Positions 1 to 64,000 of a stretch of 64,000 nt of DNA are shown here, one piece after another. Numbering within the stretch: position 1 is the first letter of the stretch; each line of letters begins with the position of its first letter. The stretch lies in NCBI GenBank assembly GCA_001051155.2, contig JYIP02000011.1, positions 1 to 64,000 of the forward strand, read 5' to 3'. A program made the translations under genes and the position numbers. Source of the stretch: Chrysoporthe austroafricana (lineage: Eukaryota > Ascomycota > Sordariomycetes > Diaporthales > Cryphonectriaceae). Under the pieces are notes generated by a model. That model ran no database searches, was not told where the DNA came from, and worked only from the letters and a program-made list of their open reading frames with translations.

Positions 1-70
1 CACAAAAAAAAAGCAAACCCAAGAAAAAACACCCACCCAAACACGAAGAGAAGAAAAGAAGAGAAGAAAG

Positions 71-101
<31 letters not shown>

Positions 102-459
102 CAGATTTAAAAAAGTAAGATGGCTCGCTTGATGCTGACGCTGATTCCTCCAAAATGCGAAGCAAACCTCGGCGCTCACCCACGTGGGGGCGAGAGATTG
201 TGTGGCCCGGCTGTTAGGTTCGGCCGGGCTCTTCGTGAGTATAATATATATATATATATATATTGTGAGGTCGTAGATCATCGTGAGACCGAGTGACGCC
301 GGACAAGACAGGCGTGATGTTATGCGAGTGAAGTTTCAATGTCCATTAGGCCCTGCGCCCCGAAGTCGTTCTCGAGTGCGCGAGCATTATTGTGTTCCAC
401 GGGGGATGAAGATCTCTCCGCCTTGTGTCTGTGACCCGAGCAGTAGCTCGCTCTGTTGC
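1..459. other. AT-rich intergenic sequence with simple repeats
   Basis: No gene is supported here. The stretch holds an A-rich tract with an uninterrupted run of 29 A at 71-99 and a TA dinucleotide run at about 244-263. It lies downstream of the minus-strand gene that ends at 460, so it probably contains that gene's 3' untranslated region. Confidence 0.6.
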
Positions 460-2963
460 TTAGGCGATCCGCTTGCCGTCCAGGTACCGCGGGCTGTGGC
501 CCTGCCCGGGCGGCTGGTACTGGTACTGGTAGTAGTTGGCGGGCTGCGCGCGGCGGCGCGCCTCGAACGCGGCGCGCTCCTCCTCGTCGAGCGAGAAGGC
601 CTTCTTGAGCCACCCGAACGCGCTGCGCTTCTTCTTGACCGTCCGCGTGCTGGCCGCCGCGCCGGCCCCGCCCTCGTGCATCGTCGTCACCGTGCTCAGC
701 ATGCTCATGCCCATCTGCGACGGCGCGCCGCGGTGGGCCGCCGGCGGCCGGTGGATGCTGCCGGGCCCCCCGCCGCCGCCACCGCCGCCGACGACCGTCC
801 CCGCCGTGTGCGGGCGCTGCTGCAGCGGGGAGTGCGGGCTGGCCTGCACGGGGCGGAAGTGCTGGCGCTCCGAGGCGGGCGAGGAGATGAGGTTGGGGAA
901 CTGCGGGCGGGTGAAGTCGAGGTTCGTGGTGTGGTGCTTGGTGATGCCGCGGGAGCGGTCGGCGTCGGTGCCGTGCGAGGACGACGGCGCGCGCTGGGCC
1001 CGCGGCGACGCCTGCGGCGTGGGGTACCGCGGCCGCTGGATCTCGTAGGCGTTCACCGGCGGCACGTGGATGGCGGTCGGCAGCTCGCCCTTGAGGGAGA
1101 CGCGCTCCCGGAGCGACGTCTTGTGCCCGAGGACCACCTCCTTGTCGGACGACCGCGACTGCCTGTGCACGGGCTGGATCTGCAGGATCTTGGGCTGGGC
1201 GCGCATGCTCGACGCGTGTCTCGTCTCGGGCTGCGGGATCGTCAGCACGGTCTCGCGCACGTCGTCGGGCGACTGAGGCATGTCTTCCTCGGCCTCGATG
1301 TGGATGCTGAGCTCGTCTGGCGTCCCCCGGTTGGCCCCGCGCGGCTCGACTAATAACCTCGGCGGCTCGATGGACGGTTTCGGGGCTTCTGTCTTCGGGG
1401 ATGCCCTGGGAGATGGTATCGGTGCTGGAGGGACGGGCGTGTATGTTCTCGGCTGGAGGAGGAACAGGCCGTTGTCGTCCTCGTCGTCCCTGGACGATGC
1501 CGTCGACTCGCTGGTCTGGGACTCGGCGACCGACTCGGACTCGGCTTCGCCGTCGGTCTGAGAGCCGTTGTCGACGACGACCTCCGGGATCTTCTTGGAG
1601 CTCTCGGGCGGGGTGTATGTGTGACTGGCCAGCATGGTGTTCCGCAGCGTGTCCGAGTCTTTTGTGATGCGCTGTCTGGCTCGGACAGGGATGTCCGGGA
1701 TGTCGAGGGCGGGACTCTCTGGCCCCGTGAGGAACGAGCCCAGGGAGTGGCCGAAGTCTAGGGTGCGGATGCGAGGTGTGGCGGAGGAGACCGATATAGG
1801 CGGCGATGGCGGCGGCGTGGCTTGTGAAGTGCTGTCGTCGGAGCGAGGCATGGAGCGCCCGTCTGGATCAGAGTACGGCTCCAGCGTGAACTAGTTTTCT
1901 TGTGTCAATACGGACAAAGACATGGCCCGACCAGCATCCCGAGACCTCCGGGACGACCCTGACTTACCCTTGTCCGCCGGCTCACTTCGCCAGCCTTCTT
2001 GTCTATATCAACGACGACGGAGCTGAGCTGGACGAAGAGGCCGCTGAGCAGCGTGCTGCTCGACTCGAGGGTGGTGAACTCCTTGAGCCAGCCCTCGGTG
2101 TTGCCCTTCATGGCGTCGAAGACGTCGACCACGTCGGGGCGGCCCTGCCGCCAGCTCCCCCGGTCGTTGTCCCTCAGGTACTGGGCGAACTGCTTGACGG
2201 CGCGGAGGCCCTCGGACACGTCGCGGATGGTCTGGGTGTGGGCGGTCGAGGTCCGCGAGAGGATGTGCTCGATCTTGACGTTGCCCTCGACGATCTGCAT
2301 GCGGAACTTGCGGTTCTCCAGCATCTGCTCGAAGACCTCCATGTTCTCCATCGGCACCTTGAGGAAGTCCAGCCGGTCCTTGAGGTCCGTGGTCGCCTCG
2401 CGCACGTCCTCCGTGGCCGTCTCCAGGAACTCGTCCACCTCGTCGATGTGCCCCTGCAGGATGCTGAGCACCTGGGCGTTGTTGTTGGCCATGCCCTTGA
2501 TGAGCAGCTCGATGCCGAAGGCGATCTGCGCGATCAGCTTCCGCAGCTCGTGACACCTCTGCCCGGACCGGAAGCGCCACAGCCGGTTGGGGGGCCCCTT
2601 GGACTTGTCCTCGTCGAGCAGCCGCTCCCGCCGCGCCTTCGCGTCGTGCTCCCGCAGCCGCGGCTTCTGGCTCAGGCCGGCCCGGGTGGCCTCCTCCAGC
2701 GACTCGGCGAAGGCCTCCTGCATGGACGGGATCGGGTGCAGGGGGATGTGCGCGTGGCTGGACGTGGTCGGGGTCCGCACGTCCCTCTCGTTCTCGAAGC
2801 CGCGGCCGTCATCGTCGTCGTCGTCGTCGGAAGAGTCGTCGAAGTGGCTGAGGGTGGTTCGCGCGCCCCTCCTGTCCGCCAGCTCCCGGGCGGTCCCCGG
2901 CGACAGGTGGATGGCGAGGTTCTCCTCGGGGTCCAGGGCGCGCGTGGCGCCGGTTGTGGCCAT
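460..2963 (-). CDS. conserved hypothetical coiled-coil protein
   Basis: Two exons, 2963-1968 and 1890-460, join in phase 0 across a 77-bp intron with a GTAAGT donor and a TAG acceptor, giving about 808 residues. I do not recognise a named domain. The first 330 residues hold an acidic Asp run near residue 48 and then a long, mostly helical heptad-like region (about residues 120-325) that probably forms a coiled coil. The second half is Ser/Pro-rich and looks disordered, with a poly-Gly run, and closes with a basic-aromatic block (FGWLKKAFSLDEEERAAFEA) that looks conserved rather than random. The start is the only good ATG before the ordered part. Two separate open frames, each ending at the same intron, argue for one gene. 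A scaffold or cytoskeletal role is possible but is only a guess. Confidence 0.75.
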
Positions 2964-3111
2964 GGTGCACAGCAGGGGGGAGGCGGTTGGGAGGGTTAGA
3001 GGATGCCTCGCTTCTACGGCAGCCTAGAGCAGCGTGTCTCTGTGACCATCGGCAGCGAGGCGCGGGGGCTGTCTGGAGGTTGATCGGCACGTGGTGATCG
3101 TCGGGGTGAAG

Positions 3112-3136
3112 TTTTTTTTTTTTTTTAAAAAAAAAA
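3112..3136. repeat. T15A10 homopolymer junction
   Basis: Fifteen T are followed directly by ten A, so the DNA is a short perfect inverted repeat as well as a likely nucleosome-excluding tract. It lies about 150 bp upstream of the coiled-coil gene that starts at 2963. Confidence 0.8.
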
Positions 3137-4337
3137 GACAAGGTTCGGCCGGGCTTTGGGGGAGCCTGGGTGGGCACAACAGCAGGCCACGCAGGCCAGC
3201 CGCCGGTGCACGTTCCCGACGGAGGCGAAGGGGCGGCGGTCGGGTTGGTACGAGACAAGGCCGATGACAGTCGGTACGATGTCGCACGAACCGAGGGCCA
3301 GGCTCAATCGCGCGCTGCGGTGATCCGGGCTTGTCCTCCCTTGCGGCACCAACGGCGCATGGGCATGTGAATGGCGCTGGGAGCTGGGAGGAGGGAGGGC
3401 GGGAGGAAGGGATACGAGAACGGTCAGACGTTGGCGTCGAGGGACGGAGACATTCTCTGGCGGTGTTGAAGAATGTCGGTGGTCAGCACGAGCGAGGCCG
3501 AGCGAGAGCCCAAGCGGCGACAGCTTGGCATCCGCGGCTTTCTCCTGACGAGGGAGGAAAAATTGATCTGGCAGTCGGAGGTTGGGAGGAGGAGGAGGAG
3601 GTGGACGAGGAGGGGAGGTTTGATGACCGGAGGTGGATTCGAACCGATAGTGCGGCCGCGAGGAGACTAAGGGGAGGCTGAGGAGATTAAGGTTTGTATT
3701 GGACCGGGGCCGCTAAAGACAAGAGACGAGGATCAAATTGAAGAGCCCGGCCTTTGCTTCCGCGAAGAGCACTGGAGAGCGGAGCGAGAGATGACGATGA
3801 CGATGATTGATGACGGCGCCGCTCGGGGGGGGAGGGGGGGAGCCGACGAGAGAGAGGCGGTTAGGGAGGGCGGAGGAGGGCAGAGGACAAGCAGCACAGG
3901 GAGGCAGACAGACAGACAGATAGGAGGTCGCCTGACGACGACTGCAGTGGCACGGTTGCTGCCCTGCCAGCATGGACACACACAGCAGAGGGCTCGAGGG
4001 GGAGGGGCCGGGACGCGCCCGTGTAGTATGGATGGTCCTGTCCTGCAGATAATTCAATAGCCCGGCTGCAAGCTGCACACGGACACACGCCGCCTCCCTC
4101 ACCTCCTCCCCCTTTCTACCGATATGATTGATAGCCAGCGGGAGCCGTACAGGTGCGGCCGCCGTGCGGTAGATAGATTGTATCGGGCAGTGAGCGATAT
4201 GGAGCTCCACCGGCTCAGGCCCAGGATATGGGAGAGGGCTGAAGATGAAGGGCGCGGGCGTCTGTGTGTTCTCTCTCTCCCCGCGTCGAGCCCGGCGGAC
4301 GGGCTCTCGTCCTGGCCTGGCTGCTTGCGACCCAGTC

Positions 4338-4382
4338 TGCCTGCTGTGCCTGCTGTGCCTGCTGTGCCTGCTGTGCCTGCTG
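4338..4382. repeat. 9-bp tandem repeat, five copies
   Basis: Five perfect head-to-tail copies of TGCCTGCTG, with a partial sixth. It lies in non-coding sequence as far as I can tell. Confidence 0.9.
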
Positions 4383-6373
4383 TGCGCCTCTAGAGCGGCC
4401 GCGGCCCTGGCAGCCAGAGCCTCGTCACCGGGAGACTGCCCTGCTCGGCACCGCGCTTCTTCCTGCTGCAGACGAGGGCGCGCGTCCGTGGCCTGACGGG
4501 GCCTGGCAGCTCTGGACAGAAGGGGTCAAGCCTCAGCTTCCCAGGAGGGCAGCTCAGGGCCGCATAGGGCAGGCTGCGCAGCGCTGGGGCCGGCGCCGGG
4601 TTGGCCGCGAGGAGAGCTCTCTCTCTCCCATGCAGGCGGGCGGCGAAGCAGAGGCCACCCTTCATTCGAGCGCAATGTAAGCGTTGAATCCATCGATCTC
4701 GCTAAGGCCACCTGTACCGGACTTGTTGTACTCCCCCACAGAATCTCCGCCCGGTGGGACATGGAAGAGGCTGGACCAGGGGCGCGTGGGATCAGAGGGT
4801 GGAGATCTCGCGGGCCTGTCGATCCTCTCATCCCAGCCGAGGGGAGCCGCGCGAGCTCTGGAACGCCCTGCCGTCCCGGGGGTGCGGTGTCCTGCAGACA
4901 GGTTTCACCGTCCTCGTGTTGGGCGCCCGAGAGAGAGAAAGGTCGAGTCCGCCGTCGACAGCCCGTCGAGGACCCTTCGAGGCCAAGGCGGGTGCGGACA
5001 GGCAGGCAGGCAGGCAGGCATGCGCAGGCACAGGCAGGCATAGGCAGGCTTGGACGCCCAGGCAGGCTCCCAGGATCCTGGCATTCGCTGGCCAGGAGCA
5101 GTCGACGTCCGGCCGCAGCCTTGTCGACGCCCGGACGCCCAGGGGGGGCAGAGTGGAAAAATGGGCAATAGATCAGGTCGTGCCCCGATCTAGGGATGAT
5201 CTTCGTCACGGCGTTGATGCGCAGACGAGGGCCCATTCGTAACGGGACCGAGACATTGGCTGGGTCGCCATCGAGGTTGGATTGCTGGTTGGGGGGCACG
5301 GAGGGGGGGCGCACGGGGGGGGGCGCTCTTGTGTCTGTCTGCATTGACTACGGGCGCCCGCTGATGAGGGCTTACCCAGCAGCACGCTTACCATAGTAGC
5401 TGGACAGGTTCCCACCACCCTGGAAGTCGGTCGTCGTCGCCAAGCAGGCCCAGCCAGCCCCCAGACTGCCATGCCAATCAATATCTGCTGAGCCCATCGC
5501 ACACCCCCGCCGCCGCCTGCTCGTCACCACACCCCGTCCACCTCACCGTGTGCTGACGTCCGGCCGCCCTCCGGTCCAAGTGGGCCTCGCACTGACGCTT
5601 GACGGAAATGTACGACTCGGCCGAGGCTAGATGGCGCCATCGTGCCGTCGACGCCAGCGGCCCCTCTGGCCGGCCCACGCCGGGGCGGGAAAAACGTGGC
5701 ACTGGGCCGATGCAGGCATGTCAATAGACGCAGCAGTTGTGCGGTGCCGAACACGACCTGGCGGGCATCACTCAGCAGCCACGCCCCTCGCCCTCGCGGA
5801 GACGAAGGCCCAGGTGACCACCGCCGACCGCAGCCCAGGGGCGGAGGCTCAGTCAGTCCGCGCGCCCAGGTCGTCCTAGGCTGACCGCATGAAGGTGGCA
5901 ACCGGAAACCCGTAATGGCCTCTGATCGCGTGCGGGCCCTCCCCCCTTACGACGGCCAGGCCCTCGCTCTCCCACCGGGCACAAGAGCAGGCATGTCTTG
6001 GTCAATCCCCCGAGACACGGTCACGCTGTCCCTCGCGTGTCTCGAGGGATACACGGAGACATGCATCGCATAGTAGACCTCGTCGCTGCGGCGGGACACA
6101 GAGGCGGGGTGTGTCCCAAGGCCGAGGTGGCTGGCATCCTGCCCGGGTCAGGTGACGGCCGAGTTAGAGAAGGAAAGTGTCCGCCCGCTCAGCTTACCGG
6201 CCAAGGCTCGCTACATGCTAGGTAGTGTGAACTATGTAGTACTAGGAGGTGCAGCGCCACGGCACACGATTCATGATGATATGCATCTCTTCTGCACAGC
6301 ACGCACCCCTCCCCTTCCCCAGTTCTGAAGAAGACGAGATCTGGGGATACCGACGACCCACTAGGATGTAAAT

Positions 6374-6408
6374 ATAGATAGATAGATAGATAGATAGATA
6401 GACAGATA
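6374..6408. repeat. GATA tetranucleotide microsatellite
   Basis: About eight near-perfect GATA units followed by an AT-rich tail. GATA is also the core site of fungal GATA factors, but a run like this is more simply a microsatellite. Confidence 0.85.
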
Positions 6409-8203
6409 AATAGATTAGATATATATAGTGACCACTGCAGCGGGAGCAGACGACTAGCTCTACTCCATGCTGCGTAAGTGATAAGGTTTACTGCTAAATA
6501 GGCGGCCGGCGCCAGACCGACCGATGCTCGAGAGGCCCCGGCTCCGAGAGCCCCCAACGGCATGGGTGCAGGACGACAGCTGGCGAACCGTGATCGACAT
6601 CTCGCGCCATCTCCCGCACCGGGTGTGCGACCTGCCGCGGTGCCCTGCGAACTCTTGCCACTGCCCTGCCTCTGCCGTGGCAAAGCGTGCCAAGGTTGCA
6701 GCCAGGGGTTTCCCACGCGACGAACGGGGCCCGCCTTGTGTGAGTGAGTGTGGGTGGGTGGGTGTGAGTGTTGTGTGGTATCTAACGTGCGTGGGCGATG
6801 AGCGAGAGAGAGACCGACCGACAGACCGACAGACGCGCAGACCGAAAGAGAGGAGGAGGGTGGTAGTGGTGGTGGTGGTGGTGTGTCCCCGCCGGCCGAC
6901 TGAGCTGCCGTCTGCGCCTCGCTCCTCTCCCAAGGATAAGGATCGTCGTCGCGTGGCAGAAGAAAAAAAACCCGAACGGGCGACTGCCACTGCGACCTTC
7001 TCCAACGAGCCTGGTCTGGAGCCTCTGGCCAGACGGGCTTGTCCGCAACCCTGGTCCTCCTCCTCCTCACTTCGTGCTGGCGTGGTTCTGCTGCAGACGC
7101 CGCACATGGGCGGCGGATAAGGCGTGCCGCGTGAGAAATCCCTGCCGCCACATACTATGGTACTGGCAACTGGTAGTTAAGTGAAGTGGTGCACAGCCTG
7201 GCAGCACTATGCATGCCCCAGTAGATGGTACTATGTAATTACCCAGTGGTGAACTAGTCAGTCACTGCTAGGCCAGCATGGAGCATGGAGAGGAGGAGGA
7301 GGGGGGGCCGCTGGGGGCGACGTCGTGCGTGCTCAGCTGCAGCCCGCCCGCGCGCCCGCCCTGCTGGATCTGGCCTGGCATGGCCTAGCTGTCCTTGGCT
7401 TGTCTTGGCTGATCTGATCTGATCTTGATCTCGCCTTCTCCAGTCGACACGCACATGCACACGCACGCGAGCACCACCACGGACGGGTCGAAGGATCCCA
7501 CGAGGTGTGTGCCGGACGCAGGACGGATCAAACCAGTTGAATCAAGTGCCGGTGTGTGTGCGTGTGTGTATGTGTGTGTATGTAGGAGAGGCAGGGCAGA
7601 GCAGGGTAGTGGAGGGGAAGTCTACATGCTGAAGGGGGCAAAGAGAAAACGAAGAAGAAGAAAAAAAAGCCATCCGTAGAAAACTCCACTTCTTTTTTTC
7701 CCAAGTAAAATAGAACACCCCCCCTGGTGCCACCTTATGCCTCGGCCTGGGCCTCGCTGCCTCTGACTCCGCCTCAATTAACCAGCCCACGCACACACGC
7801 ACAGGCACACGCATGCCAGCAGCCAGCCAGCCCAGGCCTCGTCTCGGAGTCTGGTGGGCACCTCGTCGCAAGTCTTCGAGGGGGGGCCCTGATCGCCTCT
7901 TAAACTTTATCGTCCCGTCCTTGCGGCACAGGGGCAACTTAATCCAGATCTCGTCCCCCATACTTTCTCTATTTCAGAAAGTCTGCTTCGTCTGGGCTTC
8001 TTGGCCTTGGGAATGCCCTGCAGATTAGACCGCGCCCCCTTCCAGCCCCGTCCCCCAACCCCATCGGCCGACGGGCGGACGAATCGCTGAGGGTCCACGA
8101 CATCCTCGCCACCCTCACCACCACCGCCGTACTGCGGCTGCCGATTGACCAGCGGCGAGGCTTTTTCTGGGGATCCTCGAGGAGGATCAAAAAAAGGCCC
8201 AGC

Positions 8204-9436
8204 ATGGTGCAATTTCGGCTGGAGAACCCCCTCAAGTTCGGGAAGGACCTCTGGGATCCCTCCCACCGCTATGAGACATCGTGGCTCCTGTCGCCGTACG
8301 TGCTGTTCGCAGTACGCGCGACTCTGGTAAGCTCTAGACCCGCCCCCAACCCCGTCGTCCCGCGCGTCTGTCCAGACGGCGCCTAGAATGTCTCGCCCCG
8401 GCCAGAGGCAACGTCCTGTCGATCGCCAGCGTCAGCACGGCAGGCCTGGCCCGCGGCGAGACACGGCCGTCCCGCGCCCCGGCCGCTGCTGGGCCACGAG
8501 CCCGAGCCGCGCCGGTCGGGGGAGGCGCACACCCTCCAGCGATCGATCGCGAGACTGGACGACGGAGCAGGCAGAGGGATATGCGCAGCAAGCCCTGGGG
8601 CTGACCAACCAACCAACTACCCGCAGGGCACCTACGGCATCGTCGTCAACCTCACCCAGATCGGGTGGTACTGCACGCACCCGGCCACGTACGGCGGGTG
8701 CGCCGTCGCGGCGGACGAGTTCTCGTACTTCACCGTCCTGACGTACTGGGGCCTCGCCTTCTACAACCTGACGGCCGCCGCGCACACGCTCACGTACGCG
8801 CGCTCCGGCCGCCCGCTCCTCGACCGCCTCCCGCGCCCGCTGCAGGCCCTGCACGCCTTCTACTACACCACCGTCACCACCTACCCGTTCATCGTCACCG
8901 CCGTCTACTGGGCGCTCATCTACCCGGGCTACTGGTTCCCGCGGCGCTTCGACGCCTTCAGCAACACGAGCCAGCACGCCCTCAACAGCGCCTTCGCCCT
9001 CTTCGAGATCATCGCGCCGCGCACCCCCGGGCCCCCCTGGATCCACGCCTGGTGGCTCGTCTTCGTCCTCGCCCTCTACCTCGCCCTCGCCTACGTCACC
9101 TACTACACCAAGCACTTCTACACCTACACCTTCCTCGACATCCAGACCCAGGGCAGCGCCATCACCGCCGTCTACATCATCTGCATCGCCATCGGCGCCG
9201 TCGTCGTCTTCACCCTCGTCAAGGGCCTCATCCACCTCCGCCTCTGGCTCACCGAGCGCAAGGCCGGCCTGGACGGCCGCTTCGCCGGCGTCCCGCTCGG
9301 CAGCCGCGGCGAGGACGGCACGACCGCCACCCTGGCCGGCGCGGACACGGATGTGGAGATGGCCGCCGTCCGGTCCACCGACAAGAGCGAGAGCCCAGTG
9401 AGCGGCATGAGCGGGGTGAGCCCGCACCATTTATGA
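8204..9436 (+). CDS. FAR-17a/AIG1-like multi-pass membrane protein
   Basis: Two exons, 8204-8326 and 8627-9436, join in phase 0 (donor GTAAGC, acceptor CAG) to give 310 residues. The protein has about six hydrophobic segments between residues 30 and 235 and a hydrophilic tail. Members of the FAR-17a/AIG1 family are integral membrane hydrolases of fatty-acid esters of hydroxy fatty acids that use a Thr and a His. Here a Tyr-Gly-Gly block at residues 63-65 precedes Thr residues at 77 and 80, and His158 sits in a motif of the form QHALNS followed by Phe-Glu, in the positions where the family carries its catalytic Thr and His. That assignment rests on motif similarity, so lipid hydrolase activity is an inference. 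The 300-bp intron is long for this genome. Confidence 0.62.
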
Positions 9437-9729
9437 TGAGAAGAAGGGGCTGTGGGGCGGTGGGAGGGAACAAGAGAGGAGGAGCGTCGGTCGGTGTGGC
9501 TAATCTGGTTCATGTGTTCTCTTGCACATCTTTTTCTCCTGTTGAAACACCTTGATGGATATACCCCGGGTTCATAATATCACAGGGCTGTATGATAGTT
9601 CGCATCTGGCGTGGCATGCATGGTATGGCGGATGGCCTCCGAATTCTAGGACGATAATTTCAACGATCTGACCAGACTGCGCTTTCTTGCATCGCCCGTG
9701 CTAGCCGTGATCACTATGTCTATGCCGCC

Positions 9730-11851
9730 TCAGCATTTCAGCTTCAAGCCCTTCCTCAGCTCCGCCTCCCTGACCTCGAACATGACCTGGACCCCTACGA
9801 AGAGGGCCGAACATGCCGTGAGGAAGAACAGCACACCTAAGACAGGTTAGCCGACGGGCCCGGCCCGCGCAGGAGGCCAGTTTGGAAAGGTGAGACTTGC
9901 CGGAGAAATCGCGGAAGATGCCGCTGACGATGCTTTGCAGCCCGTCCAGCCCGAACGCGAACCCCACTAGGTTGCCGGTCATCAGCATCAGGATGTTCCC
10001 CACGGCGCCGGCGCAGCAGAGCATCCGGTACTGCGTCTCCCGCCCCTCGAACCTGCGCCGCGGGAACGCCAGGCCCGCCAGCGCCTCGGGCAGGATGAAC
10101 AGCACGATCAGCCACGCCCACAGCAGCAGCCGCAGCTTGATGTCGTGCCAGAGCGCGACGAAGGTGAAGATGAGGAGGTACTTGGCGGCCGACTTGACGG
10201 TTGCGGCGGTGGACCGGAAGTCGGCGCCGCCCAGGGGGATCCAGAGGTACCGGATCAGCCACTTGTTGTAGCTGCGGTGCCACGCGCGCCAGAAGCGCAG
10301 AATGCTGAAGTTGTTGCTCATACAGCGCACCATGTTCTCGGGCGGGTCGATCCCGTCGATGAGCGACCACAGCCGGAAGAGGCGCCAGGGGATGAGCAGC
10401 TTCAGCCAGATGATCATGAGGTTGTGGTAGCTGAGCAGGCTGAGCTGCGCGGGCGTGTACGAGGCCCAGTCCGGGCCGGCCTTGGTGATGGCGCCGACGT
10501 AGACGGTGTGCAGGAGGAGTTCCATGCACAGCAGGCAGAGGAGGAAACGCACGGCATAGCGGGCCGTGCGTGGCGTCTCGATGCTGAGGGGCCGGAAGCG
10601 CGACTGCGAGATGTAGTCGTTGAAGGTGAGGATGGGCCCTGTGAGGTAGAGCGGCGCGTAGATCGCGTAGGCGAGATAGTTCCGGAAGGTAAAGTCACGA
10701 GCCGGTGCGGGTATAGACACCCGGTCTCGCTCTGAGAGGGCAGTAGGGTCGAGTTGTTTCTTCTTAGACTTGTCAGCCTCATGCTTCAGCGGCAGGGGAG
10801 AGGGCACCGTAGGGAGGGGGGTGCCCGTACCTCGACCGGGCTCGCGCTCCGATAGTTCAGGCTCCAGTAGTAGTCCAGGTTGAAGCTGATCAGCCTGAGC
10901 ACGGTGATGTTGAACAGGATCGCCCACCGCGACATGATGCCGCCCCAGCTGTCCATCCAGCCCCCCCAGGACATCAGCGTGCTCTCCACGGGCGACGTCC
11001 GGAGCAGGTACGGCGAGGTGCCCGACAGCAGGGCCGCCATGTCCCTATAGCTGTACCCATCGCACAGCTCGTTGGCGAACAGCACACCGATATTGAACAC
11101 CCACGTCGCGACGGGGATGTAGCTCCTCGGCAGGCCCGTGGCCACGTTGTAGTTGATGTACAGGATCGCCAACACCTTGAACATCGAGAAACCGTGGAGG
11201 GCGGCCAGGAAGACCAGCGCGAAGGCGTAGTCGAAGGAGACGCGCTGCTCGAGCCGGGCCTCTGCCGTGTCGAGCGGCGTCTTGCCCACAGGCAGGGGCC
11301 GGTAGAACCTGTTCCACGCCTTCCTGCAGAGAGGGTGGAAGATGAGGAGGAGTGTCATGTATGGGATATTCTTCCGGAAGTTGTAGTACTGCGCATCCGT
11401 ATTGTCCTGGCGAGTGGTTTAGCTTGGGCGCCGTCAGAAGCCCCGGCCGTGGGCGCAGGAGGAGCTTACAATCTTCCGGCCTGGCACCCAGCCTTCGCTC
11501 AGCCAAGGCTCATATTTGTGATATCTCGGGTCGGAAGCTTCCATCCGCCTGTTAGCGCCCTGAAAAGCAGCCCAGTCTCGCTCGGGGGCGCATACGTCTT
11601 GACACGGTATATGGGATCCAGATCATCAGGGGCACGCAGATGGCGAAGACGAGGTAGTAGATGTAGAACTCGGGCGTGTTCCATCTCGACGGCGACGCCC
11701 TGCTGGCGGCTCGCTCCTTCTGCGCATCTTTCGCTGCCGGGTCCCCACGCGAGTCTATAACGGTTCGGTACGAGGAAGAGGAGGGCGTCGCAAACCGGGT
11801 GTCGAGGGTGTCCAGAGTGTAGACACTCCGAAGAAAGGACAGCGGGCTCAT
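9730..11851 (-). CDS. GUP1: MBOAT-family glycerol uptake protein 1 (GUP1)
   Basis: Five exons (11851-11596, 11537-11470, 11406-10831, 10762-9901, 9836-9730) give 622 residues. The N-terminus with its YTLDTLDTRF segment and the TPEFYIYYLVF block are typical of fungal Gup1, an ER membrane O-acyltransferase that remodels GPI-anchor lipid in yeast and affects glycerol uptake indirectly. The membrane-bound O-acyltransferase core is clear: FWRAWHRSYNKW at residues 458-469 and the conserved His506 in ALWHDIK. The acceptor at 10762 is chosen because it continues the frame and the expected KKQLDP block; one a few bases upstream is also possible. The last intron (9837-9900) appears to start with GC rather than GT, in the consensus GCAAGT. 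Codon choice and GC content match the neighbours. Confidence 0.93.
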
Positions 11852-13589
11852 GGCGGGCGGGAGGGTGCGCGCACGGGCTGCTCAGGTCATCGTTGGCAGT
11901 CTGGCCTCGGGCGAAGAGGAGGTTCTAGCAGGACTCGGAGTGGTCTTATACGTGTGGCATGGTGAGGAGGAGTGGACCGGCGGTCGTCGTAAGTGAGGGC
12001 AGAAGAATACGAAGCTGCCGAGGGTGACGCGCAGCGCAGCACCTGGTAGCAGCAGCGAAATGCGGCTGTATGCGGCTTGGCGGCACGTCCAGGGAGCCCA
12101 GGGAGCCCGACGGCCCCAGGCTTGCCTAGGGAGGCGTTCCACAGGAGCTGCCCCTATTTCCCGGGGTCAGCACACGCACGTCAGCCTGTCACCCTATGCA
12201 GCAACTGGCCTGTCCCGATTGGCGCGCCCAATTTCACGGATCGTCAGGGTCCTGACTGCTAACTGCCTGGCCCTGATCCGCCCTCTCGCCCTGAGACTCT
12301 GCCTCGACCTGTCTGTCTTTGTCCTGCAGTACCCACCAGCCACCTCAGCTCTCAGAAGCGAATCTCGCAGACCTCGAAGCCGAGCGCTGACGATGACGGC
12401 ATCCTGGTGGCCTTGCTGTGTGACTAGCCATCTGTTTCCAGACGCCCACTGGAGCCTAGCTCCCCAACGGAACAGTGTCTTGGTGCTGTGCTGCGAAGGA
12501 CGGACTTATACTGACTCTGGTTCTATCCAAGAGTTAATTGAGAAAGACTGAGATTCCACAGCCCCCTCAGCCAGTGGCATCAAGCCTCTCAGGTTTCCGC
12601 TGCCCAGCCTGATATTGTGTCTGGGTCGTGCATGCAGGCAGAGACAGGCCAGAGACAAGCCAGAGACAGGCCAGGTGGGGGAGCGTACTTCGTACGTCTG
12701 AGAAGAGCCTGCCTGCGGGCTCGGATTCCTGTGTGAAGTTGGACCTCTGCTCGTGGAACGTGAGGCAGCAGCCCACATCCGGGCTCAGGGACAAATACCG
12801 GGCAATCCCAGGACCTGATCTGGCGTTGTGAACGGCGGCATCGTACTGATTGCTGTAGAGGGGTGTTCAAACACACGGGCGTGGGAAACACCCAGTGCGC
12901 GGTGTGGTGTGCCTATGCCTGTTCAACAGAAACAGAGCAACGTGCGTGTTTCCAGGCGGCAGCAAATAAAGGGCCCAAGATCAGCGGTGAGACCACGGAC
13001 TGGAGGCAACCAAGACCATCTGCTGCACCTCAATCGCCTGCCCAGATCTCCCAGAGAGCGTTTAGGTTTTGATGATAAATAGTAGAGGGGTACCGCTCGT
13101 GCTGGGAGGCGATCCATAGGGGCGGGATGAACCTTCTGGGGTGCAGCTGGAAGCGACAGTCCCCCACAGGCCCATCCATGTCTGGCGCACGTGCCGGCTG
13201 CGGTAGATCCCTGTCCCCCTCCCTGGAGCCGCATCGCGTTTGATTGGGCTTCAAAGCCACCCAGGCCTGAGAGCAGTACGTCCTCCAGCTTCCAGCCTCG
13301 GCGCATCTTTTTGTCGCACGACGTCAACGACAGCCACCCCTCCCGCCCCTCGACTCCAGCCGCTCGCCGTCTCTGCGTCGCGCAGCCGCGTCGGTGCTTC
13401 CATCGAGAGGTCCGCCTCCGTGTCATCGGCCTCGATCGCGAATCGGCTCGTCCTCCGCCCCAGGCCCTGCCTCGATCTGCACGAGCTGTCCCGAGTCCGT
13501 CATCAGCCCACGCGCTGCCTGTCTCTGCGCCCCCCGAGCCGTCCCCGTCTGAGCCGCCGCCCTCTCGTCGCCCGCAGGCAGCCGTCAGT
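11852..13589. other. divergent intergenic region GUP1/TFIIS
   Basis: 1.7 kb between two divergently read genes. Open frames on both strands show no domain or convincing splicing. A C-rich stretch directly before 13590 reads like the TFIIS 5' untranslated region. Confidence 0.5.
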
Positions 13590-14782
13590 ATGGACCAGAA
13601 GAAGCTTAAGGAGCAGATCGACAACCTCAAGCTGGCCCTCCAGAAGAAGGAGCCTCCTACCACCATCGTCGCCATCCTCAAGGCCCTGGAGAAGGCAGAC
13701 TCCCCCAGCGAGGATGTCCTTCGGGTAAGCCAGCGTTGATCTGTGATTGACGAGCCGATCTGCAGCGGATCGCGGATCAGTTCTCGTTGACCTCGGCACC
13801 TGAAGCCCTGCCCGTGACCCCGCGGCGCGCGACCCCCTCCTCGCTGCGCGCCGCGCGTCGCACTCCCCCTTCTGGCCCTCACCCGGCACTGCTCACACCG
13901 GGCCTCGTACCCTGCCTTGTTGCAGCTACTGACTCTCTGTTCGGTGACAGTCCACCAAGGCGGGCCAGCACATCGGCAAGCTGCGCCATGACCCGAGTGT
14001 CGCCGAGGAGATCCGCGTAGCCGCCAAGAAGGTCGTCGACAAGTGGAAGCAGGCGGTGCAGAGCAAGAAGCACAAGGGCGGTGCGACGATCCCCACCCGC
14101 ACCAGCACCCCCTCCACCACCGCCTCGCCCGCCCCTCCGCCCACCCCGTCCACGAGCAGGCCCTACCAGGGCGACGCCGAGAAGCGCAATCACAAGGTCG
14201 ACAGCCCCAAGACCGACGTGACCGACTCTCCCGTCCGCAACAACTGCATCATCGTCATGTACAATGGCATCTGCTACCAGAACCCCGACTCGGTCGAGAC
14301 CGTGCTGGCCAAGGCCGTCGAGGTCGAGGCCGCCGCCTTTAAGCATTTCGGCGGCGAGAACGCCGAGTATCGGGCCAAGATGCGGTCTCTGTTCCAGAAC
14401 CTCAAGGTCAAGAGCAACACGGAGCTACGCCGCAAGGTGCGGCTGGGCGAGATCACGCCTGCCGACTTTGTCAGGATGAGCCAGGACGAGCTCAAGAGCC
14501 AGGAGCACAAGGAGCGCGACAAGGCCCTCGAGAAGGAGAACCTCAACAACGCGCAGGTGGCCCAGCCCGAGAAGAGCATCAGCGACGCCCTCACCTGCGG
14601 CAAGTGCGGGCAGAAGAAGGTCAGCTACTCGCAGGCCCAGACCCGCAGCGCTGACGAGCCCATGACCACGTTCTGCGAGTGTCTGAACTGCGGCAACCGC
14701 TGGAAGGTACGTGCTATCACCCTGGTGCGCCTGGTCGGTGCTTCTTTTGTCTAACATCTCCACCCGATTCAAGTTCTCGTGA
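13590..14782 (+). CDS. transcription elongation factor S-II (TFIIS)
   Basis: Three exons (13590-13724, 13951-14706, 14774-14782) give 299 residues. TFIIS rescues arrested RNA polymerase II by stimulating its RNA-cleavage activity in the nucleus. Seen in the sequence are an N-terminal LW-type helical domain split by intron 1, a Ser/Thr/Pro linker at about 90-145, the polymerase-binding central domain at about 145-240, and the C-terminal zinc ribbon with Cys261, Cys264, Cys289 and Cys292. The acidic hairpin RSADEP (277-282) carries the Asp-Glu pair that enters the polymerase active site. The last coding exon is only nine bases, Phe-Ser-stop, restoring the family's typical WKFS end; without it the frame would run into intron sequence. 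Length and domain order are as usual for fungi. Confidence 0.95.
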
Positions 14783-15172
14783 GCAGCGCCGGCTTGGTCG
14801 TCTGGCAGGCCGCTACCTCGCAAGGCATGTGGCCGCCAGGCTTTCGCCCCCGGCCTGCGCCGGTCCGGCTTCTTCCGCCGGACGCATTTTTTATTTCGCC
14901 TCGTCAAAAGGTGTTGGCGGCGTAATGGACAACGGAGGGTGTTGAGGGAATAGGATAGCTGGCAGTCCAGCAGGGGAGTTACTTGACTTTGCGCGTCGGA
15001 GACCTTGCCCACTTTTCGCGTGGTTGTGCGGCCGTGTACGTCGCCCTTCGCTCCGGGGAAATACGAGGGTGTCAGGAGCCTAGAGGTATGCCCTTCTCAT
15101 CATAGATTCTTGTCTCTACTGCTGCGGTCTCCACCCCGGAGACACGCTCCGGGGCGGCGGCATGTCGTTTTC
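14783..15172. other. convergent 3' intergenic region
   Basis: 390 bp between the stop of TFIIS and the stop of the cysteine-synthase-like gene on the opposite strand. I see nothing in it beyond the likely 3' untranslated regions. Confidence 0.5.
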
Positions 15173-16588
15173 CTACGTACGCGCCTGCTCGATCCCAAGC
15201 AGGGCAAATAAATCTAGAGACTCGTGCGGCTCCTCCAGTCCCATCTCCGCGATCCTCTTGTAGAACTTGCTCAGGTGCCTCTGGCCGGAGTCGCACAGGA
15301 TGGTGACCACCTGGCTGCCCTCGGGCAGCTTCATCGCCGTCACGACGGCGGCCACCAGGTTGACGGCGCTACTGCTCCCTGCGAACACGCCCTCGTTTTC
15401 GACCAGCCACCGCGCCATCCGGCACGCCTGGTCGTCCGTCACCCTCACCGCGTCGTCGATCAGCTCCCGCCCCGCCTCGAAGTTCTCCGTGATCCGCGTG
15501 ATGCCGACCCCCTCGACGATGGTGTCGACCTGCTGCCGCCGCCGCGTGCCCTCCCGCTCGGTGGGCGAGTACATGACGCCGTACTTGACCTTGTTGTACA
15601 GGCCGCTGCCCTGCGGGTCCGCGAGGACGACGCGCACGCGGCCGCCCAGCCCGGCCACCTCCTTGAGGTACCGCGCGACGCCCGAGATGGTGCCGCCGGT
15701 GCCGGCGCCGGCGACGAAGGCGGCGACGTCGCCGCCGGCCTGCGCGAGGATCTCCGGGCCGGTCGAGCGCAGGTGGGCGGTCCAGTTGGCGGCGCTCTCG
15801 AACTGGTCGGCGAAGAAGCCGACGGTGCCATCGCCCCACCGGGCCTCGTGCTCGAACGCCCGCCGCCGCGCCAGGTTGACGAAGTGGTCCGAGCTGGTGA
15901 TGGGCGCGGGGGTGACGCGCTCGACGGAGGCGCCGAGCTGGCGCAGCAGGTCGGACTTCTCGGCGGCGACGTCGGACGGCATGCAGATGTGGCAGCGGTA
16001 GCCGCGGGCGCGCGCGAGGGTGGCGAGCGAGATGCCCGTGCTGCCGACGGTGCCCTCGTAGATGGTGTCGCGGCAGCCGGGGCGGAGCAGGCCCTGCTGC
16101 TCGGCGGCGAGGACCATGGCCAGCGCGACGCGGTCCTTGGGGGACCCGCCGCAGCCGTTCAGGAACTCGGCCTTGGCGAGGATGGTGCGGCCCGTGAGCC
16201 GCGACAGGGCCCGGAGGCGGAGGAGCGGCGTGTGCCCGATGGTGGCCTCAATGCCCTCGGCGACGACGGGGGCGCCGGCGCCGGCGGGGTCGTCGAGGAG
16301 GCCGTCCCCGCCGGGCTCGCGGTCCTCGAGTTGGAGGGGCGGGCCGAAGAAGAGGCTGCTCCGCCGCGGGTCCGGGTAGAGCGTCGACGCAGTGGAGTTG
16401 CGGCGGGCCCTGGGGGCGCCGCCCTTCCTGGCGGAGGACCTGTACCGCCGCTCGAGGTCCGGGTAGAGGTCCGGGTAGAGGTCCTTGAAGCCGAGGGTGA
16501 CGAGGATCCCGGCGACGAAGGCGATGGTGAGGGCGGCGGTGCCGTAGACCCTGGGGTGAAGGCTGAGCTGGCTGGTGAGAGGCGGCAT
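15173..16588 (-). CDS. membrane-anchored cysteine synthase-like PLP enzyme
   Basis: A single-exon gene of about 471 residues from the ATG at 16588. A hydrophobic segment at about 14-34 should anchor it in a membrane, followed by a basic Ser/Arg linker and a fold-type II PLP domain. Lys151, in GGSPKDRVAL, is the expected Schiff-base lysine; EGTVGSTGISLA is the phosphate-binding loop and GAGTGGTISGVARYLKE the second glycine-rich loop. The architecture recalls yeast Mcy1 (YGR012W), a mitochondrial outer-membrane cysteine-synthase-like protein, whose reaction would be O-acetylserine plus sulfide to cysteine. The frame stays open 38 codons further upstream, but that part is mostly poly-Arg encoded by a trinucleotide microsatellite, so I prefer the inner start. 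Substrate is not proven by sequence. Confidence 0.85.
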   Translation of the reverse strand: MPPLTSQLSLHPRVYGTAALTIAFVAGILVTLGFKDLYPDLYPDLERRYRSSARKGGAPRARRNSTASTLYPDPRRSSLFFGPPLQLEDREPGGDGLLDDPAGAGAPVVAEGIEATIGHTPLLRLRALSRLTGRTILAKAEFLNGCGGSPKDRVALAMVLAAEQQGLLRPGCRDTIYEGTVGSTGISLATLARARGYRCHICMPSDVAAEKSDLLRQLGASVERVTPAPITSSDHFVNLARRRAFEHEARWGDGTVGFFADQFESAANWTAHLRSTGPEILAQAGGDVAAFVAGAGTGGTISGVARYLKEVAGLGGRVRVVLADPQGSGLYNKVKYGVMYSPTEREGTRRRQQVDTIVEGVGITRITENFEAGRELIDDAVRVTDDQACRMARWLVENEGVFAGSSSAVNLVAAVVTAMKLPEGSQVVTILCDSGQRHLSKFYKRIAEMGLEEPHESLDLFALLGIEQART

Positions 16589-16628
16589 GGCGTTCCTGGT
16601 TATACCACCCCTATCAGTCCTCTCATAA

Positions 16629-16661
16629 GGTCGTCGTCGTCGTCTTCGTCGTCGTCGTCGT
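16629..16661. repeat. GTC/GAC trinucleotide microsatellite
   Basis: A near-perfect GTC run just upstream of the chosen start of the cysteine-synthase-like gene. On the minus strand it would read as a poly-Arg stretch if translation began further upstream. Confidence 0.85.
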
Positions 16662-17070
16662 GGTTTTATTTCTATATGCCGAATTTCATCTTCTGTTTCC
16701 AATTCGTCTTTGGAAGAGGAGATTTACACGCTCTGAGGAAAGATGAAGAAATGCAGAGAGAAAGCGCCGTGGTTGCGTGGGATCTCTCGCCTGTCACGTT
16801 GATGTCATGCATGAGAATTTCATTGAATTACTTGGGTACCTGCTGTGAGTACTGCCATAGCTAGTACGAGTAAGTATCCTACTGGGTAGCTCGAGGTTCT
16901 GGGGAGCAGAGCTCTGGCCAATACGATCGTGCCGTCGACCCCCCCCCCAACCCCCCCACCACGTCTTGACCCGTCCTCGCCTCGCAGCAAGCCCAAGCTC
17001 GACTCGACTAGAGCACACGACCAGGCTGACCTGCCCTGGCACCTCCCTCCTCACCCAACCCGCGCCGCCT
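16662..17070. other. divergent promoter region
   Basis: About 400 bp between the divergent cysteine-synthase-like and NDUFAF7-like genes. A C-rich run is present at about 16939-16961. Nothing else is recognised. Confidence 0.45.
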
Positions 17071-18817
17071 ATGGACTCGCCCATCGTGACCCAGCTGTTC
17101 AGGCAGCTCTTCCGCCACGGCCACCCGGCGTGCCACGCTCGTCGCAACCTCACGAACCTCGCGGCCGCCCTGCACCACGGCCGGCAGCTCAGACAGCTGC
17201 GCGCCCTGTCGTCCCGGAGGAGCAGAGGCCCCGTCTCGACGGCGGAGAAGGAGCGCGGCTGGCAGCAGCGGAACCATGTGCTCCCCAAGGACAAGTCCGA
17301 GGACGTGCAGCGGTATCCCACCGTCACGGCGAGGGACCTGAGGTCGTACGTGGAGCGGCCGAGGAGGGTCAAGATGCTGATGCGAGATTTCATCGAAGGT
17401 CAGTCGCCCACCGCGTGGGAGGTCGGCACACAACCGTGCTGACAAGAAGTCGCGGCGCCCACAGACAGCCTCTACAACCCCCACTACGGATACTTCTCGA
17501 AGCAGGTTGTCATCTTCACCCCCGGCGAGCCCTTCGACTTCCCCTCCATCCGCGACGAGCTGGAGTTCCACGCCCTCCTCTCCCGGCGCTACACCGAGTT
17601 CGAGGATGCCCTCGACGCCGACGCCCCCTCCGACACTCGCCAGCTCTGGTACACGCCCACCGAGCTCTTTCGCCCGTACTATGGCGAGGCCGTCGCGCGC
17701 TACCTCTGCGAGAACTACAGGCACACCAACTTCCCCTACCACGACCTGATCATCTACGAGATGGGCGCCGGCCGCGGCACGCTGATGCTCAACATCCTGG
17801 ACTACATCCGCGACGTCGAGCCCGAGGTCTACGAGCGGACGCGCTACAGGATCATTGAGATCTCCAGCAACCTCGCCGGCGTCCAGCGCGCGTCCCTGGC
17901 CGCCACCGCCGCCTCGCGGGGCCACCGTGGCAAGGTCGAGATCATCAACCGGTCCATCTTCGACTGGCGCGACCCCGTGCCCGAGCCGTGCTTCTTCCTC
18001 GCCTTCGAGGTCTTCGACAACTTCGCCCACGACATCCTGCGGTACGACCTCGCCACCGAGGAGCCCCTGCAGGGCACCGTGCTGATCGACGGGGACGGCG
18101 ACTTCTACGAGTTCTTCGCCCCCGTCGCCGACCCCACCATCGCGCGCTTCCTGCGCCTGCGCCACGTCGCCACCGAGGGCATCTACCCGCTCCCCTACCA
18201 CAGCCCGTCCGGCCGCGGCCTCCCCAAGCGGGAGCCGCCGTGGGCCGGCGGCCTGCGGAGGCTGCGCGACGGCCTGCTGCGTCGCGGCGGCAGCAGCGGC
18301 CTGTCGGAGCCCGAGTACGTCCCCACACGGCTGATGGGCTTCTTCGAGGTCCTGGAGCGCTTCTTCCCGAACCACCAGCTGGTCACGAGCGACTTCCACT
18401 CCCTGCCCGAGGCGATCGGCGGGCTGAACGCGCCCATCGTGCAGACCAGGTACCAGCGGACGCCGGTGCCGATCAGCACGCCTCTGGTGAGTAGTCTTTC
18501 CTCCCGCAATTTTTTTTTCCCGCTCCGGCAGGGCAAGGGAGTGGGCTGAGTAGTCTGTGTGTGGCTGACACTGACTGACGGTGCGCGGCCAGGTCCACCA
18601 AGGCTACTTCGACATCATGTTCCCCACCGACTTCGTCACCATGGAGGCCGTCTACCGCTCCATCACCGGCAAGCTAAGCCGCGTCTGGTCGCACGAGGAC
18701 TTCATGCGCAGCTGGGCGTTCGTCGAGGACTGCGAGACGCGCAACGGCGAGAACCCCCTGCTCAGCTGGTACAAGAACGCCAGCGTCATGATGACGTGGA
18801 ACTACAGGCAGATGTAG
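17071..18817 (+). CDS. NDUFAF7/MidA-type mitochondrial methyltransferase
   Basis: Three exons (17071-17398, 17465-18486, 18593-18817) give 524 residues. The first 50 residues are basic and free of acidic residues, as in a mitochondrial presequence. The rest matches the SAM-dependent methyltransferase family of human NDUFAF7 (MidA), which dimethylates an arginine of the complex I subunit NDUFS2 during assembly. The SAM site is EMGAGRGTL at about 208-216, preceded by the family's substrate-side block with SLYNPHYGYFSKQ near 111. A FEVFDN segment follows in the position of the post-I acidic loop. Fungi of this group have complex I, so the role fits. The first splice must be phase 1 for the NPHYGYF frame to continue. 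Longer than the human protein because of an inserted Arg/Gly loop near 365-390. Confidence 0.85.
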
Positions 18818-19212
18818 GCCCGGCGCGCGCAAATAGACGTGGTGTAGATAGAAAATAGGATCAGAAGGGGGTGCCCGGACCGAGGTGGAGGACGCCTTGT
18901 GCGCGGCACACATAGGAGAGAGGAACCTGATACCCCCTGCGGAACTCTTCGCTAGCCTTGACGCTCAAGTCTCTTCTCGCATTGAGGCCGCCCCTGAACC
19001 GCCTAGATGATACATGCCACTGCGGTAAATTCGCCAGTGTCCTTCGGCCTTTTAGCACGGCTACACCTCCCGAGATACCCTTAGAGATACAGTGTAGATT
19101 ACGGTACATAACGTACATATGGAGCGATAGCAACATCTATTGAATCCTATAACACCGTTCGTCCTTTTGCAACCATCCGATATGCATTGAACTTCCCTCA
19201 CATCCTTCCGCC
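18818..19212. other. convergent 3' intergenic region
   Basis: About 395 bp between two stops on opposite strands. Nothing is recognised beyond probable 3' untranslated regions. Confidence 0.5.
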
Positions 19213-22200
19213 TCAAATCTTCAGCTTCTTCATCTCCTCAGCCAGCCACTTCTCGGCCGTCGCCACCGCCTCCTCGATCTTCTCGGGCTGCGTGCCCGAG
19301 CCCTGGCGCGTCGGCTCCTTCCCGCCCGCCTTGCCGCCGATGACCTCCGACACGGTCGCGGACCACTTCTCGGCGGTGATGCCCTTGGAAGCGAGGTCCT
19401 GTGTCCACATTGATTAGCGTCATCCCATCTTCGATCTTGACTAACACTGTATGAAGAAGGAAAAAAAAAGGGGGGGGGTGACAACTTACAGTGCCAACAT
19501 ATACGCCGTGCACGACACCGCCCTCCTTGCTGCCTCCAAAGACGTACACACTCTTCGCCTTGTCCTTGCTCTTGAAGTGCGTCATGACATCTGAGATGGC
19601 CTTCATGTTCGCACTGATCGGCAGCTGGCCGACGAACCACGTGCTGTCCTTGTTCTCGGGCTTGGCGAAGTGGCCCGTCACGGTGTCCAGCGCGGTCTTG
19701 CTCTCGGCCTTCTGGCGCTTCTTCTGCTCGTCCACGACGGACTTCTGGATCTTGGCAAACGTCTGCCGCAGGTCCTCCTTCTCTAGCACTGAGAGCGTCA
19801 GCTGGCCTAGCTCGACACCCGTCCGCTTGACCTGGTCTTCCTTCTCGGGGCCGAAGGGGAGCTTCTCGAGCTCCTTCAGCCTGCCGGCGAACTCCTTGGC
19901 GAGTCGCTGGACCTCGTGCGCGGCGTCGCCCGTGTACGCGACCATCCGCCTGATGCCCTTGGCGATCCCGCTCTCCTCCACGATGATCAGATCCTTGATG
20001 ATGCCCGTCTGGTCGACGTGGGTACCGCCGCAGAACTCGACACTAACCTTGCGCCATTCGGGGTTCTTGGGGTTCTCCAGGAGCATGTCCACGTCGATAC
20101 CGACGGAGACCACACGTACGGGGTTGGGATACGTCTCACCGAACACGGCGCGCACGCCCTCAATCTGCCGCGCGGCTTCGAGTTCCACGTCCTTGTAGTA
20201 GATCTGGGCGTTCTGCTTGATGTACGCGTTGGACAGGTCCTCGATCTTCTTGATCTCGTCATTCGTCACGCCCGTCTTGTGCGAGAAGTCGAAGCGCAGC
20301 TTATCCTCGTCGACCAGCGAGCCCTTCTGGTTAACATCGTCGCCCAGCACCTCGCGCAGGGAGTGGTTGAGGATGTGTGTGCCGGTGTGGTTGTTGCGGA
20401 TGGGCTGCCGCCGCAGCTCGTCGTACTCGCAGATGACCTTGTCGCCCGAGGTAAGCGAGCCGTGGGCAAAGTAGCCGACGTGCACCACGTAGCCTCCGTA
20501 TTCCTGCACGTCCTCAACTTTGAATTCCGCGACGTCGTCATCCACGAGGATCCGGCCAGTGTCCGCAACCTGGCCACCAGACTCGGCGTAGAAGTTTGTC
20601 TGATCGAGGATGAGCCCAAGGGGTGTCTCCACCGGTATATCCTTCGATGACTGGACAAACTTCTCGCCCGTGAAGATCAACTGCACCTTCGCGGTGATAT
20701 CGCCCTTTCCGTACTTCGCTTCCGAGTCTGGTCGGGGTACCTTGTGCTGGTTTTCCAGCTCCGCAATCTGGTGCACATTCAACTTGGGGAACGCCTGCGC
20801 CTTGTCCTTGACCTTCTTGCTGGCCTCCCGAGCCTCTTCCCTCGCCTTGGCGATGTCAGACTCGTCTGTTGGCTCCATCCCGCGCTCCTCGGTCATCAGC
20901 TTCGTGAGGTCCTCGGGGAAGCCATACGTGTCGTATAATCTCCAGACCTGCAGGCCAGACAGCTTCTTCTCGCCCTTCTTGTCCGCATCCGCGACAAACT
21001 TCTCAAACCGCTTCTCGCCGCGGTCGAGGGTCTTTGCAAATGCCTCCTCCTCCTCGTCGAGGATTTCAGCGATATCCTTCTGCTTTTTGACGATCTCGGG
21101 GAACTGCTCGCCCATCTGCTCGACGAGCGCGGGCAGGATCTTGGAGAAGAAGGATCCGATCTCCGCGTTGAAGTACTTGCGAGCATACCGCGATCCTCTC
21201 CGAAGTACTCTGCGCACCACATATCCTCTTCCCTCGTTATTCGGGACCGCGCCGTCAGCCATGGAGAAGGTGAGCAGCCTGATGTGATCCGCCACCACAC
21301 GGTACGCGGTATCTATGCCATCCACGTCGTCCTTGCCATACTTGTCGGTATACAGCCTGGCACCAGTAACCTCCTGTATTCTCGCGAACAGTGGGGTGAA
21401 GACGTCGGTGGCGTAATTGGATATCTTGTCCTGCAGCGCGGAAACAAGACGCTCGTAGCCCATACCGGTGTCGATATGTTTGGCAGGGAGTGATTTCAGG
21501 GTCTTGTCCTTTTGTCTGTCGAACTGGATAAACACGTTGTTCCAGATCTCCACAACCAATGGGTCGTCCTGGTTGACGAGATGTGCGGCATTGCGGCCTC
21601 CCACCTTGTCGTAGTGCACCTCGCTGCAGGGACCGCATGGGCCCTGGTCACCCATCTCCCAGAAGTTGTCCTTCATGTTTCCTGGCAGGATATGGTCGTC
21701 CGGTACGCCCACGGACTTCCACAGCTCCTTGGCCTCCAGATCGGCATCCAGACCCATGGCAGGGTTGCCCTCAAAGTATGTGACGTACAGCCTCGCGGGA
21801 TCCAGTGCGTAGACCTTGGTCAGCAGTTCCCACGTCATGCTGATGGCCTCCTTCTTGAAGTAGTCCCCAAAAGACCAGTTGCCCAGCATCTCGAAGAACG
21901 TGTGGTGGTAGGAGTCCTTGCCGACATCGTCGAGGTCGTTGTGCTTTCCGCCGGCGCGGATACACTTTTGGGTGTCTACGGCGCGCTTGAGGGAGGCCAT
22001 GCTGTCAGACTTGTTGACCGTGCCGAGGAAGATGGGCTTGAATTGGTTCATGCCGGCGTTGGTGAAGAGCAGGGTCGGGTCATTGTGAGGGACGACGGAG
22101 GAGGAGGGCACTGCAGGATGGTACCGTCAGCTCGACTGCGTTCGAGATACACATGGGACACTGGGGCCCTCTCCACATAGGCGGCCGCGAACTGAAGGTC

Positions 22201-22310
22201 GTGCCACCACGTTATAAGACTCTTATTGTACCTATCGTGTGCCCTCTCTCGGCGAAGTAGTCGAGGAAGGTCTTGCGGACCGTGAGGGCGGTCCACTTGC
22301 CCTCGTACAT
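19213..22310 (-). CDS. ALA1: alanyl-tRNA synthetase
   Basis: Three exons (22310-22232, 22110-19490, 19398-19213) give about 961 residues. The class II aminoacylation core is plain: [30 protein letters not shown] and [15 protein letters not shown] in the first 110 residues. The editing domain carries the zinc-binding HTGTHILNH at about residue 600 and CGGTH at about 720, which remove mischarged Ser and Gly. The C-Ala domain ends the protein after the 91-bp last intron. The start at 22310 matches the usual beginning of the cytosolic form. The frame stays open upstream, with in-frame ATGs at 22688 and 22679, and the residues just before 22310 look like a mitochondrial presequence (see findings). 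Fungi commonly make cytosolic and mitochondrial enzyme from one AlaRS gene. Confidence 0.96.
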
Positions 22311-22972
22311 GATGGGCAGAGGGGTTGAGGAGGAGGTTGTCGATCGTTGAGAAAAAGCTCGAATGGGCGACCTCGATAACAGGGCTGCTCTCGATCTGGC
22401 CTGCGACCCGGGTCTTGACGGTGACAGCAGCGGTGCGGCGTTGCTGGTGGCGGTGGTGATGGTGGGGCAGACTGTTCTGCAGGTCGGTGTCAGAGGGCAG
22501 CTCGAGCGCGGGGTGTTGAGGTGGGCGGGTTCTATAGCCCTGTAGAGCTTTCTGGAATGAGTCAAAGACCCTACAAAAGGCGACCGGCCCCTCTCCCTCA
22601 GCCCGGCGGCGCTCAGATGCGACCAGGAAACAGCACCCGCAGCAGCACTCAACCTCAGACCACGGATGCGCCTCTGCATCAATCGCATCGACTCTCCAGA
22701 GACGGAATCACGCCCTTCGGTCGACAACGCCCTCGGCAACGGCAACGGCAACTGCAACGGAGCACAGCAGACCCGCCTGGCGACCACGTCGGAAGAGTCA
22801 CAAGTCCAGACGACAGAACCTGCGACTTCACCCGAGCTGTCTCGCCGACCCTCTTTTTTTGCCCTTGCCACTAGCCGATGGTCTGATTGGGGTGGTGACC
22901 CGCTGGTAGCAACTTAGCATCTGCAGTGAGTGAGGAAAGAGGAGGAAAGCAGCAGACGGATCTCTCTAGAAG
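22311..22972. other. divergent region with possible AlaRS leader
   Basis: About 660 bp between the AlaRS start and the next gene. On the minus strand it is open in frame with AlaRS and ends in an Arg/Ser/Ala-rich stretch. The plus strand shows no convincing gene before 22973. Confidence 0.5.
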
Positions 22973-23846
22973 ATGATGCTAGGTCGACCCCTAACCCACA
23001 TGCCTGCCACGACCTCCATCTCCACCCAGTACCAGAGCATGGAGGGGTATCAGCCTACCACGGTGTTTGCACCCGCCACCACCACCACCCCGTTCGACCA
23101 GCAACAGCAACAGCAGCCACGCATGCGCCGCAAGAGGAAGGCAGACGTTCAAGATGCCCACAATGAGAGGCTGGCCAAGCGCATGAGCCTGTTGAATATC
23201 GGTACGGCCTCCCTCTCCTCGCTCCCACTGTGTCCGGTCCCGCCAGTCCTCTGACATCATCGCAGAGCAGAACGGCACCAGGCTCTATGTCCCCGTCGAG
23301 CAGCCACAGCTTCAGCGACAGCCGCCGCCCGAGCCCTCACTGGCCGCCAGCGATGCCGCTGCTCCCCCAATCGTGGAGGATGAGCCTATGCAGCTCGACG
23401 ACACGAAGCACAAGGTGTACATCTACAACCTAGACGACGAGCTCTCCTCCGACAACGAGTCTGAGCCCGAGCAGGGCCGCCTCGCCTTCCTGCCCGACAT
23501 CGAGAAGCACCTGCGCGCGAACCGCATCCCCATGCTCAAGCCCGTCCTCCCGAACAAGGACGGGGAGCTCGCCGGCATGCAGCTGGTCCTGTACTCCGAC
23601 GGGCCCAGCTCCATCACCGTGCCCGAGGAGCAGGACAGCGTTCGCAAGGCGGTCCTCGAGGCGCGCGCGAGGGTCAGGCAGAGGCAGGCCGAGCAGAGGC
23701 GAGAGGCCGATACGGCGAGGCCCACAAAGATGTCGTTTGCAACGCCTGTCAGGTTCACGCCCCCGGCCCAGCCCAGCTCGAGTGCCGCTCCTGCTAAGGA
23801 CGCAATGATTTCTGACTATGACGCGGACGCGATGGATATTGACTAG
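22973..23846 (+). CDS. conserved hypothetical acidic protein
   Basis: Two exons (22973-23201, 23266-23846) joined in phase 1 give 269 residues. No enzyme motif is visible. The N-terminal part is Gln/Thr-rich with a basic cluster (MRRKRKADVQ near residue 50) that could be a nuclear localisation signal. After the intron come a short acidic region (YIYNLDDELSSDNESEPEQG), a segment of mixed character around FLPDIEKHLRANRIPML, and an Arg/Glu-rich helix at about 205-230. The end, with DYDADAMDID, is acidic. A nuclear role is a guess from composition. In-frame ATGs at 22976 and 23000 are alternative starts. Confidence 0.7.
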
Positions 23847-24246
23847 GACGCAGCATGACTGACTGACTTGATTCTTATGATACCCGGCTGAAGGTTGACA
23901 CGACTTCTATGGCTAGCACGACACACAAGCGAGGAGTTTTGGAAGGTACCTTTAGGAGGCAAGGCGCAGAACGGAGTAACACTCGATCTCTTTGAGCAAA
24001 ATTAATTCAAATTATTTCGGCTGGCTAATAGTACACACGCTCTATGGTTCCTCCAGGGAAAACGTGTACTTGGTGTTTGATGATCAAGGTATTCTCATGC
24101 GCCAGACAAGGAACGGCACCGGCTCCGTCCACGATCAGCGTGGAATGTTCGGCCCCTTCACAGATTCGATCCCCCTAACACGCAAATGCATGCATCCAGA
24201 TGCTCTTTTCTTTCTTTTCTCTTTTCGTTAGCCAACCGGCGCCCCC
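23847..24246. other. convergent 3' intergenic region
   Basis: 400 bp between two stops on opposite strands; nothing recognised. Confidence 0.5.
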
Positions 24247-24967
24247 TTACGGCCGAAAAGGGTTCGAGCTCCCCGTGGTCTGCGGCGCAACAGGTGAGGC
24301 CGGGGTGTGCGCGGGCGGCGGCCCCGCGGGAGCACCATACTCCTCGTCCGCGGGACGGTGCGTCGGCGCCTGCGTCCACTGCGAGGGCGCCGTCTTGGTA
24401 CCTCCAGCCGGGCCATCATAGACGGGCGGACGGCCAGCAGGATCGTACATCGGCGGTGGGGGCGGCATGTTGGACTGCATGTTATAGTACTGCCCCTGGT
24501 AGTCGGGCCGGTAGGTCGTGTAGGAGGACTGTGGGTAGGCATAGCGCGAGTCGACACGCGCGAGCTCGGCGCGAGGCACGAGCCACTGAGACGATGTCAG
24601 TACAGTGTGAAAGAGGGCCGGGGGTGGATGAGGATTGGAAAGGAAGACAACATACCCTGTGGTATGCCAGTGGCGGCAGGCCCTTTCGTATCCTCCTCTT
24701 GGCGTGCATGTAGCCGACCAAGGAGTACACCGTCAGGATGACGAGAAGGCCGAGGAAAACGGACCACTTGACGATGAGGCCCGTCTGCATGACAGAGCGT
24801 CAGCTTCTCTCCCGACACTCCGGACAGGTTGCGAATCGCTCGCATAAATAGCCACCTACCCTCGAGTACCAGAAAGGAACCAGATGGCCATTCTCCACGA
24901 CGAAGCCATCAGGAACTTGTGTCGTCTCAGTTGTCGCCTGCCTCTGTACCAGCGTTGGTGCGTCCAT
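24247..24967 (-). CDS. single-pass membrane protein with PPxY motifs
   Basis: Three exons (24967-24860, 24784-24656, 24585-24247) all join in phase 0 and give 191 residues. A short N-terminal part of about 36 residues (ending HLVPFWYSR) leads into one transmembrane helix at about 43-61 (WSVFLGLLVILTVYSLVGY), followed by a basic stop-transfer KRRIRKG. The cytosolic tail is Pro/Tyr/Gln-rich and contains PPMY at 123-126 and PPVY at 132-135. PPxY motifs bind WW domains of Rsp5/NEDD4 ubiquitin ligases; small single-pass PPxY proteins such as yeast Rcr1, Rcr2 and Ssh4 act as Rsp5 adaptors in the endosomal system. The same role is inferred here from architecture alone. The ATG at 24967 is not the start of any long single open frame, so the first exon is easy to miss. 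Confidence 0.75.
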
Positions 24968-27800
24968 CCTGAACGGTGTCCAGTTTACGACTCTGGCGAT
25001 CTACGTGCAAACGATGACGAGCACGTCTGTCCGGGTAGAAGAAGTATTCGGGTTGCAAAAAGTAATGTTCTTGGCCGGCGAAGAGACACAACGAGCGATT
25101 CGTAATTGAGAGCAGGACGGGTTCGAGCAGAGGAAGAGAGAAGGACGAATGCCAAGCCATCCACTTTATTGAAACCACGGAGTTACGACGCCGTCCCCTA
25201 CATTCTTCGTACCAGCCAGGCGATCGCTGGCCGTCACGCTGCGTCACCCAGGCAAACAATACGTGGTTGGGAGCCGCCAGCAAGGGACGCGAGCGCTGGC
25301 TGGGCTGAGCGTCATGCGTAGGCTCCGGGGGGCGTGCACAACTCCCGGGCTCGCAACCCGTTTTCCGACCCCACGGCCGCGACCTTCGCCCAATCGCCCG
25401 CGTCTCGAGATAGACATGAAACCGTGCTGCGACAGCGCTCCGGTAACACGACGGACGGCTGGCTGCACGGCCGGCATTCAACAGCCGCTCTCCATATTCC
25501 CTTCTGGCCCTCTGTTTTTCTTGTTCCCTGCAGCACAGCCTCACTGATCTACCTGGAGACTTGACCGGGTCTGTCGCGGGTCCGTGCCACCCATCGGATG
25601 CTCGTGCCAGTCGCCGGCCGCGTGTCAAGAATTTAACATCCCGTAAACACGAACCCGAGTTGGTTCTGATCTTTCACATCTCGCAAGATGTATGTAATAG
25701 GCCTGATCGCCACCTCTCGGGATGCTCACATAGTTGTACGCGAACGCAGCCATGGCCAGACTCGCCCGTTGTTATGCACGACGAGACCTGCCGGTAGCGA
25801 TTGGGGACAAGCGATTGCAGCATGCCACGATAGATGTTCCCGCGGGGCCACTTCCTGCGGGATTGTCTGGTCATGGGACAGGAGGCGTGTGGTGCTGCGC
25901 GATGTATGGCATTCGTAGGATCTATGTACTATGTAGTGGGCAGCAGAGAGTGGCGGCCTCGTCTCCTGGGGGGCGGAAGGGGTTTTCCTTACGGCGCCTC
26001 CGTCTCGAGGGGTGTCTCACCCATGCAGATGTCTCGGTCCGGAACATTTTCAACTAGCTCTCGAGGGCCAGTCAGGGACCTCTGTCCAAGCTATAGAAGC
26101 TCCTAGTTAAGCAGCGGACCCGAATTCACTGCTCAGGTGAGGGCGAGAGCGGGCACCCCCTCCACATGCCACAAGGCCTCATCATGTACAGAGATACCAC
26201 GAACATCAGTCGTGCTCGAATGACTGAAAAAGATTGTTTTTCTGGCATAAATGACTGGTGGAAAGATCATGGGACCTAGCATAGGCCTACACAGCGTGGA
26301 TTGTAATTTTCCCGGCCTCTTGTACGTCTGTACTAAGCAAGATTTACGTAGACACCAACCCTGTATCCGTGGGAAACCCCGAGGCAGATGGCTCTAGCAT
26401 TGATCCGTCCGGGCATGGGCAATAACATGGCCAGTCTTCTTCGGCGCGGATTGCCATGCGACGGCTGGCATAGGTAGAGAGGTGGCCTCTCTTGCTAGAG
26501 AAAAGCCTTGTGGCTGGCTGGGACGACATCGTGCACCCGTCCGGTTCCTGACCATGCAGGCCACCATCATGCAATTATTAGTAGCCCTTGCGCGCCTATT
26601 ATTCAGTCTAGAGCCACTTCTAAGACAAACGGAGAGATGAATGAGTGTTCGAACTGAAAGCAAAAGACCACTCAAACTCGTTGCTCAGCCTACGCTTTTA
26701 TTGAGAATAATCATCACTGATTTTTTGCCTCTGGTTACTACACTATTTTCAGCACCCTTCAAAGTTCGGCACGTCGACACATCAAAACCAGAATTCCTTT
26801 GATGAGGTCAGCCTAGAATAAATCGAACTTTTACACCGCTCACTTCGGATTATTGCATAAAAACACTCCAGAGAGCTACGTATTCAGGCATTCGAACAGA
26901 TTAGAACAATTACAAATAGTCAGAAATACCAGCCACTGCCGTAGAAACGTATATACTGCGATTACCACCAGTTTTATATGAGCTTCTGGTATGCTGCCAG
27001 CGCTGCCGAGACTTCCAGCCCGTTCCAACTAGCTTCCGCCGTCCGCAGCATATCTACCCGCACCATCGGCGATTCTCACGCTCATGCGGTCGCAGAATCG
27101 TTAAGAGCAGGTCTTATTTTGTAATTCAGAGCGGGGGGGGGGTAACACTCTGAGCGAACTGCAAGAATTGGGGAGGGAAGATTTTCCATCCCAACGTGCG
27201 GTGGATCCGATAACAATATAATCACGGTAGATATTCAATTTTAATCTCCAATACGTCGTATTAGAAGACTTTCAAAGGCATCAGTTCTGCGTCCGGTGTA
27301 GGGGCCTTTTCACCACAATCGATGGCTCACCAGCGCCTCATAGGAACCCGACTGGAAATGTAATAGCCTCAGCGATATTGTGTTGTTTATTGCCCGAAAG
27401 TCTTGGTAAGACGAAGATGATTTTCGATGCTATTTCACAGCACTTCATTTCACTTTAGAAGCCATTCCACACCCTTTCGAGCGACGTGATCTCCCGAAAC
27501 ATCATCCCGATCTCCGACGCACTAGAAGAATGTGAGGTAACTACGCGCCAGAGCATTGTGTGAGAGCTTCATCTGTGTGGTGCATGACACCGTATACTTA
27601 GTCCACCGAAAAGAGAGACTTTCTCTTCGACGATAGGGCCAGGGCATAGCATCTATTTCAAATCTCCAATACCAGCTCTAGGTCAACAAAACGACAGCAA
27701 TGTGTCAATTCACGACGAGCCCACAATAAAATACCGGATTCATACCTCAGGTACTTGTCCTTGCTGAATGTACGGGGCTCCCGACGTTTGGTCTGTTAAC
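24968..27800. other. intergenic region at core/accessory boundary
   Basis: 2.8 kb without a supported gene. GC content is high up to about 26.1 kb and then drops, which marks the passage from the housekeeping region to the accessory region. Short open frames are present on both strands but show no domain, consistent codon use or splice pattern. A G9 run lies near 27,134. Confidence 0.5.
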
Positions 27801-29869
27801 CTATACAGTTGATTCTATTGCTAGTGCCTGCTCCTTCTCTCTCTTCCTTTGTTCGTCGACTTTCTTGATGTTCTTATGCTCTATAGCTAAAGTTGTGAGC
27901 AGTGCGATACCAGCGGCAACGATAGGAAAGATGTAAGTATCGTGGAGAGCCTTCATGTAGACCTGGCGGAGGAGATTGTATATAGCCTCGGAATCTGCTA
28001 GGCTTCTAAGGTTGTATGCACCGGCGTTGATGATTGCGCTGTCCGGAATGGACGGTGTCAGGATCCGTGCCGAGGATTTTAGCTGGTTTAGAAAGATTGT
28101 CTGGCCGATAGAGAGACTCAGAGCCCTACAGACAGTTAATATTGATCGGTCTAGAGGATGAAGTTGTGATCTCGGTACTCACGCCCCGAATTGAAACATA
28201 AATTGGAACGCCGCTGTAGTCTGGTCAGCATCGCTCAGGTCCTGCTCTAGATCGCCAGAACGTACCGTTTCCGGTTGGAACGTCTCTCTCCCTGGGATCA
28301 TTTAGTAAAGCTGCTAGGCAAGCCGGATATCAACACTCACACCAAGACAGCTTGCACAACCGTATAGGGCAGGTTGATGGCAAGGCCGGTACCAACACCG
28401 CAAACAACAAGAAACACTGCCCATAATGCAGTCGAAGTTTGTAAATCAAGCATTATAAACAGACCGGATCCGACCATCCCTATAACAGTTCCACCGATCA
28501 GAAAAGGGACCTAGTCATTAAGTTAATTCGACCATTTTCTAGGTAACCTGAGATGCTAGTAAGGACCCACGTAGAAACCAAGCATTGTAACCAGGGCCCC
28601 AGAGAACACAACGGCGAAAATCTGTGGAATCGCTAGAGCTAGGAACTGAGCTCCACTCTGCGTAGCCGTCGAGCCTTTTACAGCCTGGAAGTATATAGGG
28701 AGGTAATATGCGTACTGTTGTTGAGTTGAAATTAGCAACCTTGGATATTATGATTGACGACAGGACGAATACTAACGATATATGTTGGCATTGCGGAAAA
28801 GAAGCTGAATAAGGCACCCGCGAGCATCGATCGTTGCTTCAGAAGCCATAGTGGAAGTGTCGCGTCCTCTCCCTGCCTCCATTGTGTTATTCCGAAGAGC
28901 CCCAAAAGGATGGCAAAAGCTACAAGTAGGCCAATAACGCTGGCTGAGTCCCAGCTCTTGGATTGTCCGCCCCACTGGAAGGCAAGAAGTATGCACACCA
29001 CAGCCGATATAATGAAGATAGAGCCCAGTGGGTCCAATTTTATCAGTCTTTGGCGAACTGTCATTGAATGGAGCTGTCCCTGTGAGCTTTTCGGAACATG
29101 AAAAATGAAGAAGATTAAAACTAGGACGGCTGCTCCAATAGGGACATTGCTGCCAAGTATTAGCATCATCTGCGGTCGCTCGAAGGTTGGATATTTCTCA
29201 CATCCAAAAACACCAGCGCCAGGTGACATATTCGGTGAATAGCCCTCCGATTGGAGGTCCTATACATACACTAACAGCAAAAGTGCTAGTGACAATGCTG
29301 ATGCAAAGGGGGCGCTTCTTGAGTTCGACAGTCCGGGTAATAATAGCAAGTGCACCTTGGAGCAAGCCCGCAGCACCGGCTCCAGCAATGGCGCGACCAA
29401 GGATGAAGACAGCGGAAGAGGGAGTTGCAGCGCAGAGTATCGAACCAACTATAAATTGTAAGCTCAGACAAGGCTCCCACCAGCGCTCGACGTAGAACCT
29501 GCCTTCGAAAATCAAAACGCAAGTCATATACACGACTTTAATATTCATGAACCGATACAGTTTCCCAAAAGTTGGTTGGAAGGCGGTGATAGTAAGAAGG
29601 TATCCGCTTCCGTACCAGGCAATATCCTCAAGCGAGTTGAACTCGGTCGTGATGCTCGGTACTGCAGTGCCAATAATGGTCGCGTCAAGCGCCATAACGA
29701 AGGTCCCACAGAAAAGGCTTGCCATTAGTAGGGAGAGATGTAGTCTGTTGGTGATGACGCTGGGTGAAGCGTCATTGCTCTTGGTATTGACCTCGGGCGA
29801 GGGGCTCTGCACCTCTGCTGCCGTCAAGGCCTCAGCCTCAGACTTCTCGTGAATACTGACATCAGCCAT
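27801..29869 (-). CDS. MFS transporter, DHA2-type 14-TM exporter
   Basis: Eight exons (29869-29503, 29448-29202, 29149-28777, 28714-28571, 28510-28341, 28291-28266, 28213-28183, 28125-27801) give about 560 residues. The sequence reads as a drug:H+ antiporter of the 14-helix class that includes toxin exporters such as ToxA of Cochliobolus and is common in secondary metabolite clusters: ALDATIIGTAVPSI (motif D1 region), the GRAIAGAGAAGLLQGAL helix, GPPIGGLF (motif C) and WRWCFWINVPIG at an exon junction. Intron 1 (54 bp) appears to begin with GC; its frame is open, so without splicing 18 foreign residues would split a helix. Two very short exons (26 and 31 nt) follow in the C-terminal half. It lies downstream of P450-1 on the same strand and probably exports the product of the locus. 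Confidence 0.88.
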
Positions 29870-31310
29870 CGTGAAGTGCAGACAACTATGGCTCTAAACG
29901 TGTGATGATTATTGCAATGAAGCCAGAAAGAGAAGCTGGTAGCTGTCAAGGATATGGGTTGGCACAAGACGACGCTTGCAATGGCAAAAACTAAGAAACG
30001 TACATCCAGCGGTGGCACAGCAATCTACTCGGTGGCAGAAGCACTAGCAGCAGCAATAATAGTCTCCAGCGCCTTATCAACTGTCGAACTCACAGAGCGC
30101 ATCTTTTAGTAGAAGCACCAGGGTAACAGGCTAGCCAGCCCACGAAAGAACGGAAGTCTAATGAGATCCAGGGACCAAACCCATGTAATAGATCAGCAAG
30201 CTACACGTAGCTGAATTTGCACGGGAAACGTCGAACCCGGAGGTAGCATTCACTGCCTCGGATCAGCTCGAACTCCCAAAAGGGAAAGACTGTATACTTC
30301 AGAGCAGAGTCGTATTTACAACCAAGGACAGGGTCGGGGAATTGTGCTAATGCTATTGGCTAATATACTTCGTATACTTCGCGCTGGTGTTGAGATGATC
30401 CCTCCACGCAAATCTGCTGGCGACTATTCGCTTCGCTATACCACACTGGACCCAACGTCTTACTCCTCCCTTGTTCATCAACATCGCTTTGAGCAAGCCA
30501 GCATGCCAATCCACGCCCTACCAAAGTGGGTGCGTGGCCAGTAAATGCCTTGCGGCTGAGATGTGCCCAAATGTTGGTAGCAGGCAGAATAGTAAGCACA
30601 CTGCAACGGAAGCAACCGCCCCCAACCTGTGCAACCACACTACGCCGTCTGTTAGCTCCTGATAACGAGGTTGCAATGGAATCTTATTTGCACATGCAGG
30701 TGACAAAACAGGCATAGAATAGGGGCCAAATTTCCGCAGGCACACAATTTCCACAATCATTCGATTCCCTAGAGAAATAATGCAAGTAGCTTGCATTGAA
30801 GGGGCGTGGATCTATGGGAGTACTGAGTGTGAATCATTCCGGCCCCTTCGGAGGGTCTCTTTAGCCATATTTTGATCACAGGTACTCAACCCTCCACACA
30901 AGTACCGAAGTAGATCACCGTTTGGTCGTGGGGGCTTGCCCTACACGTTAGGCTGATTTTGTGCTAGAAGGTTTGCTGACCGCGCGGTCTCCATTGAATG
31001 TACAATATGTATTTCCCTGCGTTACTTTGACACCCATGAGTGCGAAGAGACACTTCAGCTATGAGGCGTTGTAGGTGGGCTAGGTGTCTTTTCACGCCCG
31101 TTGGTATGTCCTTTTTTTTTTTTTTTTTTTTAAGAGAGAGAGAGAGAGATTTGCTGTACGGACTATACTGACTTCGGCTGCCTGACCAGCGCTCTCTTTA
31201 CCTTGTATGTGAAATTATCTATGGGACTTTTGTACTATCACTGTGACCCTCATCGCTCCATTCGTCCTGAGTGAACTGTCGATCACAGAACAATGCGAGG
31301 CATGGAAATC
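29870..31310. other. intergenic region
   Basis: 1.4 kb between the MFS start and the P450-1 stop. It contains a T20 run followed by a GA run at 31112-31149. No gene is supported. Confidence 0.5.
31112..31149. repeat. T20 run followed by GA microsatellite
   Basis: Twenty T, then AA and about eight GA units. It lies about 160 bp downstream of the P450-1 stop. Confidence 0.85.
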
Positions 31311-33287
31311 TCATGATCTGATGCGCCGTACCTCCAAAAGTAAATCATCCCCAGGGACAGGACTCAGAATGCCACCGGAAGGTATTGACTCGTCTAGCTT
31401 CGGGAACTTTGGCGGCCCCCCATCTAGGCCTGCCGCCAGCTTGATATCGAACCGGAAGAGCACGGTAGCCACAAACATATACACCTCTCTCCTTGCCAGG
31501 TACCGCCCGGGGCAGTGCGTCGCGGCACCGCCAAAGGGCCGCCAGCTGGTGCTGCGGAGCAGGGATTTGTTCTTCAGGAAGCGGCGTGCATCGAAAGTGG
31601 CTACGTTGGCGCCGAATACAGACGGGTCAAAGTGTAATTGCTTATAAGGCATCAGCAGCGTGCGACCCGGCCGGAGTGTCTTGCCACCGATGGACACGCT
31701 GGCTGTGACTTCGCGGATTCCGACAGGGCTGGGATATCTAGAGTCAGCGGGCTGTTCAATGAAAACTATGCCCATTGCGTCACACTTACTCGTTCACAAC
31801 GCGTAGGATCTCTTCGTAAAAGGAGGCAAGCAAAGGGCAATGGTCGAGAAGGTAGGACATGTCGAGAGTATCGTTCTTGAAAGCCGGTTGAATCTCGGAC
31901 GTAATGGCAGCGAGACTCTCGGGGTCGTGCAGGAGGTAGGCCAGGGACCAGAAGCAGAGGCGGTAGGCATTGGTATTGACCCTGGTAGTAAAACGTCAGC
32001 TCACATTCAGTAGAATTCGCAGCGCTTGTCACGGCCCATCGGCCAGCAGAGGGTAGAAGTACTCACAATCGATGCAGGCTCAGAAAATTTGGAGCCATCT
32101 GCGACGGTTCATCTATGCCTAAGTCTTTGAGACCGTGCTCAAGTCTCTTGGTGATCCATGACGTGTCGTCTCTTTCATCCTCGGGCAGAGACAGGTATGC
32201 AGCCCATGCCTTATCGCATCTCTCCTTGGCCTCATACATCTCCCGAGCAGCGAATTTTGGGTAGTTGTAATGTTGTTTCCAGGCTTCATCATCATAGACG
32301 TAGAAGTCCGCCAGGAAGTTCGGGGCGACTCGATAAATGCTCTCGCCGAAAAAGGCTCTAGTAGCAGCGTCGACAAAGACGTGCCTGCACCACTGCCACG
32401 CCGGCATAGTCTTCATGTCCGTATGAGACTTTTCGTCGACTATCTCATCCCACTGAAGAAGACGGTTGATGTTTCCGAGGAGTGTGGCTTGGAGCACCTC
32501 CAATCTCTCTCCGGGGTGCATTTGGAGTTTGAAGTCGTCATGACAGGTATCCATCCAGCATTTCGGCTTTCCAGTAAGATCAAACATTTTCTTCACGTTC
32601 TCCTCACCTATTATCCTGTCAGTAGCAGACCGCGAATCGTTGGCAAAGACATTGGAACGGGAAAACGCTATATACATCTATATAAGGAGCCTTTTCCAAG
32701 CCTTGAGCGTCATGGCGATATCTGAAAGGCACATGGGCGCCGAACCAGCGATGAAGAGGAGACTTCTTCGGAATACTTACTACAATTAAAGTCTCTCATT
32801 ATCTTTGCGACAATGGAATCCATGTCCAGTTTCTTGGCCTCCTTGTAAATAGAGAGGACGTCCTTGGGCGATGTGGCAATGTACATTTCCTGACCCATGA
32901 CCGTCAGACTAAAGATCTCACGGGTGTTCCCGAAGTGCTCCCTGGGATTTCGTCAGCCAAATGTGAAGTGAAAATCCTTCGAGTGGTCTCTGCGATTACC
33001 TGCCGCGAGTGAATAGCTTGCCCACGTCTTTTGACATTGCTACAACGTGTCCGAAGACTGTTTTCCAACATCAGCAAACAAACGACTCCTCGCATGAGTA
33101 CAGAGCCACGGGCAATCTCACACGGGACAAGATATGGAAGAGGCTTGGGGGCATCCGGATACAAAGCCGGCGATATTGTGAAACTCCAAAGTCTCCAGCC
33201 CAGGTAAAGTGCGGCTACCGTTGCAATCCATGGCACGAAGGTTGGAGGACTCCGAGAAAGCGCCTCGGTTAGATTGTCCATAGCCAT
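31311..33287 (-). CDS. cytochrome P450, CYP7/CYP8-like (P450-1)
   Basis: Six exons (33287-33122, 33057-33000, 32941-32781, 32607-32067, 31981-31790, 31737-31311) give 514 residues. An N-terminal anchor at about 17-35 should hold it in the ER, followed by the Pro-rich hinge with LPYLVPFFGH. The heme loop is FGGAATHCPGR with Cys448, and the K-helix ExxR is Glu366-Arg369. The I-helix has a NTNAY..CFW pattern in place of the usual acidic residue and Thr of oxygen activation, as in mammalian CYP7 and CYP8 enzymes, where the related pattern is Asn-rich. The 173-bp intron between 32780 and 32608 shifts phase so that the frame continues into ENVKKMFD. Fungal relatives are often labelled oxysterol 7-alpha-hydroxylase. 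It is divergent from P450-2 and 1.4 kb from the MFS gene. Confidence 0.88.
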
Positions 33288-34066
33288 GCCTCTGCGCAGA
33301 AACGATTTCACACAGAATAAGTGAGTTGTTTGGCTTAGAGCCCGGTAGCTGAGTGGAAGCAATGCCCGTGATGCTGTTGTTGAGGGTGGCGGGTGACACC
33401 GTGTCAGATCGCAAGGGCTGCGAAGAATGCATGTGAACAACCAAGAAAGGGCGGAAAACGGGCGGCAAACAGGTGGAAGCGGCTGCATACTGACAGGGGT
33501 TTGCAGTAGCATTGAGTATCTAGGCGTGCTACATAGTTCTGCCGTGTAAGCACCGGATTTTCAGCTGCTTCCATACCCTGTCAGGGTAACAGCACGGCTG
33601 AGGCGTCTCAGTCCTGATGACTCCTTATCCGTACATGACAAGCTGAACAGACTTGGCTAGAGGGAACTTCTGCTTGGATGGGATGCATGCAGCTGATATG
33701 CATCCGCCCAACGTTCAAGAGGCCCACCTTAAATTTGAAGTATGCAGCTGCCCGGCGATGCGTGTGGGTGATACTCCCGAGAGGCTATTTTGGTGAGGAT
33801 CTTGTCGGTATTTGCACTTCAAAGTGCTACAAATTAACGATTACCTAGCTCGTTTGGCTATTTTTCTTTGTGGTCGGGTTCTGCTCCTTGCGGGTGAGGC
33901 TCATCTGTTCTCTTACAACGTTTCTGTCCTACTCCCATCTCTCCCGAGACTCCGTCAGTTTTGTACGAAGCCAGCCCGTCGATTCGTGCTGACACCGTTT
34001 GATACAGCTCGATTGGAAGACTTCAACAGCTTTGATCTCCATCCACACAACTTGCGCACAGCCAAG
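33288..34066. promoter_or_regulatory. shared divergent promoter of P450-1 and P450-2
   Basis: 780 bp separate the two divergent P450 starts. It contains a perfect 8-bp inverted repeat with a 9-bp spacer at 33681-33705. That the two genes share control is inferred from the arrangement. Confidence 0.5.
33681..33705. promoter_or_regulatory. inverted repeat GGATGCAT-N9-ATGCATCC
   Basis: The arms at 33681-33688 and 33698-33705 are perfect reverse complements. Fungal binuclear zinc regulators bind inverted repeats with fixed spacing, so this is a candidate operator; each arm also contains the palindrome ATGCAT, which weakens the specificity of the match. Confidence 0.4.
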
Positions 34067-35871
34067 ATGTTCGCGCAACTCCTGCTCGCGTCCCTCGCGA
34101 TCTTCGCTTCATATTTTTACACCAGATTGTACCACAAGCGTTTCAGACAATATGCATCGCTTCCCCAAGTACCAACATCTCTGCTGTGGGGGCACCTGGA
34201 GGTATTCGACTCCTTCAGCAAGCGCGGTCCTACAGACCGGCATCCTGGTATTACTCATCATCCTCCGCAGCGTCTGCATCCGACATCATTGGGTCTTTTC
34301 TGACGTGTTGAGTAGACATGATCTTCTCTGAGATCAGGGACACACTGGGCAAACCACCTGTGATGTTGGTCGATCTCCGACCTGTCACCTATCCCATGGT
34401 GCTTATCTCGAGCCATGTGGTTGCGGAGCAGGTTTCTCGAGCGAGCAAGGCTTTCCCCAAGAGTATACCCAAGTCTGAAACGGAGAAGCATACTGCGCAT
34501 CTGCTTGGACCCAAGTCGATTCTCACCGAGCAAGGCGAAGACTGGGCGAAACTCCGTAAGAAATTCAATCCTGGATTTGCACCAGCACACCTGATGACTT
34601 TGCTGCCCGGAATCCTCGGAAAAGTGCCGAAATTCCTTGAGCATCTTGATACCTTTGCTGAAACGGGGGACGAGTTCTCGCTCGCCTTCCATATCAGCAA
34701 CTTGATGTTCGACATAATCGGGACTGTCGTAATGGACGTCGACTTGGAGGCGCAAAACGAGTCGTCGCGTCAGAGTGAACTGATCCAGCTCTACCGTGAG
34801 CTACTGATGACCTATATCAACGACCCCGTCGATTCGCCTTGGTGGTTGGTTCCACGGACCGAGCTTAAACGTCGCCGCATCGGGAACCGGATAAACAAGC
34901 TTCTCAGAGCCATCGTCTATAGGAAACACGCCGCACAGCAAACACAAACACAACATGTCACGGGCATGACTCAATCACGCAGTATCCTTTCTCTGAGTTT
35001 ACAGGATGTCACAACCCTTACGCCTGATCTCGTCAATGAGACTTGTGACCAGCTGAAAACATTCTTGTTTGCGGGTCATGACACTACGAGCATTATGCTT
35101 TCATGGGCTCTCTATGAGCTGTCACGTACGCCACGAGCTCTTGCTGCCGTCCGTGCCGAGTTAGACACCATTCTCGGAACGGATACCGATCCAAAAATCG
35201 TAATTCAACAAATTCTCGGGTCTGGGCCTGATATCATGCGCCGCATGCCCTATACCGCAGCCGTAATCAAGGAGGTTTTGCGACTTCATCCACCGGCAAG
35301 CACAGCGCGTATGACAAAACCGGGCACAGGTTTCACCTTACATACACCTGATGGGAAGGAACACGGCGTGGATGGGACAATCCTCTACATCTGTCACAGC
35401 CTGATCCAGCGCGACCCCGCTGTCTATGGGGACTCGGCTGACTGCTTCATACCGGAACGGTGGCTTGACGAGGCGAACTCGTTGGACGAAGACATTGCGG
35501 CGGCGGCAAGGTGTAGAGCTGATGCTCCCACCAGTGCTTGGAGGCCGTTCGAGCGAGGTCCACGCAATTGTGTTGGGCAAGACTTTGCCAAAATTGAAGC
35601 TCATGTTATTCTGGCTGTTGTTGCTCGCCGGTACGAGTTTGTCAAAGTAGGACTCGGGGAAGTCGTCTGCGATAATCACGGCCGGCCCGTCATGGGAAAA
35701 GCACGCCAGTATGAAGTCAAGGGTGAACTCTACGAGGTACGTCCTTTTTCCGTTTACGGCAAACTCCATCTGTCGCAAATGGCCTAATCTGGTTCTGTAT
35801 AGACACGACAGATTACTGCAAGACCAGTCGATGGCATGAGAATGAAGGTGAAGCTCATACCACAGGGATAA
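34067..35871 (+). CDS. cytochrome P450, StcS/CYP59-like (P450-2)
   Basis: Three exons (34067-34247, 34316-35736, 35803-35871) give 556 residues. The N-terminus is a membrane anchor (about 2-18). All diagnostic P450 motifs are intact: AGHDTT in the I-helix at 313-318, ExxR as Glu380-Arg383, PERW in the meander and the heme loop FERGPRNCVGQ with Cys479. The overall pattern, with LFAGHDTTS, LSWALYELS and FERGPRNCVG, is that of fungal biosynthetic P450s usually annotated as sterigmatocystin P450 StcS-like. Substrate cannot be told from sequence. Both splice junctions are forced: intron 1 ends just before the DMIFSEIRD block and intron 2 restores a 22-residue C-terminal strand (RPVDGMRMKVKL) typical of the fold. 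Confidence 0.9.
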
Positions 35872-36529
35872 GTGGCAGTAATAATACTCGGCGCATATTG
35901 CGGGTTTGGATCGGAGTGGATAATGGAAACGTCGAGTAGTGGCAAATCAAGTCCTCAACCCGGCTGTATCACTCATTCCCCATCACATTCAACAGGAACG
36001 TGGCACGTAAAGTCATAGCATTCGCCGGAGCATACAGACATCTCATTGAATGCGCCGCCTTTGCCATATTTCAATGCTCCTATCTCTTTCACGAGTTCAC
36101 AGTCCAACGCGGTCACACCTGGTAGGGAATCTATCGACTTTTGTATCAAGGAATATTTCATTTAGAACTGAAGTCGTCTCGGTGTTGACTTAAATCAAAC
36201 CGGACACTCTGGGACTGAAGTTCGTGTTGAAACCTTAGTTTCAAATCTTTCCTTTCATTAGGTAGCGCCCCCGGGTGGGGGGGAGAAGCTTATTCCTACA
36301 GAATGGAATCTATTCTACCCATCTTTATTTAGGCACTCGTCCTGGATTGTTACTCTTCTTCTCGTTGGCCCATCATTCGTCAGCTGCACTGCTAGTACTG
36401 CCAGTTTGAAATATGTAATAATTGACATATCTGAGCCTGTGACTATGAGAGTTTCTCGCGATTTTGCGACCCTCTAGCTTCTCAATTTAACTTCAACTCG
36501 TGAGATCACCGCACCACCTCTGTGGCCCG
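35872..36529. other. convergent 3' intergenic region
   Basis: About 660 bp between the stops of P450-2 and the PTH11-like gene. No gene is supported. Confidence 0.5.
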
Positions 36530-38256
36530 TCAGACTGCTCGACCAGCCCTGAATTTCCCAGTCCCAACTGACGCCTGTGAGGGATTGTTGAAATTGGTAT
36601 GAGATCCCTCGAAATGACTACGCTGCAGCTGTAAGTGGTAGTTGTCATCGATCGAGGCAAGCTCAGTAAACGTATGCAGCTCTGTCGTGACGCTTATGGA
36701 GCTAGCCGGCTTGGAGCGATATGCCTTGCGTATGAAAGTCTTCACTCCCGTCATGGTTCCCTGCGGTATATGAGGCAGGCCATTCTCACCTTCGGGGATA
36801 CTAGGGGATTGTTCCTTGAGTTGCATGTGGCCTTCCGAGTCGGACACTCCGCTGCGCTTGCCGGTCCTGAGGTATTTCACGATCGTGGTCCACAGGTTTC
36901 CCTGGGTGATGCCCCTGACTGTAGCGAACACAACGGGTAGGCAGCTGCAAATAATGCCAACGTCCATTTCACACGAGCTGTACAAGTATTTCATATTAGC
37001 TAGGTGCCATATCCTCGACTTCCGCTAGCGAAATTCGACTTGCCCAAGAGCGTAGACTGGCATAGAGTCCCAAGTAAAGTCACTGGTTTCCCAGAATATG
37101 AAACGATAGTATGCACTAGCTACTGAGCAAGCGCAGGCGCTAGAGTCTGGAATCAGCAAGACAGGCGAACACATCAGGTCAGGGGTTTTACTAACAGCAA
37201 GCCGGTAAGGAATATTGCTATGACTCCTATCTTGCGACTTGTGCGCAGGTTGAGCTCCAGAACCGAGGATATGGGAATGGTGAGAACTTGAAGTGCAGAG
37301 TCAGCAAGTTTTAGTCCAAGTCACTATGATCTCAGATGAATCCACAAGGACACAATGATATGTGTCACGGTCTAAGAAAATGGGGTAGAAAGTGGCAAGA
37401 GGGTCCTGACCATAGAAGTCGGTAATAGCGCTGAAGATTCCTTGAGCCACTGTGAGGTCGAGCTCAGGCCGTGAGCAGTGATTTTTTGCTGCCCTTTCAG
37501 CCCATTCCGCCGGGTCGAGCCCTGGAAGTTGCTGGCTGACTGGGACACAGTTCACTAAGTTTGCGATAATACAGGCGACGTAGAACGCCACGATCACCGC
37601 GATTCCCGACCATATCATAATATTTGCCCGCTTGTTTGGGCTGAAGATTCGGAGGTACAAGACCAGCAGTGTGCATTTGACCATAATCGCATTGATCGCA
37701 TACAGGCATGTTAGAACCACCGAGTTCTGGGAGTATATTAGCGCTTCGTACTCTCCTAACAGTTCCTGAATGCCAATGCCAGTACCATACCGTCACAAAC
37801 TTCAAGGTGATACTGGTCAAGGGGACATCCCATTGGTGGGGACCCAACGGATTACCAAGCACTGAAAAGGTTAAAGGTCTTATTAGGGCACGGCTACTGT
37901 CAGGTAGCGAAGTCGGCTCAGATGAACGTACAGGACAGAATGAGGCCAGTATAAGCAGCGACGCCAGCGGTGGCTGTAAAGCAAAAGTCTGCCACATGAG
38001 GGTTAGTCATTAAATACTGGAATCAACTTAAATTAATGGTAACAATTGTGGATGGCTTACAATCGTCCGCCGAAAATTTGCCTGACACTCGTAGGCGACT
38101 ATAGATGCGCAAAAACACGAAGAAGAGCATCAGTGATAGTCCAACGCATATCACAATCCTCGTCGTTGGGGCCCGTGTCGACGGGTCTACGAAGTTCGGT
38201 ATGACACCGTCTGGCGGCGTCATGGCCGGGATCTGGCTGGGATCGATGGTGGACAT
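36530..38256 (-). CDS. PTH11/rhodopsin-domain 7-TM membrane protein
   Basis: Seven exons (38256-38061, 37988-37932, 37861-37791, 37726-37411, 37286-37196, 37139-37044, 36977-36530) give 424 residues. The sequence has the fungal rhodopsin-domain layout: helix 1 (VICVGLSLMLFFVFLRIYSR), a DDYF motif after it, NPLGPHQWDVP before helix 3, a long helix with VLYLRIF, the Cys-containing loop near NCVPVSQQ, and EMDVGIICSCLP in the last helix, followed by a hydrophilic tail. Pth11 of Magnaporthe is a surface-sensing receptor, but most relatives have no known ligand and many sit in metabolite clusters. Intron 6 (36978-37043) begins with GC in the context GGGCAAGT; it is needed to join YALG to SCEMDVG. 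Length is typical of the family. Confidence 0.85.
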
Positions 38257-39182
38257 GTTGCAGGTGGGTACAAAGTAGAGGATATTGTTCGTGGATATTG
38301 GCAAGACTCGTGGAGGCGTCCGGAGCCGAAGATAGCGCGAAAACAAACACTAAGCCGTCGAGAACAGAATGTTTCGGAATTGCTAGCTGGCTGACAACAT
38401 CAGAAAATATTTAATGATGTCTTGCGATGGCGTGAGCAACGCAGTACACCTTAAAAGCCAACTTCATGCAGCCATACTAGAGATTGACCTTCATCCGCGC
38501 ATATATTAAAGAATAACACGGCGCTATACCATTATCTGCATGTACCATTCGCACATCCTGAGGCGCCATGCTGGGGGGGTGATCACAACATCACGGCACG
38601 GCACGTCACCACTAGGCCTTGCCACTTGAACTGAACTAGTGCCATGCAGTCTGAAGCGAAAGGTTCAGTCAGCAGCTGGCATGAGATTCCCTCCAGCCGC
38701 GACATCCAATTAAATTCAGGATTATCTGTATCTCTTCCTAGCCTCGGTAGTAGACGAAACCCTCCAGGCTGACCATCTGCGTAGTGCTATTCTACATAGT
38801 AAGCTGACCACCTACCATCTCGGTGTAAGCGCGATAGATAACGCCCGGCTTCTATAATATGCGGAAGTGGAGAAGGATCTAAGGGGCTTACGGTCAGCGG
38901 TATCTCACGCACGCCAAGTTCAGGTCTGAAGCATCGCTGGGGCCTGCAAAGACATTCATTTGGAGGGAACACGTCGGCTTTCGTGCTGCCATGGTGGCGC
39001 AGTAGCTCGTCTAGACTACCTAACGCCTAGGTGATAACATAGTACGTGGTACCGTAAGGCTGAAGTGTGGAACCTCAGCCCTAGACCCGTGATTTCCGTG
39101 CATTCAGAAGTAATACCTAACCAAAACAGTTCCAAGTACCGCTGATCGCCCCACAAAATGCACAGTGACTGCAAGCATGTGA
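38257..39182. other. intergenic sequence
   Basis: 930 bp upstream of the PTH11-like gene. Nothing is recognised. Confidence 0.45.
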
Positions 39183-39488
39183 TTATCTGGCTTTCCGGCT
39201 CTTCAGAACAGAGCTAATGATATTGAGGGTCTCCTGGTCATAGTGAGTTAGGAGTACGCATACGATGCCTTGCTGATTGGGTAACTGACGAGGGATCGAG
39301 ATAGTTAAAAGCTGTAGAGCGAGAAGAAAGGCGCTCATCCACGCTTTGAGCCTCTTCAACATCCCGACAAGTAGCGTTATGAGGACGACGCTCAGAAGGG
39401 AGGCAAGTACAATCTGTCCTGCTCTTGTATATGTGAAAATCTCAAGAAAAGACAAAGGCATAGGCGGATGCTCGCTTTTTGATAACAT
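39183..39488 (-). CDS. possible small two-helix membrane protein
   Basis: An open frame of 101 residues from the ATG at 39488. It has two hydrophobic stretches (about 23-44 and 50-66) separated by a basic LKRLKAWM, and a hydrophilic tail. I recognise no family. It may be a real small membrane protein, an exon of a larger gene whose other parts I cannot find, or chance. Nothing in the neighbourhood confirms it. Confidence 0.28.
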   Translation of the reverse strand: MLSKSEHPPMPLSFLEIFTYTRAGQIVLASLLSVVLITLLVGMLKRLKAWMSAFLLALQLLTISIPRQLPNQQGIVCVLLTHYDQETLNIISSVLKSRKAR

Positions 39489-40754
39489 CTTGTAAACGGT
39501 GCTTTGCGGAGATATCAAGAGAACTAGATGTTGTCACAGAACGAAACTTATTACAACCAAGTTTCCTCCCATGTCAAATTTTCGTAACTCTTGCGAATGA
39601 TATTTATTATTAACGTCGGTGAGTCGTAAAATAGTATCTGATTCAGCTTGCAACTTGCGAATCCAGTGTGCCTCGTCGCAATCACATGCTTATTTGCCCC
39701 ATGATGGCTCAGCCCTCATGCGTATTATATCGCTCCTCGGCGCTGCAATGCACGCTCTGGGTTGGAAGGAGATGCAGTAGAAAATACTACACTAAGATTT
39801 GGGTGGCCCTCTTACTCCTGGAGTAGACAGTACTCTAGAGTGCTAAGAGGATGTGGACGACAGATGACGTCGTTCGGTAAGCAGTAGCTGATCAAACGGG
39901 TAAATTCTGCAGGCGAAGCTACTGCGGCATTGCTCCCGCTAAGTTCACTGGGTGGCATGTTTTGGGAGAACAGCTAAACGAATACCGAGAAGAAACTGTG
40001 GGCCCGATAAACGCGGCGGCTTTGGGGGCCATGCAATAAGACGGCGCTTGGCCTATCCGAGCTGGGAAGGCCGAGCTGTCAACGGGATACGATGGGTGGT
40101 CCAATAGACTGTGCTACTGTCAAACGGCGGCCGCCACACCAAGTGACGACGACACTTGGCAGGTTGGCATCGAGTGGTAGAATTCCAACATCCTGCAAAG
40201 CACGGCTTACATTGGGTTGTTCTCTAGCTCCTTCTCACGATCCTCAATGATCAGCGTGAGCCTAGAACCACCTGGGCATTGGCTGGGATGCGGCTGAGAA
40301 ACGGGTGTTGCGGATAAGGGAATATGTTTGGACTTGATGGTATGCGTAACATCCTACCGCACAAGGCTTTACCCACACACCATGTGAAGTATAGGCTAGC
40401 AACTTGAAGGTCAGCTCAGCAAGGCACACAGCGGACTTGTCCAATACCGTCAAGGTTAGTTGCCTAAAATTGCGAAGAGTGGAAACATAATTGAGTTTTC
40501 TATTCTTAGTGACGAATGTGATTTCAGTTGAAGGAGATACACACGTAAAGAACAGAGCGTGGCGAAGCCGTGCCGGTGTTACAGTACTGGGAGCTTCGCG
40601 GCCTCATGGAGTCCTCGGCCTCATGGCAAAGGCTGGGGGATTAAAGACCTTGACCCCGCGAGAAGTGGACCTGGCATCTTCTTGAAACTCCTTGTGATCG
40701 GTGGCCAACTAGATTTCTCCTGGTGTTCTTGACAAGATCCTCAATATTTTTGCC
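39489..40754. other. intergenic region upstream of P450-3
   Basis: 1.3 kb with short open frames only; no gene is supported. The last bases carry a good start context (GCCATGG) for P450-3. Confidence 0.45.
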
Positions 40755-42896
40755 ATGGCCGCTAGTCCTTTTTTCGTTTTTGCTCCATCCCGGGAACTTG
40801 TCCCAACCTCTCTAGCGTCACTGAACACGGGCTTTTTCAATCAGACACGTACTCTTCCCCTGATTCTAGAACATGTATGTGGTAATTATCATCTCACGGC
40901 CGACTCTGGGTCTGGGCTGAAAAGTGTGTAGGCTTTCCTAGCTCCATTCGAGCATGCGTCAAAGTCATTGTCTTCATTCACACTGGCGATATGCTTGCTT
41001 TTTATTCTGCTTGCGATCCATGGGGCAGCCACTTTCTCTTTCGGTAGATCTGAGAGAAGCAACCAAGAACCAAACGCTGTCCCAAGAGTCCCCTACTTCA
41101 TTCCTTGTGTTGGCCATGCACTCTCACTGGCCCTAAGTCCCGGGAAGTTTATCGCCAAGACTATGTATGCTCACACTAACCGTTATCCTTGAACAATCTG
41201 GAACTGAGACGTTACTATAGAAAGCAATATGGTTATAAGGCCCCCCTTGTTATCAAGGCAGGCGCTCTGGAATTTACTGTCGTTGCCAACCCCGAGCATA
41301 TCCAAGCCGTATTCCGATCTTCCAAACAGCTGACGAGCAAGCCCGCAACGGTCTTCGCCCTGAAGAATCTCCTTGGCGCACCAGCGAGCGTTATTCCTTT
41401 CTATATGGCAGACGACTCTGGCATGGGAGCAACACCAAGGAAAGGGAGCCAAACCAGACAAGAAGACCGAATCCACTTCTACCAAGCGCGCGCTACCCAG
41501 AAGTTTCTGTCTGGGCAGCATCTCAACCCTCTGGCCGATAAGTACCGCAACACGCTAGACCGAAACCTAGATGCTGCCCTGAGCAAGATCAATGACAGCG
41601 AGTGGCTCGAGCACCCAGACCTCTACCAGTTCCTCCAACAGCAAGTGTCAAGTTCCGCGATCGAGACTCTTATGGGCTCGAGGGTACTGGAACTGAACCC
41701 CACGGTTGTAGAGGACTTCTGGACTTTCGATAGAAATGTGCCGCTATTCCTACGCTGCCTTCCTCGGTGGTTGATCCCTGGGCCGTACAAGTCGCGGGAC
41801 CGCCTGCTCGCCAGCATCAAACAGTGGCACGCTTACGCCCACGAGCATTCTGACTGCACGGCACTCGGGGCGGAGGACCCAGAGTGGGACCCATACTTCG
41901 GCTCGAAGCTCATCCGGGCGAGGCAGGACTATGCCCTGAAGATGAAGCCAATGACAGCGGATGCGAGAGCCTCTGAGGATTTGGGACTTATGTTTGCGTA
42001 AGCATCGATTTTCTCCCCGCGGCGACTCGTTACATGGTCACACATGGTCTCTAATCGGACGAATTGTCCCCATCTTAGGGCGAACGCCAATATCCTTCCA
42101 AGCATTTTCTGGTACATCTATGAGGCTCTCAAGGATACCAGTCTCCAGGACCGGTTACTGTCTGAAGTCGGCCTCTGCACGAGGGACGGAGCAATCGACG
42201 TCCAGAAATTATGCACCCAGCCGCTGTTGCAGTCGACGCATGCCGAGGTGCTGCGGCTGCGCGTGGCCATCGCCAGTAAGCAGTTTGAACCATTCCTATC
42301 AACCGTGTGCCCGATGGATTTCAGACTCTCTTCGTTCGTCAGACAAACATCGCGGATGATTCTGAAACATCTCCAATCCCTTGCTAACTCCTGCACTTTA
42401 CGCTACAGTGTCTCGCGTCAGCGAGCTTGAAGATTTCGATCTCGGTGGCTTCAGAATGAAGAAAAACCAGACCATGATGATCTTCAGCCGCCCGCCCGCC
42501 CTGAACGAGGAAGCCTGGGCCGCAGCTGGAAGACAGCAGACTTCGCTTTTGACGAAGTTCGACCCGGAGCGGTTCCTTGTCCAAAAAGACTCGCCTAGAG
42601 AAGGCGGGGATCCGGACCAATATGAGTTCTCACTTGATGGCCTAGCTGGCCTTTGGCTGCCCTACGGCGGCGGGCAGCGCATGTGTCCTGGTCGCCACTT
42701 TGCAAAAGCCGAAGTGCTGAGTACTGTCGCGTTGCTCTTTACGAAGTTTGATATTGAGATATGCGCGGGCGATAAAGTCGGCGAGGTTTTACCGGATCTG
42801 AGGTGGGTTCCCACTGGAGCCCTGCCACCAAAGTCCAAGTTGCCTTTTCGGATTAGGAAGAAGGCTGCGGCGGGTGTCGCTACAATGAACGTGTAG
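40755..42896 (+). CDS. cytochrome P450, CYP7/CYP8-like (P450-3)
   Basis: Five exons (40755-40874, 40932-41164, 41209-41997, 42079-42275, 42409-42896) give 608 residues. Exon 1 is hidden: the N-terminal frame around 40968 has no ATG, but splicing from 40874 (donor GTATGT) to 40932 attaches 40 residues with a strong start context. A membrane helix at about 55-70 follows, then the hinge VPRVPYFIPCVGHALSLALSPG. ExxR is Glu437-Arg440 and the heme loop is YGGGQRMCPGR with Cys539. The I-helix has ANANILPSIFW, lacking the usual Thr, as in P450-1. Intron 2 is only 44 bp. The protein is longer than a standard P450 because of the leader. Same general family as P450-1, but clearly diverged, so an old pair rather than a recent duplication. 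Confidence 0.85.
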
Positions 42897-45144
42897 CATA
42901 CACATACGCATGGAAGCTATATAGTAATATAGAAGATTTCGCTTCCTAAAGATTCTTTCCTCTACCATCTCCTAACTGCCCCTTCTGATAAAGCCTCCTG
43001 TAATTCATTCCCACCAACCCTACAAGCAATGAGGTTATTGAAGCGTATCTGTCTGAAACAACTAGATCCCGATAGCATTGGCAATGGCGATGGCGATAGT
43101 GTTGGTTGCAGTGTTGACAGCTTGGCCCAGCTTTAGCAACATCCAAGGGGAGGCCCCCCCTTGCCTGCGGCACCTCAACACCCACTACGCCAGGGCTCCC
43201 TAAACGTGGATTCGTGATGGCACGCCTTCATTTCCCACCACCCTTTTCAACCACCACGTGGAATTTCGTTTAAGCCGGCTGGGGGGAGGGGGGATGCAAG
43301 TACTTCCGCACGCGGGATTCGACCAATCTCGTCCAGATTAACTCAACACAGAGCAAGTATATGAGGATTGCCCGAAGGCGAAGAGAATTCATTAGCCCAA
43401 TATCCTTGTCAGAGTGCCGTTTGTTGTACTCTGGTCGTTCTCGCTGCGTTCGGCGAGGGCGACTAGAACTTGCTTCGCCATTGCCAGCATCACCAAGGAC
43501 TGAATCATTCTTGTAATCGCTTTCGGGTTGTAGTTGACTGGCCGAGACCTTTGATTTGCTCTTTCCAGTGGATTTAAGTAGCGATCAATGTTTTCGCGAT
43601 GCTTATCGTGGAACGAATCTTGCCTGTTGAGCCAATGACACCAGAAGCCAGCACAGGTATACCCATTGTCGAATGGTCTGATGAGTCTCGGACCAGTCAC
43701 TGCTATATGATTGATCCAGTGTCCCAAGATAGAGGTTCAGGATCGGGCCGAGGCTGGCTCTCGTGGTTGGCCTAACTGACGTTGGTACAAGGCTGCACTT
43801 GGGGACTGGCTTTGATTTTGTCGCTGTCCCTGAGTATTTTTCTAGATCTCCTCATTCAACTTCTTCTCATGTAGAACTCCCTGCATGAGATTCACAAGGC
43901 TTGCGAATTGGCTGGCGTAAATCAACTGCAGCGCTGTATCGTTGATCAGGGAGGATTCGCAAACATCTCCCGGGGTCACGGCTGCAGGTTTGAGTACTGC
44001 ATCATAAACATTCGATCACATAAGACTCTCATCCATGGTCTAGTTGCTTTTACTGCGCTGAATGCTCGTCGTATGCTCATTCTTCATTCGGCATATTGGT
44101 CATCAGTCGCATATGCTACTTGTTGATTTCTATTGCCTGTCCGAGCTACTCGACAAAATGAAAGGCTGTCCTGAGATTAAAGGTGCCGTATCTCTGTCAT
44201 TCATTCATGATGGATCAACTTTCAAAGACTACTCAAGGCAAAGCTCGAGAAGTAACTGGGAGAAGTGCGGATGGGGAGCTTACTGCCAAGATGCATCGGC
44301 ACGATCTCCGCTTGACGAACCGAAAACGTCGAGTCGGCGTATATTTGAGATATCTTGTCAAATACGAGAGTATGAGCAGACAGCGCAACCGGCGAGTCAG
44401 ATGAGCTGAGCTTGAAAGACGTGCTGCATAGCTATGGAATGATTCGGGTGAAGGAGAGTGGAACGCATGTGGGGATATCGCGAAAGACGCCGTCAGCGTT
44501 TCGCGTCGACGTTTCGCGAGGTTTCTTTGGGCGTACCAAGAAGTTCGTTACGAAAGGTGGGTACTTACTTCCAGGTTCTCCATAGTTCGACGAGGAAGTC
44601 GCCCCCGCCCTCCGGGGGGAGGCAAATTGTCAGGAACGGTGTGATCTAACAGGCAGTAGTGCACCAGCAATATTTCAACTAGTTCTTCTGCATTTTGATT
44701 CATGCAAGACAAAGCTTCACTTTCAAATCATTATTACTGCTGACTACTTCTGAATGACGAGCTACGCTGCTACGGTCTACCTAGGTATTGTGAACACGCT
44801 TCGCTGACAATACGTCCTGCTTCAACGGCTAACTGGCTTCAATTCGGGGCGTTCGCCTCCACCGCCATCATCCCTCAGAACATTCTGGCGCCTGAGAACA
44901 TGTATCAGCTTTCGAATAGAATAGTAAGTCGTACATAGCATTTTTTTTTTTTTTGTTGAAATGTCGAAATGTCTTCTTTTTTTCTTTTTTTCTTCTAATA
45001 CGTAACAGCCCCTGTGCACTTTGCATTCGATAGCAATTTCGATTGTGTTGGGCATTGAAGACTGAGCCTTTCATTATAATTTCTTTTCAAAGGCAGCAGA
45101 TGCAAGGTGAGATAGTACGACTTTCGACAATAACGAGGCCTCAG
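42897..45144. other. intergenic region left of the retrotransposon
   Basis: 2.2 kb with short open frames on both strands (for example 43392-43727, minus, and 44183-44404, plus) that show no domain. They may be relics of a lost gene, but the sequence gives no way to assign them. A T-rich run lies at about 44941-44954. Confidence 0.45.
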
Positions 45145-45149
45145 AAGCT
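45145..45149. repeat. left target-site duplication AAGCT
   Basis: The five bases before the left LTR are repeated exactly after the right LTR at 52493-52497, as expected for Ty3/Gypsy integration. Confidence 0.8.
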
Positions 45150-45639
45150 GTATAATGAGCACCCGAGTAGCACAAGTATTTGGTACGTCAAAGTTTATGC
45201 TAAGCAAAAGTAGTATGCAGTATGGCTACCTGTATACGGAAATATAGTTCTTGAAGGTATTTAATGTTCGTTAGGTGTTCACTATCCGTATTGGATACTT
45301 CTCTGAAATAGTACTGAGAGAAATACTTAGATTGATAACTGAAAAGTAATTATGAAATCTGTCTAACGGTAGGGAATATTCGATCTTATATATCCAGCTC
45401 TTCAATTCTGAATCGCTAAAATCTTTAAGCGATTCTAGCAACTTAATCGTTTTAATCGCTTAGCGATTCTGGCAATTGCAACTTGGAAACCTTAACCTTT
45501 TTGCTTATGTAATCCCGGATAGCCAAATATTCTTATATAAGTGGGTTCTTTATATCGGATATTGGATCCGTGCTATATCGGTCCTGGATTTACTGATCCG
45601 GCTTGTTCCTGTAACCTGAACTATTCGTTAATTTATAAT
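45150..45639 (-). repeat. 3' LTR of the chromovirus (left copy)
   Basis: 490 bp, collinear without gaps with 52003-52492. It begins GTATAATG and ends in ATAAT where the other copy has ATAAC. The 5-bp duplication sets the ends, giving GT...AC rather than the usual TG...CA. Confidence 0.9.
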
Positions 45640-45733
45640 ATTATTTCTTTCTTTGTAATTTTTATCTTTAAAGATTTTCCGTAAGTAGTCCTGCTTAATA
45701 TTCTTATTTCGGATCGTGCTTTCCTAATTCGTT

Positions 45734-46323
45734 ATGTCGGGTAGAGTCAAAAAATCTCGTTCCAAGAGTTCTTTTATTCCGAATTCGGTCGAGCGTACTG
45801 CTTTGGCTTTTCGAATTCTTTCAAATTGTATCGAAATGCCAACCTGTTCTTATTGCGAAAGACGGAACTTGGCATCTTGCCAGGTTTTTCCTAACGATTC
45901 TTCCTGCTGCATTGAATGCGTTCGTCTGGGCCGTTCCCGGTACGATATTTTGGGGCCTTTTCCTGCCAAGCTGGAAAATATTTCGCGCCAGTATCGTAAG
46001 CTTGAGAACGAAATGGAGGCTGCAGAAGACTGGCTTTGCTAGGTTTTGTCCGAAATAGATTGCTTGCGCTATCAGAAACGGATATAGTCCGAGAAAATAA
46101 AGCATGCTTTTCGTCGAAATATTATACGCATAGAGGAATTGGACTGTATCGAGCGTAAAGAGGCTGAAAAGGAGGCTGCGATTCTTGCTATTCTGTCGGG
46201 TCCGCTTCCCGAAGTTTTTCCTGATTCTTTATTATAGGAATTTAAAGAAGTAGATTGGGGTTCTATTGATTTTGCTATAGCCGGGATTTCTGGTTCTATT
46301 AATCGTTCTGTAAGTAGTTTTTA
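45734..46323 (+). pseudogene. antisense Zn2Cys6-like ORF inside the retrotransposon
   Basis: This frame opens with an ATG 95 bp inside the 3' LTR and runs opposite to gag-pol. The first 102 codons are intact; then in-frame TAG codons interrupt a frame that can be followed to about 46323, for about 195 codons. Residues 37-69 show the spacing C-x2-C-x7-C-x9-C-x2-C-x7-Y, which fits a Gal4-type binuclear zinc cluster if the last position was Cys before a G-to-A change. A Lys/Glu-rich helix follows (LENEMEAAEDW and later EELDCIERKEAEKEAA). The stops are TAG, as from CAG by C-to-T change. It ends almost against the 3' end of the chromodomain on the other strand, so it is an added convergent gene, not an overlapping frame. 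Function unknown; a DNA-binding accessory protein is an inference. Confidence 0.65.
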
Positions 46324-49300
46324 GGGTTTTTCCAGTATTCTTTAATAAGTTTTAAGTCGATATTAATTAGTTTTTCCCATATATTGTTTTCGTATCCGTA
46401 ATCTTTCCATTTGATAAAGTATTATTATCCTTATTCTCGTAATTTTGAATTAAATATTATTTCGATTTCTTATTATTATTTATCTAGATCGAGTTCGATA
46501 TCGTAATCCAGTAGAATATTTGCTAATGCCGGTTCGAAAAGCGATTTGTAAAAGACTAGGTATATCTTTATTCTTAGTAATAGGTTAAGCTTATAGCTAA
46601 TATCTGAAAGTTTCTTTGAGATTTTGAAAAGGCTTAGTTTCTTATAATCCAATTTATCGCTAGGTTTTTTGATTTTAATATTTTTGCATTTTAAGTAAAC
46701 TTTATTTCTTTTTTATAGGATTAGTTTTTCAATCTTTTTCTAGTTAGCATATTTTATTATATTTTTTATAAGTTCTTAGAATATTTTTTGAAATTTTATT
46801 TGGATATCCTTGATTTTCTTAACTCGTTATTCTGCTATTTTTGTAATTATTCCTAAGAATATTTCGTAATATGCTATTAGTTTATATTCGTATAATGCTT
46901 TGAATAGTAATATTTTTATTATTAATATCGTTATGCTATTATAAGCGAACTGTATAAGTAATAGGAATTTAATTTAATTATCCTAATTATAATTAATATA
47001 ATATTTGAAATATTATTTTATAATCTAGTTAATTCTTTCCGTTTATCCGTTTATTTTTGGGTAGAATGCTATAAATATTTTGTATTTTGTTCCGAATTGT
47101 TTTATAAGCGAAATCCAAAATTATAATATAAACTTTCTATCCTTATCGGAAATAATTTCTTATAATGTTCTATAATTGCTTACGATATTTCTTAAGAATA
47201 TATATAATAGTTCTTTTGCAATATTAGCCTTTTTATATAATAGAAAGTAATTATATTTATTTAGTTTGCAAATTATTATTAAGATACTATCGAATGCGAC
47301 TTTAATTAAAAGTTTTCGTAAGATTGGTAATTTAATAATAAAATCTAAATTAATAGAAATCTAAATAGTACTAAATACTAGTAAAAGTTATAGTAATCCA
47401 TAAGGTTTATATCGTTTTGCTTTATTCTTCTTATAGCTATTATAATTGCTAATAATATTGCGTATTCTGGATTTAAGTTCTAATAAATCCCAATATCTTT
47501 AAATCTTATTTATAATTACTATAATCCTCTAATAGCTATAAGCTAATATTTTATATATCTATTTGATATATTCGTCTTATTTTTCTGGTATTATATTATT
47601 AAGTTATTTTTCCTAATTATTAATTCTGAACGATATATTGATTTCTCGTTATTATACGAGATTTCCGTTTTTATTAATATTGAAAAAGGTCTATTTTTTA
47701 ATTTCTTTTTCCGGTTTATAATCTGCTTGTTTGCTAAGGGCATTTGCGCAAGTATTTTCTTTTCCCGGAATATACGTAATTTTAATATCGAATTGTAATA
47801 AGTATTCTGCTTATCTGATTTATCTTTTATTAAATACTTTTATTATTGTAAATATTGCTAAGTTTTTATAGTCTATAAAAATCTGGATTGGGTATTTTGT
47901 ACCGATCAAATAGTATTCTTATTCTTGGAATGCATATATTATTGTTATAAGTTCCTGATCTGGTATAGCGTATTTAAGTTCTAGTCTGTCGAATTTCTTA
48001 TTAAAATTCGCGATAAGGTATAGTTTTCTTTAGTTATCTTTTTGAATGAGTTCGCTGCCGATAGCATAAGCCGATATATCGGTATTGATTTCGAATAGTT
48101 TTATTAAGTTTGCTTCTTGCAATATAGATTTTTGGATAATTCTTTCTTTGAGTATTTCAAATGCTTTTTATTAGGTTTTTATCTATTCGAATATTTTATC
48201 TTTCTTAATTAATTCTGTTAATAGCTTAGCAATTTCTGTATATCTTTTAATGAATTATCGGTAGAAGTTGATATATCCGAGAAATAATCTGATATCGGTA
48301 ATATTTTGAGATTGCAGCTATTTTCGTATTGCTTTAACTTTATTTTTTTGCATTCTGATTTTGCTTGGTTCAATCGTATATCCCAAATAATCGACTTTTT
48401 GCATATGGAATTAGCTTTTTTCTCTATTAATAAAGAGTTTGTTATTTTCGAAGATTTATAGCATTTGTCTGATATAATATTTATATATTTCGAAGTTTTT
48501 AGAATAGATTAAGATATTGTCAAAATAGATAATAACGAAATAGTTTAAGTATTTTCGCAAGATATAATGCATATATTCCTGGAAAGATATTGGGGCATTA
48601 ATAAGTCCGAATAGCATAATAAGGTATTCGAAATAACCGTAATGTATTCTGAATGCTATTTTCTATTCGTTTCTTTCCTTAATGCGAATATATGCGTATT
48701 TTTCTTATAAGTCGAATATTATAAACTAGTTTGCGCTGCAAAGCTTATTGTATAATTCTTTTAGTAAGAGTAATAAGTATCGGTTTTTAATAATAATATC
48801 GTTAAGTTTCTTATAATTTACGCAAAGTTGTAATTTACTGTTTTTCTTTAATACGAATAGGATAGGGTATCTTGCTAGTAAATAGGATTTTTGTATAAAT
48901 CCCTTTTTAAATTATTTATCGAAATATTCTCTAAAGGTTTCAAATCGGGCTTTATTCAATCCGTAAATCGATTCGAAAATCGAATATATCCCTAGTTTAA
49001 AAGGGATTTCGTAATTGTACGGACCGTATGCTAGGAATCCTATATCTTTTTTTAGTATAAAGATTTTCTTAAATTAATAATATTTTTTTAGTATATTTTT
49101 GAATTCTAGTTTTAATCCTTTCTTTATATTTGCTATTTATAAAAATAGAAAATATTGTTTTGCTATTTTATTTTCGTAATTAATTTCTTTATAATCCTAT
49201 AATCCATATATTAGGGCTTCCGGGTATTATCCGTAATCCGGGAAGAATTATCGATTTTCTTTTTGCGGTATTTATTGCTGAAATTTTGTTTCGTATTAAG

Positions 49301-51960
49301 CCGAGCAATTGCTTTAGCGTCCGTCCACTTATAGTATTAACTTACCGTTATTTTATGCCTTAAAGTCCAATTATCGTATAGTTCTTCTCTATAAGCTATT
49401 AGCTCTTGCTAATTTGGAAATAATATAAGTATCCGTTTGAAAGCCTTTTGCTAAGCTTTTCTTAATAACTGAATCTCGCTTTGTACCTTTAATTGTAACT
49501 ATCTTTCGGGATTTTTTATTATCTTAATAGATCTGGCTAATAGTCCAATCGATTCGAGAATTATATTCCTTGAGCTAAAGTAATCTTACGATTATATCGT
49601 AATTCGCTATATCCGTAATATCGAAAGTTAGGTTTATCGTACGTTTTTGGATCGAAATAAGCAGATAATCAGTCTCTTTATCGATTATACTTTGGTTATA
49701 AATAACCGGTTTTCTTTCTATAATATATAGCGTATATGAATTCCTTTTTTGCTTTTATATAATATATACTTAATTGATAATTTTTGGTAAAATGAAATTT
49801 CCTTAAGCATTATTATTCAAAAGTGCGCTATATATTTGCCCGTTAAGTTATACTAATATCTTGATATGCTTCCAGCCTGCTATTATTACTAAGCTTAAAG
49901 ATTTTATAAGTCCGAATGTCTGCTATCCCGTTATAAGCATTCTTTTCCTTTTAGGATCGGTTCAGAATTCTAAATTGCTAGTTTTTCGAATCCTTATTTT
50001 AATTCCGTATATCTTTATCTATAGTAGTTTTCGGGGTTCTTTTGTTAGTACTAGGCGTATAGTTTTCTATTAGCATAGATTTCGTATTCTTCTGTTAAGC
50101 ATTCCTGCTATCTTACTTTTTTTTTGAAACAATCCCGGAAAAAATTGCTAAGTAATCCAATAAGGCCAAAATATCCGTTTCGATCGAGCCTAACTCTGCA
50201 ATGAAAATCCTATTCTTTATAGACTTTAACGATTAAATGCTAGTCCTTCTGGGAAAACCAGTCATTTGCTATTTTAGCCGCAAAATATTCTTTACAATTA
50301 TTATAAATATACGAGATCTATATAATCTAATAATATTGGAACGATCTTATACTAATTCTCTTATTTTCGTATTTTCTATAAGTATTATCCTGGAACCGGA
50401 TATATTTGAAAACTTCGTTAAGTATAAATCTAAAAATAGTATATTCCGTATTCCCTAAAGGTTCGAAAGTTATATTTAATAATAAGGCTTGGATATCCTT
50501 TTCGTTTTCTATATCGGAAATAACGGGTCCTTATAAGTTATTTTCCTGCTTATTCTGGAAAGTCTTTTCTTTATCGGGATTTGTTAATTCTGTAATTTCG
50601 TCAAAAGGGTTTTCTGCTAAATAATTAACTTAATGCAATTAAAGGTATTTCTTTTTGTTTTCCTCGTATTCTTCCTATTCGATAATTCCGAACAGTCCGG
50701 GATTGCTATTAAGTAAGTAATTATATTTGCTAGCAATCTTTCTTAAAAAGTTAATAGAGCAATCGGATATAGCGTCGGTTCCGATATTTCCTATTGCTAG
50801 CTATTTTTTTTCTTTCGGTATGCATAAGAACCACTTGCTTTCCTCTTTGTCTGAAAAGTATTCTTAGCAATAGTTATTATAGCAAGCGGTCTAGCTGAAA
50901 CTATTATATTTTTTTCCGGAATCCGACATTTGTCTCTCAAGGCCCCTTTTCTGTAATTGACCGTTTTTTCGCTAAGTCGCACTGAAATATCTTCCTTCTA
51001 ATAAGGGTTTCCAACCCTTTTTCCTAAGTTGCTAGCATTCCCTCGCTATATGCCTTATCTTTCCGCAATTATAGCAATTAAAACGGGGTTTTTCTTTGCC
51101 GGGGCTTTTTTATATCGTATCTAGTTTTATAAATCCTGGATAAGTCATATTACTATATATAGTATTATGCTATTATTATAGTTATCGTAAGATTTTTCTT
51201 ATATTAGCCTGGAATTTAAGGCGAAAATATGCTTGTATCCTTTATTTCTCTATTCGTCTCTTATATTATCGATTATCGATTTTAATCGCGATTTCTATAT
51301 ATTCCGAAAATTCCTGGGATCTATCAATTTTGTAAAGTTCGTTTTTGATTTCGTTCTTAAGTCTTGCGTAATACTAAGTTATTATCCAAGCCGGGTCCTA
51401 AAGTAGTTTAAATAAGATATATTTGAATTCGGCTGTATAAGCTAATACTAATTTGGTTTGCCATAACCTTATAAATTCTCGTTTTGCCGTTCTAATCTTA
51501 TCCGGATTGCTAAAAATCTTCTTAATTATTTATTCGAATCTATTAAAGTAAGAGAATATCTTAATCGTCTCTGTTTTGCATATTGCCAGATTGCTTTAAT
51601 TGTCCAGATAATTGCGAAAAAAAGGCTCGTACTAAGCCAAGGCTTTATACTAAAAGCAAGCGCTTGCAAAAACGACCTTTTTTTCTTCGGTATCAAACTG
51701 GGAACTATAATAGGCAAAATAGGCCTTATATTGAGTAATAAATCCTTGGAAAGTCTTCTGATCCTTACTGTAAGTATTGGGTTTATCGAGCTTATAAAGT
51801 TTATTAGCAATTGTAACTTGAAAGCTTTCTTCCTGGTTTTCAAATTCCTGGATGCGCTATTGCAAGGCCGCAATCTAGGCTTGCAAAGTCTAAAGCGTAA
51901 CCTGCTAGGAAAAGGACGGTATTAGAATAGGAAGAGCTATCGTATTTCCGTATTGCTAAA
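46324..51960 (-). pseudogene. gag-pol remnant of the chromovirus
   Basis: Read on the minus strand with stops ignored. Gag lies at about 51900-51000 and ends with a perfect CX2CX4HX4C knuckle at 51035-51076 (CYNCGKIRHIAREC). A protease should lie between about 50,600 and 49,700 but I cannot place its active site. Reverse transcriptase is at about 49,000-48,400: the block matching RxCVDYRKLN is near 48,820 and the catalytic YxDD reads YFDN at 48516-48527. RNase H follows near 47,900 (IDYKNLAIF). Integrase runs about 47,350-46,880 with its first Asp in LDFIIKLP, the second in SDKDRKF and the Glu in TERIN. A chromodomain is at about 46,440-46,340 (FIKWKDYGYENNIWE). Numerous stops occur throughout, so it is dead; positions are approximate. 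Confidence 0.88.
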
Positions 51961-52002
51961 AATGGATAATACTGAACCAGTCCTTAAGCAAGAGTTATCA
52001 AA

Positions 52003-52492
52003 ATATAATAAGCACCCGAATAGTACAAGTACTTGGTATGTCAAAGTTTATATTAGGCAAAAGTAATATGTAATATGGCTACTTGTATACGGAAATACAG
52101 TTCTTGAAAGTATTCAATATTCGTTAGGTATTCACTATCCGTATTGGATACTTCTCTGAAATAATGCTAAGAGAAATACTTAGATTGATAACTGAAGAGC
52201 AACTATAAAATCTGTCTAACGGTAGGGAATGTTCGATCTTATATATCCAGCTCTTCAATTCTGAGTTGCTAAAATCTTCAAGCGATTCTAGCGACTTAGT
52301 CGTTTCAATCGCTTAGCGATTCTGGCAATTGCAACTTGGAAACCCTAACCCTTTTGCTTATATAATCCCGGATAGCCAAATATTCTTATATAAGTGGGTT
52401 CTTTGTATCGGATATTGGATCCGTGCTACGTCGGTCCTGGATCCACTGATCCGGCCTGTTCCTGTGACCTGAACTGTTCGTTAGTTCATAAC
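52003..52492 (-). repeat. 5' LTR of the chromovirus (right copy)
   Basis: 490 bp, same length as the left copy. By eye about 46 positions differ, and every one is a transition; I found no gap and no transversion. It retains more C and G than the left copy at many sites but less at others, so both copies were mutated independently. Confidence 0.9.
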
Positions 52493-52497
52493 AAGCT
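52493..52497. repeat. right target-site duplication AAGCT
   Basis: Exact repeat of 45145-45149. An undisturbed duplication means the element inserted once and no recombination has exchanged its flanks since. Confidence 0.8.
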
Positions 52498-53385
52498 GAT
52501 TTGAATATTTATGTGCAGATAGGCATCATAAGGCAGTCCGCCCCCGGTAGTCTGACCAGCCGAAGCTATCGACATGACTAAAAGATGCTAGCAATATGAT
52601 TGAAAGATGCTGGAGCTTGTATTACTGAGCCCAGTGCTTTCGGCCAATCAGCTAACTGGTAGCTAACTCCTCGTGCTTGCGCAGGTGATATTGCGGGGGG
52701 GTTGCGGGGGGGGGTCGCTGGGAGGACATCTTGGTGCTATCTTCGTCAGATAAATCGGAAGACTGAAGAGAGGATGATAGGAGCGGACTTAAGTGTCGAT
52801 GGGAATCCGTAGTCCTGTAAAATTACTGGTTTCTTTTTCACTTCGATCACGTTGTTGATTTTGGAAGTTTGATTACAAGCTCGGTGGGGCACTGGAAGCC
52901 TTGTGTAAGCTCGCCCCACAAAAATATAGCATTTCGCTCCATACAGCACGTGCGCAGTGAGACATGTGAGGTAGATCCCTGCCACAATAGCTAGATTGAT
53001 TGGCGGCTAAAGTGGTTCACTCTAGTAAATCGTTCTGCCTTGCATTTGCAACTCAGGATTCCCTTACGGCACTGTTCGAGTTGCAAAGCCCGCATTCAAC
53101 CACCGCGAAACCAAGTACGGCAGGCAAACACATATTTCAGCGATATCTCAAGATCTTGTTATCATCGAGCATCATATTCAAGACATATTCATCAAGGTAT
53201 GTGTTCTGTTCCTACTCAATCGCGTCGTTGGGAGCAATTCCTAGGTGTGATTATGGATGGCCAAGCAGATGCATCAAACGGTGGTGATAGCACTCGGCAC
53301 ATCAGCCAGCCTCGTGCAAACGAGAAAGCTCTAAGCAGAATGCCATCTGAGTGATCTATTTCTATCTAAGGCTAATCTAAGTCAG
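52498..53385. other. intergenic region right of the retrotransposon
   Basis: About 890 bp with GC content back to the flanking level. Short open frames at 53000-53287 and 53040-53354 show no domain. Two G runs lie near 52,696 and 52,706. Confidence 0.45.
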
Positions 53386-54455
53386 ATGTCCTCGCAAAAT
53401 CAACAGAGGAAGGGCAACGGCGGGAGAAAGGGAAAGGTTAAGGCACCCGCCGTGGACGAGGCTGTTAGCAGCGCTGTGAGTTCCCTATGCATCTAAGCAC
53501 ACGATGATCATCTCGATCACATTATGATCATCTCGATGATGATCTCGAGCATACGATGATGATGTACTTTAGCATGAATGCTGACCAGCAGCCTCAGGCT
53601 CGAGCAAAATACCTTGATACGTTCAATCAAGGGGAGCAGCAGAGACAGGCGGAGGACAAGGCCATGAGCCAGGCCGTCTACGAGAAAACCAAGGCCAGTG
53701 GCATAATGATTGCCGAATGTGAGCAGAAGATGCGTCCCATCGAAAGCACTTGGATTGTCAGCCTATCTGTAGCCACTCTTGTCCTGCTAAACATGAAGAT
53801 GATATTAATATCTACTTTCGTAGCCCTCAAATGTCCCTCTAGCAGCCGGCAGCGCGCGTCATCGAACGTTAAGGCTACGCCGAACTCCGCCACGACGGTT
53901 CACCATCCCACTTCAGTGGCCAGCTCTCCCATTTTGGCTGCTCATCCTGCACCTGCCCAATCGTTCCCAGTACGAGTTCTTGGTGCAAATAGCGCCAAAG
54001 ATGGTCACGAGAAGCAATGCGAGGGGGATGAGCCTGCTCGCCTGCGCCAGTATGTCCTGCCGCGGTACCTACGCGACCAATTCGACAGCGATATCCATGA
54101 GCAAGATATACAGACTCGGTGGGCAACGAGCGATGAGCATGGGCAGTTCATTGCCAAGCACAAAAAGCTCGAGAAGGCGAAGGAGGAGGAAATTACGGCG
54201 GCGCGAAAAGCCGGGCGGGACATCGCCAAGCTCCTCAGCGTGTTGGAGGCCATTCGGGTGCAGACCCAATGGCAGCTCTACGAGGCTCCCCCCATCGACG
54301 ATGAGGCGGATCGTCGGAGACCCAGGCAGCTACAGGATCGACCCACCGCGGGCGCGCGCCCCCCTACAGAGGAGACACTGTTCCAGTTCAAGGACACCAT
54401 CGAAAACCTCAAGACATTTGGCGTGATCGATGACTGGAAAGCCGGTCACCTTTAG
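53386..54455 (+). pseudogene. hypothetical charged coiled-coil protein, possibly broken
   Basis: I do not recognise this gene. A likely first exon at 53386-53475 (MSSQNQQRKGNGGRKGKVKA) ends at a GTGAGT donor, and the frame resumes at about 53589 (CAG acceptor) into a charged helical stretch (ARAKYLDTFNQGEQQRQAED). Residues in the middle, about 53740-53990, look out of character, as if a frameshift or an unspliced intron were present. The frame is again convincing from about 54010 (ARLRQYVLPRYLRDQFDSDI, later a Lys/Glu/Ala-rich coiled coil) to a TAG at 54453. The same frame continues open past that TAG in a Ser/Gln/Pro-rich stretch, so the stop may be a mutated CAG. It resembles a lineage-specific fungal gene in decay, but an intact gene with an unusual intron is not excluded. 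Confidence 0.4.
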
Positions 54456-54574
54456 GGACAAGATACTTCGAGCCAGACACCTTCGGGTGGTCCACTGTCT
54501 AGTCAACAGCAACACCGACCTTCGTCGGCTTCGAGCCCAGGAATTTTCGGCCAAGGTATATTGGCGCGGGGTAC

Positions 54575-55099
54575 TTGGGATATGACTACGTCAGTAGTGT
54601 TGCCGACCGGGGTGATAACATCACACCGGAAATGTGTCCGCCAGGGAATTTCGTCACCTGGCGTCCAGATGCTACGGAGAATGGCCGCAACCTCCATGTT
54701 CCTGAGCAGATGCTCATCGAGTTGGTGACCGAGGATGGCGCGCCGTGGATGACGTGCAACGACTTCCTACCCGTCAATAACGTCGCGGTGATGCCAGACA
54801 AGGCGACTCAGCCTCTGCGAGAGATCCTCGAAGAAAATCTCCAACGAAGCAAGAAGCGACGAGGTGGCGCCGGCCCAGAGAAGGAGGAGACGAAGAAGGA
54901 GACGGAGGAGGAGGCGGAGGAGAAGGAGGCGGAGGAGAAGGAGGCGGAGGAGGAGGAGGCGGCGGCGGCGGCGGAGGCAGGGAAAAAAAAGGCAAGAAGA
55001 GAAAAGGGAGGACGAAAAAAGAAGAGAAAAAAAAAAAGACAGTTGGAGGGGGCGAAAACAGATAGAAAAAATAAGAAGGGCGAGGCTAATAATGACTAA
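54575..55099 (+). CDS. hypothetical protein with Glu/Lys-rich tail
   Basis: An open frame of 174 residues. The first 95 residues have ordinary composition (for example NITPEMCPPGNFVTWRPDA), then the rest is a Glu/Lys/Arg tail written in a 170-bp purine-rich repeat tract. I recognise no family. It may be the 3' exon of the gene at 53386, reached by splicing around 54456-54574, because the frame upstream of 54575 also reads like protein up to a TAG near 54500. The tail may be microsatellite growth rather than selected sequence. Confidence 0.35.
   Translation: MGYDYVSSVADRGDNITPEMCPPGNFVTWRPDATENGRNLHVPEQMLIELVTEDGAPWMTCNDFLPVNNVAVMPDKATQPLREILEENLQRSKKRRGGAGPEKEETKKETEEEAEEKEAEEKEAEEEEAAAAAEAGKKKARREKGGRKKKRKKKRQLEGAKTDRKNKKGEANND
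54880..55045. repeat. GAG/GGA polypurine tract
   Basis: Almost pure purines on the plus strand for about 165 bp, mostly GAG, GGA and GCG triplets and then A-rich. Such tracts can form triplex DNA and are prone to expansion. Confidence 0.8.
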
Positions 55100-55628
55100 T
55101 TACTACATCAAGTGTCCTTGATGACTCCAGAGTTTCGGGGGGGGGGTTGATATTAGCTGGATCAGGATAACGCAGGCTCAATTCAATGCGACAGAATGGC
55201 CATTAGGCATCATGTCCCGTTCAAGACCAATTCGGACCCTCCGGAGCGTGAAGTCTTAGCCCAGTGCATCTGGGCCGTCTCCGATCAACGGATCGGAGAT
55301 GGTGTCACGATAAGGAGTTTCGACGTGCTCTGACGTGCTTGGCAACGCACGTGGGGTTGTCTGCACAGCTCATCCGACCTCCTGAAAGGACGCCACATCA
55401 TAGGCTGAATGCACTGGGCTCGGTAATGTGAAATTCGACGAAGCTCGATGGCTGGAAACCGTAAATACAAGGCAGAACATGAATAAGTAGTGTCATCGGA
55501 TACAGGTACTCACTCCTCTCATGGCGCGGGTCATAGCTATTGGGACCCGTGGCTCACTGAATTTCCCTTAACCCTGGCCTCGTCGTTTCTAAATTGAGTT
55601 CTACTTTACGTTGTATTACCTAAGAACC
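55100..55628. other. intergenic region upstream of the BVMO gene
   Basis: About 530 bp; a G9 run lies at about 55138-55146. No gene is supported. Confidence 0.45.
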
Positions 55629-57639
55629 ATGGCGGCGACATTGAACGGCCATGAGGCAGCACATTCTGCTGCTGCTGCCCCCGTTCTGGGGAACGGGGAG
55701 ACTAGCGTCTTTGCATACGAGGTGACCAACCACCTCATCAAAAGCGCGAAATCCCGTGTCAGCTCTGACGTTACGGCACCATCGACGAACGGTTCGGCAA
55801 CGCCAGTTCCATATCCCAAGGCTCGGTTTGATCTCATCCATCGATTCGTAGATGAGCCCCGGAAGTTGCGCGTCGTAGTGATCGGAGGGGGTCTTGCAGG
55901 AATTTTAAGTGGTTGTCTACTACCACCCAAGGTACCAGGCATAGAGCTTGTTATTTATGAGAAGAATCCAGAATTTGTGAGTGAGCGAGGAAGCCCGTAT
56001 CATTGGCACAAGTGAGCGCCCGCTAAGCAAATATTCGCAACGCAGGGCGGAACGTGGTATGAGAACGTCTACCCAGGTGAGACACGGTCTCCGAAACCAT
56101 GATCTTTGTTAATATGTGATTGCTGAGCACCATCTAGGCGTTCGCTGTGACATTCCATCACATGTGTACCAGTCCACCTTTTCTCCTAAGACTGACTGGA
56201 GTGATGAGTTTGCACCTGGGGCCGAAATCCGGGACTACTGGCAGTCCGTGGCCAAGAAATACAACGTCTACCAGTACGCTAAGTTCCACCATCGGGTCGA
56301 CGAAGCCAACTGGGACGGCGAGGGCTGGCGCCTAACCATCACGAACGTTGCGACCGGAGAAGTCCTTCACGACAAGGCAGATTTTGTGCTCACCTGCATT
56401 GGGCGATTCAACGCCTGGAAACTGCCGAGCTATCCTGGAATATCAGAGTACAAGGGGATTCTGCGCCACGCCTCTCACTGGGATGCGGACTTTGATCCCA
56501 GTGGCAAGAAGGTGGCAGTCATCGGCAACGGTGCCAGTGGTATTCAGCTCGTAGCTAATCTGCAGCGCAGTGTGTCAAGGCTAGACCATTATGCCAGGAG
56601 CAAAACCTGGATCGCCGCCTCGTGGGCAGGTGACGAGAGAACACTGGATCCGCAGCCTATCTCAGAAGAGCTGAAGGCCTCTTTCAAAGATCCGGAGACA
56701 TACCTGGCCTTCAGAAAAGGCATGGAGGACAAATACTGGAGAAGATTCAGCACGTTTTTGAAGGGCGAGGCCAACGACAAACTTCGACAATTCTTCACCG
56801 ACACAATGAAGGCACGCCTGTCAAAGAAGCCCGAGATTCTGGACGATCTCATCCCAGACTTCTCCCCAAATTGTCGCCGCCTGACACCTGGTCCCGGGTA
56901 TCTAGAAGCCCTGCAGGAGGACAACGTTGAGTTCATACGCCAAGGAATCAAGCAATTCACGCCGACGGGAATTGAGACTGTCGACGGAACGCACAGGGAG
57001 GTTGACGCGATCTTTTGCGCCACTGGTGCCAATGGCGACATGATCCCACCTTTCCCTATACGTGCTCTGGGCAGGGAGCTGTCCTCCGTGTGGGCCCGAG
57101 ATGGTGAATACGGCTTTCCCTACACCTACCTCGGAGCAGCCACTCCTGGCTTTCCGAACCTCCTCTTCGTTCATGGCCCTCATGGAACAGGTCCAAGTGG
57201 TACAGTACCACATAGCGTCGAAGCCCAGCTTACCCACTATGCCAAGATCCTCCGAAAGGCCTCTCGAGAGGGTATCAAGTCCATGGTCCCGAAGAAGGCG
57301 GCCGCGGACGACTTTGTCGAGTACTGTGATGCCTTCTTTTCCACAACGGTCATGACGAACTGTTCGAGCTGGTATAACGGCTCTGTCCCTGGTGGAAGAA
57401 TTCATGGTATATGGCCTGGAAGCTCACTGCATTGCACGACAATTAGGCGGGAGCCTAGATGGGAGGATTGGGACTACGAATATTTGGAGAGTTCAAAGGG
57501 AAACAGATTTGCCTTCTACTTTGGAAATGGCGGAACGCGGAAAGAAGAAGATGAGAAGTCGGACATGACAACGTATCTTGACAAACCAGAGGCAATGGAT
57601 CTCCGGGCAATTCACGAATCGTGGTGGTGCGTGCCATAG
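55629..57639 (+). CDS. Baeyer-Villiger-type flavin monooxygenase
   Basis: Three exons (55629-55976, 56046-56076, 56138-57639) give 626 residues. The enzyme would insert one oxygen atom from O2 next to a ketone, with FAD and NADPH. The FAD Rossmann site is VVVIGGGLAG at 82-91 and the GGTWYENVYPGVRCD block at 117-131 is formed across a 31-nt exon. The fingerprint FxGxxxHxxxW appears as Tyr231-x-Gly233-x3-His237-x3-Trp241 followed by Asp, and the NADPH site is VAVIGNGASG at 252-261. The long leader before the FAD site and the C-terminal part (MTNCSSWYNG) are those of fungal cluster BVMOs such as those labelled MoxY/StcW-like. Tyr in place of the first Phe is unusual but tolerated in the family. 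It is the first gene right of the retroelement. Confidence 0.92.
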
Positions 57640-58504
57640 GTTTCGATCACTTTGAAACTTATTATTGGGCGTGGACTGCACGTAGCAGTGTTTCTTCTCG
57701 CACGGAGTCACCAGATATGAAATTGAAAAGGTATTCATTTCCCTTCGTAGCTACTATGGTATGTTTCCAGATGGCCTTCCTGGCAGATTCTCATCGGATG
57801 AACGGACCTCTTGGCTGAATCATTTTGATAAGCCTGATAATTAGACAGAATGCATAGTAGAGTTCAAACTTCTTTAGCGTCTTGTGACCAGACCGTTGAT
57901 TTTATGCCCTTAAGCTTATTGCCCTCTCAAAAGGCTCAAGGCTGCTGCTGCGTTAGTCAGTCCAGCTTCGGGCTGCCGATTATTTATCGTAGCTAGGAAC
58001 CCCTGGAATGTCCCCTGCGACATTGTGGGTACCATATAGTGCATGCTAGAGTTGCAACCACCGATCAAACTCATCCCATGTTCGCCCCTGCGGATGGCGT
58101 GCTCGCCCTTGCGGCAGTGTTGTCATACGCTTGAAGATTGCCTCATCAGCAGCTGCGGGAGCTGATTGACTACTTGCCAGTATGGAGCGAAATCTTTAGT
58201 TTGACTAAGGCCTCAAGCGCCACGAAATATATCGTGGATCCTCGGATCAAGATAGGGCATATCAAGTCATTGTCCCTAGCTAATATTTGACCGCCTTCAG
58301 ATGTTCACGGGGCTTCTATAACTTGCAGGCATGACGAACCTGCTGTCGTCGAACCAGTCAATATTTCCTGTCTATTCACTGTTGTCGTCGAAACAGTCGG
58401 GCCGTTGCTTGCTGTCGCCTGGTCAATTTTCTTGACTTCGGCACACTCTTAGAATTCTGGAAGTCGATCCGTTCTCAAAACCTCATCATTACGTATCTGC
58501 TACC
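57640..58504. other. intergenic region BVMO/UNC93-like
   Basis: About 870 bp between two genes on the same strand, too long for a simple read-through. Nothing is recognised. Confidence 0.5.
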
Positions 58505-60429
58505 ATGACCACGCTCTCCAAGGATGCGGAGCCTCAGGTGTCCCGGGTCGACGACAATGGCGAACACCCAGGTATGCAGCGTTGAGGGATATCAAAGCTT
58601 ACTTACTGACGAAGAAACAGCTGTACCGGAGGTAAAGTGGTACAGATCAACCTTTTACAATATCACCATCCTCGGTCTCTGCAATTTCGCAGCCCCAGGC
58701 ATTTGGACGGCCATGAACTCATTGGGCGCTGGAGGCACCGCGAGTCCACAACTGGTTAACACGGCGAATGCACTGACGTTTTGCCTAATGGTTGTCTCTT
58801 GCTTCTTCTCGAGTGCCCTTGTCCATTATATTGGCATAAAAGGTATGTTTGATCAGAGACAACGGTCATTCAAAGGGCATCTGCTTGTGTTTGATCTCAA
58901 ATGACTAATTAGAATGCAGGGGCTCTGGTCTTTGGGACGTAAGTAATTTTCGCTCGCTGCTGAAGTCTAAACTACGCCGCAGTGAGTCGCGCCTTTAGGA
59001 GCTAACTTTTTCTTTTTTTTGAACCCTTGCAGCATCGGATATGCGCCGTTCGCGGCGGGTCTATACACGAACAGCAGATACGGCCTAGAATGGCTCGAAT
59101 TATTTGGAGCAGCGCTTTGCGGCATCTCAGCCGGTGTCTTCTGGATGTAAGAGATTCTTCCGAATATTAGGTTATGAAACTCTAGACTGTATGGTGCGGT
59201 TCTGACATAACTATTTCTGAAATTAAGGGCTGAAGCAGCACTCTGTATCGCCTATCCTGAGCCTTGGAATAAGGGAAAGGCCTTGGGATATTGGCTCACA
59301 TACAGACTTTCGGGCCAGATTATTGGCGGTGCCGTCAATATCGGCCTAAATGCAGACAGAAATACGGCAGGCTCAGTCTCGTACAACGTCTACATTCTTT
59401 TCATCGCCATACAGGCAGCGGGGCCTTTCGTAGCTCTCTTGCTTAATAGGCCGAGCAAAGTTCAGAGGAAGGATGGAAAGAAGGTCGTACTAGAGATTCT
59501 TCAACATCCTTGGTACGAGATGAAGAAGACTGCACGACTCTTCTGCACGAAGAAGTTCCTCCTCATAGTGCCGTTGATCGGACAGGCAGTCTTCGCGGAG
59601 GCTGTTTTCTTCACTTATTTGTCCCGTACGTACTTACCAAGTTACATCAGTAAGGAATGTTGCCGACACCCAGCTAACGAGACGGCCATGTTCAATAGTC
59701 TGGTTCAGTGTAAGGGCCCGGGCCTTGGGCTCATTCTTAGGTGGAATAGCTGCAATTACGGGAGGAAACATTCTGGGCGTAAGTCTCAACAGATGCAATC
59801 TACGTATTTTCCCCGCGATACTGACAATTTAACTATTCCACAGTATTGGCTAGACCGCATTAATGTACCCCTGAAGTTAAGAACACGTCTCACTTTTGCA
59901 GTGATTCTCACTCTACAGGGTGCATTCTGGATTTGGGCAACCATCATTGTCACCCTGTTCAGGAGAACTCAGCCGACATACGACTGGTCAGATGCTGGCT
60001 TCGGCAAGGGATTCGCTGTCTTCATTTTCCTCTCACTGGGATTTCAATTGAACTATCTGTATCTGTAAGTCGGGCTGTCTCTTCAAACTGAAGCTGGTTG
60101 CGACGATATGATTCCACGTGGGTCCTGACGAATGCTGTCTCAGTTATTTTGTGATACAGAACCTTGCCGGCAACGACGAGGCTCTGGTGATTCGCTACGC
60201 GGCACTCTTGCGTGGCACAGAAAGTGCCTGGCAGGCCCTGAGCTATGGCCTGGAATCACTCACGATCTTTGGTCAATGCGCAGGCGTGTACATGAATTTC
60301 GCCTTGTGGGCGATCGCTATCGGCCCTGCCTGGCTTGTGGTCCGGCATTTCGGAGTAGATGAACACTTGACGAGTACCACATCATCTCCGGCTGAGCCTG
60401 CATTGGAAGATTCGGAGAAGAGCAGCTGA
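58505..60429 (+). CDS. UNC93-like MFS membrane protein
   Basis: Eight exons (58505-58571, 58621-58842, 58920-58938, 59033-59146, 59228-59625, 59699-59778, 59844-60064, 60144-60429) give 468 residues with about eleven or twelve membrane segments. The fungal UNC93-like branch of the major facilitator superfamily is recognised from WYRSTFYNITILGLCNFAAP in helix 1, GIWTAMNSLGAGG after it, and GYAPFAAGLYTNSRYG near helix 3, with the later AEAALCIAYPEPWNKGKALG loop. No transport substrate is established for this branch, though members occur in metabolite clusters. The third exon is only 19 nt and the second junction is required to keep GALVFGTIGYAPF in frame. A second transporter beside the DHA2-type one fits a locus that handles a diffusible small molecule. 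Confidence 0.87.
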
Positions 60430-61192
60430 GATGGAGCCTTCGTAGGAGCTACAGCGAGGGCAAGCGTGGGTCACATAATCATTCTTGGTTGGGGGTTCGA
60501 TGAGCTAGAAATATTGTTATACAAGACTGCTCAGCGTTCGCCGCTACGGGACTGTTATATGCGGGAATAGAGGTTTCGCAAGGTGCTGCTTGATGATATC
60601 ACTAGCTTTGATTCAATATATATCCTTCAACGGACTCTTTGCCAGTCCAAGGCTATGGCTAATTCGTAGCACGAACTGTGGTGAAAGGGATGGAGGCTGG
60701 GGCAGGCGACAAGACCGCGACCCAACCCTCCGTGGTCCTTAAGAGCTTTCTTTCCTCTTTTTACTTCCTCTGACAGTATGTCAGTGCAGCAGAGCGTGTT
60801 TACAATTTGATTTGCTTACAAAATTCGATACGCTTGCCATGCTGATATGCTGCCAATACCAAAAGTAGACGTCAACAACCTCTTAATACTACAAAGGAAG
60901 GACAATGTTAGGCTGCTACAATCATATTACTAGCCTCGAACTCACCTATTAACTAGGAAGACATATATACCAATGATTAGAGCATATCATCTCGTTTATG
61001 GTATTCTTGTTAATACTAGTTCTCAGTTTTGTGCTTTGCTAAACACGGGTATCGAAGCCTCTGGCATCATGGTGCAGCACTAAATTAGTCACGACGAAAC
61101 AATATATTTCAGAGAAATCTTTTTATGTAGATCATCTAAACAGACCGCGCCACCGGCCGCTTCATCTTGAACCTCCAAGGATCAACGGCCCA
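60430..61192. other. convergent 3' intergenic region
   Basis: About 760 bp between two stops on opposite strands. AT-rich toward 61,100; no gene is supported. Confidence 0.5.
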
Positions 61193-62607
61193 TCACGACT
61201 CGGGCAACCTGACAATCAACTTTCCACCGCTAATCTCCCCTCTTCGCATCCTGTCCAACCCAGTGTTCACATTCTCGAGGCCTTCCTCAATATCTATGAT
61301 CTCTGGTGGAGATACAAGGCCTTGCTCTAGTAGCCGCTCAAGCCATGTAACCATAGCATGGCCCACTGCCGGCACCTCATGAAACAGCTTGATGGGCACC
61401 GAGTGCAGCGCAACTCCTTCGGCTGAGACTCCCTTGGGCAACCCGGTCAGCCCAATGAGATGGGATGACAGTGAGGGGTTCGTGCGTGGTGTAGCAGGAG
61501 GAGAAGGTGGCCTTGCGTCTATTGATCCTGACCGACTCTTGGTCAGGCCTTCGAGAAGGACGCCGGCGGTGTCCTTGCCTCGTGTGTCGATGCCAAACCG
61601 GATCTCATCTCCTACATTAGTCTGAAGGACCTGGATGGCCCGCTGAGGGTCATGGCTGTCAATCAGCAAGTCCGGCCGGATGAACTTGTGGTTCGAGATC
61701 CGCAGGCCGTGTTTGGCACTGTCCACGATTGTAGCAACTTTGAGCCCAGCGAGCCGTGCAAGCTGGACCGTCAGATTTGCTGATGTCGCGGAACCTTTTG
61801 AAGGACCTCAGCGTCAGCATCAACGTATTCACCAGCCTGCAAGTAACGCCCGTTTAGGATCAAGCATCGTAACTCACCTCCCCAAACCGCAAGCCAGTCC
61901 CCAGGTCTTGCACGCTCGTGCTCAGGTATGCCACTAAGAGATTCGGTGCGAACATCTTCGGGGATCGATTCTGGGGCCACCGCCTTCACGATCTTCAACA
62001 GGTCTGGTCCACCTGCTACCTCGCTGAAGTCAACACCCATGCATATCCCCAGTGCAAGTGAGGCTGCTACGAAGGCGACTCCAAGTGTCGACCCTTCTTC
62101 ATACGAAATTTGAGGTGGTAGGCGGACTGCGTTAAAATCGAAGGTGACAACAAATTCCTGATATGCTGCCTTCCGAAGATCCCGGTAGTCTGTGGAAATA
62201 GCGATGACCTGTTGCGTTTTAAGTATTACTTTCTTTACCTTGATAATAGAGACGACGGCAGGGAGACTTACCCGATCTCCAACATTAAACCTCGACGATG
62301 TACTGGAGATTTGGCAAACATCGCCAGACAGTTCCCTGCCAGAAATGTAGGGAAGCTCTGGTATGGCAAAGTTGAAGTCACTTGTCAGGGTGGTGATCAG
62401 CACGGCTCTAGCACGCAATCGAGTTTCACTGCAGACTCACGGTGCCTTCCAATCTATGGGGTTGAGCCCGATGGTGTTTGTTTTTACGAGAAGCTCGGCG
62501 TCTCCTTGGAGTTTTGGCACAGGATAATTTTCGACGAGCTTGTAGGGCTGTCTCGGACCGTGTAACAGTAGGATGCGTTGTGTCTCGGGGACTGCAGATG
62601 GTGACAT
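61193..62607 (-). CDS. medium-chain reductase, trans-enoyl reductase/ToxD-like
   Basis: Four exons (62607-62441, 62380-62272, 62208-61878, 61794-61193) give 402 residues. The sequence has the zinc-less alcohol-dehydrogenase-like fold: substrate domain with TIGLNPIDWKAPDF, the PYISGRELSG and FNVGDRV strands, and the nucleotide site formed across the last intron (AVWGGSATSANLTVQLARLAG), which binds NADPH. The closing GKLIVRL is typical of the trans-acting enoyl reductases that partner fungal PKSs and of ToxD-like proteins. Such enzymes reduce an activated double bond, and their presence hints at a reducing PKS nearby, which is not in the window. An in-frame ATG 40 codons upstream of 62607 adds a basic, uncharacteristic leader and is less likely. 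Confidence 0.85.
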
Positions 62608-63467
62608 TATGGCTGGCGGTGATGAGACGGCGGCATAAATCACACTTAAGCTGTTGGCGGAGTCTTTGGCAGCTTTTCTGGTTCTGGCTTTACTTGACAG
62701 CTTGCGAAGTAACGCCCATCCGACCATGACTGGATGTTTATCTCACAGAGTGACCAAGTTGGGATCGCATGTATCGCTGCTTGGATGACGTGCCGCCTGT
62801 ATTCTTGTAGCGTAAAGTCTGCCTCGCCTCGCGCTACGAATTTGACCCTGAAAATAAACGCCTGTGGATTGACCGCACGGCCCGGTTACAAATCATCAGA
62901 ATCCAAGATAACGACATCTCACCGGCAGGCCACGCGACGATGTCGCAGATAGGAAGGAAAGCGACTCCCGATGCATAGCAGCGAGATATGGCGCAAGCAG
63001 CTCTGCATACTTCATCATCGCATTAAGGTTCCGAAGCCCCACGCCCTGTCTCAATTTTCCGGGCTAATGGACATCTGTTATACTCAGGCCGAAGTTGATG
63101 AGTATTCCCGAAACGCAGGGTATTTGGTGGAGAATATCTGGCAGCAATTCGTTGTCCCTTTTGGCTGCAGCATACGGGGCGTCATGGCACACCATCCACG
63201 CTGGTATGGCGCAATAGTCCGCCGTAGGAAGCACGCCTTTCGGACAACCGTACCGGTAGCTACCCTAGATGATCGCCAATGGAATGAGGAGCCATGTGAT
63301 TGGGGCCGGAATCATATTACCGTAGTCGGACATACTGAAATGCAGTGATGAGGCGCCCTGCACGATGCTCCTAAGACTTCTCTATTGAACTGATTCAGCA
63401 CAAGGTTACGATACGCGACCCTGGCAGACGTCCTACACCGCAGGGCAAGATCTTTGGTTCCGTCAAT
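62608..63467. promoter_or_regulatory. divergent promoter region reductase/FMN monooxygenase
   Basis: 860 bp between two divergent starts. A 125-codon open frame at 62971-63348 is present but has no domain, so I treat the region as non-coding. Shared control of the two flanking genes is inferred only from their arrangement. Confidence 0.4.
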
Positions 63468-64000
63468 ATGGCTACCCAGAATGGCGAAGGCAAGCGAAAG
63501 CGTCTCATAGTGAACGCTTTCGTGGAGATGTGTACGTACCCAGTGATCTACAAGTCATCTGCAAGGTGAGACGACTGTTCTCACAAGTGCTTTAGGCAGC
63601 GGGCACCAGTCACCAGGCCTATGGAGACATCCTGACGACCAGTCTTGGAAATTCACCGATGTTGACCACTGGGTCGAGCTGGCCAAGCTCCTCGAGAAGG
63701 CCAACTTTCATGGCATATTCATTGCTGATGTTTTGGGAGGTTACGATGTGTACAAAGCATCCCTGGATCCGGCCGTCGTGACCGGCGCTCAATGTAAGTC
63801 TATATCAGAGCCTGTGCCTCTAGATATACCGGCCGCCGCCGGCTGCTGAATAACTGGACGCCCAGGGCCTGTCAACGAGCCGCTGTCCGTGGTATCTGCG
63901 ATGGCTGCCTCGACACGCAACATCGGCTTTGGCGTGACTGTCTCTACGACTTACGAACAGCCGTACCATCTCGCGCGGCGACTGAGTACGGTGGATCACC
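63468..64000 (+). CDS. NtaA/SnaA/DszA-type FMN monooxygenase, 5' part
   Basis: The window ends inside this gene. Three exons are visible: 63468-63531, 63596-63793 and 63866 onward. Read together they match bacterial-luciferase-like, FMNH2-dependent monooxygenases of the nitrilotriacetate/pristinamycin/dibenzothiophene group: SPGLWRHPDD near residue 26, HWVELAKLLEKANFHGIFIAD, then WPVNEPLSVVSAMAASTRNIGFGV and YEQPYHLARRLSTVDH, all in the order of the TIM-barrel N-terminal half. These enzymes need reduced flavin supplied by a partner reductase and oxidise C, N or S centres; they are often horizontally acquired in fungi. About one third of the protein is seen. Confidence 0.87.

What the first reader, a model, noticed from the sequence alone, without database searches (positions are those of the whole stretch)
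45734..46323. Zn2Cys6-like gene on the antisense strand of a chromovirus
Inside the retroelement an ORF runs opposite to gag-pol, starts 95 bp from the LTR edge and meets the chromodomain tail to tail. Its first 102 codons are open in an element where nearly everything else is broken, and Cys spacing at residues 37-69 fits a Gal4-type binuclear zinc cluster, with the sixth ligand apparently changed from Cys to Tyr. An LTR firing outward would transcribe it. If related elements keep it intact, this is an accessory DNA-binding or silencing-control gene captured by a fungal retrotransposon.
Basis: partly seen in the sequence, partly recalled or inferred. Interest (0 to 1): 0.75.

Follow-up and report, generated by a model that had tools for sequence, protein, structure and literature searches.

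The report
Antisense zinc-cluster gene in fungal retrotransposons
A common family of fungal retrotransposons carries, on the strand opposite to its usual genes, an extra gene for a small zinc-cluster protein that evolution has preserved and that looks like a DNA-binding regulator of the element.

Summary
The ORF 45734-46324 (+) lies in a chromovirus (LTRs 45151-45640 and 52004-52493, 5-bp TSD) with gag-pol on the minus strand; it has 196 codons with three internal TAGs. 186 places in this 48-Mb fungal genome match it. Of 150 scored integrase-tail hits, 70 have it antisense and tail to tail, none in sense. Ten of the 80 others were examined: nine carry a related antisense zinc-cluster ORF, one a remnant. 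In 38 copies the six ligand columns hold only Cys or Tyr (TGY/TAY), so the 'Tyr ligand' is damage. Transversion-only dN/dS, insensitive to RIP, is 0.20 (0.14-0.28) in the largest group (0.41, wide interval, in the window's own). 63 further relatives (Pyricularia, Colletotrichum, Gaeumannomyces, Microdochium, Beauveria, unnamed records) nearly all keep six Cys. The leader carries splice-like signals. Zinc-cluster heads are exchanged between elements while tails stay constant. Best reading: an LTR-driven, antisense-encoded, dimeric DNA-binding regulator, arranged like plant Retand antisense ORFs and HTLV-1 HBZ. Coding selection is shown; transcription, zinc binding, DNA binding and regulation are inferred.

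The parts
45146..45150 (.). target-site duplication AGCTG, left copy
45151..45640 (-). 3' LTR of the minus-strand element
   Evidence: 490 bp, 45 transitions, no transversions against 52004-52493
45641..45733 (+). leader between LTR and ATG, with 5' splice-like GTAAGT at 45681-45686 and branch-like CTAAT at 45724-45728
   Evidence: in this group no AG lies between the branch-like site and the ATG
45734..46324 (+). antisense zinc-cluster ORF, 196 codons, internal TAGs at 46040, 46085, 46235, terminal TAG 46322-46324
45845..45943 (+). zinc-cluster ligands C38 C41 C49 C59 C62 Y70 (Cys in most intact relatives)
45962..46036 (+). start of the predicted long helix (residues 77-101 of the window ORF; 77-120 in the relative P0003)
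   Evidence: AF2 models
46302..46469 (-). chromodomain at the end of pol, with stops
   Evidence: Pfam Chromo
46479..46712 (-). integrase tail (Tf2-1-like SH3 domain), used as the element probe
   Evidence: 29.4 bits, cut-off 30; probe
47163..47360 (-). integrase core piece used as probe
   Evidence: no Pfam match for this piece alone; named by position and by its matches in the other elements
48456..48911 (-). reverse transcriptase pieces
   Evidence: RVT_1 for 48459-48662
52004..52493 (-). 5' LTR of the minus-strand element
52494..52498 (.). target-site duplication AGCTG, right copy

Best explanation
The ORF is a decayed copy of an antisense accessory gene that fungal chromoviruses of this lineage carry as standard. 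Intact relatives encode about 170-230 residues: a six-Cys zinc-cluster head, a long helix that probably dimerises, a basic stretch and a tail. Proposed working: antisense transcription starts in or beside the 3' LTR, the leader is spliced, and the protein forms a dimer that binds DNA through the zinc cluster, most likely in the element's own LTR or leader, and sets the level of gag-pol transcription (an autoregulator comparable in position and logic to HTLV-1 HBZ). Shown here: position, strand, coding selection, Cys conservation, head exchange. Inferred: transcription, splicing, zinc and DNA binding, the LTR target and the sign of regulation.
For: Tail-to-tail antisense position in 70 of 150 scored integrase-tail hits, sense in 0, and in 11 of 12 loci chosen for the ORF; an antisense zinc-cluster ORF or remnant in 10 of 10 further copies examined. 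Transversion-only dN/dS 0.20 (0.14-0.28) in A2, 0.34 in A3, 0.29 for A2xA4. Ligand columns in 38 copies: 133 Cys, 95 Tyr, nothing else. Six Cys in 61-65 of 66 aligned sequences per ligand. Splice-like leader in 19 of 37 copies against a shuffle mean of 0.37 and maximum of 2. Rows shown by VIA-align for both AF2 models are HAP1 or HAP1 and Leu3, zinc-cluster DNA-binding domains, at low Z. Positional parallels: Retand, HBZ.
Confidence: 0.55

Rival explanations
1. The protein is an integration or chromatin tether: its zinc cluster binds defined host sites and works with the chromodomain to choose insertion sites, rather than regulating transcription.
For: The gene abuts the chromodomain end of pol, and heads are exchanged as if target choice varied.
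Against: An antisense transcript is not an obvious way to supply a partner of integrase; target-site preferences of elements with different heads were not compared.
Confidence: 0.15
2. The coding gene is real but its main effect is through the RNA: a spliced antisense transcript that dampens or feeds silencing of the element, the protein having another, minor role.
For: Spliced antisense Ty3 transcripts exist in Blumeria hordei and were judged non-coding (PMC10648671, passages).
Against: Purifying selection is on the amino acids and on the Cys ligands, which an RNA role does not explain.
Confidence: 0.12
3. The gene serves the host: elements picked up a host zinc-cluster gene, or the host has taken one over (L012), and selection acts on the host copy.
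For: L012/L031: intact 218-residue ORF, GC 0.53, no match to the window's RT, integrase or integrase-tail pieces in the 10 kb held.
Against: Selection is seen among element copies themselves, within A2 and A3, and L012 is a single place. Orthology of L012 in other species was not tested.
Confidence: 0.12
4. Chance open frame in a degraded element.
For: Three internal stops; the minus strand also has an open 135-residue frame across this stretch.
Confidence: 0.01

Closest known systems
Antisense TRP28 ORFs of plant Retand Ty3 elements, with Grande and RIRE2 (PMC11963269; passages read)
   Same: Antisense ORF between pol and 3' LTR, in nearly all members of a lineage, predicted to bind DNA, regulatory role proposed there.
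   Different: [quoted passage not shown] here a chromovirus, a short region and a zinc cluster, with measured selection and splice-like leader.
HTLV-1 HBZ and APH-2/3/4 of deltaretroviruses (PMC10186651; passages read)
   Same: Antisense gene near the 3' LTR; spliced transcripts; HBZ has a dimerising DNA-binding-type domain (bZIP) and lowers LTR expression.
   Different: No sequence relation was tested; bZIP instead of zinc cluster; expression and action are shown there, only inferred here.
Fungal Zn2Cys6 (Gal4-type) regulators, PF00172
   Same: Type B spacing CX2CX6CX8CX2CX6C; head followed by a helix; VIA-align rows are HAP1 and Leu3.
   Different: Pfam cut-off not reached; type A has CX2CX7CX9CX2CX7C; small protein without a regulatory domain known to me; encoded antisense in a retroelement.
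Additional ORF of unknown function in fungal or Tcn1-type chromoviruses (PMC2864245; one section and passages read)
   Same: An additional ORF is listed in a figure legend of a chromovirus survey.
   Different: Strand, sequence and domain are not given in the text read; the figure was not available.
Antisense lncRNAs of Ty3 elements in Blumeria hordei (PMC10648671; passages read)
   Same: Spliced antisense transcripts from fungal Ty3 elements.
   Different: Judged there not to encode meaningful peptides; no zinc-cluster gene is mentioned in the passages seen.

Membership tests
Ty3/Gypsy chromovirus (host element) | RT, integrase and chromodomain in one pol on one strand between LTRs | tested here: met
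   LTR pair; RVT_1 and Chromo above cut-off in the window, SH3_Tf2-1 just below in the window and above in L034; pieces collinear in frame -2. The integrase core piece alone had no Pfam match.
Zn2Cys6 binuclear cluster (PF00172) | Six Cys in CX2CX6CX5-12CX2CX6-8C (pattern recalled) | tested here: inconclusive
   Type B fits (9 of 10 loci, Tyr allowed at ligands; P0065). Type A has seven residues where the rule has six.
Zn2Cys6 binuclear cluster (PF00172) | Match to the Pfam model above its cut-off | tested here: not met
   Window ORF none; 2 of 40 relatives listed, best E 0.33; L012 8.6 and P0065 11.6 bits, cut-off 21.
Zn2Cys6 binuclear cluster (PF00172) | Fold of the zinc-cluster domain with following helix | tested here: inconclusive
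   [not shown]
Zn2Cys6 binuclear cluster (PF00172) | Binds two zinc ions and DNA | not testable with these tools
   Needs purified protein.
Retand-type antisense ORF | Antisense ORF between pol and 3' LTR | tested here: met
   (here with a short overlap of pol).
Retand-type antisense ORF | TRP28 domain (PF04195) | tested here: not met
   No such match for the window ORF at E up to 10 or among the 25 most frequent families listed for 40 relatives. So it works like one in position, but is not a member.
HBZ-type antisense regulator | Transcription from the 3' LTR and action on LTR-driven transcription | not testable with these tools
   No RNA or reporter data.
HBZ-type antisense regulator | bZIP domain | tested here: not met
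   No bZIP match for the window ORF; none in the list shown for 40 relatives.

The most novel reading that the evidence does not exclude
The zinc-cluster head is an exchangeable recognition cassette: elements trade heads while keeping leader or tail, so each lineage carries its own DNA-recognition specificity. The antisense protein would then be the basis of a self/non-self or copy-number control system among competing retrotransposons of one genome.
Probability: 0.25. Interest if true: 0.88.

Novelty: new variant of a known kind. Interest (0 to 1): 0.72.

Why it matters
Antisense accessory genes of LTR elements are documented in plant Retand elements and in deltaretroviruses. Here the same arrangement appears in fungal chromoviruses with a different protein, many copies, measured purifying selection and relatives in several fungal genera. 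If the protein regulates its own LTR, three retroelement lineages would have reached the same solution with three different putative DNA-binding proteins. A set of fungal 'hypothetical proteins' would be re-annotated as likely retroelement genes, and fungi would offer a tractable system for asking what antisense retroelement genes do.

Tried and rejected
Chance ORF: rejected. Tyr as a true sixth ligand: rejected, since all 228 ligand cells in 38 copies are Cys or Tyr with TGY or TAY codons. Coding on the minus strand of the same stretch: the mirror frame also has low transversion dN/dS (0.28 in A2, 0.65 in A1, 0.53 in A3, 0.44 for A2xA4), as expected from shared third positions, and is above the + frame in all four sets; it was not tested further. 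PDB by sequence gave five hits at E 0.019-2.9, in the helical part. The viral fold library gave 19 matches, none significant. One scan of viral contigs with P0003 found nothing. Naming the host species was not attempted.

Literature: ten searches were answered. None listed, by title or start of abstract, an antisense zinc-cluster gene in a fungal retrotransposon. Only open-licence papers are held, and most hits were seen as listings. Seven papers were opened for passages, one of them for one section; none was read whole.

Against the reading: 80 of 150 integrase-tail hits had no ZnORF hit, and only 10 of those 80 were examined. Both lists are capped, so these are neither full counts nor rates. 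The window's own group A1 has dN/dS 0.41 with interval 0.17-1.52; A4 within-group omega is 0.81 on 30 counted changes; L012 comparisons give 0.32-0.47, and distant pairs are saturated. The strict leader pattern is absent in 18 of 37 copies; that RIP-type changes explain these is judged by eye. The pattern allows Tyr at each ligand and a stop at the fourth and fifth, and AT-rich DNA is rich in Tyr codons; its support is one match per locus, on the antisense strand only, and mostly in a shared sequence context.

Rows dropped: repeat fetches of one copy (L031-L035, L039, WIN) from the codon analyses; L042 from the leader scan (start not found); 51 of 351 P. oryzae pairs with too few aligned positions. 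Groups A1-A4 were assigned by eye. My script label CHR means the integrase tail, not the chromodomain.

Full report
What is there. The window lies in an unnamed fungal genome of 48.15 Mb in 22 contigs. At 45151-52493 there is one LTR retroelement: LTRs of 490 bp that differ at 45 positions, all transitions, and AGCTG duplicated on both sides. RT and chromodomain pass the Pfam cut-offs and the integrase tail falls just short (SH3_Tf2-1, 29.4 of 30 bits); gag-pol runs on the minus strand. The pol frame 46476-49073 has 38 stops in 866 codons. The plus-strand ORF starts at 45734, has 196 codons with three TAGs and ends at 46324, overlapping the end of pol by about 20 bp. Its first 102 codons have GC 0.46 and a composite RIP index of -0.70; LTRs and pol have GC 0.21-0.37 and indices of 0.12 to 0.31 except the middle of pol (-0.06); the rest of the ORF is at -0.04.

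It is a family. The 102-residue product matches 150 scored places in the genome (345 candidates), at 35-100% identity. An intact relative, L012, gave 150 scored of 413 candidates; the union is 186 places. A probe from the integrase tail gave 150 scored of 490 candidates. Of these 150, 70 have a ZnORF hit downstream on the opposite strand within 2.5 kb, 0 on the same strand and 80 no hit; on the upstream side there are 3 opposite and 0 same. In 11 of 12 ten-kb loci, all chosen for the ORF, it is antisense to integrase. The twelfth is L012/L031, without a pol match.

Copies without a hit. I fetched 10 of the 80. Nine have, on the antisense strand only, a CX2CX6CX8CX2CX6C pattern with Tyr allowed at each ligand and a stop at the fourth and fifth; the tenth (L045) has a piece resembling the type A helix and tail, seen by eye in the translation and as a weak tblastn match (E 0.31). 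I call this second kind type B. The type A and type B profiles match over 165 columns, probability 97.7, E 2.5e-12. A type B relative in Cytospora mali (P0065) is named 'Zn(2)-C6 fungal-type domain-containing' by UniRef (sequence).

Selection. RIP makes only C:G to T:A transitions (established knowledge), so I counted transversions only. Within group A2 (16 copies) dN/dS is 0.20 (0.14-0.28, codon bootstrap), in A3 (6 copies) 0.34 (0.20-0.54), between A2 and A4 0.29 (0.20-0.43), and in A1 (11 copies, the window's group) 0.41 (0.17-1.52). In A2, 62% of transversions fall at third positions. The other two forward frames give 1.67 and 2.55 in A2, and 1.33 and 2.66 for A2xA4; the mirror antisense frame gives 0.28 and 0.44, as it shares third positions. 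The six ligand columns in 38 copies hold 133 Cys and 95 Tyr and nothing else. Of the internal columns with many stops, four (29, 22, 12 and 12 stops) otherwise hold almost only Trp or Gln; a fifth (15 stops) holds Tyr, Gln and others.

Other fungi. In 66 aligned sequences (64 proteins, the window ORF, L012) the six ligands are Cys in 65, 65, 64, 61, 62 and 62, the rest gaps or Tyr. Whether these proteins lie in retroelements is unknown: no genomic context is held.

Leader. Upstream of the start many type A copies share GTAAG, then a branch-like CTRAY close to the ATG, then AG. A strict pattern finds them in 19 of 37 copies; 200 rounds of shuffling give a mean of 0.37 and at most 2. Type B has a similar stretch after the zinc cluster, just where P0065 runs on without it. 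An intron on the antisense strand would survive retrotransposition of the sense RNA. This is inference; in A1 and L012 no AG precedes the ATG.

Head exchange. Between A2 and A3 transversion divergence is 0.27 in the zinc region but 0.06 in the tail, the same as within A2 (0.06); A3 against A4 gives 0.29 and 0.06; A2 against A4 0.18 and 0.08. L030 has the A1 leader (0.01 from A1), the A2 head (0.03 from A2) and a tail unlike both (0.32 and 0.24). Three copies close to the window's element by the integrase tail (71-78% identity), with a leader like that of A1 by eye (L043, L044, L046), have type B instead of type A. In 27 P. oryzae proteins, 99 of 300 compared pairs have heads under 70% and tails over 85% identical, none has heads over 85% and tails under 70%; many are near-duplicates, so pairs are not independent.

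Explanation and novelty. The best mechanism I can offer is an antisense-encoded, dimeric zinc-cluster DNA-binding regulator acting on the element's own LTR. Plant Retand elements have antisense ORFs in the same place with another predicted DNA-binding domain (PMC11963269, passages). HTLV-1 HBZ is expressed from the 3' LTR, in spliced and unspliced forms, and lowers viral expression (PMC10186651, passages). Spliced antisense TE transcripts, Ty3 among them, occur in Blumeria but were judged non-coding (PMC10648671, passages). Ten paper searches listed no description of this gene; a figure legend of a 2010 chromovirus survey mentions an additional ORF of unknown function (PMC2864245), so part of it may have been drawn before.

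Noticed in passing
L031:6463-7116 (-), G000:C12:3390462-3391115: Solitary intact 218-residue copy in GC-normal DNA (0.53), with no match to the window's RT, integrase or integrase-tail pieces in the 10 kb held; all six Cys present. Host gene or domesticated copy.
   Followed up: partly
L043-L044, L046-L052: Second kind of antisense zinc-cluster ORF (type B) at the same place in elements without type A, three of them close to the window's element by the integrase tail.
   Followed up: partly
window 45734-46042: This stretch lacks the RIP signature of the LTRs and most of pol (composite index -0.70, GC 0.46); less mutated or richer in GC to begin with is open.
   Followed up: partly
window 1-25000 versus 26000-64000: GC is about 0.58-0.67 in the first 25 kb and about 0.48-0.54 beyond, outside the retroelement; cause unknown.
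   Followed up: no
L034, L038, L041, L042: Pol pieces on both strands within 10 kb, as if two elements lay side by side or nested.
   Followed up: no
L048 and L051, inside the type B ORF: Long T tracts with N between the zinc cluster and the helix, inside the intron-like stretch.
   Followed up: no
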